64,000 nucleotides of DNA from Desulfurellales bacterium (GTDB taxonomy: Bacteria > Campylobacterota_A > Desulfurellia > Desulfurellales > Hippeaceae), in the NCBI GenBank assembly GCA_027035575.1, contig JALVUQ010000063.1, positions 1 through 64,000 on the forward strand. Direction: 5' to 3'. Both the position numbers and the translations under genes were made by a program. This document shows, piece after piece, positions 1 to 64,000 of this stretch. The notes under the pieces are model-generated. The model searched no databases. It was not told the origin of the DNA and saw only the letters and a program-made list of their open reading frames with translations. Each line of letters starts with the position of its first letter. The first letter of the stretch is position 1.

Positions 1-25
1 ATTGTGTAAAAATCAAATCGTTCAT
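1..25 (-). CDS. 5' end of a minus-strand gene cut by the left edge
   Basis: An ATG at 23-25 (minus) follows a strong AAAGGAGG ribosome site at about 34-41 and opens a frame reading MNDLIFTQ before the window ends. Eight codons do not allow a function to be named. The call rests on the ribosome site and start codon only. Its leader contains the nested inverted repeats listed separately, one of which would mask this ribosome site. Confidence 0.5.
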
Positions 26-112
26 TTGTTTTTCCTCCTTTGAAGGGTTATTTTTTTCTCAAAGAGGGGTTATAACATATAACCCCTCTTTCCTTCAAAG
101 GGGTGACACAAT
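1..112 (-). promoter_or_regulatory. Nested inverted repeats in the leader of the left-edge gene
   Basis: Three nested pairs of complementary arms share roughly one centre. The inner pair is 61-73 with 79-91 (13 bp, perfect, 5-base loop). The middle pair is 37-46 with 92-101 (10 bp, perfect). The outer pair is 1-7 with 106-112 (7 bp). In the minus-strand transcript the middle stem covers part of the AAAGGAGG ribosome site and the outer stem would enclose the start codon. This could be a translational control structure or the remnant of a small palindromic mobile element. Neither side of the inner hairpin has a U-run, so it is not a standard terminator. Confidence 0.5.
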
Positions 113-420
113 TTATTTTACACTACCCTCCGCAAACCAACTGACATAAAATATTTTCCATCTTTATATAATGGCAGGCATTAAAATTGGCAAATGATAA
201 CTGATAAATGATTTGAATTTGTCCCAATTAAGCGCAAAAAGCGATATAATTGACAAATATGAAGGAAACATAAATCCTATAAAATCACTTCAATTTAATT
301 GATTTTATCTCTCACAAAAATTATAATCTTAATGATATGCAGCAAAACTCAGGAAAACACACTAAAACCTCTTTTCACACCTACGAAGTGTGAAAAGGGG
401 ATGGTTCATTGAATTTTAGG
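113..420. other. Intergenic stretch, no gene seen
   Basis: This AT-rich stretch lies between the structured leader at the left edge and the end of the membrane-protein gene at 421. I see no convincing ORF with a ribosome site on either strand. The only clear structure is the terminator-like hairpin at 371-397. The promoter for the left-edge gene should lie here on the minus strand, but no good -35/-10 pair stands out. Confidence 0.5.
371..397 (-). terminator. Hairpin terminator after the Wzy_C-type gene
   Basis: Perfect 10-bp arms at 371-380 and 388-397 enclose a 7-base loop. Read on the minus strand the stem is followed by AGGTTTTAG, a short T-rich tail. It lies about 25 bases past the stop codon of the leftward gene ending at 421, so it is the likely end of that transcript. 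Confidence 0.55.
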
Positions 421-2361
421 TTAGTTTTGTTTTTTTAGGCGGTTTTGCATCTTTTTCATTTCTTTGAAAAGGTTTTCTGAGTCTTTTTTTGAGGGCAGGA
501 AATCAACAACGGGTTTGCCTGTTTTTAGAGAGGCATATCTGACGTTAATATAGTGCAAAAGATTCCACACATACGGAGGATTTGGGTTCATTGCTATTGC
601 CCTTTCTGCACATACTTTTGCATCTTTTAAATCGTCGTTAAACAGATATGCTAATCCTAGATAGTATTCGCTCAACCAGATTTTGTGGAGTGCTTCCAGC
701 CTTTTTGCCTCTTGCAGAATGTCTATCTTTAATTTGTTAGCCTCTTTCTGCTCTTTTTTTGTCATTTTTTTATTTTTGATATCTTCTTTTAACAGAGGAA
801 TGTGGTTTATTCCCGTTGTAATTTTCAAATAATAAGGAACGGCTTTATAGATAAAACGAGATGATGCTATCCAAAAAAGATAATCATCCTGCGAGGCTTT
901 GTATAGTAAATCCAATTTTTTGTCTATTTGTTTTGTTTTCTGTATTTTAAACGTATAATAAACATCATTTTTCATATGCGGAAACAGATAAATTGTCGAT
1001 AAGGCATAAATTATGAACAGTATTATAACTAAAACATTTTTTAAATGACCTTTAAGCATAAAAAATCTGCTTTTATCCGCCATTGCCAGAATAACAAAAA
1101 ACAGGGCAAGCAGGGCAGGATGACGCAGCGGCCAGGATAAGCCGGCTTGAAATATAAAGACTAAAATGAGGGATGGAATTAGCAGATTTTTTATATTTTT
1201 TTCATCTTTTAACACTTTAATATAGTAAAAAGCAGTTATAAAAACTATACTTAAAAAGGCAAAAATACCAAGCTCCTCCAGTATTTGAACGGGTTCATTA
1301 TGAGCAAATATGAAATTGCTAATTATATCTGAAGGAAATTTTAATATTTTACAGGATATTATTTGATAGGGATTATTCAAAAATTTGAATGTTTCAAGGC
1401 CTGTTCCGAAAAACGGATGTTTTGACCAGAGCAGTATTGCTGCAAGCCAAATCATAAAACGTTTATCCACAGAAGCATCAGCAATCAAACCCTGATGGGC
1501 AAATTTGGCAAAAGGTGAATACCTGCTGAAGAAAAATACGGCTATGTATATAACAAACAGTGTAATCAGCGTAAATTTTTCTTTTTTTGACATATTAAGG
1601 CTAAAGAAACGTTTATGTATAAAAATAAAAAAGAAGACAAATAGAACAGCGAGCAGACCGGCTCTCGATGATGCAAGAGCAACAGCGTAGGCAAAGAAAG
1701 TATATACTATAAACAGTTGAATTGAGATTCTCTTTTCTGTCTGTCTTAATATCAAAAAGGCCGTTATTACTAATCCTATGTTTATCAAGAGTGAGTTAAG
1801 ATTTGGCTGATACAGAAATCCACCGATTGAAGCAATGTTTGATATATATAAAAAATAAGGAATCAATACAACCGTTTTTGAATGGCCAAAGGACTTAAAA
1901 ATATATTCTAAATAACTAAACAGCGCACCTGCAAAAGATATTAAAAAAATACCTTCAATAAAATACGATGCTTTCTGAAACTTCTCACCGTATATCAAAT
2001 ACAGATTTGCAAAAAAGTCGTTCTGTTTTAGCTTAACGTTCACTGTTTTTAAATTTTCAGCAGTAATAAATAAAATATACAGTAAGAATAGAAAATAGAG
2101 AAAGAACATCCCGTCAGGCCTGTAATACCCAAAAAAAGTGGCAAAATAGGTATAAAATAAAAATATAGCAATAAACACAGAAAATCGAGAAATGCTTATC
2201 ACTTTTAGTTTAAACAAGTAAGCAAAAAAGACAGGCATAAAAATGATAAAAAGAAAAATTTTAATGCTGTGATGGAAAAACTCAAGAGAAGATATATTTA
2301 AAACAAAAGCTGCAAATAATAATAAAATTAAACAAACATAAACTTTACTCTTTTTTTGCAT
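421..2361 (-). CDS. O-antigen ligase/polymerase (Wzy_C) family membrane protein with C-terminal TPR-like region
   Basis: This 646-residue polytopic membrane protein has about a dozen hydrophobic segments in residues 8-455, followed by a soluble C-terminal part. Two hallmarks of the Wzy_C family are visible: SSRAG at 231-235 just before a membrane segment, and the loop motif AHNEPVQ near residue 353, followed by EELG. Proteins of this family transfer lipid-linked glycans in the periplasm: O-antigen ligase WaaL, polymerase Wzy, or the pilin oligosaccharyltransferases PglL and TfpO. The C-terminal region (about 555-605) looks like a TPR hairpin with AERAIAMNPNPP. A type IV pilin gene lies about 1.4 kb upstream on the same strand, so pilin O-glycosylation is possible but only inferred. 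The ATG start has a weak GGAA ribosome site. Confidence 0.8.
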   Translation of the reverse strand: MQKKSKVYVCLILLLFAAFVLNISSLEFFHHSIKIFLFIIFMPVFFAYLFKLKVISISRFSVFIAIFLFYTYFATFFGYYRPDGMFFLYFLFLLYILFITAENLKTVNVKLKQNDFFANLYLIYGEKFQKASYFIEGIFLISFAGALFSYLEYIFKSFGHSKTVVLIPYFLYISNIASIGGFLYQPNLNSLLINIGLVITAFLILRQTEKRISIQLFIVYTFFAYAVALASSRAGLLAVLFVFFFIFIHKRFFSLNMSKKEKFTLITLFVIYIAVFFFSRYSPFAKFAHQGLIADASVDKRFMIWLAAILLWSKHPFFGTGLETFKFLNNPYQIISCKILKFPSDIISNFIFAHNEPVQILEELGIFAFLSIVFITAFYYIKVLKDEKNIKNLLIPSLILVFIFQAGLSWPLRHPALLALFFVILAMADKSRFFMLKGHLKNVLVIILFIIYALSTIYLFPHMKNDVYYTFKIQKTKQIDKKLDLLYKASQDDYLFWIASSRFIYKAVPYYLKITTGINHIPLLKEDIKNKKMTKKEQKEANKLKIDILQEAKRLEALHKIWLSEYYLGLAYLFNDDLKDAKVCAERAIAMNPNPPYVWNLLHYINVRYASLKTGKPVVDFLPSKKDSENLFKEMKKMQNRLKKQN

Positions 2362-2415
2362 TCTTTAATTCCACTATTACTGAATTGCCTTTGATAAAAA
2401 AACCAGCCACAATTT

Positions 2416-2796
2416 TCATAAAAAATCCGAAGAAAGAAAGAGTGCGTAATGCCGAGATACTTTTATCAGGCTTTCATATCCATATTGCCCACAAAATATA
2501 CCTGGCGTGAAAAAATGAGTTAAATAAAGTTTAATGCAGATAATTATATTTGCAGGATGGTGAAACGATTTGTTTATCAGCCATAAAAACCTGTCAATTC
2601 CGTATGCGAGAACACAATAAGAGCTACAATATACTCTAAGGCGACAAAAAAGGTGATACTCTAAGTTTTTTATAGCATTACAATTTAAAAGCCTGTTAAA
2701 CATTTTATAATCGTCAATGAAATTTGTATGATAAAATAAACCCAAAGAAACGAAAATTAAGAATAAGACTTGATATTTAATATCTAAATTTATCAT
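2416..2796 (-). CDS. Doubtful 126-residue ORF, unrecognised
   Basis: I do not recognise this ORF. It begins with a hydrophobic stretch (residues 8-22) and is rich in Cys, Tyr and Phe later on, with no motif I know. It starts 9 bases after the preceding gene on the same strand but has no visible ribosome site. It may be a real small membrane protein, a decayed fragment, or not a gene. Confidence 0.3.
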   Translation of the reverse strand: MINLDIKYQVLFLIFVSLGLFYHTNFIDDYKMFNRLLNCNAIKNLEYHLFCRLRVYCSSYCVLAYGIDRFLWLINKSFHHPANIIICIKLYLTHFFTPGIFCGQYGYESLIKVSRHYALFLSSDFL

Positions 2797-2805
2797 AGAT
2801 TGTTT

Positions 2806-3366
2806 TTAAATTGACTTTTTTAATTCACAACAAGATATTTCTTTTCGATTGCAGTTAAAGAGATTTAATTCCCAATAAGCTATGGGAACATTCTTTATCT
2901 TATTCTTTATTGCTTCAATAACATATTCATACTTACTTATAGTGTCAATCTTTGTCCATACAAAATTCCTTAAACCAACAGCTTTCAAAACCGTTGAATC
3001 TATAGGGCAGTGCGGTGGCATTGCAATCTCACCCATACACCACAAATACTTCAAATATAGATTCAAAAGCTTTTGAACAGTACCTATGTTCAGTCTGCTG
3101 TTTAAAATAATACCTTTACCACAAAAACGGGAGCAGTTTTGAAGCTCTTCCAAGTTAGCGATATGCTGCTTTTCGCTAACATATCTGCAATATTGAGGAA
3201 TGATAAAACATTCTATATACTCTTTTATGCATTCTTTGAATTTAATACGTTGTGTATCAGAAATATCGGGAGAATAAACCTTGTTATGCTGGAATGCCCC
3301 TGTGACTGCCAACATCCAAAGTTCATCTCTTAAAAATGTTGTTTTGAATTTTGAAGGACCACACAC
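2806..3366 (-). CDS. Conserved-looking hypothetical protein, 186 residues
   Basis: The function is not recognised. The ATG start is preceded by AAGGA at a sensible distance. The protein is soluble, with no signal peptide or membrane segment, and has many Cys residues. The central part (about residues 95-130) contains KLLNLYLKYLW followed by PPHCPID, a pattern that looks like a conserved core rather than random sequence. It lies directly downstream of the terminator that ends the pilin unit, so it needs read-through or its own promoter, and I see no clear one. The Cys-rich composition differs from its neighbours and may mean accessory origin. Confidence 0.55.
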   Translation of the reverse strand: MCGPSKFKTTFLRDELWMLAVTGAFQHNKVYSPDISDTQRIKFKECIKEYIECFIIPQYCRYVSEKQHIANLEELQNCSRFCGKGIILNSRLNIGTVQKLLNLYLKYLWCMGEIAMPPHCPIDSTVLKAVGLRNFVWTKIDTISKYEYVIEAIKNKIKNVPIAYWELNLFNCNRKEISCCELKKSI

Positions 3367-3383
3367 ATTAAATCCTTAAAATA

Positions 3384-3411
3384 AAAAAAGAGCCGAGAAC
3401 GGCTCTTTTTT
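3384..3411 (-). terminator. Rho-independent terminator of the pilin unit
   Basis: The 12-bp arms at 3384-3395 and 3400-3411 enclose a 4-base loop. On the minus strand the GC-rich core is followed by six Ts. The upstream arm overlaps the stop codon of the small secreted protein gene, so the two-gene pilin transcript should end here. Confidence 0.85.
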
Positions 3412-3742
3412 AGTAAGTACTCCAACTTGAAAAGTCTGTTGAATTTCCGTTGGTACAACCTCCGGCCTGAGTCACTCCTGTTTGGTAATATATCACAGAT
3501 GAGTCACTTGCCACACCATAAGCCTTACCCGTGCCTTTGGAATTATATGTGGAAGCCGAATAAGTATCTCCGGTGGGTGAGTTATAGTTGGCTTGTACAT
3601 TTGATGAAAGGGTAACGGTAACAGTATTAGTAGCACCTAAAGTTATTGACCCGCCGGAACTACTTTGAACAGCAGCAAAAGAAACCCCGTTAAATAATGC
3701 CATTACTGAAACAGCCATTAAGAACATAAATATTTTTTTCAT
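3410..3742 (-). CDS. Small secreted protein downstream of the pilin, possible pilin partner
   Basis: This 110-residue protein starts with a clear signal peptide (residues 1-23, ending SFA) and is then Ser/Thr/Gly/Asn-rich with many tyrosines. Motifs include SSNVQANY near 47-54 and KAYGVASDSSVIYY near 73-86, with a single Cys (C97) in the mature part. It has a strong GAGGAGG ribosome site and sits 28 bases after the pilin gene, inside the same terminator-bounded unit. In Geobacter a short pilin lacking the globular head (PilA-N) is followed by a separate gene for the globular partner (PilA-C). Size, secretion and position here fit that role, but homology is not shown. Confidence 0.65.
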   Translation of the reverse strand: MKKIFMFLMAVSVMALFNGVSFAAVQSSSGGSITLGATNTVTVTLSSNVQANYNSPTGDTYSASTYNSKGTGKAYGVASDSSVIYYQTGVTQAGGCTNGNSTDFSSWSTY

Positions 3743-3770
3743 AAAAAACCTCCTCTCTGCACTTAATTTT

Positions 3771-3998
3771 TTAGTTCGGATACTTCATATTATCTGCATA
3801 ATATGCCTCTGCTGTCGTTTGAATGGTCTTTAAATCACTCAACGCAGCAGAATCTTGTGCACTTTTCCTATACTTCGCATACTGCGGTATTGCGATAGCT
3901 GCCAATATTGCAATAATTGCAACAACCACAAGCAGCTCAATGAGTGTGAAGCCCTTTCTGTCTGACTTCAATGTTTTGCCAATTTTTTGAATCACCAT
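3771..3998 (-). CDS. pilA: Short type IV pilin (PilA-N type)
   Basis: This 75-residue prepilin has leader residues 1-16 ending KG. Cleavage before F17 gives a 59-residue mature pilin starting FTLIELL with Glu at +5, the class III signal read by PilD. Only the hydrophobic N-terminal helix and a short tail are present; the beta-sheet head of ordinary pilins is absent. Aromatic residues lie at mature positions 1, 24, 27, 50, 51 and 57. Geobacter sulfurreducens PilA, from memory, has aromatics at 1, 24, 27, 32, 51 and 57. The ribosome site AAAGGAGG is ideal. Transcription is likely from the sigma-54 promoter at 4161-4176. The assembly genes pilMNOPQ are about 8.5 kb away, and other pilus motors are not in the window. 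Confidence 0.92.
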
Positions 3999-4160
3999 AA
4001 AAAACCTCCTTTAAAATTGGTTGAGTGGTTAAACAAGTTGAATAGTTAAATAGTTTAGTGGTTGAGTAGTTAAGTAAATCCAATACACCTTCGCACCTTT
4101 TTACTTTACGCTAAATCAAAGCCAACATCACCTCCTTTTTTAATTAGTCAATCTATGTAG

Positions 4161-4176
4161 AGCAATTTCAGTGCCA
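4161..4176 (-). promoter_or_regulatory. Sigma-54 (-24/-12) promoter for pilA
   Basis: On the minus strand this reads TGGCAC (4171-4176), 5 bases, TTGCT (4161-4165), an exact fit to the RpoN consensus TGGCAC-N5-TTGCW. Transcription should start near 4150, giving a leader of about 150 bases before the pilin ATG at 3998. RpoN control of pilA through the PilS/PilR two-component system is established in Pseudomonas and Geobacter. The regulators are not in this window. Confidence 0.85.
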
Positions 4177-4326
4177 ATGTTGTTATAACAAGGTTTTTAT
4201 GAAAAACATCTTTTTCAAACATACGAATAAAACACTGTAGGAAATTCCCTGAATTCTCTGACATTTCTCAAATGCACCATTTAAACGGCAAAATACTACC
4301 ATAACAGCAGTAAAAAATCAAGTTCT

Positions 4327-4366
4327 TTGACTATCATTTTTTGTCAATATTGACATTTTTTGTCAA
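4327..4366 (-). promoter_or_regulatory. TTGAC/GTCAA half-site array, candidate enhancer for pilA
   Basis: Four half-sites alternate in orientation: TTGAC at 4327-4331, GTCAA at 4343-4347, TTGAC at 4350-4354 and GTCAA at 4362-4366. The middle pair forms a perfect 14-bp palindrome. The array is about 180-215 bases upstream of the predicted pilA start site, the usual place for an enhancer-binding protein. In Pseudomonas, PilR binds several TGTC-containing sites upstream of pilA. Assignment to PilR here is inference. Confidence 0.5.
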
Positions 4367-4399
4367 TTTAAGTAAAAGTTTTATTTAGTAACACAATTT

Positions 4400-6067
4400 T
4401 TATTCCATATTCAGATAAAAATTACCTAAACGTGTTTTAAAAAATTCCAAAGCCCTCTCTCTAAACTCCTTATTATAGCGATACATACCTTCATCAAACA
4501 CCAAACTCTTTAAAACAGCCGGAGTTTTTTTAAGAATATTTTTATAATCGTTTTTATCAAATCTTAAAAAACCGACCTCAATCGAATGCAGATTTTTAAT
4601 TTTATTAATTTCTGTCAACAGCTCATCATAGTCGTTCAATCTCTCAACAAAAACAGGGTCGAGCCTAACACCTATTTTATAACCGGTACTATCAAGCAGT
4701 TCAATCGCCTCCATCCTTTTTTTCAAACTCGGCGTCAGGTGTTCATATCTGTCTATAATCGGCTGTGGATTCAAAGAGAAAGCAACTATTATATTTCTGC
4801 AAGGCTCCGTTTCGAGTAGGAAATTTATATTATCCGATTTTGTTCTAAGCTCCAAAAAAATATCCTCATCTGCAAACTCTCTGAAAAAATCAATAAGTTT
4901 TTCATTAAAATTGGAAAAACCCGCCATTGCCAAGGAGTCTGAAAACGTACCGGAATAAAAATACAACGGTCTTGTTTTATCCTCCTGCACTGTCTTTTTT
5001 ATGGCAGAAAAGTAGTCTTCGTAATTCAAAAAAATCACGGGGTTAAAACTTCTGAAGTATCCCTTTAAAAAACAGTAAGAACAGTCGTATATGCAGTTAT
5101 AGGCATTCAAAATTGAATAGCCGTATGAGCCAGAGGGTGTATAATTACTTGGTGTTTTTCTTAAAAATTCCCCTTTTTTGTTTGCAAAGACAATACCGTT
5201 TTTATCTTTTAAGTTATGAAAACAGGCAACGTAATCGTCAATCTCTACAACCTTTTTTGCACTTAAATTCAAATTTATTCTATTTTTCTCAACACCTTTT
5301 TCGATAAAGACGCTAAATCCTGCTTTTTCTTCATTCTCCTTTTTTGAGTTTATCAAAATTTTTGAATACAACTTCTGCCTGTTTGTGAATGTTAATCTTT
5401 TTGTTTTAATCAACCGCTTTAAACCGTTTAAAATTTTAATGTTCGAAATGCCCGTATGCTTAAATATTTCAAGCATAGTTTCGTCTTTTTCTATCCAAGC
5501 AAGTCTTTCGATAACATTCTGCACCAAACGAACATTATATACAAAGCCGTTTGTTCTAACCGATTCAATCGAATTTCTTTCGTTTACATCGCTTGCAGCT
5601 CTTAATACAATCCCGAACTTTCCGATGCTTTTGACTGCTTTTGCAAAAAAATAGCTCTCTTTATCAACGCTGTCGGCAAAAAGACTTAAAAACGAATTAT
5701 CCGTTTCATATTCGTCTAATAAACTTACGCCCTCAAAACTCGGCAGTTCGTTAATGTTCGGCAAATCAACAGGGTTAAAAACGGGCTTTTTGTTGTGTAT
5801 CAGCTTTACCCTTTTAAGCGTAAATATATCGCCAATATTAAGTTTATCCGTAAGCGTTCCCGAAAACCCGAACAAAACGGCTATGTTTATATCTTCGTTT
5901 TTAGATAGAATATCAACAATATTATATCCCAAACTCAGTCCGCCGCCACCATAATTAACAAACACGGAAATGTTGTCGTATTTAAACAGCTTACTACTTT
6001 TTTTAAACGGGTATAATTTCAGAAGTGGTTCAATCTCCGCTTTGTGTTCGCTTGCAATCAGCAGCAT
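4400..6067 (-). CDS. Fusion of an MTAN/futalosine-hydrolase-like nucleosidase and a spore-photoproduct-lyase-like radical SAM domain
   Basis: The protein is 555 residues from the ATG at 6067. Residues 1-180 look like a nucleoside phosphorylase/nucleosidase: start MLLIASEHKAEI, glycine loop NYGGGGLSLGY, GFSGTL, and IGDI. All three catalytic acids of MTA/SAH nucleosidase appear kept: E11, E137 (in DKES) and D160 (in RAASD). Residues about 275-555 resemble spore photoproduct lyase: C325-x3-C329-x2-C332 for the SAM-binding 4Fe-4S cluster, then SGTFSDSLA, LRTKSDN and SLNP. An earlier TTG at 6103 also opens the frame, but the ATG matches the family N-terminus. The gene overlaps lolA by 38 bases at the end of the pyrimidine operon. 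Substrates are unknown; removal of 5'-deoxyadenosine or repair of a nucleoside-like lesion are guesses. Confidence 0.8.
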   Translation of the reverse strand: MLLIASEHKAEIEPLLKLYPFKKSSKLFKYDNISVFVNYGGGGLSLGYNIVDILSKNEDINIAVLFGFSGTLTDKLNIGDIFTLKRVKLIHNKKPVFNPVDLPNINELPSFEGVSLLDEYETDNSFLSLFADSVDKESYFFAKAVKSIGKFGIVLRAASDVNERNSIESVRTNGFVYNVRLVQNVIERLAWIEKDETMLEIFKHTGISNIKILNGLKRLIKTKRLTFTNRQKLYSKILINSKKENEEKAGFSVFIEKGVEKNRINLNLSAKKVVEIDDYVACFHNLKDKNGIVFANKKGEFLRKTPSNYTPSGSYGYSILNAYNCIYDCSYCFLKGYFRSFNPVIFLNYEDYFSAIKKTVQEDKTRPLYFYSGTFSDSLAMAGFSNFNEKLIDFFREFADEDIFLELRTKSDNINFLLETEPCRNIIVAFSLNPQPIIDRYEHLTPSLKKRMEAIELLDSTGYKIGVRLDPVFVERLNDYDELLTEINKIKNLHSIEVGFLRFDKNDYKNILKKTPAVLKSLVFDEGMYRYNKEFRERALEFFKTRLGNFYLNME

Positions 6068-6566
6068 AGAATTCGTATATGGTTCTGTTTGAATATATGT
6101 CAACTATAATCAACTTTTCGATTTGTCCGTCTTTAAAATAGGTATATACTTTGTTTATATTGCTCTTGTATTTTGGAGTAAGCTCGTATCCGCTTTGCAT
6201 TTTCTTTATATCAAAAAGGCTGTTTATATCCTCTTTGCCCAAAAACAGCAAAAACAAAACTTTATTAAACCCGGTCAGCTTATAGGTGTATTTTTTGGAA
6301 TCACGATAATCAACCGCTTCAAAGTCGTTTATTATCACTCTCTCATTCTTATAATCAAAAATCATACTCTTTTTTGCCTTAATGGTGAGAATTCCCGTTC
6401 TTTCAATTTTTTGCCCGCTCATTGCATTTATTGAGGTCTGTTTGAAGTCCAAAACGGTGGTCTTGTTTGAATATAATTTAAAAAAATGAGTTATCCGGTT
6501 TGCGGCATAAGAGTCAAGCGTTATGAGCAATACCGACAATATCACCAACACTCTTAATATTTTCAC
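6030..6566 (-). CDS. lolA: Periplasmic outer-membrane lipoprotein carrier LolA-like protein
   Basis: The protein is 178 residues with a signal peptide (1-21, ending SYA). The mature part has the LolA pattern: an early strand with FKQTSINAMSGQ, then GILTIKAKKSMIFDY, matching the 'G.l.i.rP..frw.y' beta-strand pair of LolA. LolA carries lipoproteins across the periplasm from LolCDE to LolB. The gene overlaps the end of pyrD by 53 bases and the downstream fusion gene by 38, so it is translated from the same operon mRNA. The assignment rests on strand pattern and secretion, so a LolA-like relative is also possible. Confidence 0.7.
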   Translation of the reverse strand: MKILRVLVILSVLLITLDSYAANRITHFFKLYSNKTTVLDFKQTSINAMSGQKIERTGILTIKAKKSMIFDYKNERVIINDFEAVDYRDSKKYTYKLTGFNKVLFLLFLGKEDINSLFDIKKMQSGYELTPKYKSNINKVYTYFKDGQIEKLIIVDIYSNRTIYEFYAADCKRTQSGD

Positions 6567-7437
6567 CTTCCAAAAACTCCTTTATGCCTTTTATTATCTC
6601 AACGGTTATATTAGGATTTGTGAAGTTTGCCGTACCTATCTCTATAAGCGCAGCTCCAGCCATTAAATACTGAAGCGCAATATCGCTGTTGTATATACCG
6701 CCGACGCCTATAATCGGTACTTTGATTTTTTCATAAACCTCATAAACCATTCTCACACCGACAGGATAAATTGCAGGACCGCTCAATCCTCCTGTTCTGT
6801 TTGCCAAAAACGGTTTTTTTGTTTTCGTATCTATAACCATACCGGTAATTGTATTTATGAGGCTGACGGCATCCGCACCACCATCGCAGGCGGCTGTAGC
6901 GATTGCTGCAACATCATCGACGTTTGGTGTCAATTTAACTATAACGGGCTTGGAGGTGTGTTTTTTAACTGAGCTTGTAAGGCTAAAAACATCATTCGGA
7001 TTCTTGCCGAACAAAGCTCCTCCTTTTGAAACGTTCGGGCAGGAAACATTAACCTCCAAAGCCGAAACCCTGCCGATATGCTCCAGTTTATCAGCCAATT
7101 CAACAAATTCATCTGCTTTCGTTCCGTATATATTTGCTATTATGTGAGCATCCACATCTTCAAGTAGCGGCAGTTTTTCCTTTATAAACCTGTCAATGCC
7201 AACATTTTGCAAACCGATTGCATTCAACATACCGCAGGGTGTTTCAACTATTCTCGGCGGTTTGTTGCCCTTTTTCGGCTTGACGCTTAAACCCTTGACA
7301 ACAAAACCACCGAGGGCATTCAAATCCATATATTTTTTATACTCGGCTGCATATCCGAATGTGCCCGATGCCGTCAAAACAGGGTTTTTAAATATTAAAG
7401 AACCGAGCTTGACGGTTAAATTCACAGAGTTTGCCAT
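6514..7437 (-). CDS. pyrD: Dihydroorotate dehydrogenase B, catalytic subunit
   Basis: This 307-residue FMN enzyme oxidises dihydroorotate to orotate in pyrimidine synthesis. The N-terminal part has LTVKLGSLIFKNPVLTASGT. The catalytic loop NVSCPNVSKGG carries the class 1B active-site Cys. The FMN-phosphate site appears as GVGGIYNSDIALQYLMAGA followed by EIGT. It overlaps pyrK by 16 bases; PyrK supplies electron transfer to NAD+, so this is the NAD-linked PyrDK type. It belongs to the operon starting at smpB/carB. Confidence 0.96.
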   Translation of the reverse strand: MANSVNLTVKLGSLIFKNPVLTASGTFGYAAEYKKYMDLNALGGFVVKGLSVKPKKGNKPPRIVETPCGMLNAIGLQNVGIDRFIKEKLPLLEDVDAHIIANIYGTKADEFVELADKLEHIGRVSALEVNVSCPNVSKGGALFGKNPNDVFSLTSSVKKHTSKPVIVKLTPNVDDVAAIATAACDGGADAVSLINTITGMVIDTKTKKPFLANRTGGLSGPAIYPVGVRMVYEVYEKIKVPIIGVGGIYNSDIALQYLMAGAALIEIGTANFTNPNITVEIIKGIKEFLEGENIKSVGDIVGIAHNA

Positions 7438-8159
7438 TCTATCTCCCTATAATCAAAAACAGGTCCCTCAACGCAAACCCTTTTAAAATCCTTGTCTATC
7501 GTCTCAACAACACACCCCAAACACACACCTATACCGCAAGCCATTCTTGACTCCAAAGAAACCTTCATATCGCATTTCTTTTGATAGCAGACATACGCCA
7601 ATCTTTTAAGCATTAAAGTAGGACCGCAGGCAAGCACAAGACTGTTTTCATCAAGCTCAGGCTCTACCATATCAACCACATTGCCCGCATAGCCCAAGCT
7701 TCCGTCCATAGTTGCTGTTTTACCAAAATCAACATATACTTCATCCTTCGTATTAAAACCGAAATACGCTTTATAGTTAACACCGTACATATTTTCCAAA
7801 ACATTTGAAAGATATATTAAAGGAGCAGCACCTATACCCCCGCCAACAAGAAAAATCCTTCTGTTTTTCTCTATATCACCGAAGCCGTTGCCAAGAGGAC
7901 CAAGCAAATCAAGAAATTCTCCTTTTTGTTTGCTTGCCAAAATTTTTGTTCCCTCTCCGACAACCTTGTATATGATTTCTATGTGCCTGTCGTTAAAATC
8001 GGCTATACTAAACGGCCTTCTCAGCAAAGGATAGTCAAAATCATTTATTTTAACCATAAAAAACTGTCCCGGTGAGGCATCAAAAAGAGCGGGGTTATCT
8101 ATTTTTAAAGAGAATGTGTCTTTTGCAACCCTTTTATTTTCAAAGATTTCAAGTTTCAT
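7422..8159 (-). CDS. pyrK: Dihydroorotate dehydrogenase B, electron transfer subunit
   Basis: This 245-residue ferredoxin-reductase-fold protein has an FAD site at RRPFSIAD (about 48-55), an NAD-binding glycine loop VGGGIGAAPLIY, and a C-terminal 2Fe-2S site with Cys in ACGIGVCLGC plus a later Cys in RVCVEGPVF. It passes electrons from the PyrD FMN to NAD+. It abuts greA: its start codon shares a base with the greA stop. Length and motifs are normal for the family. Confidence 0.95.
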   Translation of the reverse strand: MKLEIFENKRVAKDTFSLKIDNPALFDASPGQFFMVKINDFDYPLLRRPFSIADFNDRHIEIIYKVVGEGTKILASKQKGEFLDLLGPLGNGFGDIEKNRRIFLVGGGIGAAPLIYLSNVLENMYGVNYKAYFGFNTKDEVYVDFGKTATMDGSLGYAGNVVDMVEPELDENSLVLACGPTLMLKRLAYVCYQKKCDMKVSLESRMACGIGVCLGCVVETIDKDFKRVCVEGPVFDYREIEWQTL

Positions 8160-8629
8160 TATTTAATCTCTTCTATTTCAAACCTTCTGTCTCCCGCAGG
8201 CACCTTAACCAAGATCTCATCGCCCTCTTCCTTGCCAAGCAGAGCTTTGGCAATAGGGCTGTTTATCGATATTTTTCCGTTGTTCGGGTCCGATTCATCC
8301 TCTCCGACAATCATATATTCAACCGTTTCGTCCTTATCCACATCGTACAAAACAACACTGCACCCAAAGCCAACCCTGTCTTTGGATATGCTGTTTGGGT
8401 CAACCACCTGAGCGTTGTTTATTTTTTTGGACAGCTCGGAAATTCTATTTTCTATCAAAGCGTGTTTTTCTTTTGCTGCGTGATATTCCGCATTTTCACT
8501 CAAATCTCCTTTTGCTCTTGCCTCTTCAATCTCCTTAATAATCGCAGGACGTTGGTTTTTCTGTAAATCTTCCATCTCTTTAATTAGTTTTTCATAACCC
8601 TGCGGTGTCATCAATACCTTTTCAGCCAT
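8159..8629 (-). CDS. greA: Transcription elongation factor GreA
   Basis: The protein is 156 residues. The N-terminal coiled coil starts MTPQGYEKLIKEMEDL and includes the conserved tip region ARAKGDLSENAEYHAAKE, whose acidic residues stimulate cleavage of backtracked RNA in the polymerase secondary channel. The C-terminal FKBP-like domain ends with SPIAKALLGKEEGDEI. The ribosome site is AGAGG. It sits 2 bases downstream of carB in the pyrimidine operon, a common but functionally unexplained placement. Confidence 0.97.
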   Translation of the reverse strand: MAEKVLMTPQGYEKLIKEMEDLQKNQRPAIIKEIEEARAKGDLSENAEYHAAKEKHALIENRISELSKKINNAQVVDPNSISKDRVGFGCSVVLYDVDKDETVEYMIVGEDESDPNNGKISINSPIAKALLGKEEGDEILVKVPAGDRRFEIEEIK

Positions 8630-8631
8630 AA

Positions 8632-11600
8632 TTAACCTCTCTTTTTGTAATACTCCTGTATGGACTCAACCTCTACAGCTTTTCCTTTGATTTTTGCCTC
8701 TATTGCCCTTGTTGCGGCTATTGCTCCCGAAATTGTCGTGCAGTACGGTATGTTCATAGTCAAAGCGGTTCTTCTTATGTAAAACGAATCCGTTCTGGAG
8801 CGCTTCCCCGAGGGCGTATTTATCAAAAATTGTATATTCCCGTTTTTCATTTTGTCAAGTATATTGGGTCTTCCTTCGCTTATTTTCTTAACATATCGAA
8901 CATCCACACCCTCTTTTTTCAGATATTCATAACTGCCCTTTGTGCAATATACATCAAAACCCAAATCAATCAATCTTGAGGCTATGAATACACCTTGCGG
9001 CTTATCGTTATCGGCAAGAGATAAAAATATACTTCCCTTTTCAGGCAATCTCATACCTGCTGCAAGAAGCGCCTTGTAGTAAGCTGTGGGAAAATCGTCG
9101 GATATACCCATCACCTCACCGGTTGATTTCATCTCAGGACCCAAAGTTATGTCAACATTCGGAAATTTCACAAAAGGAAATACGGATTCTTTAACTGCAT
9201 AGTACTTCGGCTCTACCTCTTTTACTCCCAAATCCCTGAGTTTCTTTCCCATTATCACCTGGGTTGCAATTTTAGCCCAATGAACACCTGTAGCTTTGCT
9301 CACAAATGGGACTGTCCTTGATGCACGCGGGTTTACCTCCAAAATATAGACCCTATCGTTTTTCACGGCAAATTGAATGTTTATCAAACCTACAACATTA
9401 AGCTCTCTGGCAAGCAGCCTTGTCTGCCTCTTTATCTCGTTTACAATGTCTTTTTTCAGCGTTCTCGGAGGAATCGAGCAAGCGGAGTCTCCCGAATGAA
9501 CACCTGCTGCCTCTATATGCTCCATAACAGCCGCAACTACAGTCTCTTCCGAATCGCTAACGGCATCAACATCAATCTCTATTGCATCCTCCAAAAATTT
9601 ATCCACAAGCAGAGGGTGGTCACCTGTTACCTCAACGGCTTCTTCAACATATTCATTTAGCTGCTCCTCGTTGTATATAATCATCATTGCCCTGCCGCCC
9701 AAAACGTAGGAAGGTCTGACCAAAACAGGATAGCCTATGGTGTGAGCAATATCAACAGCCTCTTTGACTGATTTGGCTATTCCGCTTTCAGGCTGCAGCA
9801 GCTTCAATTTGTTAATCAAATCCCTAAACAGCTCTCTGTCTTCAGCCATATCTATACTTTTTGGGTCTGTACCCAAAATCGAAACACCGGAATTTTTCAA
9901 ATCCATAGACAGCTTCAGGGGTGTCTGCCCGCCGAATTGGACTATAACACCGAACGGTTTTTCATTATCCACTATATTCATAACATTTTCAAAGTTCAAA
10001 GGCTCAAAATACAATCTGTCGGATATATCGTAGTCCGTTGAAACGGTTTCCGGGTTACAGTTAACCATTATGGCTTCATAACCCTCGTTTCTCAACTCCA
10101 AAGAGCCGTGAACACAGGTATAGTCAAACTCAATACCCTGCCCTATCCTGTTAGGCCCGCTTCCAAGCACTACAACCTTTTTGTTTTTTGAGGCTATTGA
10201 CTCGTTTTCATCCTCATAAGTGGAATAAAAATAGGGCGTATAGGCTTCAAATTCTCCCGCGCAGGTATCAACCATTTTGTAAACATTGGATGTATTTGAA
10301 TCTTTTCTTAATTTTCTGACATCACTCTCCTTTAATGACACCAACTTTGCTATTCTTGAATCGGAAAAACCGTACTCTTTCAGCTCTTTTATGTTGTTTT
10401 CATTTATTCCCGTCTTTTTTATCTCTTCTTCTTTATCTATTATCTGCTTGATATTAAACAAAAACCATCTGTCTATATAGGTGAAATTAAAAATATCATC
10501 TATTGTATAGCCTCTTCTGAATGCCTCTCCTATATATAAAACTCTCTTTGAGTTCGGATGGATAAGCCTATCCTTAAGCTCCTCGTCGTTGCACTCAATC
10601 TCAACAAAACCGTCCCAACCATATTCCAATGAGCATATCGCTTTTTGTAAGGACTCCTTAAATGTCCTTCCTATAGACATAACCTCACCGACACTTTTCA
10701 TCTGCGTTCCGAGTTCGTCTTTTGTGTTGAACTTCTCAAACGTAAAGCGCGGTATCTTAGTCACAACATAATCAAGAACCGGTTCAAAACTTGCCGGCGT
10801 TTTCTTGGTTATGTCATTAGGTATTTCATCAAGCGTATATCCAACACTCAAAAGTGCAGCAAATTTTGCTATCGGAAAACCGGTTGCCTTTGAAGCAAGC
10901 GCACTTGAGCGAGAAACCCTCGGGTTCATCTCTATAACAACAAACTCCCCGTTTTCAGGGTTGACCGCAAATTGTATGTTAGAGCCCCCTGTCTCAACAC
11001 CTATTTTTCGTATAACGTCGATAGAAGCATCCCTCAATATCTGATATTCTTTATCCGTTAAAGTTTGTGCAGGGGCTATGGTTATGGAATCACCGGTATG
11101 AACCCCCATAGGGTCGAAATTTTCTATCGAGCAGATAATAAATACATTATCTTTTTTGTCTCTCATTACCTCAAATTCATACTCTTTCCAACCCAAAACG
11201 GACTGCTCAATCAAAACCTCCTGCACGGGGCTTTGGTCTATACCCCATTTTACTACATCCTCAAACTCCTCTTTGTTGTATGCAACTCCGGCTCCCGTTC
11301 CGCCAAGAGTAAAAGACGGGCGTATAATGACAGGAAAACCAATTTTCTCAACCACTTTTTGGGCTTCTTCAAGGTTGTGGGCAACACCTGAAGCCGGAAC
11401 TTTAAGGTTAATCTCAGCCATAGCTTGTTTAAACAGCTCTCTATCCTCGGCTCTATTTATCACCTCGGCATTTGCGCCTATCATTTCGACACCGTATCTG
11501 CCCAAAACACCTTCTTTATATAAATCCATAGCTGCATTCAAAGCAGTCTGGCCTCCGAGCGTGGGCAGTATGGCATCAGGTCTTTCTTTTTTGATTATTT

Positions 11601-11826
11601 GCTCCATAAATTCAACGGTAATAGGCTCAATGTAGGTTCTATCTGCAAGCATAGGGTCTGTCATAATCGTTGCCGGGTTAGAGTTTATCAAAACAATCTC
11701 ATACCCTTCGTCTTTGAGTGCTTTACAGGCTTGCGTCCCGGAATAGTCAAACTCACAAGCCTGACCTATAACAATCGGACCTGAGCCCACAATCATAATC
11801 TTTTTCAAATCTTCTCTTTTCGGCAT
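8632..11826 (-). CDS. carB: Carbamoyl-phosphate synthase large subunit
   Basis: This 1064-residue full-length CarB has two homologous ATP-grasp halves, each opening with a VVLGSGP/IVGSGP and GQ loop: [18 protein letters not shown] near residue 13 and [18 protein letters not shown] near 555. A C-terminal MGS-like allosteric domain follows from about residue 935. It makes carbamoyl phosphate from bicarbonate, ammonia and 2 ATP for pyrimidines and arginine. The small subunit carA is not in the window. The gene is followed directly by greA, pyrK and pyrD. Confidence 0.98.
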
Positions 11827-11898
11827 AAACCACCCCTAATCAACAACTCTAACATAGATACGCAACCTAAATATTATATTAATTTTCAACGATTCAGG

Positions 11899-12345
11899 CT
11901 ATTTGAATTCATTAAGCGCTCGTTCCTGTTCCCTTTGTAAATCCCTCTTTTTTATATCCCTTCTTTTATCATACAACTTTTTTCCCTTTGCTAAGGCTAT
12001 TTCCATCTTAATCCTGCCGTTTTTAGAATACACCTTTAAAGGGATAAGCGTCAAGCCTTTTTCTTGTGTTTTACCTATGAGTTTTCTTATCTGAGATTTA
12101 TGAAGAAGGAGTTTTTTCTTTCTGTAGGGGTCGTGATTGGCAAAAGTTGAAGCAAATTTATACGGGCTTATATGAAAATTATTAACATAAACTTCTCCGC
12201 GGTCAATCTCTGCAAAGCTGTCCTTCAGATTAGCCGAACCGTTGCGAATGGACTTGACCTCGCTGCCCTTCAACTCTATTCCCGCCTCGTATGCCTCTAT
12301 AATCTCATAGTCGTGCCTTGCTTTCCTGTTAACTATCGATTTCAT
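11899..12345 (-). CDS. smpB: SsrA-binding protein SmpB
   Basis: The protein is 148 residues from the ATG at 12345, chosen because GGAA lies six bases upstream and the family begins [19 protein letters not shown] at 12357 would add four residues. Conserved features are [21 protein letters not shown], and a basic C-terminal tail with [13 protein letters not shown] that folds in the ribosome. SmpB brings tmRNA to stalled ribosomes; no ssrA gene was seen here. It is the first gene of the operon running into carB, 72 bases away. Confidence 0.96.
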
Positions 12346-12443
12346 TATCATTTCCACGTAAACAAGGTATATATGTTTGCATCATTTTCATAATCAAAAT
12401 CTCAACTAAAATTATACATATATTGAAAAATAAAACAAAACAA

Positions 12444-12476
12444 AAAGAGCGAAAAAGAACCACTCTTTCGCTCTTT
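12444..12476 (-). terminator. Terminator of the pilMNOPQ operon
   Basis: Perfect 11-bp arms at 12444-12454 and 12466-12476 enclose an 11-base loop. On the minus strand the stem is followed by TTGTTTTG. It lies about 45 bases past the pilQ stop. A second weaker hairpin (12485-12490 with 12515-12521) overlaps the pilQ stop codon. Confidence 0.75.
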
Positions 12477-12519
12477 CAAAAAATCAGCCGTCTCTTTATC
12501 CAATGAGATTCTTAAACGG

Positions 12520-14661
12520 CTAATTACTCTTAACTATCTTAGGAGTAACAAAAATAAACAGTTCATTTTCAGGATTGTAATATCTTTTTGTTTTAAACAA
12601 CCATCCTAATAGAGGAATTCTCATTAAGCCCGGAACGCCGCTTGTTGATTCAAGGTTTGTTTTTTGTATTAAACCACCCAAAACAATTGTTTGTCCGTTC
12701 GATAGAACAACCGTAGTATCCACCGAGTTTGTATTGATTGGAGGCTCACCGTTGACTGCGTGGGCAAAGTCAGGCGAGTCTTTGCTAACTTTAATTTTTA
12801 ATATGATTTGGTTGTTGTTTGTTATGTGTGGTGTTACCTCCAAAGAAAGAGTAGCGTTTTTAAAGCTAACGCTTGTGGCACCCGAAGCTCCTGCAGATTC
12901 CTGGTACGGTATTTCCTGACCGCTCTCTATCTTAGCAGGCTCATTATCAAGCGTAATAACTCTCGGTGAGGATAAAACCTTCGAATAACCTTCTATTTCA
13001 CCGGCAGTTAATTTCAAATCCAAATTATAATTTGCCAGGACATTACCTATTGCAAGACTCATACTCGAAACAGGCGCATCGGAAATTGTAGTGGGCAAGT
13101 TAACAGCAAAATTATTAGACTGGAAATTGGCAGAGGTAACTATATGATTTCCGGCAGAGTTAATTGAAACAGGTGATGCAGCACCTCCGATGCCGAAAAA
13201 TGTACTGCTGTTATTAATGCTTGCATTATAGTATGCTCCGCCCCATTGAATTCCAAGTTGCCTTTCAAACGTCTTATTTATTTCAACTATTCTTGCATCT
13301 ATCTCTACTGCTTTTTTTCTCTTGTCTATGGTGCTAATAATCTGTTTTATTTTATCTATATTCTGCTTTGTATCGTGACAAATAACAGCATTATTTTTTA
13401 CATCAGCAACAACGAAACCTGATTTAGACTTTTTCTTATAAAGAAGACTGTCGACTATCTTCATAGCATAATCAGGCGTAATGTAGTTTAAATTTATGAC
13501 CTCCGTAACTGCATTTTTCGCTCTCTCCAACTGCTGTTTTTCCTGGATTGCTTTTAATTCCTGGGATTTTTCTCTTTGCATCTGAGAAGCTGTTGTTATT
13601 CTGACTATATTACCTTCTTTCTCGGCAACAAGTCCTTTTTGCTGCAGTATCAATGCAAAAGCCTGATCCCACGGAACATCTTTCAATTCCATTGTCAATG
13701 TACCTTTAACATCGTTACTAGTTATAAAATTCAAACCGCTAATTTGAGAAAAAACTCTGAATATATCGTGTATATCTGCATTCCTCACATTAAACGATAT
13801 CCTTTTACCTGTATATTGAGGTTTATTTTTTCGGTTATTTTCAGAGATAGCAGTTTTCTTTATCGGTTTAATTTTATCGACTGCAACGCTCTTTGTTTGT
13901 CCTGTCTTAGGCAGTTCGAATATAAGATAAATATGTCTTTTATCAGAGTAATCCCTTTTAAACAAAACCGGAGATTTCATATATATTGCATACTTCGTAA
14001 TGTTTTGTGCTACTTTTACAGGTTTAATGTTTGTTATACTCTCGGATACCTTTGAAAGATACTGTTCTTCCAAAGCACTGTTTGTTGGAACGGCGTTTTT
14101 AACGGTTAAATATACCACATTTTTGTCTTTATAAATCTGATATGACGGCTTTTTTTGCAAAAGTGCCACAACCATTTCGTATGTTTTGAACTTCCTAAAT
14201 GAGACACGTTCCAAAACATTCTCACTCTTTTCAATCTTTACAAAGGATACCTTAAAATCACCAAGCTTATCCATTATTGTATAGTTTGGAACCTGAGATA
14301 ACTCTTCAAAAGAAAATACAACCCTTAACACGGGTTTTTTATATTTGTAATAAACGACATCTTTCGATTTTTTGCCGTGGAAACTTATCCTAGCCTCTAT
14401 AGACTCGTCTGCCATTTTTACAAGGCCTTTTTTGCAAAAAGAGCACTTGTTAACATTAAATATATCTATAACCAACCTTTTGGGATTGTCGAACAACATC
14501 TTGTTATATGTGAGCTTTTTTGACGAAACGTAATTAAGATTAAAAGTACCTTTTCGGAAATTAACCGCCTTAACATCCAAAGAATAAGCATTTATGCCGA
14601 TTAACATAAAAACTATATAAACAAGACTGACTTTTAAAACGATTTTGTTCACGACAATCAC
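12520..14661 (-). CDS. pilQ: Type IV pilus outer-membrane secretin PilQ
   Basis: The protein is 713 residues with an N-terminal signal peptide (to about 27). Two AMIN-like regions lie at about 28-120 and 190-270, an STN/N0 domain with ISFNVRNADIHDIFRVFSQ near 290, an N1 domain near 390-460, and the secretin core from about 500. The core ends with the typical VPGLMRIPLLGWLFK and ELFIFVTPKIV. The multimer forms the outer-membrane gate for the pilus. It is the last gene of pilMNOPQ. The annotated GTG has AAAGG close by; a GTG three codons later (14652) is an equally good start. Confidence 0.95.
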   Translation of the reverse strand: MIVVNKIVLKVSLVYIVFMLIGINAYSLDVKAVNFRKGTFNLNYVSSKKLTYNKMLFDNPKRLVIDIFNVNKCSFCKKGLVKMADESIEARISFHGKKSKDVVYYKYKKPVLRVVFSFEELSQVPNYTIMDKLGDFKVSFVKIEKSENVLERVSFRKFKTYEMVVALLQKKPSYQIYKDKNVVYLTVKNAVPTNSALEEQYLSKVSESITNIKPVKVAQNITKYAIYMKSPVLFKRDYSDKRHIYLIFELPKTGQTKSVAVDKIKPIKKTAISENNRKNKPQYTGKRISFNVRNADIHDIFRVFSQISGLNFITSNDVKGTLTMELKDVPWDQAFALILQQKGLVAEKEGNIVRITTASQMQREKSQELKAIQEKQQLERAKNAVTEVINLNYITPDYAMKIVDSLLYKKKSKSGFVVADVKNNAVICHDTKQNIDKIKQIISTIDKRKKAVEIDARIVEINKTFERQLGIQWGGAYYNASINNSSTFFGIGGAASPVSINSAGNHIVTSANFQSNNFAVNLPTTISDAPVSSMSLAIGNVLANYNLDLKLTAGEIEGYSKVLSSPRVITLDNEPAKIESGQEIPYQESAGASGATSVSFKNATLSLEVTPHITNNNQIILKIKVSKDSPDFAHAVNGEPPINTNSVDTTVVLSNGQTIVLGGLIQKTNLESTSGVPGLMRIPLLGWLFKTKRYYNPENELFIFVTPKIVKSN

Positions 14662-14668
14662 CTACCTT

Positions 14669-15112
14669 TCACTTTTTATTCGTCTTCATCTTGACTATAG
14701 CATTTTTTATTCCTTTTTTTGTTTCAAAGGATAAAACTATGCCATTATTTATTATTTTAGAAACATATACGTCTTTTGCCAGCCTATAGTCTTTATAGAC
14801 TACGACAGGTTCTCCCGAAGGACCGACTATTAAAGCGGCATCCATCTTAGGGTTATTTTTACTAATAACAACCATCTTTATAGATATCGAATGCACTACG
14901 GAATTGATTCTCTCTTCAATTTTTCTGTCTTCACTAATCTTATAGTTGTTCAAAACAACCTTTTCTTTCTCTTTGAGCTCTTTTAATTTTATAAGGTCCA
15001 TAAACGGGTCTCTTTTTATAGTTAATTCAAATGCAAAAGAATTTAAATATCCTGACAAGTCCACCGTTACAGCAAATAAAAATATCATCAAAACAGAAAC
15101 GAGCTTTTTCAT
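14669..15112 (-). CDS. pilP: PilP-like type IV pilus periplasmic protein
   Basis: The protein is 147 residues from the ATG at 15112, preceded by AAAGG; a longer frame to 15166 would overlap pilO by 50 bases and lacks support. It has an N-terminal signal (residues 1-28). Directly after it comes RDPFMDL, the PilP-type motif that links PilNO to the PilQ N0 domain. A small beta domain follows (MDAALIVGPSGEPVVVYKD). No lipobox Cys is present, whereas many PilP proteins are lipoproteins. Assignment relies on motif and position between pilO and pilQ. Confidence 0.85.
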   Translation of the reverse strand: MKKLVSVLMIFLFAVTVDLSGYLNSFAFELTIKRDPFMDLIKLKELKEKEKVVLNNYKISEDRKIEERINSVVHSISIKMVVISKNNPKMDAALIVGPSGEPVVVYKDYRLAKDVYVSKIINNGIVLSFETKKGIKNAIVKMKTNKK

Positions 15113-15116
15113 AAAA

Positions 15117-15683
15117 CTACCTTTTTTTGGAGCGGTTATTTTGTTTAAAATAATACGTTTCCGCACTGAATTTAACTCTTAACAATACCTTTTGGGAGTT
15201 TAAAATTTTAGGATTGGACAAAGAAAAGTTTTTAACCTTAAATAATCTTTTCATTTTAGAGACATCTTCAAATACGGCACCGCAATTCCTGTATGTAGCC
15301 ACAATGGATATATCTATAGGTTTAATATAATATATTTTCTTGGCAACGGCTTTTTTCGGTTTAAAAGACATTAAGGCAACATCCTTGCTTTTTATGATAT
15401 CGGTTAATTTTACCAATAGCGACGGGATTTCTTCTTTTAGAGGCAACTCTTTTTTGTAAACGGCAAATTCTTTTTGCGCTTTTTTATATTTAACACGTAG
15501 AATAGGAAGTTCTCTTTTAAACTTTGACAGCCTCTCTATGGAAGCATTTAATTTGTCAATTTTTGCGGATGTATCCATATAGTAGAAGTAGTACCACACA
15601 CCGACAACGGCAATAATTAAAAGCAAAAGCAGTAAAGCTTTGGTGCCGTTTGACATTGAGCCGGATTCTTCTTTGGCATTCAT
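15117..15683 (-). CDS. pilO: Type IV pilus inner-membrane protein PilO
   Basis: The protein is 188 residues: a short cytoplasmic start, one membrane segment at about 14-34, a periplasmic coiled coil (35-75) with the typical LPLKEEIPSLL turn, then a ferredoxin-like domain. PilO pairs with PilN to form the periplasmic part of the alignment complex. It lies 3 bases after pilN and 4 bases before pilP. Confidence 0.88.
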   Translation of the reverse strand: MNAKEESGSMSNGTKALLLLLLIIAVVGVWYYFYYMDTSAKIDKLNASIERLSKFKRELPILRVKYKKAQKEFAVYKKELPLKEEIPSLLVKLTDIIKSKDVALMSFKPKKAVAKKIYYIKPIDISIVATYRNCGAVFEDVSKMKRLFKVKNFSLSNPKILNSQKVLLRVKFSAETYYFKQNNRSKKR

Positions 15684-15686
15684 ACG

Positions 15687-16238
15687 TCAATCCTTTAAAA
15701 AGACCGCAATGTAAAATTTATAAACATCGCAGCCATGGTTAGAAGATAGTCTTACAAGTCCTCTGCTGTCGAAATTAACCTTTGAAACATCCTTTAAATT
15801 CCCCAAATTCGTCATATATTGAGCTACGGCTTCCGTTGTAAAACTCTTTCCTTCAATCTTTATTGTTTTGCCTTTTTTATCAACTTTAACGAGCCACAAC
15901 CCGTTCGGCATAACATCCGCTATGTTTTTTAGGTTGCGGTATGCAATACCTCTTCCTTTTTCAAGATTTTTTATCGTGGTTGTCATCAGTTGAACCTGTT
16001 TAAGTTTGGCTTTGATAATCCTGACTTCTCTTTCAACGTTCCTTAAACTGTTTCTTTTTTGAGTCAAAATATCTACCTTGTTGTTCAAATGCAGCGTATA
16101 TAAGGCTAATGCAACAACTTCAATCACCACTACTGCCATCAGTATCAAGGTTAATAAATTACCTTTATCACCTTTTTTAGTGTACGATTTTATCTTTGAC
16201 TTTGTTTTGGTCGTTCCCAATAAATTAATTTCTATCAT
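15687..16238 (-). CDS. pilN: Type IV pilus inner-membrane protein PilN
   Basis: The protein is 183 residues starting MIEINLLG, the conserved cytoplasmic peptide (INLLP-type) that docks in a groove on PilM. One membrane segment lies at about 30-50, then a coiled coil, then a small periplasmic domain. It overlaps pilM by 4 bases and is followed by pilO. Confidence 0.93.
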   Translation of the reverse strand: MIEINLLGTTKTKSKIKSYTKKGDKGNLLTLILMAVVVIEVVALALYTLHLNNKVDILTQKRNSLRNVEREVRIIKAKLKQVQLMTTTIKNLEKGRGIAYRNLKNIADVMPNGLWLVKVDKKGKTIKIEGKSFTTEAVAQYMTNLGNLKDVSKVNFDSRGLVRLSSNHGCDVYKFYIAVFLKD

Positions 16239-17275
16239 AACTCTCTAACCGCCAATCCAACGGCAACACTATAAAATGAGCTTAACGAGTTGCTCAAATC
16301 CTCATTCACATTTCCTTCAAAAGAAAATGCACCAAACGGATTAAACCTTACAATATTTTTGTTTGATAATTCCATAGGTATTCCCGGTTTAAGATAATCA
16401 AAAAGCACACCGAATACACCGGAAAATACAATATTATCTATATCCTCATAAGCATTTAAAACGTTATTTTCATAAAAGCTGATTGAATTTTGGAGCTGTG
16501 AATAAAGTCTTGTTATTTTGTCGTTTATAAAAGCTATTAGAGACTCTTTTTTTGCTTCGTCTTTGGATGTTTCAAGTATAAGACTGATTTCTCCCTCCGA
16601 AGCTCCGAATGTTCCTGCCGCATCCTTTATTAACGAATCAAAACCAAACTCCACATATCTGCTAAAAGTGGGCACCTCGTTTTTCAAAAATACGATTTTT
16701 GTGGAGTGATGACCAACATCAACAAGCATATTGTGTTTGCTTTTCATTTCGATTTCGTTTTTAAAAAATGCATTCGATAGTGCAAAAACATCAACATCAA
16801 GAACTTTTATATGAATTTTGGCTTTTTTTAAAGCCAAAACAAAAGATTCGACTATATCTTTTTTTGTTAAAACTATCAAAACCGTCATTTCGTTTTTTTC
16901 TTTATCTTTCTCCATAATTTGATAGCTTACGTTAACCTGTTCCATTCCAAACGGTGCATACTGTTCCGCCTCCCACATAACCGCCTGTTCAATCTCTTCA
17001 TCAACTACAAGCGGCATTGAAACCGTTTTTGTAATAACATAAGAGCTGTTCAAAGCCAAAGCTGCATTTCTGTTTTTTATTTTATATTGAGAAAACAGTG
17101 AATTTAAAAATTCAGACATAACGTCTATGTCAATCTCTTCTTGACTAGAAATTAAATCGGGAGTTCTTTCTCTTACAACCCTTTTAACAATAGGAACACC
17201 TTTTTTATTATCAAGCTCGACAACCTTCGTATAATAGCTCCCTATATCCAATCCGACCAAATTCTTTTTAGCCAC
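16235..17275 (-). CDS. pilM: Type IV pilus assembly ATPase-fold protein PilM
   Basis: This 346-residue actin-like cytoplasmic protein has a phosphate-1 loop near the start (VGLDIGSYYTKVVEL), a second glycine loop MLVDVGHHSTKIVFL near residue 190, and IVFSGVFG near 285. It binds the PilN N-terminus at the inner membrane. The start is taken as GTG at 17275 because GGAG lies six bases upstream; a TTG at 17278 is too close. It is the first gene of the operon and follows the strong promoter at 17311-17339. Confidence 0.94.
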   Translation of the reverse strand: MAKKNLVGLDIGSYYTKVVELDNKKGVPIVKRVVRERTPDLISSQEEIDIDVMSEFLNSLFSQYKIKNRNAALALNSSYVITKTVSMPLVVDEEIEQAVMWEAEQYAPFGMEQVNVSYQIMEKDKEKNEMTVLIVLTKKDIVESFVLALKKAKIHIKVLDVDVFALSNAFFKNEIEMKSKHNMLVDVGHHSTKIVFLKNEVPTFSRYVEFGFDSLIKDAAGTFGASEGEISLILETSKDEAKKESLIAFINDKITRLYSQLQNSISFYENNVLNAYEDIDNIVFSGVFGVLFDYLKPGIPMELSNKNIVRFNPFGAFSFEGNVNEDLSNSLSSFYSVAVGLAVREL

Positions 17276-17310
17276 CAAACTCTCCCCATACTAAAAAACG
17301 TTGTTTTCTG

Positions 17311-17339
17311 ATAATAAACTGCTTTTACACTGTTGTCAA
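17311..17339 (-). promoter_or_regulatory. Sigma-70-type promoter of pilMNOPQ
   Basis: On the minus strand, TTGACA (17334-17339), a 17-base spacer and TATTAT (17311-17316) form a near-consensus promoter with the start expected near 17304, about 30 bases before pilM. The assembly operon therefore appears to be expressed constitutively, unlike the sigma-54 pilin promoter. Confidence 0.8.
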
Positions 17340-17501
17340 CAAAAATTTCATTAGCAAACAATATTCCAAACTCAATCAATTAAGTATACATTATTTGAAT
17401 AATATTTGCAACCTTTCTGCATATTAGAGACTTTATAATATCTAATCCTCTATATTTTAAGTGTAACAATTATACAGATAAAAAAATTACCAAACGGATC
17501 G

Positions 17502-18794
17502 TTAGTTGAAATGGGTCAAGCTTATAAGAATCTCTGCCAAACCTATCAAAAAACCCAATATACCGCCGAATATATTTATATATTTAAACTGGTCTTTACT
17601 GATATTTAAAACAACATCCTCTATATCCGATATATCAAGCTTATCAAGTTTATCTTTTGCTATCTTAGCAATATCGAAATTGAAAATCATCTCGCTCTCT
17701 TTTCTTATAACATACAAAAGATTATTAACAGCCATAGAGGGAAGTTTTTCCACTATATCCGGTCGGATGGTGCTAATCACATCATAAAAGGTATATCTGC
17801 CTGCAATATCTTTCATCAACTCCGTCAGATGCAAAGCCAAAACATCGCTTTTTAAGCCGCTTACGGCACTATCAATAATTTTATCTTTAACGGACAGTCT
17901 CTCAAAAAGCTCACTAACCTTTAACCCAACGATCTTGGCAATATCGTCAAGATTGCCGAAGCCGGTTCTTTCTAAGGTATGTTCAGGCGTTTCATCCAAA
18001 AATTCCCGCTCAAAAGCATTATAGACACTCTCTGCAACTTTTCTTTTTGTTACATCGTCCGTCAATATTAAGCCAAGCTCTTTAACGATAACATCAATTA
18101 CCTTCTCGTTATCTTCAATAAGGGGAGAAGCCATAGAAATAAACGAAGCTATTAAAATATTGGATTCATCGGCATATCTGTTCATAGCTTCTTTAATCTT
18201 AGCTTTAATGAGCTGCTTTATATCTTTGGAGTCCATACTTTTGGCAAGTCTCCCAAGGGCTTCATCGCTCAAAGAGTTTAACAACTCTTTTATCTTAGAA
18301 AGTTTATCCTTAGATATATACTCTCTTGTCTTTTTATTTTTATCCAGCAGCAAAAAAGCGTTGTAAACTATGTATTCCACATCTATCTTAACATCTTTTA
18401 AGTTATCTTTTATAATCCTTTCGAGGTTGTTATCAAGAAACAACTCTATCTGCTTTTCTATTTTTTCATAGTTCAAATCAATGTCGGATATTCTTTTTGA
18501 AAGCAGGCTTTCCACCAATTTTTCAGAAAAGTCATACAAAAATTCTCTGTTTTTCCTTTTATATATGTATTTGATTATATCTTTTTTGTTTATGACTTTA
18601 TTGGATACCACATCCGCTATTTTTTCAACAAGCTCTTTTCTTTTTTTAGGAATCAACCCCGGGGTAAACGGCACTCTAAAACCAAAAACAAAATAAGCCC
18701 TCTTGGGTAAAAAAAGCATTTTTATTGCAACATAATTAGTAAAGTAACCTATGAAAGCCCCGATGAAGGGTAAACTGACAAGCTCTAAGTTCAT
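17502..18794 (-). CDS. DUF445 family membrane protein
   Basis: The protein is 430 residues. An N-terminal membrane hairpin contains [20 protein letters not shown], the hallmark of DUF445 (YheB/YjiN-like), followed by PGLIPKKR, a long charged helical region, and a C-terminal membrane segment at about 405-425. Function is unknown for the family. It overlaps dnaJ by 4 bases (ATGA), so it is co-translated with the heat-shock operon. Confidence 0.88.
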
Positions 18795-19888
18795 TTGAAA
18801 ATATTCTTGAATTTATCCAGAATCGAATTTTTATAGTTAAGCTCTTCTCCCGATTCTTTGGCAAACTCCTCAAGAAGCTCTTTTTGTTTTTTTGTAAGAT
18901 TCTGCGGAATTTTGACATCAACTTCAACATATTGATTGCCTCTGACACCCGACAGCTCTACACCTTTATGTTTTATTGTAAATCTTGTACCGCTTTGAGT
19001 TCCCGGCGGTATATACAATTCGTGCTCACCCCAAATAGTAGGCACCTTGATTGTGGTTCCCAAAGCAGCTTGTGCCACGGATATCGGTATTTTCACATAT
19101 ATATCTCTGTCTTTTCTTTTAAAGAACTCATGTTCTTTTACATTAACATATATATATAAATCGCCGCTTGGTCCTCCGTTTAATCCTGGATTTCCATAGC
19201 CCGAAACCCTTATAACATTACCGCTGTCTATCCCTTGGGCTATATTTACTTTTATTTTTTCAACCTCATAAACATAGCCCGCTCCACCACACTCTTTGCA
19301 TTTTTTCGTTATAATTTTTCCCAAGCCCGAACATTTCGGGCAGGTTCTTCTGACCGATAAAATACCCTGCGAATAGACAACCTCTCCGGTTCCCCTACAG
19401 TAAGAACAAACCTCGACTCCGCCTTTTTCCGCTCCCGTTCCTCCGCATCTTTTACAAACCTTTTTTCTTTTAATCTCTATCTTTTTTTGGCTGCCGAATA
19501 TGGCTTCTTTGAAATCGATAGTAAGATTGATACTGATATCTTCACCTTTTTGCGGCCTGTTCCTCCTATCGGCAAAACCGTAATCGCCGAACAGGTCACC
19601 GAACATACTGGAAATATTCGAGAATATATCCTCAAACGAAGAAGCATAGCCGAAATCCGAGGAAAACCCGTTTTCATCAACCGTTCCGAATTGGTCGTAT
19701 TGAGCCCTCTTTTTGGGGTCTGAAAGCACAGAATATGCCTCGTTTATCTGCTTAAATTTTTCTTCGGCTTCTTTATCGTTTTGATTCCTATCGGGATGAT
19801 ACTTTATGGCAAGCCTTCTGTAGGCTTTTTTCAACTCTTCATCATCGGCATCTTTGGATACGCCTAAAATCTCATAATAATCTTTCAT
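18791..19888 (-). CDS. dnaJ: Chaperone protein DnaJ
   Basis: The protein is 365 residues from the ATG at 19888, preceded by AGGGGCAGG. It has a J domain with HPD (YHPDRNQ, about 33-39) that stimulates DnaK ATPase, a Gly/Phe linker, four CxxCxGxG zinc repeats between about 135 and 205, and two C-terminal substrate domains. This is the full type I DnaJ layout. A terminator-like hairpin separates it from dnaK. Confidence 0.98.
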
Positions 19889-19920
19889 ACCTGCCCCTAC
19901 ATCAATTTTTTGCAAAACAA

Positions 19921-19944
19921 AGGGGGATTCACAAGAATCCCCCT
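19921..19944 (-). terminator. Hairpin between dnaK and dnaJ
   Basis: Perfect 10-bp GC-rich arms at 19921-19930 and 19935-19944 enclose a 4-base loop. On the minus strand they are followed by TTTGTTTTG. As dnaJ is downstream in the same operon, it may act as a partial terminator or RNA-stability element that lowers DnaJ relative to DnaK. Confidence 0.6.
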
Positions 19945-19981
19945 ACTCGCTTTTTGCTTACTTTCCGAGGCATTATACTAC

Positions 19982-21898
19982 TTATTTATTTTCATTTCCA
20001 TCTTCTTCAACCTCAGCCTCTACAACATCCTCTTCATCTTTTGTTCCCTCAGACTGAGCTGCGGATTCTCCTTGAGCACTTCCGCCTTCTGCTTGAGCCT
20101 TTTTATAGGCTTCTTCTGCCAATTTATGAGATTTTCTCGCCAACTCCTCCATTGCCTTTTCTATCTCTTCTTTCGAGTCGCCCTCAATGGCTTTCTTGGT
20201 CTTTTCTATAGCCTCTTCTATCTCTTTTTTCTCATCTTCGCTAATCTTATCGCCGAAATCTTTAAGGCTTTTTTGAGTTGCATAAACTAACGAGTCGGCT
20301 TTGTTTTTAACTTCAATCATCTCTTTCTTTCTCTTATCCTCTTCGGCGTGAGCTTCGGCATCCTTAACCATCTTTTCAATCTCCTCTTCCGTCAAGCCGG
20401 AGGATGCCGTTATTCTTATAGCCTGCTCTTTGCCGGTTGCCTTATCCTTGGCACTAACGTTTAAAATTCCGTTTGCGTCTATATCGAATGTTACCTCGAT
20501 TTGAGGAACACCTCTCGGTGCAGGCGGAATACCGACAAGCTCGAATTTTCCGAGGGTTTTGTTATCCTTTGCCATCTCTCTTTCACCCTGCAGGACGTGT
20601 ATGGTAACGGCGGTCTGGTTATCATCAGCCGTTGTAAATATCTGCGACTTTCTTGTAGGAATGGTTGTGTTTCTCGGTATGATTTTGGTTGTTACACCTC
20701 CGAGCGTCTCAATTCCCAAAGACAGAGGCGTAACATCAAGTAAGAGAACATCCTTGACATCACCTTTAAGCACGCCGCCCTGAATTGCAGCACCCAAAGC
20801 CACCGCTTCGTCAGGGTTAACGTCCTTTCTCGGTTCTTTTCCGAAGAACTCCTTAACCACCTCTCTTATTTTGGGCATCCTTGTCATACCGCCAACTAAG
20901 ATAACGTGGTCTATATCAGAAGCAGACAGTCCTGCATCTTTCAAAGCCAGTTTACAAGGCTCAAGTGTTTTTTTCACTAAAGGCTCAACAAGCTGCTCGA
21001 ATTTTGCCCTTGTAATTTTCATAACAAGGTGTTTGGGTCCTGACGCATCAGCCGTAATAAACGGCAGGTTAATCTCTGTCTCAAGCGCGCTTGAAAGCTC
21101 TATTTTTGCTTTTTCTGCCGCCTCTTTCAGCCTTTGAAGCGCCATCGGGTCGTTTCTCAAATCAACGCTGTTTTCCTTTTTGAACTCATCGGCGACATAG
21201 TTAATCAAAGCCCTGTCAAAATCGTCTCCGCCCAAGAAGGTATCTCCGTTTGTCGATTTAACCTCAAAGACGCCGTCGCCTATCTCAAGAATGGATATAT
21301 CAAACGTACCACCACCCAAGTCATATACGGCAATTTTTCCCTCTTTTTCTCTGTCAAGACCGAATGCCAAAGCCGAAGCCGTCGGCTCGTTTATAATTCT
21401 CAACACGTTCAATCCTGCAATTTTTCCTGCATCCTTGGTTGCCTTTCTTTGAGAGTCGTCAAAATATGCCGGTACGGTTATTACGGCATCCGTAATTTTC
21501 TCTCCGAGATATGCCTCGGCATCCGCTTTGAGTTTTTGCAAGATTTTTGCAGATATTTCCTGAGGCGTATATTCTTTTGAGTCTATTTTAACCCTACAAT
21601 CGTCGTTTGAGCCTCTGACAATTTCATAAGGCAATCTGCTTTTTGCCTGTTCTACCTCTTTTGTATCATATCTCCTACCTATCAACCTTTTGACGCTAAA
21701 AACCGTCCTTTTCGGATTTGTAACAGCCTGTCTTTTTGCAGACTGACCGACAAGAATCTCTCCTTTATCGGTAAAAGCCACCACACTCGGCGTGGTATTG
21801 GCACCTTCCGCATTTGGTATCACCTTGGGTTTTGAACCCTCGACAATCGCCATACAAGAATTTGTAGTTCCCAAATCAATTCCTAAAACCTTTCCCAT
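19982..21898 (-). CDS. dnaK: Chaperone protein DnaK (Hsp70)
   Basis: The 638-residue protein has all Hsp70 signatures: [10 protein letters not shown] at 5-14, YDLGGGTFD near 193, [10 protein letters not shown] near 335, the linker [12 protein letters not shown] near 385, and an acidic C-terminal tail ending in EEDGNENK. It folds and protects proteins using ATP, with GrpE as exchange factor and DnaJ as co-chaperone, both encoded alongside. Confidence 0.99.
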
Positions 21899-21903
21899 AT
21901 CTA

Positions 21904-22488
21904 CTATTCCTCCTTTTTATTGTTTGTATTTTCATTATTCGCATTATTGCCTGAGCTGACTATGACCTTTGCAGGTCTTATGAGTTTGTTTTTATACATA
22001 TATCCCTTTTGTAGTGTTTGCAAAACCGTATCTTTCGGCATATCATCCGAAGGCTGCATCATTAAGGCATCGTGCAAATCAGGATTAAATTGTTCTTTTT
22101 GAGGGTCTATCTCTTCAACTCCGTGTTTTCTCAGTAAATCCTTAAACGACTTCATAGTCAGTTCTATGCCCTCTATAATGGAATCCTTGTGCTCTTTGCT
22201 TATTAAAATTGCTTTCTCCATATTGTCAAGTATAACGAGAAACTCGTTAATCAAAGACCTTTTTGTTGCCTCTCTCACATCCTCTATCTCTTTTGCAACC
22301 CTCTTTTGATAGTTGTCAAAGTCGGCGTATAATCTAAGATATTTATCGTTTATCTCTTGCAGTTTTTCCTGTGTTTGCTTCAACTGTTTCTCCAAAGATT
22401 CGTTTTTCTCTTTCTTTTTATGCTTCTTTGTTTCTGCTTCTTTTACGCTTTTTGCCTCGGTTTTCTTTTTTTCTTCTTTCTTTTCCAT
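21904..22488 (-). CDS. grpE: Nucleotide exchange factor GrpE
   Basis: The protein is 194 residues. A charged, lysine/glutamate-rich N-terminal 40 residues leads into a long coiled coil, then the beta domain with [25 protein letters not shown] and [20 protein letters not shown]. It releases ADP from DnaK. It lies 5 bases before dnaK and after hrcA. Confidence 0.97.
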
Positions 22489-22500
22489 ACTCCCTCCAGA

Positions 22501-23505
22501 TTAACCGTTAAGTATATCGTCTATCTTCTTTTTTGCAGATTCAACGATGTTGAGTATCTCCTTGTAATCCATATTCATAGGTCCCATTATGCCCACTACA
22601 CCGATGCTTTTATCCCTATACTTATAAGCCGACGATACAAGCCCCATCTCTTGAAGCTCCTCCATCGGCAAATCGTTTCCTATTAAAATTGTTCTTTCGC
22701 TATCCATAAAATTCTTCAACAGTTCGTATATTTTTCTCTTTTCCTCAAGCAGACTCATAATTTTTTTCAACTTATCGAGGTTATCGGTAAATTCAAGATA
22801 GTTAAACACGTTCTTAACGCCTGAGATGAGAACCTTAGAGTTTTTTGTTTCATCGACAAGTCTTCTTATTATGCTTTCACACTCCTGACCGTGAGTTTCA
22901 ATGTAATCCTTTAAATCTTCACTAATCTCTTCCAGACTGTAACCCTGATAACGTGATGTGATAAATTCAGAGAACTCTTTTAGCTCCTTTTTGCTTATGT
23001 TGTGTTCAAGTGTGGTCATCTTTGTATCAATTATATTGTTGTCCGAAACAACGACACACATAGCTTTGTCTTCAGAAATCTTGATAAATTCCAGATTTTT
23101 AATCTTGGTCTTTGAAAAATCCGGAAGCGTCAACAAAGACACAAGCCCAGAAAGAGACGATGCCACATTTAGAATTTTGCCCATCTTCTCATCAAGACTC
23201 GAAAACTTACCGTATATCGGAATATTTTCAAACTCCCTTTTCATATGAGGGCTAAAATTTTTCATAATCATATCAAGATAAAACTTGTAGCCTTTCTGAG
23301 TCGGAATTTTACCTCCCGATGTATGTGTATGTGTTAAATAACCCATCTCCTCCAAATCTATCATCGTATTTCTCATTGTAGCGGGTGAAAAATCCAATCC
23401 GTAGCGTTTGGTCAATATTCTTGAGCCTGCGGCTTGTTTATATTTGATATAGTTGTCAACTATCACACTCAAAACCAGCACCATTCTCTCGGACAGTTGC
23501 TCCAT
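22501..23505 (-). CDS. hrcA: Heat-inducible transcription repressor HrcA
   Basis: The protein is 334 residues from the ATG at 23505, which has the GGGGGT ribosome site about ten bases upstream; a GTG at 23517 is too close to it. An N-terminal winged helix (YGLDFSPATMRNTMIDLEEMG) is followed by GAF-like and dimerisation regions. HrcA represses heat-shock operons by binding CIRCE elements with help from GroEL. A CIRCE-like repeat overlaps its own start, so the operon is probably autoregulated. Confidence 0.96.
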   Translation of the reverse strand: MEQLSERMVLVLSVIVDNYIKYKQAAGSRILTKRYGLDFSPATMRNTMIDLEEMGYLTHTHTSGGKIPTQKGYKFYLDMIMKNFSPHMKREFENIPIYGKFSSLDEKMGKILNVASSLSGLVSLLTLPDFSKTKIKNLEFIKISEDKAMCVVVSDNNIIDTKMTTLEHNISKKELKEFSEFITSRYQGYSLEEISEDLKDYIETHGQECESIIRRLVDETKNSKVLISGVKNVFNYLEFTDNLDKLKKIMSLLEEKRKIYELLKNFMDSERTILIGNDLPMEELQEMGLVSSAYKYRDKSIGVVGIMGPMNMDYKEILNIVESAKKKIDDILNG

Positions 23506-23506
23506 T

Positions 23507-23533
23507 TTAGCACTCACCCCCTTTGTCTGCTAA
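23507..23533 (-). promoter_or_regulatory. CIRCE-like HrcA operator
   Basis: The plus strand reads TTAGCACTC, nine bases, GTCTGCTAA. The consensus CIRCE is TTAGCACTC-N9-GAGTGCTAA, so one arm is perfect and the other has two mismatches. It covers the predicted transcription start and the ribosome site of hrcA. Confidence 0.85.
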
Positions 23534-23534
23534 C

Positions 23535-23562
23535 AAAATAGTCAATTTTTTATTTTTGTCAA
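23535..23562 (-). promoter_or_regulatory. Sigma-70-type promoter of the hrcA operon
   Basis: On the minus strand, TTGACA (23557-23562), a 16-base spacer and TATTTT (23535-23540) place the transcription start near 23528, inside the CIRCE element. HrcA binding there would block initiation. Confidence 0.7.
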
Positions 23563-23675
23563 GTCCAAATGGTTTTTTATGTTCGCAAAAATTAAATATA
23601 GAGCTTTTTCTTGCAACTATTGAGATAACCGGTGCGGCAAAGAAAAAAGGGATTTAAAAGTTCATTGAAAAAATT

Positions 23676-24446
23676 CTACGCACTGTCCAGACCTTCAAAC
23701 GCAGCTCCGTATGCTCCCATAAGCTGCGGATGTTCAGGCAAAAGAGCCTTTGTGCCCATCTCCTCTTCTATCATAATCCTGATAGCCCTGTTCAAGACAA
23801 CGCCCCCGGAAAGCATAAGCGGAGGCATAAAGCCTATGGCATAAACCATTGCAGCGATTCTTTTAACCAAAGAACGATGCAGCCCGCGAATAACATCCTC
23901 CAACTTCTCACCGTGAGCCAACCTCGATATTACCTCGCTTTCGGCAAACACGGCACAGGTGCTTGATATGGGCGTTTCTTTATCGGTTGATAAGGCTATT
24001 TCGCCCATCTTTTCCATTGGGATTTTCAATCTCCAAGCTGATGTTTCCAAAAACCTCCCTGTACCAGCCGCACACTTGTCGTTCATAATGAAATCAACTA
24101 TGTGTCCGTTTTGGGCAATCACGACAACCTTGCTGTCCTGCCCTCCTATATCAAGAAGCGTTCCGCCTTTTTTAAAATATTCAAACACACCCCTTGCATG
24201 GCAGGTAATTTCCGTTACCCTTTTGGCTGCATTTTTTATAAGTTCGCTTCCGTAACCGGTTGCAACTATCGGGATATCCTTAAAGTGATACTCCTTTTTA
24301 ATTTCATCCATCATTCTTTCAACCTGAATTTCTATCTTCGGGTCGGTCTGCTCCATACGGTAGAATGCAATTTTTCCAAAATCGTCTATGCCCACAATCT
24401 TAACAACCGTGGAGCCCGCATCTACGCCAATCGATTTTACGCCCAT
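23676..24446 (-). CDS. 2-hydroxyacyl-CoA dehydratase / benzoyl-CoA reductase activator ATPase
   Basis: This 256-residue member of the BadF/BadG/BcrA/BcrD (HgdC) family has the phosphate loop [15 protein letters not shown] at the start and DIGGQDSKV near 97. The two Cys that hold the inter-subunit 4Fe-4S cluster appear in [11 protein letters not shown] and [11 protein letters not shown]. The homodimer hydrolyses ATP to push a low-potential electron onto the dehydratase or reductase. The start is the ATG overlapping the previous stop (ATGA). It is the last gene of a four-gene operon. Confidence 0.93.
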
Positions 24447-25771
24447 CAAACACCCAACATCTCTAAAAATGCGTTTAGTCTGTTTTTTACCTGTTCATCC
24501 GCATACGAGCGCGGGTCGCTGTGGTCGGCTTCAAGAAGAAGAGCCGGTTTGGAGGCTTGTGTTACCAATCTGTTTCTTTGGTCAACCTGCCCCATCGAGT
24601 AGGGCTTGCAAGACCTGTCTGAGTGGAGTATCGCACCGTCAAGTTTGTATTCGTCAATCATCCTTTCCATAACTTTGAGCTTATACTCTGCGCTTCTGTT
24701 TAATATCGGGTGGATATACGTTTTTGCCAAAGACTCAATCGGGTTGTTCACATCAATCATAGGCGCAAGCTCACCCCAAGCATTCGTATATGTAGATGCA
24801 ACAACGCTAACGCCGCGTTCAGCTAAAAACTCAGACAAAAACCTAAGTTTATGCCATATGGGAAGGTTATCCCACAAAAGCCTTTTTTTCTCGTTTACAA
24901 CCGCCCCTATGCCTTTTTCTATCCTTTCATCAATTTCAGCAAGCATATTTGCGTAAAAATCAACCGTCTCGGCGTCTCCTCTTTTTTCCACAACCAACGC
25001 CATATGTATAAACTGGTCGAAAACGGATATCGGAGCAGGTACGTTCTTGCCCCTTTCCATAATTTCGAGCCAGAGCGCAGCAGCCTCCTTGCTTAATTTA
25101 ACAACATTTTTAAGCTTAGCAAAATCAAGGCTTTTTTTGGCAGCCCTTTCAGCCGTTTCAATGGAGTTTTCAAGTTGATTTTTCACGTATTCTACCTGGT
25201 GAGGCTCGGCGTTGTCGTATAAAAAAGGCGTATCGATAACTATCAAAGGCACATTGTAGTGCTTGGCAAGCACACGATACCAAAAAAGTACGGTTTGACA
25301 GATATTTGTACAGGCAAGCAGTATATCGGGCTTCGGCAGTTTTCCAACGGGTGTTTTGCCGCTTAGCATAGTCCCTATATCCGTTCTGGCGTAGGAACAT
25401 ATATCAACCGAATAACCCCTGTTTTCCGCTTCTGAGGATATATCAAGAGTCGCCCTTCTTGCACCGCAAAGTGCAGCGTGGTTTTCGGGATAAAGTATAT
25501 AAAACCCCAAGGCTTTGAGTATTTCGACAGGTGCTCCCGATGTTACCCACGCAACCGGTTTAACCCCGTTAACATAACGACCCTCAAGGTAGTGTTTTGT
25601 AATAAGCTCCTTTGTTTTTACGCCTATCTTCAAAGGGCTTGCCAGTATATCGCTTCTCCAATTTTTAGGCTCTTTGAAGTTTTTATACGCCCTGTTTGCT
25701 TGCCATTTAACAATCCGTGAGCCAAACAGCTTAAATTTGATATGGTAGTTTAACGATTGAGCAACAGACAT
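24446..25771 (-). CDS. 2-hydroxyacyl-CoA dehydratase family subunit (HgdB/BcrB-like)
   Basis: The protein is 441 residues. Candidate Fe-S ligands lie in [18 protein letters not shown] and [10 protein letters not shown], and the C-terminus has the family pattern [11 protein letters not shown]...RLNAFLEML. Known relatives are 2-hydroxyglutaryl-CoA, lactoyl-CoA and phenyllactoyl-CoA dehydratases and the ATP-dependent benzoyl-CoA reductases. The large N-terminal region and GQVDQRN segment look more like the reductase-type subunits, but the substrate cannot be read from sequence. One base separates it from the partner subunit upstream. Confidence 0.88.
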
Positions 25772-25772
25772 A

Positions 25773-26852
25773 CTATCCTCTCTTCAGTGTCTCGATAAAA
25801 GCCCTGATTCTTGTTTTAACCTGCTGAGGCAGAGGCTCGTTTATGTCAACCTCAACCACAATAGAGCGAATGTTTGCACTTTTTAGACTGTCTTTTAAGA
25901 TTGGATGGTAAAACTTCTCCGGTTCGCAAAACTTAACATTATAAAAGACAACCCCTTTTGAGGACGAGTTTCTTACAATATCCAATAAAAAATTCTCTCT
26001 GTCTTTGAAAGAACTGCCCTTCATAGCATCCGGCGGAGCGTTTAAAATTCTTTGAGCCATCCTCTCAAACGGGTCGTCAGACTCACCTAAAGGATAAATT
26101 CTTCTTCTTAAAGAAGCAAAATCGTCATCTATAACCACACCACCCGACTCCTCAACAAGGCTAAAAACATCCATTGGCTCGGGCAATACACCTGAAAATA
26201 CAACACCGACAGAGCCGGACGGTTTGTATTTTTTTTGTATAAATTCATTAACAAGTTTTTCAAACTCAACAAGCGGCAGATACTCCCTTAAACGGATAAG
26301 CCTGTAAAATTCCGAAGAGCTTGTTTTGAATTTTCTGTGAACTTCATAGGCTTGAAGGGTCAGTTTATCCGCATCCTCTTCTTTTATTACGGCATCAAAC
26401 AGGTCGTCTTTTGTAGGCTTAAACCCGGCAAATCCGGCAATATTTTCATAAAGTCGTTTAAGCTCTTCTTTTAAAAACTCAATATCTTCTCTTCGTTTTC
26501 CCCTTGGAATATATAAAGTAAAAACAGGTCTATCCTTTTTCACAAACCCTTTCAAGATGCTTCCCAATCCCTGAAGTGAATCGCAGCAGTGAGGAACAAG
26601 AATAATATCTGCAACATCCAAAGCACCCGAAAGGTAAAAAGAGAGCCCGCTTTGAACAACGGAGCAGATGTAGCTTTGAAGATGTGCCATAGCAGGACTC
26701 GTATCGACTTTTGGAGGTCCCCAAACCTCAATGGGGTGAATACCGAAAGCCCTGAAAAGTTCACGAGGGTAGTGTATGGGAAATACCGCGGCAACGCCTT
26801 TTTTGTCTTTTCTGACCTTCTCTACAACCTCAAGCCTCGTAGGAACACTCAT
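25773..26852 (-). CDS. 2-hydroxyacyl-CoA dehydratase family partner subunit
   Basis: This 359-residue protein is the second subunit of the same family. Cys residues in [20 protein letters not shown] and [10 protein letters not shown] fit the three cluster ligands seen in these subunits. Together with the 441-residue partner it should form a heterodimer holding [4Fe-4S] clusters at the CoA-thioester active site. It overlaps the acyl-CoA ligase gene by 4 bases. Confidence 0.87.
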
Positions 26853-28513
26853 TTCAGGTTTCCAGCCTTTTTTATCTCCTCTTGTCTCAATACGCGCCTC
26901 AATATCTTTCCTATGGCGCTTTTTGGTAAAGAGTCTCTAAATTCAATCTCAGAGGGAACCTTATACGGTGCAAGGTGTTTTCTAAAATACTCCTTAAATT
27001 CATCCTCCGCGGCACTTTCATTGTCCTTTAAAACAACAAATACCTTTATCTTTTCGCCTTTATACTCATCGGGTATTCCTACGGCTATCCCCTCTTTGAC
27101 CTTCGGGTGTTTATACAAAACCTCGTCTATTTCACGAGGAAAAACATTAAAACCGCCGACAATTATCAAATCCTTTTTCCTGTCTGTTATGTAAAAATAG
27201 CCCTCATCGTCCATATAACCTATATCGCCCGTATAAAGCCACCCGTCTCTTACAGCCTCGCTCGTCTCTTTGGGCTTGTTGTAATATTCCATCATCAAGG
27301 TAGGCGTTTTTAAAACTATCTCCCCCTGCTCGTTAGCTTTAAGCTCTGTTTTTGAGTCTATATGTGAAACAATCTTTACATCAACATCAGGAAACGGCAA
27401 TCCTATCGAGCCTACCTTATGTTTACCCATATACGGATTCGCCATAATAGCCGTAACGCTTTCGGTTAAACCGTATCCCTCTATTACACGACATCCGGCT
27501 TTGGACTCGAACTTCTCCTTTGCTGCCTTTGTAAGCGGAGCAGCCCCGACCCAAACGGCTTTCAGGCTTGTAAAATCGTAAGAGGATATATTAGGCAGGT
27601 TGTATAAAGCTGTTAATATTGTCGGAACAACCGCCGTCAAAGTAGGTTTGTATTTTTCTATCGCCTTAGCCATCTCTTTGGCTTTGAATCGCGGAAGAAG
27701 AACAATGCTCATACCGTTAAGCACCGCCGAGTTCATACAGACATTCATTCCGTAGCCGTGAAACAAAGGCAGAACGGCAAGAATTCTCTCCTTATCGTTT
27801 AAGTGCCCCCACTTAGATATCTGAAAGGCATTTGTAACGACAGCCTTGTGAGAGAGAACTATTCCTTTGGCAACACCCGTTGTGCCGCCGGAATATATAA
27901 TGACAGCAGGTAAGTTTGCATCAACCTTCAAATTCAGAGGTTTAATGCGGGATTTTAGGATTTTACCAACGCTTAAAAGCATATCCGATTTAAACTCAAC
28001 GCCTGAAAGAGCCTTTTTTTCCTTAAATCTCATAACCATATTCAAAGGAAAAGCCATAAAGTCGGAAAGGTGCGCTATTATAACGAATTTGAGTTTAAGT
28101 TTTTTAGAAAGGCTTGCAATCTTTTTTGCAAACATAGGAATGCCGATAATGCCAATCGCATTTGAATCTTTCAGTTGATATTCAAGCTCTTCTTCGGTAT
28201 AGAGCGGATTTAGAGGTACAACCGTGGCTTTGGTTTTCAAAACCCCGTAGTAGGCTATCAAAAATCCCGGAAAATTGGGCAGAAGCAGAGCCACCTTATC
28301 TTGCTGCAAAACACCCGTTTCAATCAGCGCGGCGGCTAATTTATCGGATGCTTCTTTGATTTGAGCATATGTTAGCCTTTTACCGTAAAACAAAGTAAGT
28401 GTTTTCTCTCTATTTACATGAGCGCTATCATCGAGTATGTCGGGTATTGATTTTTTCGGATACTCATATGAGGTTTTAACCTCTTTATCGTAGTGTTCAT
28501 ACCAGGGTTTCAT
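26849..28513 (-). CDS. Acyl-CoA synthetase (AMP-forming)
   Basis: The protein is 554 residues. Adenylation motifs are present in order: IYSGGTTGVAKG (A3), GYGLTES (A5), YTGDIGYMDDEGY and DRKKDLIIVGGFNVFPREID (A7-A8), and the catalytic lysine in KSAIGKILRR (A10). It activates a carboxylic acid to its CoA ester, most like medium/long-chain ligases (FadD type). As first gene of the dehydratase operon it probably makes the CoA substrate for that complex. Ribosome site GGAG; promoter at 28550-28578. Confidence 0.92.
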   Translation of the reverse strand: MKPWYEHYDKEVKTSYEYPKKSIPDILDDSAHVNREKTLTLFYGKRLTYAQIKEASDKLAAALIETGVLQQDKVALLLPNFPGFLIAYYGVLKTKATVVPLNPLYTEEELEYQLKDSNAIGIIGIPMFAKKIASLSKKLKLKFVIIAHLSDFMAFPLNMVMRFKEKKALSGVEFKSDMLLSVGKILKSRIKPLNLKVDANLPAVIIYSGGTTGVAKGIVLSHKAVVTNAFQISKWGHLNDKERILAVLPLFHGYGMNVCMNSAVLNGMSIVLLPRFKAKEMAKAIEKYKPTLTAVVPTILTALYNLPNISSYDFTSLKAVWVGAAPLTKAAKEKFESKAGCRVIEGYGLTESVTAIMANPYMGKHKVGSIGLPFPDVDVKIVSHIDSKTELKANEQGEIVLKTPTLMMEYYNKPKETSEAVRDGWLYTGDIGYMDDEGYFYITDRKKDLIIVGGFNVFPREIDEVLYKHPKVKEGIAVGIPDEYKGEKIKVFVVLKDNESAAEDEFKEYFRKHLAPYKVPSEIEFRDSLPKSAIGKILRRVLRQEEIKKAGNLK

Positions 28514-28549
28514 ATTTTTTCTCCAATTACACCTTCTTTTTACAAAAAG

Positions 28550-28578
28550 ATTATAGCTTTTTTAGATACAATTGTGAA
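28550..28578 (-). promoter_or_regulatory. Sigma-70-type promoter of the CoA-ligase/dehydratase operon
   Basis: On the minus strand, TTCACA (28573-28578), a 17-base spacer and TATAAT (28550-28555) lie about 37 bases before the CoA ligase start. The -10 is perfect and the -35 has one mismatch. Confidence 0.7.
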
Positions 28579-28628
28579 GTAATATTTTTATGGATGGATA
28601 TGCAGTAAATTTTAGTTAAATTTTTAAA

Positions 28629-28675
28629 GGTTAACATAGAATCATAATCTTTAGATAATTTTTTCCTTGTTAACC
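28629..28675 (+). promoter_or_regulatory. Inverted repeat upstream of the cstA promoter
   Basis: GGTTAACA at 28629-28636 and TGTTAACC at 28668-28675 are exact inverted copies 31 bases apart, each containing the palindrome GTTAAC. They lie just upstream of the cstA -35 box and could be paired activator or repressor sites. No regulator is assigned. Confidence 0.4.
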
Positions 28676-28696
28676 CGCTATGCAAAAAATTATATT

Positions 28697-28725
28697 TTGA
28701 CAAAGCAGGGATTATGATTTAGTAT
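28697..28725 (+). promoter_or_regulatory. Sigma-70-type promoter of cstA
   Basis: TTGACA (28697-28702), a 17-base spacer and TAGTAT (28720-28725) end about 27 bases before the cstA start, so the leader is short and includes the GGGAGG ribosome site. Confidence 0.7.
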
Positions 28726-28752
28726 TGCTTAATTTTGTAAGGGAGGTGTTTT

Positions 28753-30480
28753 ATGAATGCTACTGTCTTAGTCATCATAGGTCTTATCATATATCTTGTA
28801 TTCTATAAGGCTTACGGTGGCTTCCTCAAAAATTCCATTGTGGGGAAATCCGACAAAGAGGTTCCTTCAAAGAGACTGTTTGACAACGTTGACTATGTCC
28901 CCGCAAACAAATACGTGCTTTTCGGTCACCATTTTGCATCAATCGCCGGCGCTGCACCTATTATAGGTCCTGCCATAGCGCTTGCTTGGGGTTGGTTGCC
29001 TGCCATTTTATGGGTATGGTTCGGTAACGTATTTATAGGAGCGGTTCACGACTATCTTTCCTTGATGAGCTCTGTCAGATACGACGGATACTCCGTTCAA
29101 TGGGTTGCAGGTAAGGTTATCAAAAAAAGAACTTCCTATATTTTTGCCTGGTTTATTCTGTTTGTTTTAATACTTGTTGTTGCAGCCTTCGGCGCTGTTT
29201 TGGGCGGTATATTTGTTAAAAAGCCTGCTGTCCCGACTGCATATTTCCTACAGATTGCCTTTGCTTTCATACTCGGTTTTGTAATGTACAAAATGAAAGC
29301 AAAGTTCAGCATTTCAACCGTACTGGCAATAATATTCTTGGTAACATCCATAGGGGTTGCCGTTTACTATCCGTTCCACGCATCATATAAGGTTTGGATG
29401 ATTGTATTTTTGGCTTATATAATTATAGCTGCTGCAATTCCTGTAAATATTCTTTTGCAGCCGAGAGATTATATGAACGCATGGCTTTTGGTATTCGGTC
29501 TTGCAATCGGTGGAATAGCGGTTATATTCGCCTTTAAACCTATGGCAATTCCTGCAACGACTATGTTTGCTCCGCCGATTATCGGAGGACAGCACACACC
29601 GTTTTGGCCTGCAATTCCGCTCATCATAGCATGCGGTTCTTTGAGTGGATTCCATGCACTTGTTGCAAGCGGAACAACTTCAAAGCAGCTTTCGGATGAG
29701 GTTGAAGGACTGTTTATAGGCTACGGTTCTATGTTGACGGAAGGATTTTTGTCAACACTTGTTATCCTGTCAATAGGAATAGCCGGAATGGGTTTGGTCG
29801 GCACTGCAAAAGAGCAGACATTAGCTGCAAATGCCGTTGCCTTCGGAAACCACTACATACCTATAATGAAATCATCAGGCGGACCTGTAGGTCTGTTTGC
29901 AAAATCGTATGCTACGGTTGTTAACAGCGTTTTGGGAATTCCAACCAAATTTATGGTTGTACTCGCCGCTATGTGGGTTGCATCTTTTGCCATGACAACG
30001 CTGGATACGACAAACAGACTTGCAAGATACACGTTTGCCGAAATCTTCGAACCGATAAAAGAGACATCCAAAGGTGCCTACGATTTCTTTACAAATAAAT
30101 GGATTGCATCTTTCATACCTGCGGCAATTGGTATAGCTCTTGCCTGGACAGGTGAGTGGAAGGTTATATGGCCTGCTTTCGGTGCCGCTAACCAGATGCT
30201 TGCCTCAATTGCCCTAATGACGGCTTCTGCATGGGTTATGAGAGTTCAGAAAAAACCATCCTGGCCTGTATTGATACCGGCTCTGTTCTTATGGATTACC
30301 GTTTCGATTGCTATGATATGGTATTTAATTAAGGTAATACCTGTATTTATGGCAAAAAGCCCGGTTCAAGCATACGTATTGGGCGCAATGATGATTATAA
30401 TGCTCATACTGAACTTAATACTTGTTTACGATTTTGCCACACCTGATAAGAACCAGGAGTTTGCAAAAGATAATGCTTGA
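28753..30480 (+). CDS. cstA: Carbon starvation protein CstA family transporter
   Basis: This 575-residue polytopic inner-membrane protein has about 15-16 hydrophobic segments. Family motifs include YKAYGGFLKN near 17, YVPANKYVLFGHHFASIAGAAPI near 50 (with conserved histidines), GAVHDYLSLM, and SGFHALVASGTTSKQL near 298. CstA proteins import pyruvate or peptides. It has a GGGAGG ribosome site and is first in a four-gene unit with an ArsA/Get3-like ATPase. Substrate here is not known. Confidence 0.92.
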   Translation: MNATVLVIIGLIIYLVFYKAYGGFLKNSIVGKSDKEVPSKRLFDNVDYVPANKYVLFGHHFASIAGAAPIIGPAIALAWGWLPAILWVWFGNVFIGAVHDYLSLMSSVRYDGYSVQWVAGKVIKKRTSYIFAWFILFVLILVVAAFGAVLGGIFVKKPAVPTAYFLQIAFAFILGFVMYKMKAKFSISTVLAIIFLVTSIGVAVYYPFHASYKVWMIVFLAYIIIAAAIPVNILLQPRDYMNAWLLVFGLAIGGIAVIFAFKPMAIPATTMFAPPIIGGQHTPFWPAIPLIIACGSLSGFHALVASGTTSKQLSDEVEGLFIGYGSMLTEGFLSTLVILSIGIAGMGLVGTAKEQTLAANAVAFGNHYIPIMKSSGGPVGLFAKSYATVVNSVLGIPTKFMVVLAAMWVASFAMTTLDTTNRLARYTFAEIFEPIKETSKGAYDFFTNKWIASFIPAAIGIALAWTGEWKVIWPAFGAANQMLASIALMTASAWVMRVQKKPSWPVLIPALFLWITVSIAMIWYLIKVIPVFMAKSPVQAYVLGAMMIIMLILNLILVYDFATPDKNQEFAKDNA

Positions 30481-30739
30481 AAAATTTCTTGAAAATTTTT
30501 CGGCTTTTATTGAAGGCTTTAAAGACCAGAGCACATCAACCATTGAGCTTCAGCTTCACGAAATGGAGAATGCCTTTGCTTTGGTGTGCTTTGGTTCTTT
30601 GATGGGTATGCCGTCCCCGCCAAGCTATCTGGGGATGGCTCTTTTACCCTATCTTGAACACGAAATCAAGGTTATGATATTCAAGTCGGAGAGACTTGAT
30701 GACAGATTAGCCGAATTTTTTGATTTGAGTGATATATGA
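30473..30739 (+). CDS. Small protein between cstA and the ArsA-like ATPase
   Basis: The protein is 88 residues from the ATG at 30473, overlapping the cstA stop by 8 bases. An upstream start at 30422 would lie deep in cstA. It is not a recognised family. It is acidic, with two amphipathic helical stretches around a motif LMGMPSPPSYLG at about 44-55. It overlaps the ATPase start (ATGA), so tight co-expression is clear. A role as partner or regulator of CstA or the ATPase is only inference. Confidence 0.7.
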   Translation: MLEKFLENFSAFIEGFKDQSTSTIELQLHEMENAFALVCFGSLMGMPSPPSYLGMALLPYLEHEIKVMIFKSERLDDRLAEFFDLSDI

Positions 30740-31650
30740 AAAATATTATATTTTTTTTGGGAAAAGGAGGGGTTGGAAAAACGACCTCTTCGGTCAGCCT
30801 TGCATACTATCTCGCTGAAAAAGACAAAAGCGTCTATCTTGCATCGGTTGACCCGGCTCACAATATATGCGACATAGTCTCAGACAAGCCGTTTACGGGC
30901 TGCAAAAATATATACAAAAAATTATATGCCGAAGAGATTGATGTTGAGGGTTACTTAAAAGAATTTACTCACCAAACAACAAAACGAATGAAAGAAACAT
31001 ACAAATACCTACAAATAATCAATCTCGACAAAATGCTTGATGTTATGAAATATTCGCCGGGGATGGAAGAGTATGCCATAATGTATGCTTTAAAAGAAAA
31101 AATAGAAAATAATCAAGATAAAGATTATATAGTGATAGACACACCGCCAACAGGGCTTATGCTGAAGATTTTTGCACTGCCGTTTACTTCAAAGATGTGG
31201 ATAGAAAAACTGATTTTATGGCGCAGAAAAATAATAGATGCAAGAAGCGCCATAGCCAATATCAATCCCAAAGCCATAGACGAAGAACTTGCATTGGAAG
31301 AAGAAGACGACAAGGTTTTAAAAGAGTTAGGCATTCAATCAAAAACGATAAGTTTTATGGTTAATATGCTTCAGGATACCAAAAAAACAAAAACCGCCAT
31401 TGTGCTGAATCAGGATTTATTGTCCCTCAATGAAAGCAAAAGGATAAAAGATGGATTGCAGTTTATGGGTATTCCCTTAAACGCCGTAATCTTAAATAAA
31501 AAGGGAATGCTCGCAGAAAGTGCTGATATTGCCGGATATTTTAATGATTTGCCTATATATGAAGTTCCTTTTTTTAGAAACGGTCTGCTTAAAAAAGAGG
31601 ATATGATAAAAGCGTGCAAATCTTGGGTGAGTGGACTGATAGATGAATAA
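30736..31650 (+). CDS. ArsA/Get3-like P-loop ATPase
   Basis: The protein is 304 residues. The deviant Walker A GKGGVGKTT lies at 9-17, the switch I-like motif VDPAHNICD near 40, and the switch II motif VIDTPPTGLML near 135, matching the DTAPTGHTLR pattern of ArsA. It is a single-domain protein like Get3, so it would work as a dimer. No arsenic genes are nearby. The cluster with CstA and a membrane-anchored protein suggests a membrane-associated role. Confidence 0.88.
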   Translation: MKNIIFFLGKGGVGKTTSSVSLAYYLAEKDKSVYLASVDPAHNICDIVSDKPFTGCKNIYKKLYAEEIDVEGYLKEFTHQTTKRMKETYKYLQIINLDKMLDVMKYSPGMEEYAIMYALKEKIENNQDKDYIVIDTPPTGLMLKIFALPFTSKMWIEKLILWRRKIIDARSAIANINPKAIDEELALEEEDDKVLKELGIQSKTISFMVNMLQDTKKTKTAIVLNQDLLSLNESKRIKDGLQFMGIPLNAVILNKKGMLAESADIAGYFNDLPIYEVPFFRNGLLKKEDMIKACKSWVSGLIDE

Positions 31651-32269
31651 ATATATAACGCTGTTTATCGGCGTAAGCGTCGTTATAAGCCTCGTTTATA
31701 TAGCCGGCTACAAAAAAAACATAAAAATAATGAAGAAGATGGCAGAAACGCTTGAGGAAACCTTTCAACCCAAAGATAAACTATATACATATTTGGGCGG
31801 CGTTTTGGGATTTATTGCTGAATACCAGGTTGACGGATTTGAGAAGATATCCGTGACTTTGAGACTTATCCCAAGACAGAGCGCTCTATACCTGCCTTTT
31901 ATGTTCGTTACAAGCGGAAAAGACAGCCTGCAGATAATGTTTTATACAAAAAAACCTGTTGTCAGCGAATTTCACTTGATAAAAGAGAGCTTTTTAAAGA
32001 TGACAAAACCAAAAATTTACAACCGCACAAAATTAAAGAGCGAAAAAATAGAGATAGAGGGTACAAAATACGAGATGCTGACGGAAAATTCAAAGTATAA
32101 AAAATTCATAGAATTCATACCTATATTTAACAAAAGGCAGTTCAACCATCTTGCTATGACAAAAGAAAAAAGCATTGTCTATATTAATTTGCTTTTTTAC
32201 AAAACAGATTACGAAGAGCTTAAAAATTCCTTAAAAAAAGCCGCAAACTTTATAAAAAGCGCCGTATAG
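31643..32269 (+). CDS. Membrane-anchored protein of unknown function, fourth gene of the cstA cluster
   Basis: This 208-residue protein is not recognised. One N-terminal membrane segment (residues 5-22) is followed by a basic soluble domain of mixed alpha/beta character. Notable segments are YLGGVLGFIAEYQVDGFEK near 50 and LRLIPRQSALYLPFMF near 73. It overlaps the ATPase gene by 8 bases. It may be a membrane anchor or receptor for the ATPase, but this is inferred from position alone. Confidence 0.75.
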   Translation: MNKYITLFIGVSVVISLVYIAGYKKNIKIMKKMAETLEETFQPKDKLYTYLGGVLGFIAEYQVDGFEKISVTLRLIPRQSALYLPFMFVTSGKDSLQIMFYTKKPVVSEFHLIKESFLKMTKPKIYNRTKLKSEKIEIEGTKYEMLTENSKYKKFIEFIPIFNKRQFNHLAMTKEKSIVYINLLFYKTDYEELKNSLKKAANFIKSAV

Positions 32270-32273
32270 CACA

Positions 32274-33488
32274 CTAAGTGGAGTATATGCTGTCTGCAAA
32301 CTCTATTGACTTAAAATAGTAGTCGTTCACCTGTTCTATATTCAACGAGGTGTTTTTAACAATTTCATACGCCCTGTCGAAATCACCGAATTCAAACATC
32401 TTTATGAAATCCAGAAGCTTTTTATATTTATTTTCCTTGCCTGTTAGAGCAGCCTTCAGCTCTTCACTTAAATAGTCAAACTCTTTTAAGACAACCTCCA
32501 TAGGCAAATTGAGTATTGAATCCATCAACGAAAACATACCGAGAAGATAGGCATTGTCTTCGTCAAGCGAGAAATATGGAGCCAAAAATGATGCCAACTT
32601 TGCCCTTACCGATGAGAGTATGATTAGCTCTTCGGGTTTTTCTTCGGACAGTTTTGAGACGTACATAATATTCAGCCACTCTTTCACTCTCCTTAAACCC
32701 AATATGCCGACAGCAGCCTTAATCGTATTTATCTTGTGTTTCAGTCCAAAAAACGGCGAGTTTACAAAAGCTAATATTTTAGTATGCAGATATATATCCC
32801 CGCTTATAATTTTTATAAGCTCCTCAGGCTCGCTTTCAGGATTGTTTACTATTGCCATAGCTTTTAAAATACTCATTTGATACGGTGCTATATCCGTTTT
32901 TGCTTCAATAACGGGCTTTTGAAAGAAATATCCCTGAAAATAGTTAAATCCCAAATCGAGGGCAAATTTAAACGTATCTTCATCCTCAACCTTCTCGGCA
33001 AGCAATTTCAAATCGTACTTCTTGTATATTTCAACCTGTTTTTTAATCTCTTCCCTGCTTAATTCAAGAAAATCTATTTTTATTATGTCTGCAAGTGCAA
33101 CCAGTTTTTCGAGATGCTCCATAAAGACAAAGTCATCCAAAGCAATCGTGTAGCCCTGTTTTTTTGCATCTTCAACCGCCTCTACAACTTCCTCTTCAGC
33201 CATAACATCCTCAAGTATCTCCACCACAATTTTATCTTTCGGAAGAGCTTCATAAAGCCTTTGAACTATCAAATCCCTTGTAAAATTTATAAACACCCTT
33301 CCGTTTTTAGCTATTCTATCTATGCCGAGATTTAAAAACGTATTAATTATAACTCTGTTTGTAACAGTGTTTCCGTCAAGAGCCGAAAAAGAGGTATTGT
33401 TTTTTACGTTTTCTCTATAAAGCAACTCATATCCGAAAGTATGGGAGTTTCTATCCAGTATAGCCTGTCTTCCAACAAGAAATTCCAT
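32274..33488 (-). CDS. EAL-HDOD signalling protein (YuxH/CdgJ-like), degenerate EAL motif
   Basis: The protein is 404 residues from the ATG at 33488, preceded by GGGAGGT. Residues 1-200 form an EAL fold (start FLVGRQAILDRN, EILEDV, IALDDFVF, KIDFLEL), and residues about 205-400 form an HDOD domain. The catalytic EAL reads ELL at 21-23, and several metal ligands seem absent, as is usual for EAL-HDOD proteins, so phosphodiesterase activity is unlikely. Relatives affect motility and surface behaviour. It is convergent with the cstA cluster and transcribed away from the ankyrin gene. Confidence 0.88.
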   Translation of the reverse strand: MEFLVGRQAILDRNSHTFGYELLYRENVKNNTSFSALDGNTVTNRVIINTFLNLGIDRIAKNGRVFINFTRDLIVQRLYEALPKDKIVVEILEDVMAEEEVVEAVEDAKKQGYTIALDDFVFMEHLEKLVALADIIKIDFLELSREEIKKQVEIYKKYDLKLLAEKVEDEDTFKFALDLGFNYFQGYFFQKPVIEAKTDIAPYQMSILKAMAIVNNPESEPEELIKIISGDIYLHTKILAFVNSPFFGLKHKINTIKAAVGILGLRRVKEWLNIMYVSKLSEEKPEELIILSSVRAKLASFLAPYFSLDEDNAYLLGMFSLMDSILNLPMEVVLKEFDYLSEELKAALTGKENKYKKLLDFIKMFEFGDFDRAYEIVKNTSLNIEQVNDYYFKSIEFADSIYST

Positions 33489-33519
33489 AACCACCTCCCG
33501 ATGTAAATATATCTGTTAA

Positions 33520-33547
33520 ATTATATATCTAAATTTAAATAATGCAA
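33520..33547 (-). promoter_or_regulatory. Sigma-70-type promoter of the EAL-HDOD gene
   Basis: On the minus strand, TTGCAT (33542-33547), a 16-base spacer and TATAAT (33520-33525) lie about 30 bases before the start codon. Confidence 0.6.
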
Positions 33548-33692
33548 CAAATTCATTAATTATTATATAGTTTTATAACTGAAGTAAACTTCAATCTTAA
33601 AAAGTTAACTGCCGTAATTAAATTAAAAAAATCTGTTGCAAGACATTTTGTTGTATGGTATTGATTGTAGCAGATTAAACGGAGGCTTGAAG

Positions 33693-34760
33693 ATGAAAAA
33701 AACTTTTACCCTGCTTCTTTTGATATTCTTATGCTCATTTTTTATTACAAATACTTCTTTTGCGACAAAACAGTCCAAATATATGTTGACCGTTAAACTT
33801 TTTAGTGCCGTTAAATCGGACAATCTGAGTTTGGTTAAAAGACTGATTAAAGAAGGAGCCTATGTTAACGCCAAAGATGCGGCAGGAAGAAGCCCTCTAA
33901 ATTGGGCGGCATACAACTCTGACACAAAAATGGTTAAGTACTTGATAGAAAACGGAGCGGATGTTAACAGTAAAAACAACTTCGGAGCCTCCGCACTGCA
34001 CATATCGGCTCTTATGGGCGATAAAAAAACGGCAAAGCTGCTTATTGAAAAGGGAGCAAAAATAGATGCGGCAGCAATAAACGGCTGGACTCCGCTTCAC
34101 GTTGCTGCCGGCAACGGGCACACCGAAACAGCAAAGCTGCTTATTGAAAATGGAGCTAATGTCGAGGCAAAGGATAAAATAGGCAATACACCGCTTCACG
34201 ATGCCGCTAGAAACGGCAGTGTTGATACGGCAAAACTGCTCATTGACAACAAAGCCGACGTAAATGCCACAAACAATGCCGGTGATACACCACTCCATAT
34301 TGCAGCCTACAACGGAAAAAGAGATATGATTAAATTTCTGATAAAAAACGGTGCAAAGGTAAATGCAAAATCAAAAATGGGCTGGACTCCGCTGCATTGG
34401 GCGGCGGCAAACGGATATATTGAAAGCGCAAAAGTATTGGTAAAAAACGGCGCAGATATAGATGTAAAAAACAGCAACGGTTCAACCCCGCTCAACAATG
34501 CAACACTAAGCGGGCATACAAAAATAGCAAAGTTTCTTATAGAGCACGGAGCCAACGTAAATACAAGAACAAACAGAGGCTGGACTCCGCTGCATTGGGC
34601 GGCGGCGGAAGGCTATGTAGAAATAGCAAAACTACTTATAAAGCATGGGGCAGACGTAAATGCAAGAAATAACCGCGGGTTAACGCCTCTTGATATTGCC
34701 ATTCAAAACAAACGCAGAGCTGTGATAAAGTTGTTGGAAAAATATAAAGCAAAAAAATAG
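33693..34760 (+). CDS. Exported ankyrin-repeat protein
   Basis: The protein is 355 residues from the ATG at 33693, which has a GGAGG site; the longer frame to 33636 lacks one. A signal peptide (1-24, ending SFA) precedes about ten ankyrin repeats of 33 residues, with the GxTPLHxAA core visible eight or nine times. It should be a periplasmic or secreted binding scaffold. Two repeats, 198 bases apart, share 29 identical bases (34380-34408 and 34578-34606), evidence of internal duplication. No partner gene is obvious; the downstream gene is convergent. Confidence 0.88.
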   Translation: MKKTFTLLLLIFLCSFFITNTSFATKQSKYMLTVKLFSAVKSDNLSLVKRLIKEGAYVNAKDAAGRSPLNWAAYNSDTKMVKYLIENGADVNSKNNFGASALHISALMGDKKTAKLLIEKGAKIDAAAINGWTPLHVAAGNGHTETAKLLIENGANVEAKDKIGNTPLHDAARNGSVDTAKLLIDNKADVNATNNAGDTPLHIAAYNGKRDMIKFLIKNGAKVNAKSKMGWTPLHWAAANGYIESAKVLVKNGADIDVKNSNGSTPLNNATLSGHTKIAKFLIEHGANVNTRTNRGWTPLHWAAAEGYVEIAKLLIKHGADVNARNNRGLTPLDIAIQNKRRAVIKLLEKYKAKK

Positions 34761-34783
34761 TTGAGCGATTAAAAAAGATACAC

Positions 34784-35698
34784 TCAATTTTTCAACTTAT
34801 TTGACAAAAGAAAGGCGCTTAAAACGTAGTTGTAGCTTGCATGGTAGCGCATCAACACCAAACAGTTGTGAAAACAAGCCCACTGCTCGTAGCCGTTTTT
34901 TGTTTTCAGCGTGGCTATTTTTACCTTTTCGTTTTTTATATCTGTTTTTTGCATAAGACAATCTCTTATCCCGTTAATGTCAATTGACTTTTCGTCTATT
35001 TTACAGTCGTTTTTAATCTTAATCGCTACAGGCTCACCCTTTTTCCATCCGTGCTTCACTAAAAAATTTGCCACACTGGCAAGAACATCTCCGATATTGT
35101 GCTCCAAATCCACCTTTTTATCTTTATTGAAATCGATTCCGTAGTGCAGTATGTTGTACGGCATAAATTGCGGAATACCTATGGAGCCTGCATAAGAACC
35201 CTTTACGTTAAAAGGGTTTATGTTATTCATTTTTGCATATATTAAAAAATACTTCAGTTCGCTTAAAAAGTAACTGCTTCTTGGTGAAATAACGCTTAAC
35301 GTATATAGGCTGTTTGCAACGGAGAATTTCGGCTTATACCGACCGTAAAACGTTTCCATTCCTATTATAGCCGTTATTATGTAGCGATTTACGGCAAATT
35401 CCTTCTCTATTTTATCAAACATATTTTTATGCTCTTTTAAAAATGTTTTTCCGACTTTTATGTGGTTTCGATTTATAAATATATTTTTATATTCATACCA
35501 GGGAGCTTTGTCTTTTGAATTCTTCACAAGCGTTGTGATTTGCTTCTTGTTCAGCTTTACTTTGGAAAGAAAATTCTCAACATACGTTTTATTAAGCTCA
35601 CTATCGGCGGTTAAATATTTAAATATGTAATTTTTATCAAAAGCATTGGCTTCAATTGGAATTAATACTAAAAAAACAAACAACAAAAATCTATACAT
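34784..35698 (-). CDS. Lytic murein transglycosylase, MltB family
   Basis: The protein is 304 residues from the ATG at 35698 that begins the signal peptide MYRFLLFVFLVLIPIEANA. The catalytic Glu is in IIGMETFYGRY, and family motifs GSYAGSIGIPQFMPYN and LASVANFLVKHGW follow. It cleaves peptidoglycan to 1,6-anhydromuropeptides. No lipobox Cys is present, so it is probably soluble in the periplasm (SltB type). Confidence 0.9.
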   Translation of the reverse strand: MYRFLLFVFLVLIPIEANAFDKNYIFKYLTADSELNKTYVENFLSKVKLNKKQITTLVKNSKDKAPWYEYKNIFINRNHIKVGKTFLKEHKNMFDKIEKEFAVNRYIITAIIGMETFYGRYKPKFSVANSLYTLSVISPRSSYFLSELKYFLIYAKMNNINPFNVKGSYAGSIGIPQFMPYNILHYGIDFNKDKKVDLEHNIGDVLASVANFLVKHGWKKGEPVAIKIKNDCKIDEKSIDINGIRDCLMQKTDIKNEKVKIATLKTKNGYEQWACFHNCLVLMRYHASYNYVLSAFLLSNKLKN

Positions 35699-35738
35699 TG
35701 GATTAATTATAAACAAACCCTCTCGATATTACAACAAT

Positions 35739-35766
35739 TTGACACTCATAACTTTGATGATATACT
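35739..35766 (+). promoter_or_regulatory. Sigma-70-type promoter before the TorD-like gene
   Basis: TTGACA (35739-35744), a 16-base spacer and TATACT (35761-35766) lie about 35 bases before the start at 35802. It probably drives the following run of genes into cobO and the HD-GYP gene. Confidence 0.75.
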
Positions 35767-35801
35767 TTAAAATTAAGAAAACAAAAGAAAGGAACAAAAG
35801 A

Positions 35802-36410
35802 ATGAAAGAAGACAGAGTTGCTGTGTATAAGTTTTTAAGCATAGGGTTTGCCTATCCTCAAGAGGGTTTTGGAGAGATACTAAAAAAGAGCGTTCAGCTT
35901 GTATCGGAACACTACACACGCTTAAATAAAAACGGATACAGGCTCTCCGGCATAAAAAAACTAAAATCAGGGCTTAAAGAGCTCTCAAAATTAAAAACAG
36001 ACAACTGGCAGGAGATATACACCTCTCTTTTTGTATCCAATTTCCCCAAAACACCGCTTCATCCGTATGAATCTTTTTATAAAGAAGGCTTGCTGGTAAG
36101 CGAAAGCAGCGATGAGATATCCGAAATATACAAAGATTGCGGTGTGGAGATATTTGACGATAAGGAGTTCCCGGATTTGATAAACTTGGAGCTTGAGTTT
36201 GCCTCATTTATTGTCGAAAATCAGGAAGGATGTTTGCCCGTTTACAACGAATTTTTTAACAACCACCTCTTTAGCTGGATTTTTGACTTTTTCAAAGACG
36301 TTGAAGGATATGAAAAAACACCTCTTTTTTATTCGGGTCTTGCTAAAATAGGAAATCTTTTTTTACAAAAAGAAAAAAAGGTTATAGCGAGGTTGACAGA
36401 TGAACGATAG
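35802..36410 (+). CDS. TorD/DmsD-like cytoplasmic chaperone
   Basis: The protein is 202 residues from the ATG at 35802, with AAAGGA upstream; a longer frame to 35646 would run back over the promoter. It is all-helical in character, with the family segment HPYESFYKEGLLVSESSDEI and a late acidic stretch. TorD-type proteins bind the Tat signal of molybdenum or tungsten oxidoreductases before cofactor loading. No such enzyme is encoded in this window, so its client lies elsewhere. Family call is moderate. Confidence 0.75.
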   Translation: MKEDRVAVYKFLSIGFAYPQEGFGEILKKSVQLVSEHYTRLNKNGYRLSGIKKLKSGLKELSKLKTDNWQEIYTSLFVSNFPKTPLHPYESFYKEGLLVSESSDEISEIYKDCGVEIFDDKEFPDLINLELEFASFIVENQEGCLPVYNEFFNNHLFSWIFDFFKDVEGYEKTPLFYSGLAKIGNLFLQKEKKVIARLTDER

Positions 36411-36918
36411 AGGCTATATACAGGTCTATACCGGAAACGGCAAAGGCAAAACCACCGCCGCGATAGGGCTTGCCGTACGAGCCGTAGGTGCAGGACTAAG
36501 GGTTCTGTTTGCCCAGTTTGTCAAAGGTCAATACTACAGTGAACACAAGACATTGAGCAAATTGGACAACCTTACCATTAAACAGTTCGGACGAGAAGGG
36601 TTTATACACTCCGAACCGGCTAAAGAAGATATAGAGGCGGCACGCATAGGCTACAATTTTATCTTGGATGTTTTTAAAAAAGAGGAATACGATGTCGTGA
36701 TTCTCGATGAAGCCAATATAGCCGTATTCTTTAAACTATTTTCTGAAGATGAACTCTTGAATTTGATGGAGAAAAAACCGAAAAACACCGAGCTTATCAT
36801 AACCGGAAGGTATGCGCCCGAAAAGGTTATGGAAAAAGCCGACCTTGTAACCGAGATGAAAGAGATTAAACACTACTACCAGAAAAACGTTTTGGCAAGG
36901 ACGGGCATAGAAAAGTAG
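36400..36918 (+). CDS. cobO: Cob(I)yrinic acid a,c-diamide adenosyltransferase
   Basis: The 172-residue BtuR/CobO/CobA type has P-loop TGNGKGKTTAAIGLAVRA near residue 11, FVKGQYYSEH, and the Walker B-like VILDEANIAV. It transfers the 5'-deoxyadenosyl group of ATP to cobalt in corrinoids. It overlaps the TorD-like gene by 11 bases. Other cobalamin genes are not in the window, so it may serve salvage or a remote pathway. Confidence 0.93.
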   Translation: MNDRGYIQVYTGNGKGKTTAAIGLAVRAVGAGLRVLFAQFVKGQYYSEHKTLSKLDNLTIKQFGREGFIHSEPAKEDIEAARIGYNFILDVFKKEEYDVVILDEANIAVFFKLFSEDELLNLMEKKPKNTELIITGRYAPEKVMEKADLVTEMKEIKHYYQKNVLARTGIEK

Positions 36919-36922
36919 CCCT

Positions 36923-37861
36923 ATGAAACTCATCCCTGCAAGGCTCAGTGTCGTGCAACCCTCCAAAAAGAGGGAGTTTGACATATATATCGTAAATGAG
37001 ACAAACCCGGTATTGCTTTTATCAAAAGACGCACCTTTGGAAAAAAACAGCCAAATATTCAAAAACAACTCAAACAGATTGGTTTATATACCATCAAAAC
37101 AACTAAACTCTTACAAACACCTCGTTGCGGATACACTTGACGAAATAATGGAAGATAAAGAGTTATCCAAATCAAGCAAAATGTATGCAGTCTATATTTC
37201 ACTCACAAGCCGTCTTGAGATGCTTATGAACGAGGGCAATATTGCCGCAACAAACGGTATTTTCAAAGGCATATCACACCTTATAGCAAACACCTTAAAC
37301 GATACATCGTCTATCTCCGTATTTCTCTCTTTCATAAAAAACGATATAGGCAATATTTCAACTCATATGTTCAATGTAGGGACATATGCAACTATGCTGA
37401 CCAAAATGCTCTATCCTGACATAAGCAATATTCAACTCGAAAAACTTGCCAAGGGATATTTTCTGCACGATGTAGGAATGCTAAAAATAGATAAAAAAAT
37501 TGTCAACAAGAAGGAAAAATATACCGACAATGAGTATGAAGAAATCAAAAAACATCCGCTGCTCGGAGTGGAAATTGTAAAAAACGAGCTTAAAATTAAC
37601 GACCCGAACATAATAAAAATAGTTCTGCAGCACCACGAAAGAAAAGACGGAAGCGGATATCCCAACGGCATAACCGATATAAACAGGTTTGCTAAAATTT
37701 GTGCTATGTGTGACATATTCGACGCAATAACCTCAAAACGAGAATACAAAGAGGATACACCGAAAACAACGTTTGAGGCTTTGAAAGAAAATAAAGAATT
37801 TTTCGTGCAGGAGTTCGGCAAAGACCACTACGAAGCATTTGTAAAGTGCTTCAAGGTCTGA
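36923..37861 (+). CDS. HD-GYP domain protein (cyclic di-GMP phosphodiesterase type)
   Basis: The protein is 312 residues. The N-terminal 120 residues have no recognised domain. The HD-GYP part (about 135-300) keeps FLHDVGMLKI, KHPLLGVEIV, LQHHERKDGSGYP and CDIFDAITSKREY. These are the metal ligands and the GYP motif, so it is probably active on cyclic di-GMP. It starts 4 bases after cobO. Confidence 0.9.
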   Translation: MKLIPARLSVVQPSKKREFDIYIVNETNPVLLLSKDAPLEKNSQIFKNNSNRLVYIPSKQLNSYKHLVADTLDEIMEDKELSKSSKMYAVYISLTSRLEMLMNEGNIAATNGIFKGISHLIANTLNDTSSISVFLSFIKNDIGNISTHMFNVGTYATMLTKMLYPDISNIQLEKLAKGYFLHDVGMLKIDKKIVNKKEKYTDNEYEEIKKHPLLGVEIVKNELKINDPNIIKIVLQHHERKDGSGYPNGITDINRFAKICAMCDIFDAITSKREYKEDTPKTTFEALKENKEFFVQEFGKDHYEAFVKCFKV

Positions 37862-37906
37862 TAGTTCCTTGTCTTTGCTGTCAAAAACAATTATATTTAT
37901 ATCGGT

Positions 37907-40165
37907 ATGAAAAGTTCTAATGAGATTTTGGAATACGATAAACTGAAAGAAATAGTAGGCAAACACATACAAACCAAATACGGACAAAAGACGTTGAAAG
38001 AACTAAAGCCCGTTTTTGATATTAAAAAAGCAGAAAACGATTTTAAAAGGCTCAACGAGTTTTTCGGTTTTTTTTATAAATACGGAAGCGTTGTTCTTGA
38101 CGATATATACATATCAGACATTATAAAAGAGGCTTTTAGCGGCATTCTGACTGCAAAGGAGTTGCTTCAAATCGGAAATTTTTTGAGCCTGATAAAAGAA
38201 ACGAGCAGCTTTTTTGAAGAGCACGAGTCCGATTTATGCAAAAAATACATAGCATTTGACATACCCTTTGAACTGTTTGAAGAGATAAACAAAGCTATAG
38301 ACGAACACGCTTTGATTAAGGACAGCGCCACATCATACCTGTACGAATTGAGAACTCAAATAAAACAGTCCAAAGAAGAGATAGTGCGCAGCTTAAAAAA
38401 CATAATGCACTCCCGCGTCAGAGAGATTATTGCCGATACGGCAATTTTTATGAAACGCTCACGTTACACGATATTGGTAAAACCTAATTTCAAAGAGTAT
38501 CTAAACGGAAGAATCATAGATATGGCAAAATCGGGAGGATTTTTTGTAGAACCGGACACAATATACGAGGCAAACAACAAATTAGAAGATATAATACTTA
38601 AAGAAGAGGCTGAAAAAAGAAGAATCCTAAAGAAATTAACGGATTTGGTAAGGAAAAACTCAACCCGCCTGATGTATAACGAAAAAAGACTTGGCAAGCT
38701 CGACCTTGAAGCGGCAAAATTTGAATATGCAAAAGAGCTGGAACAGCCTGAAATTGTATTTTCAGACAAACCGATTCTTGTTGCAAAGGGTGCAAAACAC
38801 CCTATACTTGCACACATAAAAAAAGATGTAAAAAGCGTCGATATAGACCTAAAAAGTGACAGCAAACTAATCATAACAGGTCCCAACACAGGCGGTAAAA
38901 CGGTGTTTTTAAAGACGGCGGGGCTGATTGTTTTAAGCATATTTTCCAATATACCACCGATAGCTTTAAATATTGAGATAGGTAATTTTGACGCTGTTTT
39001 TGCCGTTATAGGAGATGAGCAGAATATAATGGAGTCACTAAGCGGATTTTCCGCAAAAATGATTGCCTTTAAAAACGTGTATGAAAATTTGAGCAAAAAT
39101 TCCCTTGTTTTGCTGGACGAAATAGGCGGTGGTACATCACCGGACGAAGGAGAAGCCGTGGCATTTTCAATTATAGAAAACTTAAACGGCAAATGTACAT
39201 ACATAGCCACAACTCACTACAAAAGACTTGCTCACATCTTATCGTCTAAGGGATACCCTGTTGCCGCATTTGAATTTGACGAGGACAACCTTAAACCGAC
39301 CTATAAACTAAGCTACTACAAAATAGGCAAAAGTTACGCAATAAAAATACTGAAAACCCTGGGTTTGGATGAACGGATAACACAAAAAGCGGTTGAATTC
39401 CACAAAAACAACGAAACAAATTTTTCAAAACTGGAAAAAGAGCTTGAAAATAAACTCTCCCAATTGGACGAAGAAAAACGTAAGACAAAAAATTTAAAGA
39501 CAAGATACGAACGGTTGCTTGAAGAGATAAAAAAAGAAAAAGAGAGCTATCTCGATAAATTGACAAAGGATGCACAAGAAAAAAATGCTCTCTACGAAGA
39601 ACTTATAAACAGATTAAAAAGTGAAATAAACACCCTTTTAAAAGAAAAAAATGTCTCACAGGCGCACAAATCGTTAAATATGATAAACAAACAGGCAAAA
39701 AACCTCTTTGATTTTGAAAAAAAATCGAAAAAAAAAGAGAGTTTTAGTGTGGGAGAGACGGTAAAGTTCAGGGAAATGAGCGGAAGAATAACCGATATAA
39801 AAGGCGACAAAGCCATTGTGGAGATAGACGGAAAAGCTTTTAAAACAGATATATCTATGTTAAGCAAAGAGGAGAAAAAGAGTAAAAAAACACCTACACT
39901 AATCAAAGCTCCGTCAAAATTTTCCAGCTTGGAAATCAACCTGATAGGAAAAAGAAGGGATGACGCCCAATTGGAGCTTATGAAATTTATTGACGGTGCG
40001 ATAACAGGTTCCGTTAAAACCGTTAGAATAGTTCACGGAATAGGCAGCGGTATTTTAAAATCTATGGTTGAAGAAACGCTTAAAAACCACCCTTATATAA
40101 AATCATTTCATCCGGCGCATCCCAACGAAGGCGGCGACGGAGCCACGATAGCGGAGTTTAAATGA
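37907..40165 (+). CDS. mutS2: Endonuclease MutS2
   Basis: The protein is 752 residues. Walker A ITGPNTGGKTVFLKT (about 324) and Walker B SLVLLDEIGGGTSPDEG are followed by a long coiled coil (490-620) and a C-terminal Smr nuclease domain (about 680-752, starting LEINLIGKRRDDA, with VRIVHGIGSGILK). MutS2 is not a mismatch repair protein; it suppresses recombination or rescues collided ribosomes. It overlaps dnaG by 4 bases. Confidence 0.95.
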   Translation: MKSSNEILEYDKLKEIVGKHIQTKYGQKTLKELKPVFDIKKAENDFKRLNEFFGFFYKYGSVVLDDIYISDIIKEAFSGILTAKELLQIGNFLSLIKETSSFFEEHESDLCKKYIAFDIPFELFEEINKAIDEHALIKDSATSYLYELRTQIKQSKEEIVRSLKNIMHSRVREIIADTAIFMKRSRYTILVKPNFKEYLNGRIIDMAKSGGFFVEPDTIYEANNKLEDIILKEEAEKRRILKKLTDLVRKNSTRLMYNEKRLGKLDLEAAKFEYAKELEQPEIVFSDKPILVAKGAKHPILAHIKKDVKSVDIDLKSDSKLIITGPNTGGKTVFLKTAGLIVLSIFSNIPPIALNIEIGNFDAVFAVIGDEQNIMESLSGFSAKMIAFKNVYENLSKNSLVLLDEIGGGTSPDEGEAVAFSIIENLNGKCTYIATTHYKRLAHILSSKGYPVAAFEFDEDNLKPTYKLSYYKIGKSYAIKILKTLGLDERITQKAVEFHKNNETNFSKLEKELENKLSQLDEEKRKTKNLKTRYERLLEEIKKEKESYLDKLTKDAQEKNALYEELINRLKSEINTLLKEKNVSQAHKSLNMINKQAKNLFDFEKKSKKKESFSVGETVKFREMSGRITDIKGDKAIVEIDGKAFKTDISMLSKEEKKSKKTPTLIKAPSKFSSLEINLIGKRRDDAQLELMKFIDGAITGSVKTVRIVHGIGSGILKSMVEETLKNHPYIKSFHPAHPNEGGDGATIAEFK

Positions 40166-41838
40166 GCGGAGTTGTTGACGAATTAAAAGAAAAGATAGAT
40201 ATTGTCGAGCTTATCTCTCAATACGTTCAACTGAAAAAGAGGGGCTCCAACTACTTCGGTTTATGCCCTTTTCATTCTGAAAAGACACCCTCTTTTTCAG
40301 TCAATCCGAAGGGTCAGTTTTTTCACTGTTTCGGCTGCGGAGAAAGCGGGGATGCAATAACCTTTTTTATGAAAATTGAAAATCTTGATTTTAACGATGC
40401 AATTAAGGAGCTTGCCGAAAAATACAACGTAAACTTACATTTTTCAAAAAAAGAGACAAACAACCCGATAGTGGATATTCATAAAATAGCTCAAAGCTAC
40501 TTCTATGAAAAACTTACCAAAAACGAAAACGCAGTGAAATATCTGAAGCAGAGAAAAATAACGAGCGAAATCATAGACTCGTTTTTAATAGGCTTTGCAC
40601 CTCAAAGCGGTGAACTGTATTCAATTTTAAAGAAAAACTTCAATGATGAAGATATCATTAGAAGCGGTATTTTTATAAAAACGGCAAAGGGGATGTATAA
40701 TCGATTTTCAAACAGGATTATTTTTCCGATAAAAAACGAAAAAGGCTTAACCGTGGCTTTTGGCGGGAGGATTTTTAACAAATCGAAAGAGGGTGCAAAA
40801 TATATCAACTCACCCGAAACCGCTGTTTTTTCCAAACAAAAGATTCTCTACGGGCTCTTTGAAGCAAAGGATGCGATTAGAAACAAAAACAGGGTTATTA
40901 TAACGGAAGGATATCTGGATTGTATCAGACTCCACGCAAGCGGTATAAAAAATGCAGTTGCCACACTTGGCACCGCATTGTCAACATATCATCTCAATAC
41001 CATCAAAAGGTATGCCGAAAATATCTACTTCAACTACGATGCTGACGAAGCCGGTTTCAGGGCTATGGCAAGAAGCGCAAAGACGGTACTTTCAAGCACT
41101 CTTTTTTCCTATGTCATATCTCTTGATGCAAGGGAAGACCCTGATAGTTTTATACTTAAATACGGCAAAGATGCTTATCTTAAAAAAATAGAAGAAGCAC
41201 AGGACTATTTCGACTATCTTATGGAGTATATGAAAAAGAAATACGATATAGAAAAACCGCAAAACAAACTGAAAGCCATAGATGAGATAAAACCGGTACT
41301 TATGGGAATAAGGGATGCCACTATGCGCTTATCCTATATCTCAAAGGCTGCAAAGGTTTTTGAAATTTCTCAGGACGTATTCACAAGACAAGAAAATACA
41401 AGGGAGTTTTTCTTAAAAAACATTAATAAGGAAGAGGCTTTGTTGAGTTTGCTTTTAAAAGATATAGAGTTTGTCTCCTGGATTGAAGAATTCGAAAAGT
41501 TTGCCGACAATCTCCATTCACCCTACAAAGAACTGTATAAAAAAATAGTGGAGTTCTATCTAACGGGAGAAAAGTTCAGCTTACAGTCTTTTGAAGAAAC
41601 CATAGATAACGAGGAACTGAAAAAGCTTATTTACAGGCTTTTTTCAATCGAATATACCGACATAGACAGCAGGCACGAAGCAAGAAAGATATTTCTGGGG
41701 CTTCTTTCCAAATTTGAAACCGAACAAATAAAGTTAAGACTAAAAGAGTTGGAGAAAAGTCTCGGCACAAATCCGTCGGAGGAGCTGTTAAAAGAGTATA
41801 ACGAACTGTTTAAAAAACTGAAGGAGACCCTAAATTGA
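40162..41838 (+). CDS. dnaG: DNA primase DnaG
   Basis: The protein is 558 residues. The N-terminal zinc finger has Cys/His in LCPFHSEKTPSFSV and FFHCFGCGESGD. The RNA-polymerase/Toprim core includes FGGRIFNKSKEGAKYINSPE, ITEGYLDCI and NYDADEAG. The C-terminal helicase-binding part is divergent. It synthesises RNA primers for replication. It overlaps mutS2 and dedA by 4 bases each. The usual rpoD downstream partner is missing here. Confidence 0.96.
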   Translation: MSGVVDELKEKIDIVELISQYVQLKKRGSNYFGLCPFHSEKTPSFSVNPKGQFFHCFGCGESGDAITFFMKIENLDFNDAIKELAEKYNVNLHFSKKETNNPIVDIHKIAQSYFYEKLTKNENAVKYLKQRKITSEIIDSFLIGFAPQSGELYSILKKNFNDEDIIRSGIFIKTAKGMYNRFSNRIIFPIKNEKGLTVAFGGRIFNKSKEGAKYINSPETAVFSKQKILYGLFEAKDAIRNKNRVIITEGYLDCIRLHASGIKNAVATLGTALSTYHLNTIKRYAENIYFNYDADEAGFRAMARSAKTVLSSTLFSYVISLDAREDPDSFILKYGKDAYLKKIEEAQDYFDYLMEYMKKKYDIEKPQNKLKAIDEIKPVLMGIRDATMRLSYISKAAKVFEISQDVFTRQENTREFFLKNINKEEALLSLLLKDIEFVSWIEEFEKFADNLHSPYKELYKKIVEFYLTGEKFSLQSFEETIDNEELKKLIYRLFSIEYTDIDSRHEARKIFLGLLSKFETEQIKLRLKELEKSLGTNPSEELLKEYNELFKKLKETLN

Positions 41839-42446
41839 TTGACGGAATTGTTCAATTTCTCTTAAATGCAATCGGATACGGAGGATATACCGGCATTTTT
41901 TTGCTGATGTTCTTGGAGAGCTCGTTTTTTCCTTTTCCGAGCGAGGTAGTTGTGCCGCCTGCAGCATATCTTGCCGCAAAAGGCAATATGGATTTAGCTT
42001 TGGTTGTTGTATTTGCAACATCAGGCAGTCTTTTCGGCGGTCTTTTTAATTACTACATATCGTATAAACTGGGTTATCCGTTTCTTGAAAAATACGGAAA
42101 GTATGTAGGATTAAGCAAAAAATCGCTCGACAAGGTCTGTCTGTTTTTCCAAAATCACGGAGAAATCAGCACATTTATAGGCAGGCTTCTTCCGGGTATA
42201 AGGCAGTACATATCTCTTCCCGCAGGTATGGCAAAAATGAATATTGTAACATTTTGTATCTTTACGGTTTTGGGAGCTGGTATATGGGTTGGAATCCTCG
42301 CATTTATAGGGTATTCCGTAGGAAACCATCCGCAGCTTGTTAGGGAGATGCTGCATAAAAGTTATGTTTATATAATTATTTTTTCTGCTATAATAACCAT
42401 CGTATATGTATATTGGAGAAGGAGGTCGAATGATAGGGGAATTTAG
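41835..42446 (+). CDS. DedA family membrane protein
   Basis: The protein is 203 residues. DedA signatures include FLESSFFPFPSEVVVPPAAYLA (acidic residues in the re-entrant loop) and FIGRLLPGIRQYISLPAGMAKM (the arginine motif), with four to five membrane segments. The family includes flippases for undecaprenyl phosphate and phospholipids. The start is TTG at 41835, overlapping the dnaG stop and preceded by GGAG. Confidence 0.92.
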   Translation: MIDGIVQFLLNAIGYGGYTGIFLLMFLESSFFPFPSEVVVPPAAYLAAKGNMDLALVVVFATSGSLFGGLFNYYISYKLGYPFLEKYGKYVGLSKKSLDKVCLFFQNHGEISTFIGRLLPGIRQYISLPAGMAKMNIVTFCIFTVLGAGIWVGILAFIGYSVGNHPQLVREMLHKSYVYIIIFSAIITIVYVYWRRRSNDRGI

Positions 42447-42984
42447 GCGTATAGGCGATATGATGTTTTTGAGCGGGCTTGTTGACGCATCAAGCGGAAA
42501 TATGAGCTGCCGCACACAAGACGGCGTGTGGATAACCAAAACGGGAAAAAGTCTATACGGTCTGCGAGGTAAGGATTTGGTCAAAATAGGATTTGAACGG
42601 GACGTAAGATGGAATGCCGCTTCAAGCGAGACTCAAATACACATAAATATCTATAAAAATATAGAGTATGCCAAAGCTGTCGTTCATGCACACTGCCCCT
42701 TCACAATTGCTCTATCTTTCAAGCAGAACAAAATAATTCCAATTGATTACGAAGGCTCACTATTTTTAAAGGAAACGGATGTAATAGACATTCCTTTTGA
42801 TAACTGGGACAGTGCAAAAAAACTCATACCCCTATATTTCAAGGAAAACAAGGATAAAAACATCGTTATAGCAAAAGGTCACGGCGTTTTTGCTTATTCC
42901 GACACACTTTTTAAAGCATACCAAACTGTCAGCGCGCTGGAGAGCTCATCCAAAATTATTACATTGGGCGGTTTTTATGAATAG
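42430..42984 (+). CDS. Class II aldolase/adducin family protein
   Basis: The protein is 184 residues from the ATG at 42430, with an ideal AAGGAGG upstream inside the end of dedA. Motifs are SSGNMSCR, the zinc-binding VVHAHCPFT, the catalytic Glu in DYEGSLF, and KGHGVFAY. Family members are sugar-phosphate aldolases, epimerases or methylthioribulose-phosphate dehydratase. It is shorter than fuculose-phosphate aldolase, and the substrate is not assignable. Confidence 0.85.
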   Translation: MIGEFRRIGDMMFLSGLVDASSGNMSCRTQDGVWITKTGKSLYGLRGKDLVKIGFERDVRWNAASSETQIHINIYKNIEYAKAVVHAHCPFTIALSFKQNKIIPIDYEGSLFLKETDVIDIPFDNWDSAKKLIPLYFKENKDKNIVIAKGHGVFAYSDTLFKAYQTVSALESSSKIITLGGFYE

Positions 42985-43729
42985 TGAGGAAAAAATAGAA
43001 CTTATCGTAAAAAAAATTAAAGAAGCAAAAAAGATAACTGTTTTTACCGGTGCCGGTATATCCAAGGCAAGCGGCATACCTACCTTCAGAGGGAAAGACG
43101 GCTTGTGGAATAAATATTCCGCATCGGAACTTGCAACTATGAATGCATTTATTAAAAACCCCAAACTGGTTTGGCAGTGGTACAACCACAGAAGAAAACT
43201 GATTAAACAAGCAAAACCAAATGCTGCACATCTTGCTGTTACAAAAATTGAAAACCTGTTTAGGGATAACTTTACCCTTATTACACAAAATATAGACTCC
43301 CTGCACAAAGAAGCCGGCACAAAAAACGTGATAGAGCTCCACGGCAACATATTCGAGGTCAGGTGTATGCGCTGCGGAAAGGTGTATAGAGATGATAAAA
43401 TTTATGAAGATAGCGAGCTTGTGCCAAAATGCAGCTACTGCAAAAAGGGAAGCCTAAGACCTAACGTCGTTTGGTTCGGAGAAAACTTAGACAGAGACAT
43501 TTTGGATGAAGCTATGAAAAAATCGGCTTTATGCGATGTATTTATAGCCGTGGGCACAAGCGGGGTTGTTCAACCGGCTGCAAGCCTGCCCAAAATTGCC
43601 TACGATAACGGGGCATTTGTGGTCGATATAAATGTAGAATACTCCGCTGTTTCCATATATTCTCAAGAAACCCTAATTGCACCCGCACAAGATACCTTGC
43701 AGGCAATTATCGAAAAACTGACAAAATAG
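42977..43729 (+). CDS. Sir2-type NAD-dependent protein deacylase
   Basis: The protein is 250 residues from the ATG at 42977, overlapping the aldolase gene by 8 bases. It keeps GAGISKASGIPTFRG, TQNIDSLHKEAG, the catalytic His in IELHGNIFEVRC, and a structural zinc site CMRC and CSYC. NAD specificity motif VAVGTSG is present. It removes acyl groups from lysines, often acyl-CoA synthetases. Confidence 0.94.
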   Translation: MNSEEKIELIVKKIKEAKKITVFTGAGISKASGIPTFRGKDGLWNKYSASELATMNAFIKNPKLVWQWYNHRRKLIKQAKPNAAHLAVTKIENLFRDNFTLITQNIDSLHKEAGTKNVIELHGNIFEVRCMRCGKVYRDDKIYEDSELVPKCSYCKKGSLRPNVVWFGENLDRDILDEAMKKSALCDVFIAVGTSGVVQPAASLPKIAYDNGAFVVDINVEYSAVSIYSQETLIAPAQDTLQAIIEKLTK

Positions 43730-43853
43730 TATTAAATATCATTTTTTTTCAAACATCCGTGTTGATAATAAATCCAATAAAAACGTTTTATATTTCGTGG
43801 TAATCCTTGACTTCACGGCATTTTAGCATAAATCTCAAAATAGGAGGTGTGTT

Positions 43854-45059
43854 ATGAAAAGTATAGAAAAATTTAAAGAACTGGTTGAAGAGATGCTTTG
43901 GTATGCCAAAGATGAAATACCGCTTGAAATCACCTATTGGAATGGAGAAACAAAAAGATTCTCAGCCAAAGAACCGGTTGCAAAAATTACCATAAAAACC
44001 GAAAAAGCCTTCGAGGATATTATGAATCAATTGAGTTTGGGGTTTGGAAAAAACTACATAAACGGAAACATAGAGGTTGAGGGTAATCTGCAAGAGGTTT
44101 TGAGGCTTGAAAGCCTTCCGCATCTTAAAAAAATCAAACCGCCCGTAAAGGTCATAAAAGACATCGCTCTTCACAGACTTATGACACTGAATTCCGTCAA
44201 GCAATCCAAAAAAAACATAGAGGCTCACTACGATTTGGGTAATGATTTCTATAAGCTGTTTTTGGACGAATCATTAACATACTCCTGCGGATACTTTAAA
44301 GACTGGTCTAACGACACTCTCGAACAAGCTCAACAAAATAAATACGAGTTGATAACAAGAAAAATCGGCTTAAAAAACGGAGACAGAGTGGTTGATATAG
44401 GATGCGGATGGGGTGGTTTTTTGATATATGCAGCAAAAAAAGCCGATATTAAGGGACTTGGCTGCACTATATCAAAAAACCAGTATGAATATGCAAAAGA
44501 AAAAATCAAAGAGTTGAAACTAAACAATAAGATTGAGGTTATTTATGAGGACTACAGGAACATAAAAGGCAAATTCAATAAATTTGTATCGATAGGAGCA
44601 TACGAGCATATAGGTAAAAATTACGCTTTTGTGTTTTTTAACAAACTGAAGGAGATATTGGAAGAGGGAGCCTTCGGGCTGCTGCACACAATAGGGCATA
44701 ACAAACCGATGCATACCGACCCCTTCACAACAAAATACATATTCCCCGGCGGCTATCTCCCATCTTTGGAAGAACTAATCAGAAAAATAGGATATGTTGA
44801 TTTCTTTACCATAGATGTTGAAAATTTAAGACCTCACTACGCCAAAACCATCGACAATTGGATAGAGAGATTTGTTAAGAATAAAAACAAGATTCTCGAA
44901 ATGTTCGATGAAAAGTTTGTAAGAATGTGGTGGCTGTATTTAAACGGAGCCGCTGAATCTTTTAAATACGGAGACGGACAGCTCTATCAGATACTTTTTT
45001 CAAAAGGGCAGACGGATATACCCAAATACAGAGGAGAAATATATAAAAATTGGGATTAA
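43854..45059 (+). CDS. cfa: Cyclopropane-fatty-acyl-phospholipid synthase
   Basis: The protein is 401 residues. An N-terminal lipid-binding part leads to the catalytic domain starting IEAHYDLGNDFYKLFLDESLTYSCGYF, SAM-binding VVDIGCGWGGFLIYAAKK, and SIGAYEHIGKNY. The C-terminal LRPHYAKTIDNW motif is typical. It methylenates double bases... of unsaturated acyl chains, forming cyclopropane rings in membrane lipids from SAM. Stands alone with an AGGAGG ribosome site. Confidence 0.94.
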   Translation: MKSIEKFKELVEEMLWYAKDEIPLEITYWNGETKRFSAKEPVAKITIKTEKAFEDIMNQLSLGFGKNYINGNIEVEGNLQEVLRLESLPHLKKIKPPVKVIKDIALHRLMTLNSVKQSKKNIEAHYDLGNDFYKLFLDESLTYSCGYFKDWSNDTLEQAQQNKYELITRKIGLKNGDRVVDIGCGWGGFLIYAAKKADIKGLGCTISKNQYEYAKEKIKELKLNNKIEVIYEDYRNIKGKFNKFVSIGAYEHIGKNYAFVFFNKLKEILEEGAFGLLHTIGHNKPMHTDPFTTKYIFPGGYLPSLEELIRKIGYVDFFTIDVENLRPHYAKTIDNWIERFVKNKNKILEMFDEKFVRMWWLYLNGAAESFKYGDGQLYQILFSKGQTDIPKYRGEIYKNWD

Positions 45060-45224
45060 GATATAGGATTGAGGCTATTTGAAAGATAGATAAAAGCATA
45101 TATAATTATCTTAAATTGAACGGGAAAGTAAAAGCGGCATTAAAGTATGATATAATTTTATAAAAAATAGTTGTTGATAAATTTTTTGCTTGCAAATTAA
45201 CAAAAATATTTGTATGAATACAAT

Positions 45225-46250
45225 ATGAAAAAACGATTGATTTATCTGATTTGTTTTGTTCTGTTTACCTTTTTTGTTAATCCTAAATCGTTTGCCTCAG
45301 CCCTGCAAACAAGCAGTGTTAAAATTATAAAAAAACCGGTGTACAGCTACATTCCGGCTGAGGTAATATCAAAAACCGCAGCAACCATTTTGTCAAAAAT
45401 ACCGGGGTTTGTGGAAAATTTGAGGGTTGACATAGGAGATAGGGTTAAAAAAGGAGAGATTCTTTTAACCATAGACCAAAATATTTCAAAACAGAACGTT
45501 AAGTCGGCAGCCGCCAACGTTGCAAAAGCAAAATCTCAACTGAAAAACGCAGCGTTCAACTACAAAAAATACAAAAAACTCTACGAAAGCGGAGTTATAT
45601 CAAAACAGCGATTTCTTGCCATGAAAACCGAGTATGAAACGGCTCACGGGGCATACGAGCAGGCTGTTTCCGGTTTAAAAATGGCGAGGTCAACGCTCAG
45701 ATATTCGGTCATAAAATCACCCGTAAACGGTATAGTGTCGGCAAAATATGTTGATAACGGCGACATTACCTCTATGTTTCAACCCCTGATTAAAATAAAC
45801 CGTATGAACACGCTGCAGGTCAAAGCAAGCATTGATGAAAAAACGCTCGATTCCATACGCTCATTGAATTATCTGTTTGTAAAAATAAAAAACTTGGTTT
45901 TTAAAGTTAAGCCGAACCACATCTCACCGGCATTGGACTCTGCAACGAGAACGCTTGAAATAAAAGCAGACCTGCCCAAAAACGTTAAAGCAAAGCCGGG
46001 AGAATTTGCCTATCTTATTGTTACAACGAAAAAAAAGCCGGTTATTGTCGTAAACAAACAAGCAGTTACAACTCGAGGGGGTATCAAAGGGGTGTTTGTG
46101 GTCAGCAACAACAAAGCCTATTTCAGAATGGTGCGGCTTGGTGAATCATACGGAAAATATATTGAGGTTCTATCGGGTGTTTTCCCCAACGAAACGGTTA
46201 TTTTAGACCCTCCTTTGTCTTTGAAAAACGAATCCTTTTGTTGTAAATGA
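45225..46250 (+). CDS. RND efflux periplasmic adaptor (membrane fusion protein)
   Basis: The protein is 341 residues from the ATG at 45225, which begins the signal peptide MKKRLIYLICFVLFTFF; a TTG at 45210 is not supported. A lipoyl-like half (GFVENLRVDIGDRVKKGEILL), a coiled-coil hairpin (about 90-150), the second half motif YSVIKSPVNGIVSAKYVDNGD and a beta-barrel follow. No lipobox Cys. It links the pump to an outer-membrane channel; no TolC gene follows. It overlaps the pump gene by 4 bases. Confidence 0.9.
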   Translation: MKKRLIYLICFVLFTFFVNPKSFASALQTSSVKIIKKPVYSYIPAEVISKTAATILSKIPGFVENLRVDIGDRVKKGEILLTIDQNISKQNVKSAAANVAKAKSQLKNAAFNYKKYKKLYESGVISKQRFLAMKTEYETAHGAYEQAVSGLKMARSTLRYSVIKSPVNGIVSAKYVDNGDITSMFQPLIKINRMNTLQVKASIDEKTLDSIRSLNYLFVKIKNLVFKVKPNHISPALDSATRTLEIKADLPKNVKAKPGEFAYLIVTTKKKPVIVVNKQAVTTRGGIKGVFVVSNNKAYFRMVRLGESYGKYIEVLSGVFPNETVILDPPLSLKNESFCCK

Positions 46251-49200
46251 GAAGTGATAAAAATATAGCCGGCAAGCTTGCCGATAGTTTCATAGACTCA
46301 AAAGTCACGCTGCTTATCATACTCATAATTTTAACCCTCGGTGCAATGGCTGTTTTTATGACACCGAGGATGTATGACCCTGAGATTAAGGTTCCGGCTG
46401 CCAATATCATTGTTCAAAGACCCGATACTCCCACGGTTGAAATGGAAAATCAACTTATAAAACCTCTGGATTCGCTTATAGGCTCGATAACCGGTATCGA
46501 CCACACGTTTAGTTTTGCCACAGATGATTTCGGCGTCGTTACGGCTCAGTTTAAGGTGGGAGAAGACCAGGAAAGAAGTCTAATCAAACTGTACAACCAA
46601 ATTATGAGAAATATGGGCAGGATGCCGAAAGGTACCGTTCAACCCATTATAAACTCTATAGGTGTGGATGATATACCCATTGTTACAATAACCCTCTTTT
46701 CGGATAAACTGGACTATTTCAGACTGAGAAATTTAGCCTGCAAAGTTCTTGATAACTTGAGAGGAATACCCAATATCGGCTCAAACTCTGTTATTGGCGG
46801 CGCAAAAAAGGTGTTCTATATTCACTTTATTCCGCAAAAGTTAAACTACTACAAAATCGGTTTGAACCAAATAATACAACTGTTAAAGTCAAGCAACGTA
46901 TTTGTCCCGTCAGGGCATCTTATTAAAAACAACAAACGCATAAGGATTGTGCTTTCCAACTTAATCAGGACAAAACGGGCTTTAAGCAATACCATAGTAA
47001 AGGTTTACGGTTCAAAGGTCGTTTTTCTCAAAGACATTGCAGATATAGAAGCCGCAAATAAAGAGAACAACACCTATTCTTTGTTTGCATACGGAAAAGG
47101 TTCTCCAAAGCACTTCAAAGCAAATAATCAAATCAAAGCCGTTACCATAGCCATAGCCAAAAAAACCGGCAGTAATGCCGTCGTTGTTGCAGACAGCGTT
47201 ATCAAAAGACTGAAAGAGCTAAAGGGTGTTATGATTCCTCAAGATGTAGGCATAAAGATTATGAGAAACTACGGCAGCAAGGCAAATAAAGCCGTAAATA
47301 CACTTATAGACCACCTCTCCATTTCAATTATAGTTGTTGCCGTTATACTGATACTCTTTTTAGGATGGAGGGAGTCTATCATTGTAACTTTAAGCGTGCC
47401 GCTCGTACTTTTAAGCGTGTTGTTTACGGATTTTATCGTAGGGCAAAGTATAAACAGGATAACGCTTTTTGCTCTTATTCTCTCCCTCGGACTGCTTGTT
47501 GACAGCGGCATTGTCGTTATAGAAAACATACACAGGCATATATCGTTAGGCAAAGTCAAAAAATTCAGAGATACAATCGTTGAATCCACAAACGAAGTCG
47601 GAAATCCTACAAATATAGCCACAATAGCCGTTATACTGGCTTTTATCCCTATGGCTTTTGTAGGCGGTATGATGGGTCCTTTTATGAGGCCTATTCCCAT
47701 AAACGTTCCGATAGCAATGATAGTTTCTGTTATTGTTGCATATACGATAATACCCTATATCAGCAAACGATTTTTAACTCATAAAAAGAAACACTCCCAA
47801 ACAAAAAGGGATTTGCTTCAAACGCTCTACAAACAAACCATTATACCTCTTTTAAGGTCGAAACTCTTAAGAGGCTCAATCTATGTTTTAGCTGTGATTT
47901 TACTTTTCCTATCCCTGTTAATGCCTGCCTGGCAGTTTTTAAGACCCTCAGGACTAAACGGTCCGCTCAGTCCTTTCGGTGTTGAGTTTAAACTTCTGCC
48001 TGAAAGCAATGTAAATACGTTTCTTGTGGAGGTAAAAGCCCCTTTTGACACCCCTATTGAAACGACACTCGCCATAGCACAAAAAGCCGGCGATATTATA
48101 GGCAGCAACCCATATGTAACGGAATATCAGATATATGCGGGTATTTCAGCACCCTTTGATTTCGGTTCTTTAATGAGAACATACCTTATGAGCGACACCC
48201 CGAATATTGCACAAATCAGAATAAACTTAAAAAAAGATGACAGACCTCAGGAGATAGAAATAATAAAAAATATAAACAAACATCTGAATATTTTAAGAAA
48301 CAGGTACAAAAATGTTATATTTAAGGTAATAAAAGAGCCTCCCGGTCCTCCGACAAGGGCACAGATACTTGCACAGCTATACGGTCCTAATTATGAAAAA
48401 CTTCAGGAAAGCTCCAGAATAATCAAAAATTATTTCAAAAAGATTTACAATGTTACAAACATAGACAGCTCCGTCTATCCTACCTATTACGAATATAAAA
48501 TACACATAGACTACCAAAAGGCTATGATTGCCGGATTAACACCGCAAGATGTGGCAAATTTTTTATATTCCTACATACGAGGAATTACCGTCAAATGGGC
48601 GTATGATGAAAATTTCACCGAACCGGTATATATTGTACTGAGGCTTAAAAAGAAAGACAGAGCAAACCTTGAAAACATACTGAATTTAAGACTTTTGACA
48701 AGAAGCGGCAAACTTGTGCCTTTGAGAGATATTGCAAGCGTCAGGAAAGTCAAGCAGCAACAACCCATTTACAACAGGGATGAACACAGGGTTGTTTATG
48801 TGAGTGCGGATATGATTGATTTTACACCGGTTTACGGACTTTTATACCTCGATAAAAAACTCAACGGCAAAAAACTCTCAAACGGCATTGTATTTCACAC
48901 TGCGAATCTCGGATTTACACACTCCGTTCCCAAAGACGCTGCCTTCTATCAGATACGCTGGGGCGGGGATATGAGGCTCACGCTTGATGTGTTCAGGGAT
49001 TTGGGCATTGCCTTTATTTTTGCAATAGTGTTTATCTACTTCATACTTGTGGGATACTACAAATCCTTTGTCATACCAATAATAGTTATGGGTGCAATAC
49101 CTCTTACCATAATAGGAATTTTCCCCGGTCATTGGATACTGCACCAGCCGTTTACGGCAACATCTATGATTGGCGTAATAGCCCTTGCCGGAATAGTCGT

Positions 49201-49474
49201 TAGAAACTCCCTCCTGCTTATAGATTTTATACTTGACTATGAGAAAAAAGGTAAACCGCTCAACCTGTCCGTTTTGGAATCCGGAGCTGTCAGGTTCAGA
49301 CCGATTTTATTAACCGCACTGGCTATCATTTTCGGCTCTGCAACAATGCTGCAGGACCCGATTTTTAACGGGCTTGCCATCTCACTGATATTCGGAACGC
49401 TGATTTCAACCCTGTTAACTCTCATTCTTATCCCTCTGTTGTACTACTCTTACAAAAAACACTCATTAAAATAA
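46247..49474 (+). CDS. RND family efflux permease (AcrB/HAE type)
   Basis: The protein is 1075 residues with the duplicated RND layout: one membrane helix, a large periplasmic domain, six helices, and the same again. Helix 4 keeps the acidic residue in LGLLVDSGIVVIENIHRH, as in proton-driven pumps; the second half has GVIALAGIVVRNSLLLIDF. The periplasmic porter domains are divergent. Substrate (drugs, lipids, metals) is unknown; no CzcA-type DFG.DGA signature is seen. Confidence 0.93.
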   Translation: MRSDKNIAGKLADSFIDSKVTLLIILIILTLGAMAVFMTPRMYDPEIKVPAANIIVQRPDTPTVEMENQLIKPLDSLIGSITGIDHTFSFATDDFGVVTAQFKVGEDQERSLIKLYNQIMRNMGRMPKGTVQPIINSIGVDDIPIVTITLFSDKLDYFRLRNLACKVLDNLRGIPNIGSNSVIGGAKKVFYIHFIPQKLNYYKIGLNQIIQLLKSSNVFVPSGHLIKNNKRIRIVLSNLIRTKRALSNTIVKVYGSKVVFLKDIADIEAANKENNTYSLFAYGKGSPKHFKANNQIKAVTIAIAKKTGSNAVVVADSVIKRLKELKGVMIPQDVGIKIMRNYGSKANKAVNTLIDHLSISIIVVAVILILFLGWRESIIVTLSVPLVLLSVLFTDFIVGQSINRITLFALILSLGLLVDSGIVVIENIHRHISLGKVKKFRDTIVESTNEVGNPTNIATIAVILAFIPMAFVGGMMGPFMRPIPINVPIAMIVSVIVAYTIIPYISKRFLTHKKKHSQTKRDLLQTLYKQTIIPLLRSKLLRGSIYVLAVILLFLSLLMPAWQFLRPSGLNGPLSPFGVEFKLLPESNVNTFLVEVKAPFDTPIETTLAIAQKAGDIIGSNPYVTEYQIYAGISAPFDFGSLMRTYLMSDTPNIAQIRINLKKDDRPQEIEIIKNINKHLNILRNRYKNVIFKVIKEPPGPPTRAQILAQLYGPNYEKLQESSRIIKNYFKKIYNVTNIDSSVYPTYYEYKIHIDYQKAMIAGLTPQDVANFLYSYIRGITVKWAYDENFTEPVYIVLRLKKKDRANLENILNLRLLTRSGKLVPLRDIASVRKVKQQQPIYNRDEHRVVYVSADMIDFTPVYGLLYLDKKLNGKKLSNGIVFHTANLGFTHSVPKDAAFYQIRWGGDMRLTLDVFRDLGIAFIFAIVFIYFILVGYYKSFVIPIIVMGAIPLTIIGIFPGHWILHQPFTATSMIGVIALAGIVVRNSLLLIDFILDYEKKGKPLNLSVLESGAVRFRPILLTALAIIFGSATMLQDPIFNGLAISLIFGTLISTLLTLILIPLLYYSYKKHSLK

Positions 49475-49485
49475 AAGGAGTCGAT

Positions 49486-49959
49486 ATGTTAAAAAAGATT
49501 GCAGTTGCTTTTTTTATTTTAAGTTTAAACGCCTATGCGGGAAACTTCGGAAACCTTCAAAGCTACTTTGCAAACGAAAGCAAAACACAAACTTTTCTTC
49601 TGTTTAGCGGATATGCTCATCTTAATTTTATAGGCGGTTTTGCAGACGGAAACTATAAGCTTGTATCATACTCAATAAAACCCTACTCCAACAATATTTA
49701 CATATTAAATGTCGTTGTTAAAAAGAAAAAACACTTCTTCAGCTACGTAAGAAGATTTACACTACCCTTTTTCTATAACGGCTCAATAATAGCCTTTAAA
49801 ACAATAAGGGGTAAAATGGTGTATAGGTTAGGTGATGACTTGCTGGAAATGGTTAGGATAAAAAACGGGTGGAAATTAATCAGACAACCGCAAACGATAC
49901 AGGTTAAACTTCCTGTTAACGGCGGATACCTCTACCTATCAATCAGAAAAAACAGGTAA
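49486..49959 (+). CDS. Small secreted protein after the RND pump
   Basis: This 157-residue protein is not recognised. A signal peptide (1-18, ending AYA) is followed by a beta-rich, Tyr/Phe/Lys-rich basic domain with no Cys. It lies 11 bases after the pump gene with a good AAAAGGAG site, so it is likely part of the efflux operon as an accessory periplasmic protein. That role is inferred only. Confidence 0.7.
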   Translation: MLKKIAVAFFILSLNAYAGNFGNLQSYFANESKTQTFLLFSGYAHLNFIGGFADGNYKLVSYSIKPYSNNIYILNVVVKKKKHFFSYVRRFTLPFFYNGSIIAFKTIRGKMVYRLGDDLLEMVRIKNGWKLIRQPQTIQVKLPVNGGYLYLSIRKNR

Positions 49960-50078
49960 AATTATACCTCCATTCAATTAATCTTTCTTAATAAAACGAT
50001 TTTCAGCTATTAGATTTTATTTTATTCTCTTTCCAAACTATGCTATATTGGTTGTAAGAATATTTTGTCGGAGAGTCT

Positions 50079-51479
50079 ATGCAAGCTATCGAAATAGAAA
50101 AAATTTGCTCTGCAAAAGTTAGAAAAAATATGGAAATTAAAGGGCTTTCCTACGACTCAAGGAAGGTTAAAGAAAACCACCTGTTCTTTGCCATAAAGGG
50201 TCACAAAACAGACGGAAATATATTTGTTGATGAGCTTTTGAAAAAGTTCGGCAATATTGTTGTTGTCACGGAAAACGATTTTGACGACAGCAGGTGTATA
50301 AAAGTCAAAGACGTAAGAGATTGTATGGGCAAAATCGCATCCCTGTTTTACAACAACCCGACAGACAGACTTAATGTTGTAGGCATAACGGGCACAAACG
50401 GAAAAACCACAACAACATACCTTCTGCATTCCATATTTGAAAAAAGTGACATTATAGGAACAACCGGATATACAATAGGCGGCTTTAAGCATAAACTTGA
50501 AAACACCACGCCCGAATCGGCAGACCTGCATAAGATTTTCGACCTTATGGTCAAAAACAACGATATGTACTGCTTTATGGAGGCTTCGTCTCACGCAATC
50601 ACACTCAAACGTACAAGCGGTATAAAATTCGCTCTAAAAGTTTTTACAAACATCTCGCAAGACCATCTTGACTACTACAAAACTATGGAAAATTATGCTC
50701 AAGCCAAATTGTCGTTTTTTAACAAAGAGGATAAAAAGGTCGTAAATGCAGACGATAATTACGCAAGTGGGATTATTGATAAAAACACCATAACCTACGG
50801 ATTCAGCGAACAAGCCGACATATATCCGGTTGATTACAGTTTTGACATTGACGGCATAAGACTAAAGCTCAATGTCTTTTCAAAAATCGTGGATATAGAG
50901 TCGAGCTTAATCGGAAGATACAACATCTACAACATAATGTGCGCTGTGGGTGTATCCGTGTTTTTTGAAAAGGATTTAAACGGTGTGGCAGAAGGCATAA
51001 AAAACTGCACCAACGTACCCGGACGACTCGAATTTTTTAAGAAAAACTCGGTTTATGCAGTTGTTGATTACGCACACACAGACGATGCCATGTCCAACGT
51101 TTTATCAACGCTTAAAGAGATAAAAAAAGGCAGGTTAATAGTTGTTTTCGGAGCAGGCGGTGACAGAGACAAAACAAAAAGACCGAAAATGGGGCGGGTG
51201 GCTGAAACGCTTGCTGATACAGCCATAGTTACAAGCGATAACCCAAGAAGCGAAAATCCTGACAGTATAATAGAAGATATTCTAAAAGGCATTGAAGATA
51301 AAAGTCATATTGTTGTCGAAGCAGACAGGCAAAAAGCAATAGAAAAAGCGCTCGATATGGCAAAAAAGAACGATATTGTTGCAGTTGTGGGCAAGGGGCA
51401 TGAGGATTACCAGATTCTCAAAGACAGAACAATTCACTTTGACGACAGGGAAGTTATAAAAAAACATTGGCAAATATAA
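50079..51479 (+). CDS. murE: UDP-MurNAc-L-Ala-D-Glu:meso-diaminopimelate ligase
   Basis: The protein is 466 residues. ATP loop GITGTNGKTTT (about 104), central ligase motifs with YAHTDDAM, and the substrate-choosing DNPRSENP, the DNPR form specific for meso-diaminopimelate. It adds the third residue of the peptidoglycan stem peptide in the cytoplasm. First gene of a murE-murF-mraY-murD-ftsW cluster; GGAGAG ribosome site. Confidence 0.97.
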   Translation: MQAIEIEKICSAKVRKNMEIKGLSYDSRKVKENHLFFAIKGHKTDGNIFVDELLKKFGNIVVVTENDFDDSRCIKVKDVRDCMGKIASLFYNNPTDRLNVVGITGTNGKTTTTYLLHSIFEKSDIIGTTGYTIGGFKHKLENTTPESADLHKIFDLMVKNNDMYCFMEASSHAITLKRTSGIKFALKVFTNISQDHLDYYKTMENYAQAKLSFFNKEDKKVVNADDNYASGIIDKNTITYGFSEQADIYPVDYSFDIDGIRLKLNVFSKIVDIESSLIGRYNIYNIMCAVGVSVFFEKDLNGVAEGIKNCTNVPGRLEFFKKNSVYAVVDYAHTDDAMSNVLSTLKEIKKGRLIVVFGAGGDRDKTKRPKMGRVAETLADTAIVTSDNPRSENPDSIIEDILKGIEDKSHIVVEADRQKAIEKALDMAKKNDIVAVVGKGHEDYQILKDRTIHFDDREVIKKHWQI

Positions 51480-52777
51480 CATTTGATGAGCTTCTAAAAG
51501 AGCTCGATTACAGACAAACATACGGCATTAAACATAAGGAGTTTAACAATATTAAAATAGATTCACGAGAAATAGAAAAAGGAGATATATTTATTGCGCT
51601 TGTAGGAGAAAATCATAATGCGCACAAATTTATACCGGAGGCGTTCTCAAACGGCGCATACCTTTCGATAGTTCAACAAAACGTAGAATACCCTCATATA
51701 CTTGTTGATAACACCTTCGAGGCGTTAAAAAAACTTGCGGGTTATATGCTTAAAAAATCAAATGCCAAATCAATAGCCGTTACGGGCTCTACGGGAAAGA
51801 CGACAACGAAAGATTTGATTTGCTCTATTTTGCATCTGAAAAAATGCCATAAAACAAAAAGTAACGAAAACAACTTCATAGGTGTATCAAAAACGCTGTT
51901 GAGCATCGGTGAAAACGAGGTGTGTGTTGTTGAAGCGGGAACAAACCATATCGGAGAAATGGCAGAAATCGCAAAATTTTTTAAACCTGATACAGCCGTT
52001 TTTACAAATATAGGAAACTCCCATCTTGAGCATTTCGAATCGCGCAGGAATATATTGAAGGAAAAACTGTCCCTATTGAGTAAAAAAACATACCCTATTT
52101 ACAACTACGATGACTTTTTGTTAAGGGACGCTCTTCAAGGAAAGGGCTTTTCTTGTTCTTTAATAAACCCTCAAGCCGATATGTATATAAAAAATATAAA
52201 AAACAGCACCGTCACGTTACGATATTTGAATAGAGACATTGAAATAATACCGCCGAAGGATGTAAACATCTATAATACCCTGCTCTCTGTGGCAGCAGCT
52301 TTGGTTTATGATAGAAATCTGACTCAAAACGAAATAAACAAGGGGTTAAGCACGTTCAAGCATCAGGCTTTAAGAATGCAGAAAGAGTATTTGAACAATA
52401 CGGAATTCATACTGGACTGCTACAATGCAAATCCCGATTCGGTTAAATACGCCATATCGGAATTATCAAAAAAACCGGGCAAAAAACTGGTGATTTTAGG
52501 GGATATGCTTGAGCTTGGCAAATACGCCGAACCTTTGCATAGAAAAGTCGGTGAATTTTTATCAAATTTCGATATGGATTTGATTGCATTTGGCAAAAAT
52601 GCTTACGAAATCTACGATAAAGTTAGAAATACAAAAAACGAAGCTCTCTTTTTTGAAGATAAAAAAGAGCTTGTTAAGGAGTTGAAAAACAGGTTTGACT
52701 CTTACGACACAGTATTGATAAAGGGCTCACGCGCAATGAAAATGGAAGAGATATTCCATCTGCTAAAGGGAGAATAG
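51467..52777 (+). CDS. murF: UDP-MurNAc-tripeptide:D-Ala-D-Ala ligase
   Basis: The protein is 436 residues beginning at a TTG at 51467 that overlaps murE by 13 bases. N-terminal domain with KIDSREIEKGDIFIAL, ATP loop VTGSTGKTTTKDL, EAGTNHIGEMAEIA, and FILDCYNANPDS in the C-terminal part. It completes the pentapeptide precursor. The TTG start has only a distant AGGGA; no better codon is nearby. Confidence 0.95.
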   Translation: MANITFDELLKELDYRQTYGIKHKEFNNIKIDSREIEKGDIFIALVGENHNAHKFIPEAFSNGAYLSIVQQNVEYPHILVDNTFEALKKLAGYMLKKSNAKSIAVTGSTGKTTTKDLICSILHLKKCHKTKSNENNFIGVSKTLLSIGENEVCVVEAGTNHIGEMAEIAKFFKPDTAVFTNIGNSHLEHFESRRNILKEKLSLLSKKTYPIYNYDDFLLRDALQGKGFSCSLINPQADMYIKNIKNSTVTLRYLNRDIEIIPPKDVNIYNTLLSVAAALVYDRNLTQNEINKGLSTFKHQALRMQKEYLNNTEFILDCYNANPDSVKYAISELSKKPGKKLVILGDMLELGKYAEPLHRKVGEFLSNFDMDLIAFGKNAYEIYDKVRNTKNEALFFEDKKELVKELKNRFDSYDTVLIKGSRAMKMEEIFHLLKGE

Positions 52778-52780
52778 AGA

Positions 52781-53872
52781 ATGTTTTACTATATATTTTA
52801 CGAAAAGCTTCTGCACTTTTTCAGCCCCTTCAACGTATTTCACTACATAACGTTTCGTTCAATTATGGCAAGCGTAACCGCATTGATTTTTTCTTTGTGG
52901 TTTGCAAACAGATTCATACCCTATTTAAGAAAAATGCAGATAAAAGACAGCTTTAAAGGGTATGAGCCTCAGAATCACAGACAAAAAGCAGGCACGCCGA
53001 CAATAGGCGGAATAATAATCTGGAGCGGTTTTTTTATATCGTCTATTTTATGGGCAAGGTTGGATAATGCACTTGTCTGGATTTCTCTTTTTGGAACAGC
53101 GTTATTTGTATCAATAGGGTTTTTGGACGACTTTTTAAAGATAAAAAGAGGTAAAAATGACGGTTTAAAAGCAGGAACAAAGATGGCTTTTCAGGTTGTA
53201 TCCGCACTCTTAACAGCCTGTCTTATATATTTTGCAGAATCCAAACTAACACCTTGCAGCAGTTGCCTATACATACCGTTTATCAAAAACGGCATAATAA
53301 ATTTGGGTTATTTCTATATAATTTTTGCCGTCTTTGTCATTGTCGGAACCTCAAACGCCGTTAACCTGACAGACGGACTTGACGGACTTGCAACGGGACC
53401 CTCTCTTACAACAATTATGCCTTTAATTATCTTTGCATATGTTTCGGGAAATATAATTTTTTCTCACTACCTTCACGTTCCTCACATCAAAGGTGCAGGT
53501 GAAATGAGTATAATTCTTGCATCGTTGGCAGGTGCACTTCTGGCATTTCTATGGTACAACTGCTACCCGGCTGAGGTTTTTATGGGGGACACAGGCTCTT
53601 TGGCTTTAGGGGCTCTGCTTGGCATTGTTGCCGTAATAGTCAAAGAGGAGATAGTCCTTGCAATTGCAGGCGGTATATTCGTTTTGGAAACCGTTTCTGT
53701 CATAATCCAGGTTATTAGCTATAAAACAACCGGTGAGAGAGTATTTAAGATGGCGCCGATACACCATCACTTTGAACTTAAAGGCTGGGCGGAATCAAAA
53801 GTTATAGTGCGCTTCTGGATAATATCCCTAATTTTGGCGCTGTTGTCACTTACAGCGTTAAAACTCAGATAA
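52781..53872 (+). CDS. mraY: Phospho-N-acetylmuramoyl-pentapeptide transferase
   Basis: The protein is 363 residues with about ten membrane segments. Catalytic motifs: GTPTIGGI near 72, the DDFLKIKRGKNDGL pair near 115, NLTDGLDGLATGP near 197, and the histidine motif APIHHHFELKGWAE near 325. It loads the muramyl pentapeptide on undecaprenyl phosphate (lipid I). Confidence 0.98.
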   Translation: MFYYIFYEKLLHFFSPFNVFHYITFRSIMASVTALIFSLWFANRFIPYLRKMQIKDSFKGYEPQNHRQKAGTPTIGGIIIWSGFFISSILWARLDNALVWISLFGTALFVSIGFLDDFLKIKRGKNDGLKAGTKMAFQVVSALLTACLIYFAESKLTPCSSCLYIPFIKNGIINLGYFYIIFAVFVIVGTSNAVNLTDGLDGLATGPSLTTIMPLIIFAYVSGNIIFSHYLHVPHIKGAGEMSIILASLAGALLAFLWYNCYPAEVFMGDTGSLALGALLGIVAVIVKEEIVLAIAGGIFVLETVSVIIQVISYKTTGERVFKMAPIHHHFELKGWAESKVIVRFWIISLILALLSLTALKLR

Positions 53873-53874
53873 CA

Positions 53875-55191
53875 ATGAAAAAAACAGCAATCTTAGGGTT
53901 TGGAAAAAGCGGACAAAGCGCCTATAACCTACTAAAAAGCATAAAAGAAGATGTCTGTGTATTTGACGATAGAAATCTAAAAGAGCCTGATAAAAACTTC
54001 TTTTTCGGAAAAAACGGGGATAGATTTTATGAGTTTGAGTTTGACGAAATAGTGACAAGCCCCGGCATTTCCAGATTTCACCCGTTTATACAATACGCAG
54101 TTAAAAAAAATATTCCGATAATTAGCGAACTCGAATTGGGTTTTAGATTTGCAAGCTGCCCAATCATAGCCATAACCGGCACAAACGGCAAGACGACAAC
54201 GGTTGCCTTAATAGAAAGGATAATGAAAAAGGCAAATAAAAAGGTTATAGCCTGCGGCAATTACGGTTTCCCCATCACTAAAGCGGTCAAAAGTTTAAAA
54301 AATCCCGATTATCTTATTGTTGAGGTCAGCAGCTATCAGCTTGAATTTATAAAGGACTTCAAGCCGTTTATCGCATCAATTTTAAATATTGGCTCAGACC
54401 ACATTAAGTGGCACGGCTCAAAAGAAGAATATAAAAAAGCCAAACTTAAAATATTTAAGAATCAAGAGCCTTGCGACTATTTCATAAAAAATAACGAGGA
54501 CGATTATATTTATAACGGAAAAGCCAAACTGCTTAAGTTTTCCAAAAAAGATAACAATGCAGAGTGTTTCTTGAATAAAGATAAAGTTGTTGTAAATTAC
54601 AAAAGCAATATTATAATAAAAAATATGAAGCTCTTGGGAGCGGGCAATCTTGAAAATGTTGCGGTTGCGGCTTTGGTCTCACAAATTTGCGGAATAGAAG
54701 ATAAAACTATTGTGGAGGTGACACAAGATATGGAGAATTTGAAGCATAGAATAGAGTTTATAGGTGAATTGGACGGCGTTAAATTTTACAACGACTCAAA
54801 AAGCACAAACATAGATTCGGTTGTTAATGCCTTGAATTCGTTTGAGGGCAATAACATAGTTTTGATACTCGGAGGAAAGCACAAAGGAGAGCCGTTTTCG
54901 TCACTGATAGAGCTTCTCAAAGAAAAAACAAGAGCCGTGGTGGTCTATGGAGAAGACAGAAAGCTGATATTAAAAGATTTGGAAAAAATGATACCGATAC
55001 CCCTTCCGGCTTTAAATTTAAGGGGTGCGGTGATAGGAGCATTTGAGGTTGCGGCAAAGGGTGATATAGTTTTGTTCAGCCCGGGAGGCTCAAGCTGCGA
55101 ACCGTTTGCAAATTTTGAAGAAAGAGGCGAAGCTTTCAAGAAAGAGTTCGAGAAGTACAAATACGACTATGAACACGCACCGAAAATATGA
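53875..55191 (+). CDS. murD: UDP-MurNAc-L-Ala:D-Glu ligase
   Basis: The protein is 438 residues. Dinucleotide-like N-terminus AILGFGKSGQSAYNLL, ATP loop ITGTNGKTTTVAL near 100, EVSSYQLE, FYNDSKSTNIDSV and ILGGKHKGEPF. It adds D-glutamate, the second stem residue. Two bases after mraY; overlaps ftsW by 23 bases. Confidence 0.97.
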   Translation: MKKTAILGFGKSGQSAYNLLKSIKEDVCVFDDRNLKEPDKNFFFGKNGDRFYEFEFDEIVTSPGISRFHPFIQYAVKKNIPIISELELGFRFASCPIIAITGTNGKTTTVALIERIMKKANKKVIACGNYGFPITKAVKSLKNPDYLIVEVSSYQLEFIKDFKPFIASILNIGSDHIKWHGSKEEYKKAKLKIFKNQEPCDYFIKNNEDDYIYNGKAKLLKFSKKDNNAECFLNKDKVVVNYKSNIIIKNMKLLGAGNLENVAVAALVSQICGIEDKTIVEVTQDMENLKHRIEFIGELDGVKFYNDSKSTNIDSVVNALNSFEGNNIVLILGGKHKGEPFSSLIELLKEKTRAVVVYGEDRKLILKDLEKMIPIPLPALNLRGAVIGAFEVAAKGDIVLFSPGGSSCEPFANFEERGEAFKKEFEKYKYDYEHAPKI

Positions 55192-56257
55192 TATCACGCT
55201 TTTAATAGTTCCATATTTTCTGCTTCTTGTTCTGGGCATAGTTGAAGTATGGTCTTCATCAAGGTATTTTGCATATATCAGATTTAACAATTCAAACTTT
55301 TTTTTGGAAAGGGAGGTATCCTATGCCCTGCTCTCCCTTCTGGCTACGCTGTTTATGTCGTTTGTAAATTACCGGTTTCTCAAGAAAATAACACCCTATC
55401 TCATTCTAATATCATTGATTTTTATGGTGCTTCTGCATCTTGGTTTCGGCGTTAATATAAGGGGTGCAACGCGCTGGATAAATATGGGCATACGGTTTGA
55501 ACCCTCACAGCTTGCGGAGCTGTCAATTCTTATATACATAGCCTATTTCATATCGGAAAAAGAGCAGTACAAAGACATTATGAGAGGCATTATACCCATA
55601 GCAACGGTTGTGGGTATCTTTTTTTTGCTTATTGCACTTGAGCCCGACGTAGGCACGGCTTTTTTGATATTTTTGACATTTCTGATTGTAATCTATGTTG
55701 CGGGCTACAGCACAAAAAACATAGCCCTTCTTCTTTTTCCGTCTATAATTGTCCTTGCGCTTGTAATATACACGCACCCTGAAAAACTTCAAAGGATTAT
55801 CTATTTTTTCGGTGAGAAAAAGGTTGACTTTCAGGTTAAGCAGGCTTTGATAGCCATAGGTTCGGGAGGTCTGTTCGGACACGGCATAGGAGCCGGAAAC
55901 TATAAAAATCTGTTCATACCGGATTCTTACAACGATTTTATAATGGCAGGAGTTGGCGAGGATTTGGGATTTTTCGGCATTTTTGTTGTAATAGCTCTGT
56001 TTGCTTCAATAATATTTTCCATTTTCTCAGTTTCACGCAAAAGCAACAGCATCTTCGGCAAACACCTCGCATTCGGAATAGGCGTTTTGTTGTCGATTCA
56101 AGCTATTATAAACCTGTTCAGCGTTTTTCATCTTATGCCTCCAAAGGGAATTACTATGCCGTTTTTGAGCTACGGAGGAACGAGTTTGATTATTCAGGGA
56201 ATGATGGTTGGAATCGTGATAAGTATATGCAGAGGTTCTTGTGGAGAAAAAACTTAA
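55169..56257 (+). CDS. ftsW: Septal peptidoglycan glycosyltransferase FtsW (SEDS family)
   Basis: The protein is 362 residues from the ATG at 55169 inside the end of murD; an earlier start at 55106 would overlap more and lacks the family N-terminus. Ten membrane segments; GATRWINMG and PSQLAEL near 115, LIALEPDVGTAFLI near 158 and the late PPKGITMPFLSYGGTSLI. FtsW polymerises glycan strands at the septum. RodA is the alternative, but the mur context favours FtsW. Confidence 0.92.
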   Translation: MNTHRKYDITLLIVPYFLLLVLGIVEVWSSSRYFAYIRFNNSNFFLEREVSYALLSLLATLFMSFVNYRFLKKITPYLILISLIFMVLLHLGFGVNIRGATRWINMGIRFEPSQLAELSILIYIAYFISEKEQYKDIMRGIIPIATVVGIFFLLIALEPDVGTAFLIFLTFLIVIYVAGYSTKNIALLLFPSIIVLALVIYTHPEKLQRIIYFFGEKKVDFQVKQALIAIGSGGLFGHGIGAGNYKNLFIPDSYNDFIMAGVGEDLGFFGIFVVIALFASIIFSIFSVSRKSNSIFGKHLAFGIGVLLSIQAIINLFSVFHLMPPKGITMPFLSYGGTSLIIQGMMVGIVISICRGSCGEKT

Positions 56258-56879
56258 ACACCTGTTTAACGATAAAAAAACATTCGATATCTTTATAGTA
56301 AGACACCCTGAGGTGGAAAATTACAAAGAAAATATATTTAACGGAACGATAGATGTGGATTTATCACAAAAAGGGCATAAACAGGCAGAAATTTTATATG
56401 ATTTTTTTAAAGACAAAGATATAAAAGTTGTCTTCTCATCCCCTATGAAACGCTGCTTAGCGGTGGCTGAGAAATTTAAAAAAACGTGCAGAGTAATTAT
56501 TAAAAATAACCTGAAAGAGCGTAGTTTCGGTATATTCGAGGGTTTGTCGTGGGAAAATGTTGAGAAGTTATACCCAAAAAAGGCAAAAGATTTCTTAAAT
56601 GACCCTTTTTTTTACAGGGTACAAAACGGAGAGAGCTTTTTTGATGTGAAAAACAGGGTAATACCCGAAATAAACGAGATTTTAAAAGCGGGTGAAAATA
56701 CACTGATTGTTGCACACGGCGGCATCAACAGAGTCATAATTTCCCACCTGCTTGATATGAAGGACGAATCCGTTTTAAAAATATCGCAAGATTATGCCTG
56801 TATAAATCACTTTATAACGGACGGTAACTTTGTGATGTGTAAAACAATAAACTGCAAACTCCCCGAAAATTTATCTTGA
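56241..56879 (+). CDS. Histidine phosphatase (phosphoglycerate mutase) family protein
   Basis: The protein is 212 residues from a GTG overlapping ftsW by 17 bases. The catalytic His is in FIVRHPEVENY (RHP rather than the usual RHG), an arginine in SSPMKRCL, the acid in ERSFGIFEGLSW and the second His in VAHGGINR. Family members include CobC alpha-ribazole phosphatase and other small-molecule phosphatases. Substrate unknown. It sits where murG would normally follow ftsW. Confidence 0.88.
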   Translation: MEKKLKHLFNDKKTFDIFIVRHPEVENYKENIFNGTIDVDLSQKGHKQAEILYDFFKDKDIKVVFSSPMKRCLAVAEKFKKTCRVIIKNNLKERSFGIFEGLSWENVEKLYPKKAKDFLNDPFFYRVQNGESFFDVKNRVIPEINEILKAGENTLIVAHGGINRVIISHLLDMKDESVLKISQDYACINHFITDGNFVMCKTINCKLPENLS

Positions 56880-57006
56880 GAAAAAATTTAAAAACTATAA
56901 AATAATTAATGCGGGTTTCAAAAAAAATGCTTAATGATGTCTGCAATAGGTAAAAATCGTTCACCGGTAATGATGTTTATGAAATATTGATTAAAAGGGG
57001 TGTTTT

Positions 57007-57825
57007 ATGAAAAAAACAAAGCTAACGGCACTTATTTTGGGAATTATCTTAATCTTATCTACTGCACAGGCAAATGCAGGTTTAAGGAGTTTGGTTAACG
57101 GGCTCGTAAACAAACATACAAATGTCTCATCAAGTTTTTCAAATGCACCAAGTTCAAACGTAACATATACGGAAAAACGTTCGGCTCTAAAACAGGCTCT
57201 TGAAATGGGTGTGAAATATGCCGTTTCAAGCCTATCCAAAACAAACGGTTTCTTAGACAATCCCTATGTTAAAATACCCGTACCGAACAGTTTGAAAACT
57301 GTTGCAAAGGTTTTAAAGAAAACGGGACAGGGAAAAATCGTCGATAATTTTGTGGCTGAAATGAATCACGCAGCAGAAAAAGCCACCCCGAAAACCATAA
57401 ACATATTTATGAAAGCCATAAAACAGATGTCAATCAAGGATGCAACAAAAATTTTAACGGGACCGGATAATGCAGCTACCGAATATTTCAAAAAACACAC
57501 CTATTCCAGTCTGTTTAAAGCCATAAAACCGATAGTGAAAGAGAGCACATCCAAAACAAACGTTACAAAGTACTACAAAACTATGATAAACAGCTATAAA
57601 AAATACAAAAAACCGCTCAACACGCTTTCATCGTATAAAAGTATGCTTAGCGGCAAAAAGTCCGAAACAAAAGAGGAGCCTTCTTCCGATTTGGATACAT
57701 ATATCACCAAAAAAGCGATAAAGGGCATTTTCTATATGATAGCCCAAGAAGAAAAGAAGATTAGGCAAAATCCGGTTGCAAGAACAACAAAACTCTTGCA
57801 GAAGGTTTTCGGAAGCCTTAAATAA
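57007..57825 (+). CDS. DUF4197 family secreted protein
   Basis: The protein is 272 residues with a signal peptide (1-24, ending ANA). The mature part matches the DUF4197 pattern: ALKQALEMGVKYAVSSLSKT, DNPYVKIPVPNSLKTV, GQGKIVDNFVAEMNHAAEKA, ILTGPDNAATEYFKK and a C-terminal IAQEEKKIRQNPVARTT. Function is unknown. It is found in Gram-negative periplasms. Followed 20 bases later by an SDR gene. Confidence 0.88.
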   Translation: MKKTKLTALILGIILILSTAQANAGLRSLVNGLVNKHTNVSSSFSNAPSSNVTYTEKRSALKQALEMGVKYAVSSLSKTNGFLDNPYVKIPVPNSLKTVAKVLKKTGQGKIVDNFVAEMNHAAEKATPKTINIFMKAIKQMSIKDATKILTGPDNAATEYFKKHTYSSLFKAIKPIVKESTSKTNVTKYYKTMINSYKKYKKPLNTLSSYKSMLSGKKSETKEEPSSDLDTYITKKAIKGIFYMIAQEEKKIRQNPVARTTKLLQKVFGSLK

Positions 57826-57845
57826 GCTTTTAAGGGAGGCAGTGT

Positions 57846-58610
57846 ATGAAAAAAATAGCATTGGTAACGGGAGCATCAAGCGGAATAGGAAAATCGTGCG
57901 TTGAGATATTTGCAAAAAACGGCATTAACGTTATAGCCGTTGCAAGGAGACTTGAAAGACTAATCGAGCTTAAAGATAATGTGGAAAACAGATATGATGT
58001 TAAACTGCTGCCGGTTCAACTGGATATAACAAATAAAGCCGCAGTTTCGGATTACCTTACAAACCTGCCGGATGATTGGAAAGATATAGAAATACTCATA
58101 AACAACGCCGGTTTGAGCAGGGGGTTGGATAAGCTTCAAGACGGTAATATAGACGACTGGGAGGAGATGATAGATGTAAACATCAAGGGGCTGCTGTATG
58201 TGACAAAAGCCGTACTTCCCGGTATGGTTAAAAGAAACAGCGGAACCGTGGTAAATCTGTCATCAATAGCAGGGCACGAAACATATATCGGCGGCAATGT
58301 TTACTGCGCTACAAAAGCAGCCGTTTTGCACCTGTCCAAGGCTATGCGTATGGATGTTTTAGGGCACAACATAAGGATTATTTCGATAGACCCGGGAATG
58401 GTTGAAACCGAATTCAGCATTGTGCGATTCCACGGCGATAAAGAAAAAGCGGATAAGGTATATGAAAACATCACGCCCTTAACACCGGATGATGTGGCCA
58501 ATGCAATCTATTTTACGGTTTCTTTGCCGCAGCACGTGACAATTGAGGATATGATTATAATGCCGACACAACAGGCATCCGCAACTTTAAATATAAAAAA
58601 TTACAAGTAG
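57846..58610 (+). CDS. Short-chain dehydrogenase/reductase (YdfG-like)
   Basis: The protein is 254 residues. Cofactor loop VTGASSGIGKS at the start, NNAGLSRG near 90, catalytic Ser in NLSSIAG, and Tyr/Lys in VYCATKAAV. The ARRLERL segment after the second strand suggests NADP. Closest characterised type is the YdfG serine/3-hydroxy acid dehydrogenase. GGGAGG ribosome site. Confidence 0.92.
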   Translation: MKKIALVTGASSGIGKSCVEIFAKNGINVIAVARRLERLIELKDNVENRYDVKLLPVQLDITNKAAVSDYLTNLPDDWKDIEILINNAGLSRGLDKLQDGNIDDWEEMIDVNIKGLLYVTKAVLPGMVKRNSGTVVNLSSIAGHETYIGGNVYCATKAAVLHLSKAMRMDVLGHNIRIISIDPGMVETEFSIVRFHGDKEKADKVYENITPLTPDDVANAIYFTVSLPQHVTIEDMIIMPTQQASATLNIKNYK

Positions 58611-58699
58611 CGTTTGATTTTTAAATTTATAGGCTTAGCCAAAAAACAGATAAATTTTATATATTTGCTTTGTATTTTAATTTACGATTTTTTAAATGC

Positions 58700-58728
58700 T
58701 TGATTTTGTGACGTTTATTTAATATGCT
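58700..58728 (+). promoter_or_regulatory. Sigma-70-type promoter of the nad operon
   Basis: TTGATT (58700-58705), a 17-base spacer and TATGCT (58723-58728) lie about 42 bases before nadA. Two mismatches to consensus in total at the -10 and two at the -35. Confidence 0.55.
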
Positions 58729-58770
58729 TTTTGCAAGTTTTAATCTTTTTTAAGGGGTTGAGAAGGAAAA

Positions 58771-59679
58771 ATGGAAATCGAATCTGAAATAAACAGGTTG
58801 AAAAAAGAGCAAAACGCAATTATTCTTGCACACTATTACGAGTTAGACGAAATTCAAAAAAATGCGGACTTCATCGGCGATTCTCTGGCTTTGGCTCAAA
58901 TAGCCGCTAAAACAAACGCAGATGTAATAGTTTTTTGCGGCGTTAAATTTATGGCAGAAACGGCAAAAATTCTCTCACCTGAGAAAAAGGTTTTGCTGCC
59001 GATTGAGGATGCGGGATGTCCTATGGCTGATATGGCAACAAAAGAGGATGTCTTGAAAAAGAAAAAAGAGCTTGGAAATCCGGTTGTCGTTTCATACGTA
59101 AACACCAATGCAGACGTTAAAAGTGTTTCTGATATATGCTGCACATCTGCAAACGCCGTTAACGTCGTGTCGTCTTTATCCGAAAAAGAGGTGCTGTTTG
59201 TTCCCGACAGAAACCTCGGCGAATATGTATCCGAACGGGTTAAGGATAAGGTTGTTCATCTGTGGGAGGGCTTTTGTCCGACGCACGAGGCCTTTGATGT
59301 CAAAGAACTTGAAAAGCTCAAAAAACGCTATCCTGAAGCTTTGGTTGCGGTGCACCCGGAGTCCCCCAAGGTTGTGAGGGATGCGGCTGATTTTATCGGT
59401 TCTACCTCGGGCATTTTGGGATTTGTTCAAAAAAGCAGCGCAGAAGAGTTTATCATAGGAACCGAAGAGGGTATTTTATTTGAGATTAAAAGAACAACCG
59501 AAAACAAGAGGTTTCATATTATAGGCGGCAGTGCCGTTTGTTTTAATATGAAAAAAACCCGTCTTGAGGATTTATACAATGCTCTAAAATACGAAAAACA
59601 CGAAATAACACTTGATAAAGACATTATCAACAGGGCTTATGAGCCTATAAAAAGGATGATTTCCATCAAGAGAGGATAG
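58771..59679 (+). CDS. nadA: Quinolinate synthase
   Basis: The protein is 302 residues. Three-fold repeated domains with 4Fe-4S ligands: VFCGVKFMAETA region and Cys in GCPMADM, ICCTSANA, GFCPTHE and SAVCFNM; HYYELDEIQ binds substrate. It condenses iminoaspartate with dihydroxyacetone phosphate to quinolinate. The iminoaspartate source (nadB or aspartate dehydrogenase) is not in the window. First gene of the nad cluster. Confidence 0.97.
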   Translation: MEIESEINRLKKEQNAIILAHYYELDEIQKNADFIGDSLALAQIAAKTNADVIVFCGVKFMAETAKILSPEKKVLLPIEDAGCPMADMATKEDVLKKKKELGNPVVVSYVNTNADVKSVSDICCTSANAVNVVSSLSEKEVLFVPDRNLGEYVSERVKDKVVHLWEGFCPTHEAFDVKELEKLKKRYPEALVAVHPESPKVVRDAADFIGSTSGILGFVQKSSAEEFIIGTEEGILFEIKRTTENKRFHIIGGSAVCFNMKKTRLEDLYNALKYEKHEITLDKDIINRAYEPIKRMISIKRG

Positions 59680-60507
59680 ATGAACCCGATTTTTTTAGAG
59701 AAAATGTTCGAGTTTTATATACTTGAAGACGCCTACTTTTCGGATTTAACAACCGATGCTATCTCTAAAAGAGAGACAAAAAAAGCCGTTATTAAGGCAA
59801 AACAAGATTTTGTTTTGGCAGGCTCCGTTTTTATAGAGCCTCTTTTTAGAATGCTCAAAGAACCTTTTAGGCTTAATCTGCTTAAAAAAGACGGAGATTT
59901 TGTATTAAACGGCGAAATCATAGCCGAGGTATCTTCAAAAGATTATGCCCTGCTCTATCTTGAGAGAATTTGCTTGAATATGATGCAAAGGATGAGCGGA
60001 ATAGCAACAAAAACAAGAGCTCTCAGCATACTGATTAAAGATTACAAAGCAAAAATTGTTGATACGAGAAAGACAACCCCCGGCTTTAGGTTCTTTGAGA
60101 AATACGCCGTGCGAACAGGCGGGGGAATTAACCACAGAATAGGGCTTTTCGATGCCGTGCTAATTAAAGACAATCACATCAAAGATGCAAACGGCATAAA
60201 ATCGGCTGTGGAAAGTGCCAGAAAAAGCATACCCTTTACTACAAAAATAGAGGTGGAGTGCGAAGATTACGGTATGGCAAAAGAGGCGGTAGAGTGCGGT
60301 GCGGATATAGTTATGCTCGACAATATGAGCGTTGAGGATATGGAAAAGATAACAACCGACTTTAAAGGCAGAGCTATTTTTGAGGCAAGCGGAAATATAG
60401 ATGAAAATAATATTGTAGATGTTGCAAAAAGCGGTGTAGATTATATTTCAATGGGCGCTTTGACACACCACGCCGTTTGGGTTGATATAAATATGAAAAT
60501 GGAGTGA
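59680..60507 (+). CDS. nadC: Nicotinate-nucleotide diphosphorylase (carboxylating)
   Basis: The protein is 275 residues starting directly after the nadA stop. RKTTPGFRFFEKYAVRTGGG binds phosphoribosyl pyrophosphate; HRIGLFDAVLIKDNHI and EASGNIDENNI follow. It turns quinolinate into nicotinate mononucleotide. Length and motifs are standard. Confidence 0.97.
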   Translation: MNPIFLEKMFEFYILEDAYFSDLTTDAISKRETKKAVIKAKQDFVLAGSVFIEPLFRMLKEPFRLNLLKKDGDFVLNGEIIAEVSSKDYALLYLERICLNMMQRMSGIATKTRALSILIKDYKAKIVDTRKTTPGFRFFEKYAVRTGGGINHRIGLFDAVLIKDNHIKDANGIKSAVESARKSIPFTTKIEVECEDYGMAKEAVECGADIVMLDNMSVEDMEKITTDFKGRAIFEASGNIDENNIVDVAKSGVDYISMGALTHHAVWVDINMKME

Positions 60508-60511
60508 TTTT

Positions 60512-61306
60512 ATGAGAATTGCTTTGTGCCAGATAGACACTATATTGGGAGATGTGGGAAAAAACCTTGCAAAAATAAATCACTACACAGATAAAGCCGT
60601 ATATGAAAACTGCGATTTGGTTATCTTTCCCGAGCTTGCCTTAACAGGTTATTCGTTAAGGGATTTGACCGACAGCGTGGCTTTAAAAACAGACAGCGAA
60701 CTTTTCAAACAATTTAAGACAAAAAGCAGAGAAATAGACATAGCTTTGGGTTATGTTGAAAACGGAAACGGATATTTCTTTAACAGCGGTGCATATTTCT
60801 CAAACGGTGAAATCCTGCACAACCACAGGAAGAAATTTCTGCCTGATTACGGTATGTTTGAGGAGGGCAGATACTTTGCAAGCGGACGTTCAATTGAGGC
60901 GTTTGATACGAAATTCGGTAAAACGGCTATGTTTATTTGCGAAGATTCATTTCATATCTCATCACAAAACGATGCCTTCAAACAGGGCGTTAATTTTCTG
61001 GTTATTCTGTCCGCAAGCCCGTTTTGGATGGACCACAAAGGTATGAAACCTCAACTTTGGAAATCTCTATGCTCAAATTTCTCCCAATTTTCAAGCAGCT
61101 ACTCAATCTTTGTAAACAGGACAGGTTTTGAAGACGGTGTGGGATTTTTCGGAGGTTCGTTTGTTATGGGACCTTACGGCTCCATAATCAAGGAAGCGGA
61201 GTTGTTTAAAGAGGAACTGCTTATTATTGATTTTGACGAAAGTTTGATTGAAAAAGCAAAAATTATGATGCCCATTCTAAAAAACGAGGATATTGAGATA
61301 TGTTAA
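60512..61306 (+). CDS. Carbon-nitrogen hydrolase, probable glutaminase subunit for NAD synthetase
   Basis: The protein is 264 residues of the nitrilase superfamily with an intact Glu-Lys-Cys triad: FPELALTGYS, HRKKFLP and MFICEDSFH. The start ALCQIDTILGDVGKNLAKI matches the N-terminal glutaminase domain of glutamine-dependent NadE. It overlaps nadE by 7 bases. Supplying ammonia to the separate NadE is the best reading; NAD context supports it strongly. Confidence 0.82.
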   Translation: MRIALCQIDTILGDVGKNLAKINHYTDKAVYENCDLVIFPELALTGYSLRDLTDSVALKTDSELFKQFKTKSREIDIALGYVENGNGYFFNSGAYFSNGEILHNHRKKFLPDYGMFEEGRYFASGRSIEAFDTKFGKTAMFICEDSFHISSQNDAFKQGVNFLVILSASPFWMDHKGMKPQLWKSLCSNFSQFSSSYSIFVNRTGFEDGVGFFGGSFVMGPYGSIIKEAELFKEELLIIDFDESLIEKAKIMMPILKNEDIEIC

Positions 61307-62127
61307 TAGATAAATTAAAGATAGACTGCAATGTGGTTTCAAAATATCTAATCGAATTTGTAAAGCAGGAGATATTAAAAACCGGTCTGAAAAAAGCGGT
61401 AATAGGGCTGTCCGGCGGTATTGACTCATCTTTAGTTGCATATATCGCCAAAGAGGCTTTGGGGAAAGAGAATGTTTACGGAATTTTAATGCCCTACAAA
61501 ACATCGAGCAAAAACAGCCTTGAAGATGCTATGAAGGTTGTTGAAGAAACCAAAATAAACGCCAAAGTCTTTGAAATAACCGAGGCTGCCGATTCGTATA
61601 TAAAAAAATTCGACGATATAAGCAATGTTAGGAAAGGTAATGTATTTGCCAGGTTGAGGATGATAACGCTTTTTGACCACTCCTCTTTATACGGCGCTCT
61701 TGTTGTGGGAACAAGCAATAAAACCGAGCTGCTTTTGGGCTACGGAACGTGGTATGGTGATATGGCATCCTGTTTAAACCCTATTGGTGACTTGTACAAA
61801 AACCAGATATACCAACTTGCAAAATATTTCGGTGTACCGGAAAGTATAATTAGCAAAAAGCCCTCAGCCGATTTATGGGTCGGTCAAAGCGACGAAGAGG
61901 AATTGGGGTTTTCTTACGACGATGCTGACCTTATTTTATACCATATGTACGACCTGAGATATTCCGCAGACGAGGTAGTCAAATTGGGTTTTGAGAAAGA
62001 TTTGGTCTATGGAATTGCCGAACGGGTAAGAAAAAACCAGTTCAAAAGACTTCCTCCCATAATAGCCAAGATAAGCAGAAGAACAATAAATGTTGATTTC
62101 AGATATCTAAGGGATTGGGGATTGTAA
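61300..62127 (+). CDS. nadE: NAD+ synthase (synthetase domain only)
   Basis: The protein is 275 residues. PP-loop GLSGGIDSSLVAYI near 33, GTSNKTELLLGYGTWYGD near 145 and KKPSADLWVGQSDEEELGFSYD near 185. It amidates deamido-NAD with ATP and ammonia. It lacks the fused glutaminase domain, which is encoded by the preceding overlapping gene. Confidence 0.96.
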   Translation: MLIDKLKIDCNVVSKYLIEFVKQEILKTGLKKAVIGLSGGIDSSLVAYIAKEALGKENVYGILMPYKTSSKNSLEDAMKVVEETKINAKVFEITEAADSYIKKFDDISNVRKGNVFARLRMITLFDHSSLYGALVVGTSNKTELLLGYGTWYGDMASCLNPIGDLYKNQIYQLAKYFGVPESIISKKPSADLWVGQSDEEELGFSYDDADLILYHMYDLRYSADEVVKLGFEKDLVYGIAERVRKNQFKRLPPIIAKISRRTINVDFRYLRDWGL

Positions 62128-62130
62128 AGA

Positions 62131-62217
62131 TGGTGCCGGGGGCGGGACTCGAACCCGCACGGGATCGCTCCCACGAGATTTTGAGTCTCGCGTGTCTACC
62201 AGTTTCACCACCCCGGC
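62131..62217 (-). tRNA. tRNA-Leu (anticodon CAA)
   Basis: The minus strand folds as an 87-base class II tRNA: acceptor GCCGGGG paired with CCCCGGC, anticodon stem CGAGA/TCTCG around the loop CTCAAAA (anticodon CAA), a long variable arm, T-arm with GGTTCGAGTCC, and encoded CCA at 62131-62133. CAA reads UUG leucine codons. It runs antisense to its neighbours, with its own promoter at 62230-62257. Confidence 0.97.
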
Positions 62218-62229
62218 AAAAGCAGGACA

Positions 62230-62257
62230 ATTATATATTTTTATCTGCTTGTGTCAA
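62230..62257 (-). promoter_or_regulatory. Promoter of tRNA-Leu
   Basis: On the minus strand, consensus TTGACA (62252-62257), a 16-base spacer and consensus TATAAT (62230-62235) put the start about 6 bases before the mature tRNA 5' end. Confidence 0.85.
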
Positions 62258-62347
62258 TATTTTGCTTGTTAAGATTTAACTTTTTTGTTATGTTTTTTGT
62301 GGCACCTTTAGCCTAAGACTGCCTGTTTTACAAAAAAAGGAGTTTTA

Positions 62348-64000
62348 ATGGAGTTTGTGGAAAGGGAAACATCGGACATTAAAGGAACTTTAGCCGAAGT
62401 TTCAAAAGAGTTGGGATTTCCTGCAAAATTCATAGACTTTGAAATAGAAGAAGAACAGGAAACAAAAGACGAACAGGGCAATATAACCAAACTCTATAAA
62501 GTTAAGTTCTTTATAAACAGCGATAAGTCCGAGTTATACGATATTTTAGAGGTTGAAGCGGAAAACACCGAACATCCTCAAAAGGCGTATATTGTGGTTA
62601 ATCCGTCAAAAATACGTGGCAGTATCGATATTTCCGAAAATGAAATAGTCAAAATAATAAAAAAAGTAGCTGCACTTAACAAACTTGTATTTCTTTTTAA
62701 AGATAAAACTCTTCTTATGATAGCAAAGGAGATAAAAAAACGCCTAAATCCGTCGCACAAGCCGTTTAGAATTCTTATAGCCGAAGGAAAAAAGCCCGTA
62801 AGGGGCAAAAACAGCGAACTGAAATTTTATTTCAACAGATATCACGCAGCCGGCAGTGTTACAAAAGACGGAAAAATTGACTACAAAAAGAAGAATTTTC
62901 TTGTACCCGTACAGAAAGGAAAGGTCTTGATAGAATTTTTCAAACCGACAAGAGGAGAGGAAGGATACGATGTTTTCGGCGGAATCATACCGCAGGATGT
63001 CGGTGTTGTTATAGAGGATTTGGAAGATATTAAATTCAATTCGGACAGCATAGAAAAGGTTGATGACGGAAACGTAGTAAAACTTATATCCAAAAAAGAC
63101 GGCGTTATAATATATAAAAACGGGACATACGACATAGATACGACTGTTTCTGTTGATAAGGTTGACATAAAAACAACAGGCAATCTTGATACGGATGCAG
63201 ATGTTGAACTTGAAATAGGCTCAATGGGCAACGATTCCGTTGAAGACACTATAGCAGCCGGGATGAAGGTTAAGGCGAAAAAGGTTACCATAAACGGAGA
63301 CGTAGGACCGAAAGCCGTAGTGGAAGCCGACGAGGTCACCATAAAGGGAAGCGTACATCAAGATGCAAAAATAGTAGCCAAAAAAGCTGTCATTTCCATA
63401 TGCAGAGGCTCGGTTGAAGCCGACGAGGTTGAGATAGATTTAGCCGAGCACGCAAGAATTCTATCCAAAAACAGCACCGTAATCAATAAATCCGTAGCCT
63501 CCAAGATAACCTGTCCTAAGATAGAAATCAAAGAGGTTATGATGTCTTCCAACTTTACTACCTCATCGGAATCTATTTTTATTAATAAAATAGAAGGAGA
63601 CGATAACTTAATAGCAATACAGCCGCTTGCCCTACCCTGGATTAGGGAAAAGTACAAAGAGTTGTGCGTCGAAAGAGAATATGCAACGGTTATTCTGAAA
63701 ACTAACAAGAAAAATTATGAAAATGCACTTGATACTTTTGAAAAGGAAAAACAGCGCTACGACAGCATTAAAAAGACCATAAAAAAACTCCAAGAAGAAA
63801 ATAAAGAGATACCCAAACCTCTGCTGATTGTTGTTGAAAAATTCAAAGAGTGCGCTCAAGAGTTAAAACAGGCGGAAGAAGCGTATGAACAGGCAAAAAA
63901 CGAACTGGAAAGAATTCAAAAAGATATAACCGAGATGGAAAGCAGCTACAAAAAAGGCCATATAATCATAAAAGGACAAATAAATAGCGGAAATAAGATT
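62348..64000 (+). CDS. DUF342/FapA-like protein, 3' end beyond the window
   Basis: The frame is open for 551 codons from an ATG with AAAGGAG upstream to the right edge. The first 80 residues are acidic and unrecognised. The middle holds the DUF342 (FapA) core: segment KGKVLIEFFKPTRGEEGYDVFGG near 195-220 (given in parts: VLIEFFKPTRG, EEGYDVFGG), then beta-solenoid-like repeats with alternating 'vtI.G.v' strands to about 400. From about 450 a charged coiled coil begins. FapA-type proteins are linked to polymer or cell-surface control; role here is unknown. Confidence 0.85.
   Translation, partial: MEFVERETSDIKGTLAEVSKELGFPAKFIDFEIEEEQETKDEQGNITKLYKVKFFINSDKSELYDILEVEAENTEHPQKAYIVVNPSKIRGSIDISENEIVKIIKKVAALNKLVFLFKDKTLLMIAKEIKKRLNPSHKPFRILIAEGKKPVRGKNSELKFYFNRYHAAGSVTKDGKIDYKKKNFLVPVQKGKVLIEFFKPTRGEEGYDVFGGIIPQDVGVVIEDLEDIKFNSDSIEKVDDGNVVKLISKKDGVIIYKNGTYDIDTTVSVDKVDIKTTGNLDTDADVELEIGSMGNDSVEDTIAAGMKVKAKKVTINGDVGPKAVVEADEVTIKGSVHQDAKIVAKKAVISICRGSVEADEVEIDLAEHARILSKNSTVINKSVASKITCPKIEIKEVMMSSNFTTSSESIFINKIEGDDNLIAIQPLALPWIREKYKELCVEREYATVILKTNKKNYENALDTFEKEKQRYDSIKKTIKKLQEENKEIPKPLLIVVEKFKECAQELKQAEEAYEQAKNELERIQKDITEMESSYKKGHIIIKGQINSGNKI

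Follow-up and report, generated by a model that had tools for sequence, protein, structure and literature searches.

Transcription of pilA, the short type IV pilin gene of a hydrothermal-vent bacterium of the Desulfurellales (an order of Campylobacterota), is probably carried out by sigma-54 polymerase and switched on by a PilS-PilR pair through an array of half-sites upstream of the promoter. The mechanism put forward for pilA control in the initial annotation is, in this respect, probably right. The analysis covered a window of 64,000 nucleotides (C63:1-64000), the 1.72 Mb genome to which it belongs (108 contigs, 96% complete) and a comparison set of 25 genomes of the class, composed of the window's own genome (G000) and G001-G024, which are related to it at levels from genus to class. 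The features discussed are collected in Table 1. A limited literature search, judged by title and abstract, found no paper on pili and sigma-54 in Desulfurella or Hippea, and a limited search likewise found nothing in print on this array.

Table 1. Features discussed in the text, in window coordinates
Feature	Position	Strand	Basis or remark
Sigma-54 promoter TGGCACTGAAATTGCT (TGGCAC-N5-TTGCT; -24 GG, -12 GC)	4176..4161	- (pilA strand)	consensus match
Four half-sites, putative upstream activating sequence for PilR: GACAAAAAATGTC-N6-GACAAAAAATG, then distal GTCAA	4327..4366	-	
Extra Shine-Dalgarno-like element AAAAGGAGGTGATG, very strong, close to the expected mRNA 5' end	4126..4139	-	no open frame into pilA
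pilA own Shine-Dalgarno TTTTAAAGGAGGTT	4003..4016	-	
pilA, short type IV pilin, 75 aa, N_methyl motif	3771..3998 (ATG at 3998)	-	
110-aa protein, signal-peptide-like start (by eye), next gene in pilA unit	3410..3742	-	no Pfam match
Intrinsic-terminator-like hairpin after the 110-aa gene	3384..3411	-	terminator scan
O-antigen-ligase-like membrane protein (Wzy_C)	421..2361	-	downstream of pilA also in G013 and G009
Codirectional gene upstream of pilA, spore-photoproduct-lyase-like domain	4400..6103	-	
Sigma-70-type promoter TTGACA-17-TATTAT before pilM	17339..17311	-	11/12 consensus positions
pilM, 347 aa	16235-17278	-	

The perfect TGGCAC-N5-TTGCT promoter claimed for pilA was found as an exact match, intergenic and codirectional with the gene, 163 bases before its start. 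Within the window, the pattern TGGCACN5TTGCW matched only there, with 0.05 matches expected and a match present in 4 out of 100 shuffles, and the whole 1.72 Mb genome carries just two perfect sites, the pilA one included. A looser pattern (TGGCAN6TTGCW) gave 10 genome sites, three of them intergenic, which precede pilA, a pseB-like gene and an ispH-like gene (names assigned by eye). Among these three, only pilA has a GACAN5TGTC element at most 400 bp upstream. With +1 set some 12 nt beyond the -12 GC, transcription would start near position 4150 and leave a 5' leader of about 150 nt. The plain sigma-70-type promoter that had been assigned to pilMNOPQ was also present, upstream of pilM.

The four alternating TTGAC/GTCAA half-sites described earlier were recovered exactly (in plus-strand reading, TTGAC at 4327-4331 and 4350-4354 and GTCAA at 4343-4347 and 4362-4366), which puts them some 177-216 bases ahead of the predicted start (first given as 180-215 bases). 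Four such half-sites within 46 bp formed a single group in the window and were seen in 0 out of 60 Markov shuffles. The array does contain a perfect 14-bp palindrome (TGTCAATATTGACA, 4342-4355), as had been noted, although a palindrome of this length is not rare as such because six perfect ones, the array's included, occur in the window. Its TTGACAN5TGTCAA (4350-4366), on the other hand, is the sole perfect copy in the 1.72 Mb genome. We also considered the TTGACA half-sites as sigma-70 -35 elements and rejected them: inspection by eye showed no fitting -10 at a spacing of 16-18 bp, nor does the promoter scan list one. The array most likely serves as the binding platform for a regulator of the PilS-PilR type.

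A genome search for rpoN and for pilR/pilS, suggested as a check on the mechanism, returned rpoN at C20 (PF04552, E 3.2e-45) and a PilS/PilR-like pair on C70. The sigma-54 activator domain gave four matches in the genome, one weak and three in full-length proteins. The first (C33) is NifA-like, has a GAF domain and is encoded beside a glnA-like gene. The second is FlgR-like (C75; L035, G000:C75:20882-21991) and carries no DNA-binding domain, as is the case for the FlgR of Campylobacterota. The third, on C70, shows the NtrC-type receiver-AAA-HTH_8 architecture (PF00072, PF00158, PF02954). It and the NifA-like protein are the only DNA-binding sigma-54 activators detected in the genome. Directly upstream of the C70 regulator lies the gene of a membrane-type HisKA-HATPase kinase with a hydrophobic N-terminus, and the two resemble PilS-PilR, for which they are our candidate. 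Among the best 25 NCBIfam matches listed for the C70 regulator there was no PilR model; AtoC, NtrC and others appeared below their cut-offs. A hydropathy cut-off gave the kinase four membrane segments in G000 and five in each of G003 and G004. The pair sits off the pilA contig, after a sucD-like gene, and this sucD-kinase-regulator order was found in G000, G003 and G004, while the kinase-regulator pair alone was also found in G002. In the mechanism that we favour, the membrane kinase PilS would respond to a signal and phosphorylate PilR, which would bind the GACA/TGTC array as oligomers; the intervening DNA of about 150 bp would then loop, as is general for sigma-54 systems, and the PilR ATPase would open the complex formed by RNA polymerase and sigma-54 at TGGCAC-N5-TTGCT, from which pilA would be transcribed.

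Relatives of the two proteins are confined to a minority of the class. Regulator relatives with at least 60% identity were found in 6 out of 25 genomes (G000, G002, G003 and G004, with fragments in G005 and G019), and kinase relatives including the membrane part also in six (G000-G004, with a fragment in G007), so that one or both occur in 8 of the 25. Neither was found in any of the nine g5, three f2 and three f4 genomes, and no PilR ortholog was found in G013, whose assembly is 85% complete. We then compared promoter types, taking the best sigma-54-like site in the 410 bp upstream of the pilin as the score and deriving p from shuffles. This comparison took in 15 of the 25 genomes, with one of three close pilin copies scored in G024; it left out G013 (contig end at the promoter), G023 (pilin fragment), the seven genomes for which no close pilin with upstream sequence was available (G001, G002, G004, G005, G007, G017 and G021) and G010, which was scored apart. 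The PilR-bearing genomes scored 14.0 (G000, p 0.000), 12.0 (G003, p 0.006) and 12.5 (G019, p 0.007), the G003 promoter being off consensus at -12 (TTGAT). In contrast, all 12 genomes without PilR scored at most 10.0 (p at least 0.15), and G010, a thirteenth genome without PilR, scored 9.0 (p 0.507). A sigma-54-like pilA promoter thus accompanied PilR in 3 out of 3 genomes vs 0 out of 12 without it, a split with a chance of 1 in 455 if the genomes were independent, against which stands their shared ancestry. For several of the genomes without PilR, the pilins compared are only about 50-60% alike. The remaining pilins of G000-G004, G007 and G019 were scored for sigma-54 sites in a separate run. 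In G007 and G004, strong matches upstream of a pilin-like gene were discarded because by eye they fall within the frame of the gene before; a third pilin-linked match (G007, score 12.0) was discarded as well, lying by eye within the preceding pilin gene. As a separate observation, the g3 genomes G004 (L060) and G007 (L169) keep PilS, and G004 also PilR, without a close short pilA having been found. Since the G004 assembly is 99% complete and no close short pilA was found in it, its PilS-PilR pair must have another target, a point that counts against the favoured mechanism.

The array was likewise compared across relatives, and here the outcome was mixed. In G003, which belongs to another genus, the module GACAATTTTTGTC-N8-GACA starts 86 bp before the promoter match, its window counterpart being GACAAAAAATGTC-N6-GACA. 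The pattern GACAN5TGTCN3-12GACA has 10 matches in the 25 genomes, and the sole one of G000 and one of the two of G003 precede pilA. Shuffles put the chance of the module at 1 in 20,000 or less per pilA region, in G000 and in G003 alike, figures that flatter the pattern because it was fixed after G003 had been seen. The second G003 match lies within a stretch rich in similar repeats, and for one match in G002 and one in G005 no pilin appeared in the flanking sequence printed. In G019, with its PilR fragment and sigma-54-like promoter, no GACAN5TGTC was found upstream of pilA, and in G013 the contig end cuts the region at the promoter. The presumed recognition helix reads ITFRSLRYK in G000, ITFRSIRYK in G003 (one L/I change) and, with greater divergence, ISLRSLRYK in G019. 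Altogether, sigma-54/PilR-type control of pilA was largely supported by rpoN, the kinase-regulator pair, the co-occurrence of promoter type with PilR and the recurrence of the array in G003, though not in G019.

The lack of an array in G019 would also fit a scheme in which the sigma-54 promoter is real, the array serves a regulator other than PilR, be it a repressor or another activator, and PilR uses weaker sites nearer the promoter. The array is somewhat far from the promoter, which counts against binding by PilR, and it lies further out than the G003 module. Against this scheme, the same module precedes pilA in G003, and the only other DNA-binding sigma-54 activator found is NifA-like; the NifA site TGT-N10-ACA is by eye not in the array. 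Sites of the FleQ/FlrA type (GTC...TGAC) resemble the array in their inverted TGAC half-sites and are bound by a sigma-54 activator; unlike in those systems, none of the three full-length activators here was identified as FleQ. The array is not identical to the Pseudomonas PilR sites either, which had been offered as a parallel on account of their TGTC: the sites given in PMC6058289 consist of TGT-N11-AGA with nearby GTCT elements, as compared with GACA-N5-TGTC here, so that only the TGTC core is common to both. Weighing these points, we consider a separate array-binding protein unlikely.

That pilA is mainly served by an overlapping or other sigma-70 promoter, the sigma-54 match being a relic or a product of chance, appears very unlikely. 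A weak sigma-70-like TTGGCA-16-TAGATT (9/12 positions) does overlap the sigma-54 site, and strong sigma-70-like promoters (p at most 0.005) precede the pilin in 5 of the 12 genomes without PilR. The overlapping site is, however, at chance level (p 0.68; four such sites in the region vs 3.4 expected), in contrast to the perfect sigma-54 site, and in G013, whose contig starts inside the pilA promoter, AAATTGCT is kept, with TTGCT unchanged amid neighbouring bases that differ. The array as a transcription terminator of the upstream gene, from whose stop it is 34 bases away and for which TTGACA/TGTCAA could self-pair, is the least probable explanation and was rejected, given that the scan shows no terminator-like site there, that an A-rich sequence and not a T run follows the repeat on the transcribed strand, and that in G003 the module before pilA has a different upstream sequence.

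The gene order pilin, small secreted protein and ligase is also kept in G013 and G009. The 110-aa protein after the short pilin diverges fast (about 40% identity), and its placement resembles what is seen in Geobacter for a split pilin or a chaperone partner. Two ORFs without Pfam match lie between it and the ligase (2416-3366, minus strand) and are absent there in G013 and G009. No pilin was found near a spore-photoproduct-lyase-like gene in the loci of 6 named relatives (MAGs, Desulfurellales or Desulfurellaceae). A search with the pilA upstream DNA gave G013 as the sole real relative among 40, the three other matches being of 31-36 bases and at threshold; the same-genus G001 and G002 gave none because no close pilA exists in their assemblies. 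The G013 pilin is 92% identical to that of the window. Its ligase is 80% like that of G000 vs 70% like that of its own genus-mate G009, and its FlgR shows the opposite pattern (64.5% vs 75%). Given this conflict, the pilA-ligase contig of G013 (L151, C30) was either transferred between lineages or misbinned.

The pilA leader holds a further feature. About 11 nt after the predicted start, AAAAGGAGGTGATG forms a near-complete anti-Shine-Dalgarno match of -19.2 kcal/mol vs -12.9 for the gene's own site. Sixteen loci were scored for this element in one run (10 of family f1, one f3, three f4 and two f2) and G010 was added. All 11 family-f1 leaders examined carry a site of -16.9 to -19.2 kcal/mol, at a distance of 83-142 nt before the pilin segment that was matched, with shuffle p at most 0.01 for each; it was not found in the six loci of the other three families, and none of the 54 window ORFs of at least 150 aa has one as strong at that position. 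In most f1 leaders the element (GG[A/G]GGTGA-like) outscores the site of the pilin itself, and it is present with sigma-54 or sigma-70 promoters (window and L003/L151, L152, L004, L005, L009, L021, L023, L026, L027 and L028). In 4 out of 10 loci (G003, G015, G014 and G011; L152 407-1003, L005, L023 and L026) there is an in-frame start downstream of it, use of which would lengthen the prepilin by a long N-terminal extension and make two forms possible; two PilA forms have been reported for Geobacter. In the window, the frame after the element closes within a few codons. The leader RNA is less folded than its shuffles (z 1.68) and therefore contains no structured riboswitch-like element. A STAB-SD-like role is possible: the STAB-SD of Bacillus thuringiensis cry3A, a 5' mRNA stabiliser of a kind described in Gram-positive bacteria, is likewise Shine-Dalgarno-like, near the mRNA 5' end and over 100 nt ahead of the start codon, and need not start translation (PMC4113751). 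Unlike it, the present element stands in a Gram-negative pilin leader and is known from sequence alone. We tentatively envisage two layers of control, a combination that we hold to be possible and no more than that: a PilSR/sigma-54 switch, retained by some genera and replaced by sigma-70 where PilSR was lost, and a conserved 5' ribosome-docking element surviving the swap, either as a STAB-SD-like stabiliser or as an alternative start for a long prepilin.

Control of pilA by PilSR and RpoN is already known from Geobacter and Pseudomonas (PMC2725144, PMC6058289). In Geobacter sulfurreducens, as here, an RpoN promoter precedes pilA, found by PromScan and, in an earlier study, by 5'-RACE; the RpoN consensus is given as TTGGCACGGTTTTTGCT, and PilR is described as a sigma-54 activator regulating pilA (PMC2725144). 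Geobacter pilA lies directly downstream of pilR (PMC2725144), in contrast to the pilS-pilR pair described here, which is on another contig, after a sucD-like gene in three genera. In Pseudomonas aeruginosa, a membrane kinase and an NtrC-type regulator act with sigma-54 at pilA, and PilS is described with six membrane segments (PMC6058289), as compared with the 4-5 that hydropathy gave here. New here are the lineage (Desulfurellales), the sequence of the array and the association of promoter type with loss of the regulator. These results probably extend PilSR/sigma-54 control of the major pilin to Desulfurellales (Campylobacterota). The Shine-Dalgarno element at the 5' end, kept through the promoter swap, is a separate and easily tested lead on high pilin output. 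The distribution of promoters suggests that, inside one class, control of the pilin has passed between sigma-54 and sigma-70 as PilSR was gained or lost, which constitutes a small natural experiment on rewiring.

Follow-up and report, generated by a model that had tools for sequence, protein, structure and literature searches.

The window, that is, the whole 64,000-nucleotide stretch of DNA analysed, comes from a bacterium that metabolises sulfur and belongs to the order Desulfurellales; its genome assembly comprises 1.72 Mb in 108 contigs. Positions 4400–6067 of the window's reverse strand, the strand of the fusion-gene features and of the LolA-like gene given below, encode a protein of 555 amino acids plus stop (ATG at 6067, stop at 4400, zero internal stops), in which an MTA/SAH nucleosidase (MTAN)-type domain and a spore photoproduct lyase (SPL)-family radical SAM enzyme share one chain. 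This pairing had been proposed in a first-pass annotation of the same DNA, and the open frame, the profile comparisons and the Foldseek searches bear it out. The full length is kept in Desulfurellales genomes, and the start methionine is the same one in every orthologue found. The preceding LolA-like gene (6030–6566, family named by eye) overlaps the start of the fusion gene by 38 bp at its 3′ end, and the order carB-greA-pyrK-pyrD-lolA-fusion is conserved in the relatives examined, where we take the neighbours to belong to these families from inspection of their sequences. An assembly chimera was ruled out, since the fusion is conserved across genomes. Between an O-antigen-ligase-like gene and the fusion, the stretch 2416–4400 holds a short secreted protein (3410–3742) and AT-rich, repetitive-looking non-coding sequence. 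Farther along, the stretch 23676–26852 of the window appears by eye to encode the activator and two subunits of an enzyme of the 2-hydroxyacyl-CoA dehydratase/benzoyl-CoA-reductase type, and the gene upstream of these resembles an acyl-CoA ligase, likewise judged by eye.

The N-terminal half (residues ~1–175, 5543–6067) was assigned to the MTAN/PNP_UDP_1 type from a profile comparison with the PDB, from Foldseek and from PF01048 matches in orthologues. The window protein alone gave no match in the PF01048 search and was not among the matches of the MTAN equivalog model TIGR01704. PF01048 matches were found in 12 of the 16 orthologues (best 3.6e-8), the fused relative G386 passes both the PF01048 (34.8 > 25.1) and the SPL cut-offs, and one unfused cassette partner nucleosidase passes TIGR01704 (101.2 > 73.8). 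A profile built from 23 diverse partner nucleosidases, some fused and some unfused, retrieved MTAN structures (3bl6, E 1.4e-23) and placed E11 (6035–6037), E137 (5657–5659) and D160 (5588–5590) on the catalytic acids E12, E174 and D197 of MTAN, the very positions that the first-pass annotation had aligned by eye. These three acids are invariant in 16/16 orthologues, and together with G67 and G70 they are the only residues fully invariant in all 23 partner sequences. An arginine or lysine at position 156, four residues ahead of D160, occupies the MTAN R193 position. A Foldseek search with the predicted structure found MTAN 4qfb (E 2.6e-11, TMt 0.71), and the MTAN matches include Chlamydia CT263. 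The AlphaFold model was made from a five-sequence alignment, with pLDDT mostly 80–92 in this domain; its cluster-loop region (298–342) is of poor model quality, which limits the model as a guide to how the two active sites lie relative to each other. As judged from sequence and model, the N-terminal half has the MTAN fold with every residue of the hydrolytic triad in place, and its activity is predicted.

The C-terminal half (residues ~286–555, 4403–5212) matches the Pfam SPL family PF20903 with 60.3 bits (cut-off 27) and the SPL equivalog TIGR04070 with 89.3 bits, far below its cut-off of 400, and its best structural matches are SPL crystal structures (Foldseek 4rh0, E 2.9e-12). Apart from one weak Rv2578c-family match, only SPL-type families were matched, HpnH not being among them. 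The CX3CX2C motif and the SGTFSDSLA, TKSDN and SLNP blocks that had been read as SPL signatures are all present. The 4Fe–4S motif C325-C329-C332 (5072–5095), invariant in 16/16 orthologues, corresponds to C90/C94/C97 of Geobacillus SPL (GtSPL), and the equivalents of Y96, K174 (K410, 4838–4840, invariant) and mostly S142 are also kept. In SPL, Cys141 (Cys140 in Geobacillus) gives the hydrogen that initiates the cascade back to SAM (PMC9850924). This hydrogen-donor cysteine is absent in all of ~90 relatives, most of which carry a glutamate at the Cys140 position within a GTGE[F/L]xD motif; the window protein has T374 there (4946–4948), and Desulfurellales proteins have T or S. The Tyr98 equivalent is phenylalanine in all Desulfurellales and variable elsewhere. 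Thus, the doubt already voiced about classic spore-photoproduct repair is supported by the absence of the hydrogen-donor cysteine. The half reads as an SPL-family radical SAM protein in which the cluster motif and SAM-site residues are kept and the Cys/Tyr relay is lost, from which we infer that enzymes of this kind consume SAM or else rely on a different hydrogen donor.

Between the two halves lies a helical middle region (residues ~176–285, 5213–5542), a possible remnant of the C-terminal part of a ParB-like partner. At three loci (L086, L087 and L089) the nucleosidase clearly bears such a part (hhalign 3.7e-11). For the Desulfurellales region, the comparison with ParB-like proteins gave E ~0.01, against ~0.3 for a reversed decoy, which is only suggestive of the same origin.

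The fusion is carried by all Desulfurellales genomes but one, in two families, with two copies fragmented at contig ends; the single genome without it is 88% complete, and its lack of the gene is probably a gap. A search for the same fusion in related genomes, which had been recommended, found it also in a second GTDB class (3/3 genomes, two families; G275, G138 and G386) and, as a 623-aa version, in Fusobacterium vincentii SB055. The Fusobacterium fusion and the short-chain dehydrogenase after it span 4179–6979 of locus L189 (NZ_CP084075.1), on an unannotated 2.1 Mb replicon, recorded as a plasmid, that is probably a chromosome. Searches of phage and plasmid collections with the SPL part matched this record and two faecal phage contigs. 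The earlier statement that no described protein has this pairing stands insofar as full-text searches of the open-access PMC literature returned no description of the pairing or of the gene cluster; the fusion itself, however, is order-wide and occurs in at least two other lineages.

In 19 of 87 non-Desulfurellales SPL-like loci, a nucleosidase is fused to the SPL-like gene or encoded in the same orientation no more than 4 kb away, whereas the density of PF01048 genes, as measured, predicts ~0.3 such loci. The genetic link thus far exceeds chance, although the P value is only indicative, because these 87 loci lack independence and in part supplied the sequences for the nucleosidase profile. 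On a tree of the SPL-like half, the nucleosidase link requires at least nine changes. In one clade (SH-aLRT 97), 16/16 rows are fused or have a nucleosidase directly ahead, one of these having been skipped by ORF calling and recovered by translation. No nucleosidase lies near the SPL-like gene in 67 of the 94 tree rows, at least one of which reflects a missed gene; since most sampled SPL-like genes are of this kind, the coupling is not obligatory across the wider family. The Desulfurellales fusion condenses into one gene what is a common arrangement of neighbouring genes, and the occurrence of the two parts fused or adjacent in many other bacteria suggests that the nucleosidase and the SPL-like enzyme cooperate in an undescribed reaction.

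Two settings recur. One combines the nucleosidase and the SPL-like enzyme with a short-chain dehydrogenase, whose gene overlaps or lies directly 3′ in six genomes (G135, G272, G077, G275, G138 and G386) and follows ~0.2 kb after the fusion in Fusobacterium. The other is a cassette in the order nucleosidase, GT2, ParB-like, SPL-like (L128, L144, L162, L171 and L140), with the nucleosidase and GT2 fused in L141 and the ParB-like and SPL-like proteins fused in L109, L113, L133 and L152. Cassettes of this type span L128:1768–5191, L140:3741–7393, L144:1445–5008 and L171:776–3764, and their GT2 proteins share a highly conserved CEDYDLWLR...GGHxDQLS signature. A defence system was considered and rejected, as PADLOC gave no SPL, GT2 or ParB-like match and one MTAN received only a generic nucleoside-phosphorylase match. 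At L087:3300–5527, a nucleosidase and SPL-like pair has as divergent neighbour an apparent mtnA (methylthioribose-1-phosphate isomerase, by eye), a type of enzyme that is also reported in 5′-deoxyadenosine breakdown.

The PF01048 matches in 19 Desulfurellales genomes include neither a stand-alone MTAN or MTAP nor a stand-alone futalosine hydrolase; apart from the fusion, each genome has just one PF01048 gene, which encodes a 6-oxopurine/purine-nucleoside phosphorylase (assigned to PRK08202 in the three genomes checked). Every genome of the order examined has SAH hydrolase, so SAH is handled elsewhere and its clearance was rejected as the main role. The futalosine route is conserved in the order (PF02621 in 19/19 genomes, MqnE and its neighbour in 18/19), leaving the cleavage of aminofutalosine or futalosine there without an obvious enzyme, given that no stand-alone hydrolase was found. 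The fused nucleosidase domain may perform this cleavage in the order. A hydrolase of the aminofutalosine-deaminase family (L096:15230–16375, 166 bits against a cut-off of 320) occurs in one Desulfurella-like genome that lacks a futalosine hydrolase or MTAN of the stand-alone kind, and a bypass by deaminase and phosphorylase instead of the fused domain is possible there. Menaquinone was nevertheless rejected as the reason for the fusion and cannot explain the linkage, because the second fused lineage (G275/G138/G386), like many linked genomes, lacks the futalosine pathway. A Desulfurella mqnA/D-type gene near the fusion lies ~3 kb off in a separate operon and was not used as evidence.

The explanation that we tentatively prefer, with somewhat less than even confidence, is a two-step enzyme in which the radical half would consume SAM and the nucleosidase half would hydrolyse the adenosine-containing product, probably 5′-deoxyadenosine. 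Because the relay that hands the radical back is lost, the SPL-like half would be expected to consume SAM and to leave 5′-deoxyadenosine at each turnover; the N-terminal half would then convert this to adenine and 5-deoxyribose, which would take away a known radical SAM inhibitor and render the reaction irreversible. In several lineages, the product of the radical half would pass to the neighbouring short-chain dehydrogenase or to the GT2/ParB-like pair. It has been reported that 5′-deoxyadenosine, a by-product of radical SAM enzymes, inhibits them and needs to be cleared, which MTAN-type nucleosidases do (PMC8102628; PMC6302742), and biotin synthase is described as requiring a nucleosidase in vivo in the part of one of these articles that cites its refs 9–10 (PMC8102628). 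The self-clearing enzyme raised as one idea in the first-pass annotation has thereby become the leading explanation, with both activities predicted; it is supported by the invariant triad, the lost relay residues, the recurrent linkage and the lack of another MTAN among the PF01048 matches of the order, as well as by the persistence of the link in genomes without the futalosine pathway. Against it stand the divergence of the nucleosidase domain, to the point that the window protein has no PF01048 match, the majority of sampled SPL-like genes that have no nucleosidase nearby, and the glutamate that most relatives carry at the Cys140 position. Moreover, an enzyme that has lost the cysteine need not consume SAM, since a different residue might serve as the hydrogen relay.

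The closest rival to 5′-deoxyadenosine clearing, though one we consider rather unlikely, is cleavage of an adenosylated intermediate. Here the radical half would attach the 5′-deoxyadenosyl radical to an unsaturated substrate, and removal of adenine by the nucleosidase would turn the adduct into a ribosylated product that the dehydrogenase or glycosyltransferase could process. HpnH/HpnG in hopanoid synthesis and MqnE/MqnB in menaquinone synthesis, the established precedents of adenosylation followed by adenine removal, work by this logic. The recurrence of GT2 or dehydrogenase neighbours, the presence of a dedicated nucleosidase where a genome has further PF01048 genes as well, and the frequent scores of partner nucleosidases with the HpnG model TIGR03468 (46 bits for L128, 47 for L088 and 50 for L144, all far under the cut-off) agree with such a route. 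However, the window domain itself reaches only 15.3 bits with that model (cut-off 187.1), no cassette GT2 was found in the host's own genome at E below 1e-20, and to our knowledge SPL-family enzymes are not adenosyltransferases. A broader form of the same chemistry, to which we give only a small probability, would be a widespread undescribed pathway in which Cys-less SPL-like enzymes and a dedicated nucleosidase form an obligate partnership, adenosylation and adenine removal add a ribosyl-type group, a dehydrogenase or glycosyltransferase completes the product, and the Desulfurellales protein is the one-chain form.

That the PF01048 matches in the order include no other MTAN or MTA phosphorylase makes it conceivable that the N-terminal half is a general housekeeping nucleosidase for MTA, 5′-deoxyadenosine and aminofutalosine, its SPL-like attachment being secondary, and the conserved futalosine genes without a stand-alone hydrolase fit this. 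Such a role is unlikely on balance, since linked genomes that lack the futalosine pathway, or that possess further PF01048 genes as several do, need another reason for the linkage; the domain is also divergent from MTANs, and the deaminase-family hydrolase of the Desulfurella-like genome permits a bypass. Repair of a nucleic-acid lesion, in which the radical half would split or modify a damaged nucleoside or base and the nucleosidase would cut the glycosidic bond, would suit a family that acts on thymine dimers and the frequent ParB-like, possibly DNA-binding, neighbours. It is nonetheless improbable: the catalytic cysteine and tyrosine of SPL are absent, MTAN-type sites act on free 5′-modified nucleosides, and the operon neighbours in the order are pyrimidine synthesis genes and lolA rather than repair genes. 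Strong divergence from MTANs and the missing PF01048 match of the window protein could also point to a sensor that binds an adenosine-containing ligand after loss of catalysis, an idea with very little to recommend it, since over 23 divergent sequences it is exactly the catalytic residues that are conserved best.

SPL-family proteins that lack the catalytic cysteine occur commonly among bacteria, and the name 'spore photoproduct lyase' is usually passed on to them. The nucleosidase fusion and the recurrent link predict the fate of the SAM-derived product of these Cys-less enzymes, and the fusion is a single soluble protein in which that prediction is testable. If 5′-deoxyadenosine is cleared in cis, the protein would represent the first built-in answer to the inhibition of radical SAM enzymes by their product, as we know of no earlier one; if instead an adduct is depurinated, it would reveal radical adenosyl transfer of a new class.

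Compared with known systems, the N-terminal domain shares with MTAN (Pfs/MtnN; PF01048, TIGR01704) the fold, the E12/E174/D197 triad and R193 as R/K, whereas it is very divergent, lacks a PF01048 match of its own and is a portion of a bigger enzyme. The radical half shares with spore photoproduct lyase (SplB; PF20903, TIGR04070) the fold, CX3CX2C, K174 and most S142 equivalents; unlike SplB, the fusion has no Cys140/141, carries Phe for Tyr98, falls far under the equivalog cut-off and has a nucleosidase attached, and its host is not known to form spores. HpnH/HpnG and MqnE/MqnB likewise pair a radical SAM enzyme with an adenine-releasing nucleosidase of the PNP superfamily, but these pairs are separate proteins, whereas here the radical half belongs to the SPL family and the HpnG score is negligible. 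A free MTAN that aids biotin synthase and other radical SAM enzymes likewise would remove inhibitory 5′-deoxyadenosine (PMC8102628); it acts in trans on the whole pool, whereas the fused or linked nucleosidase is tethered to its radical SAM partner or co-encoded with it.
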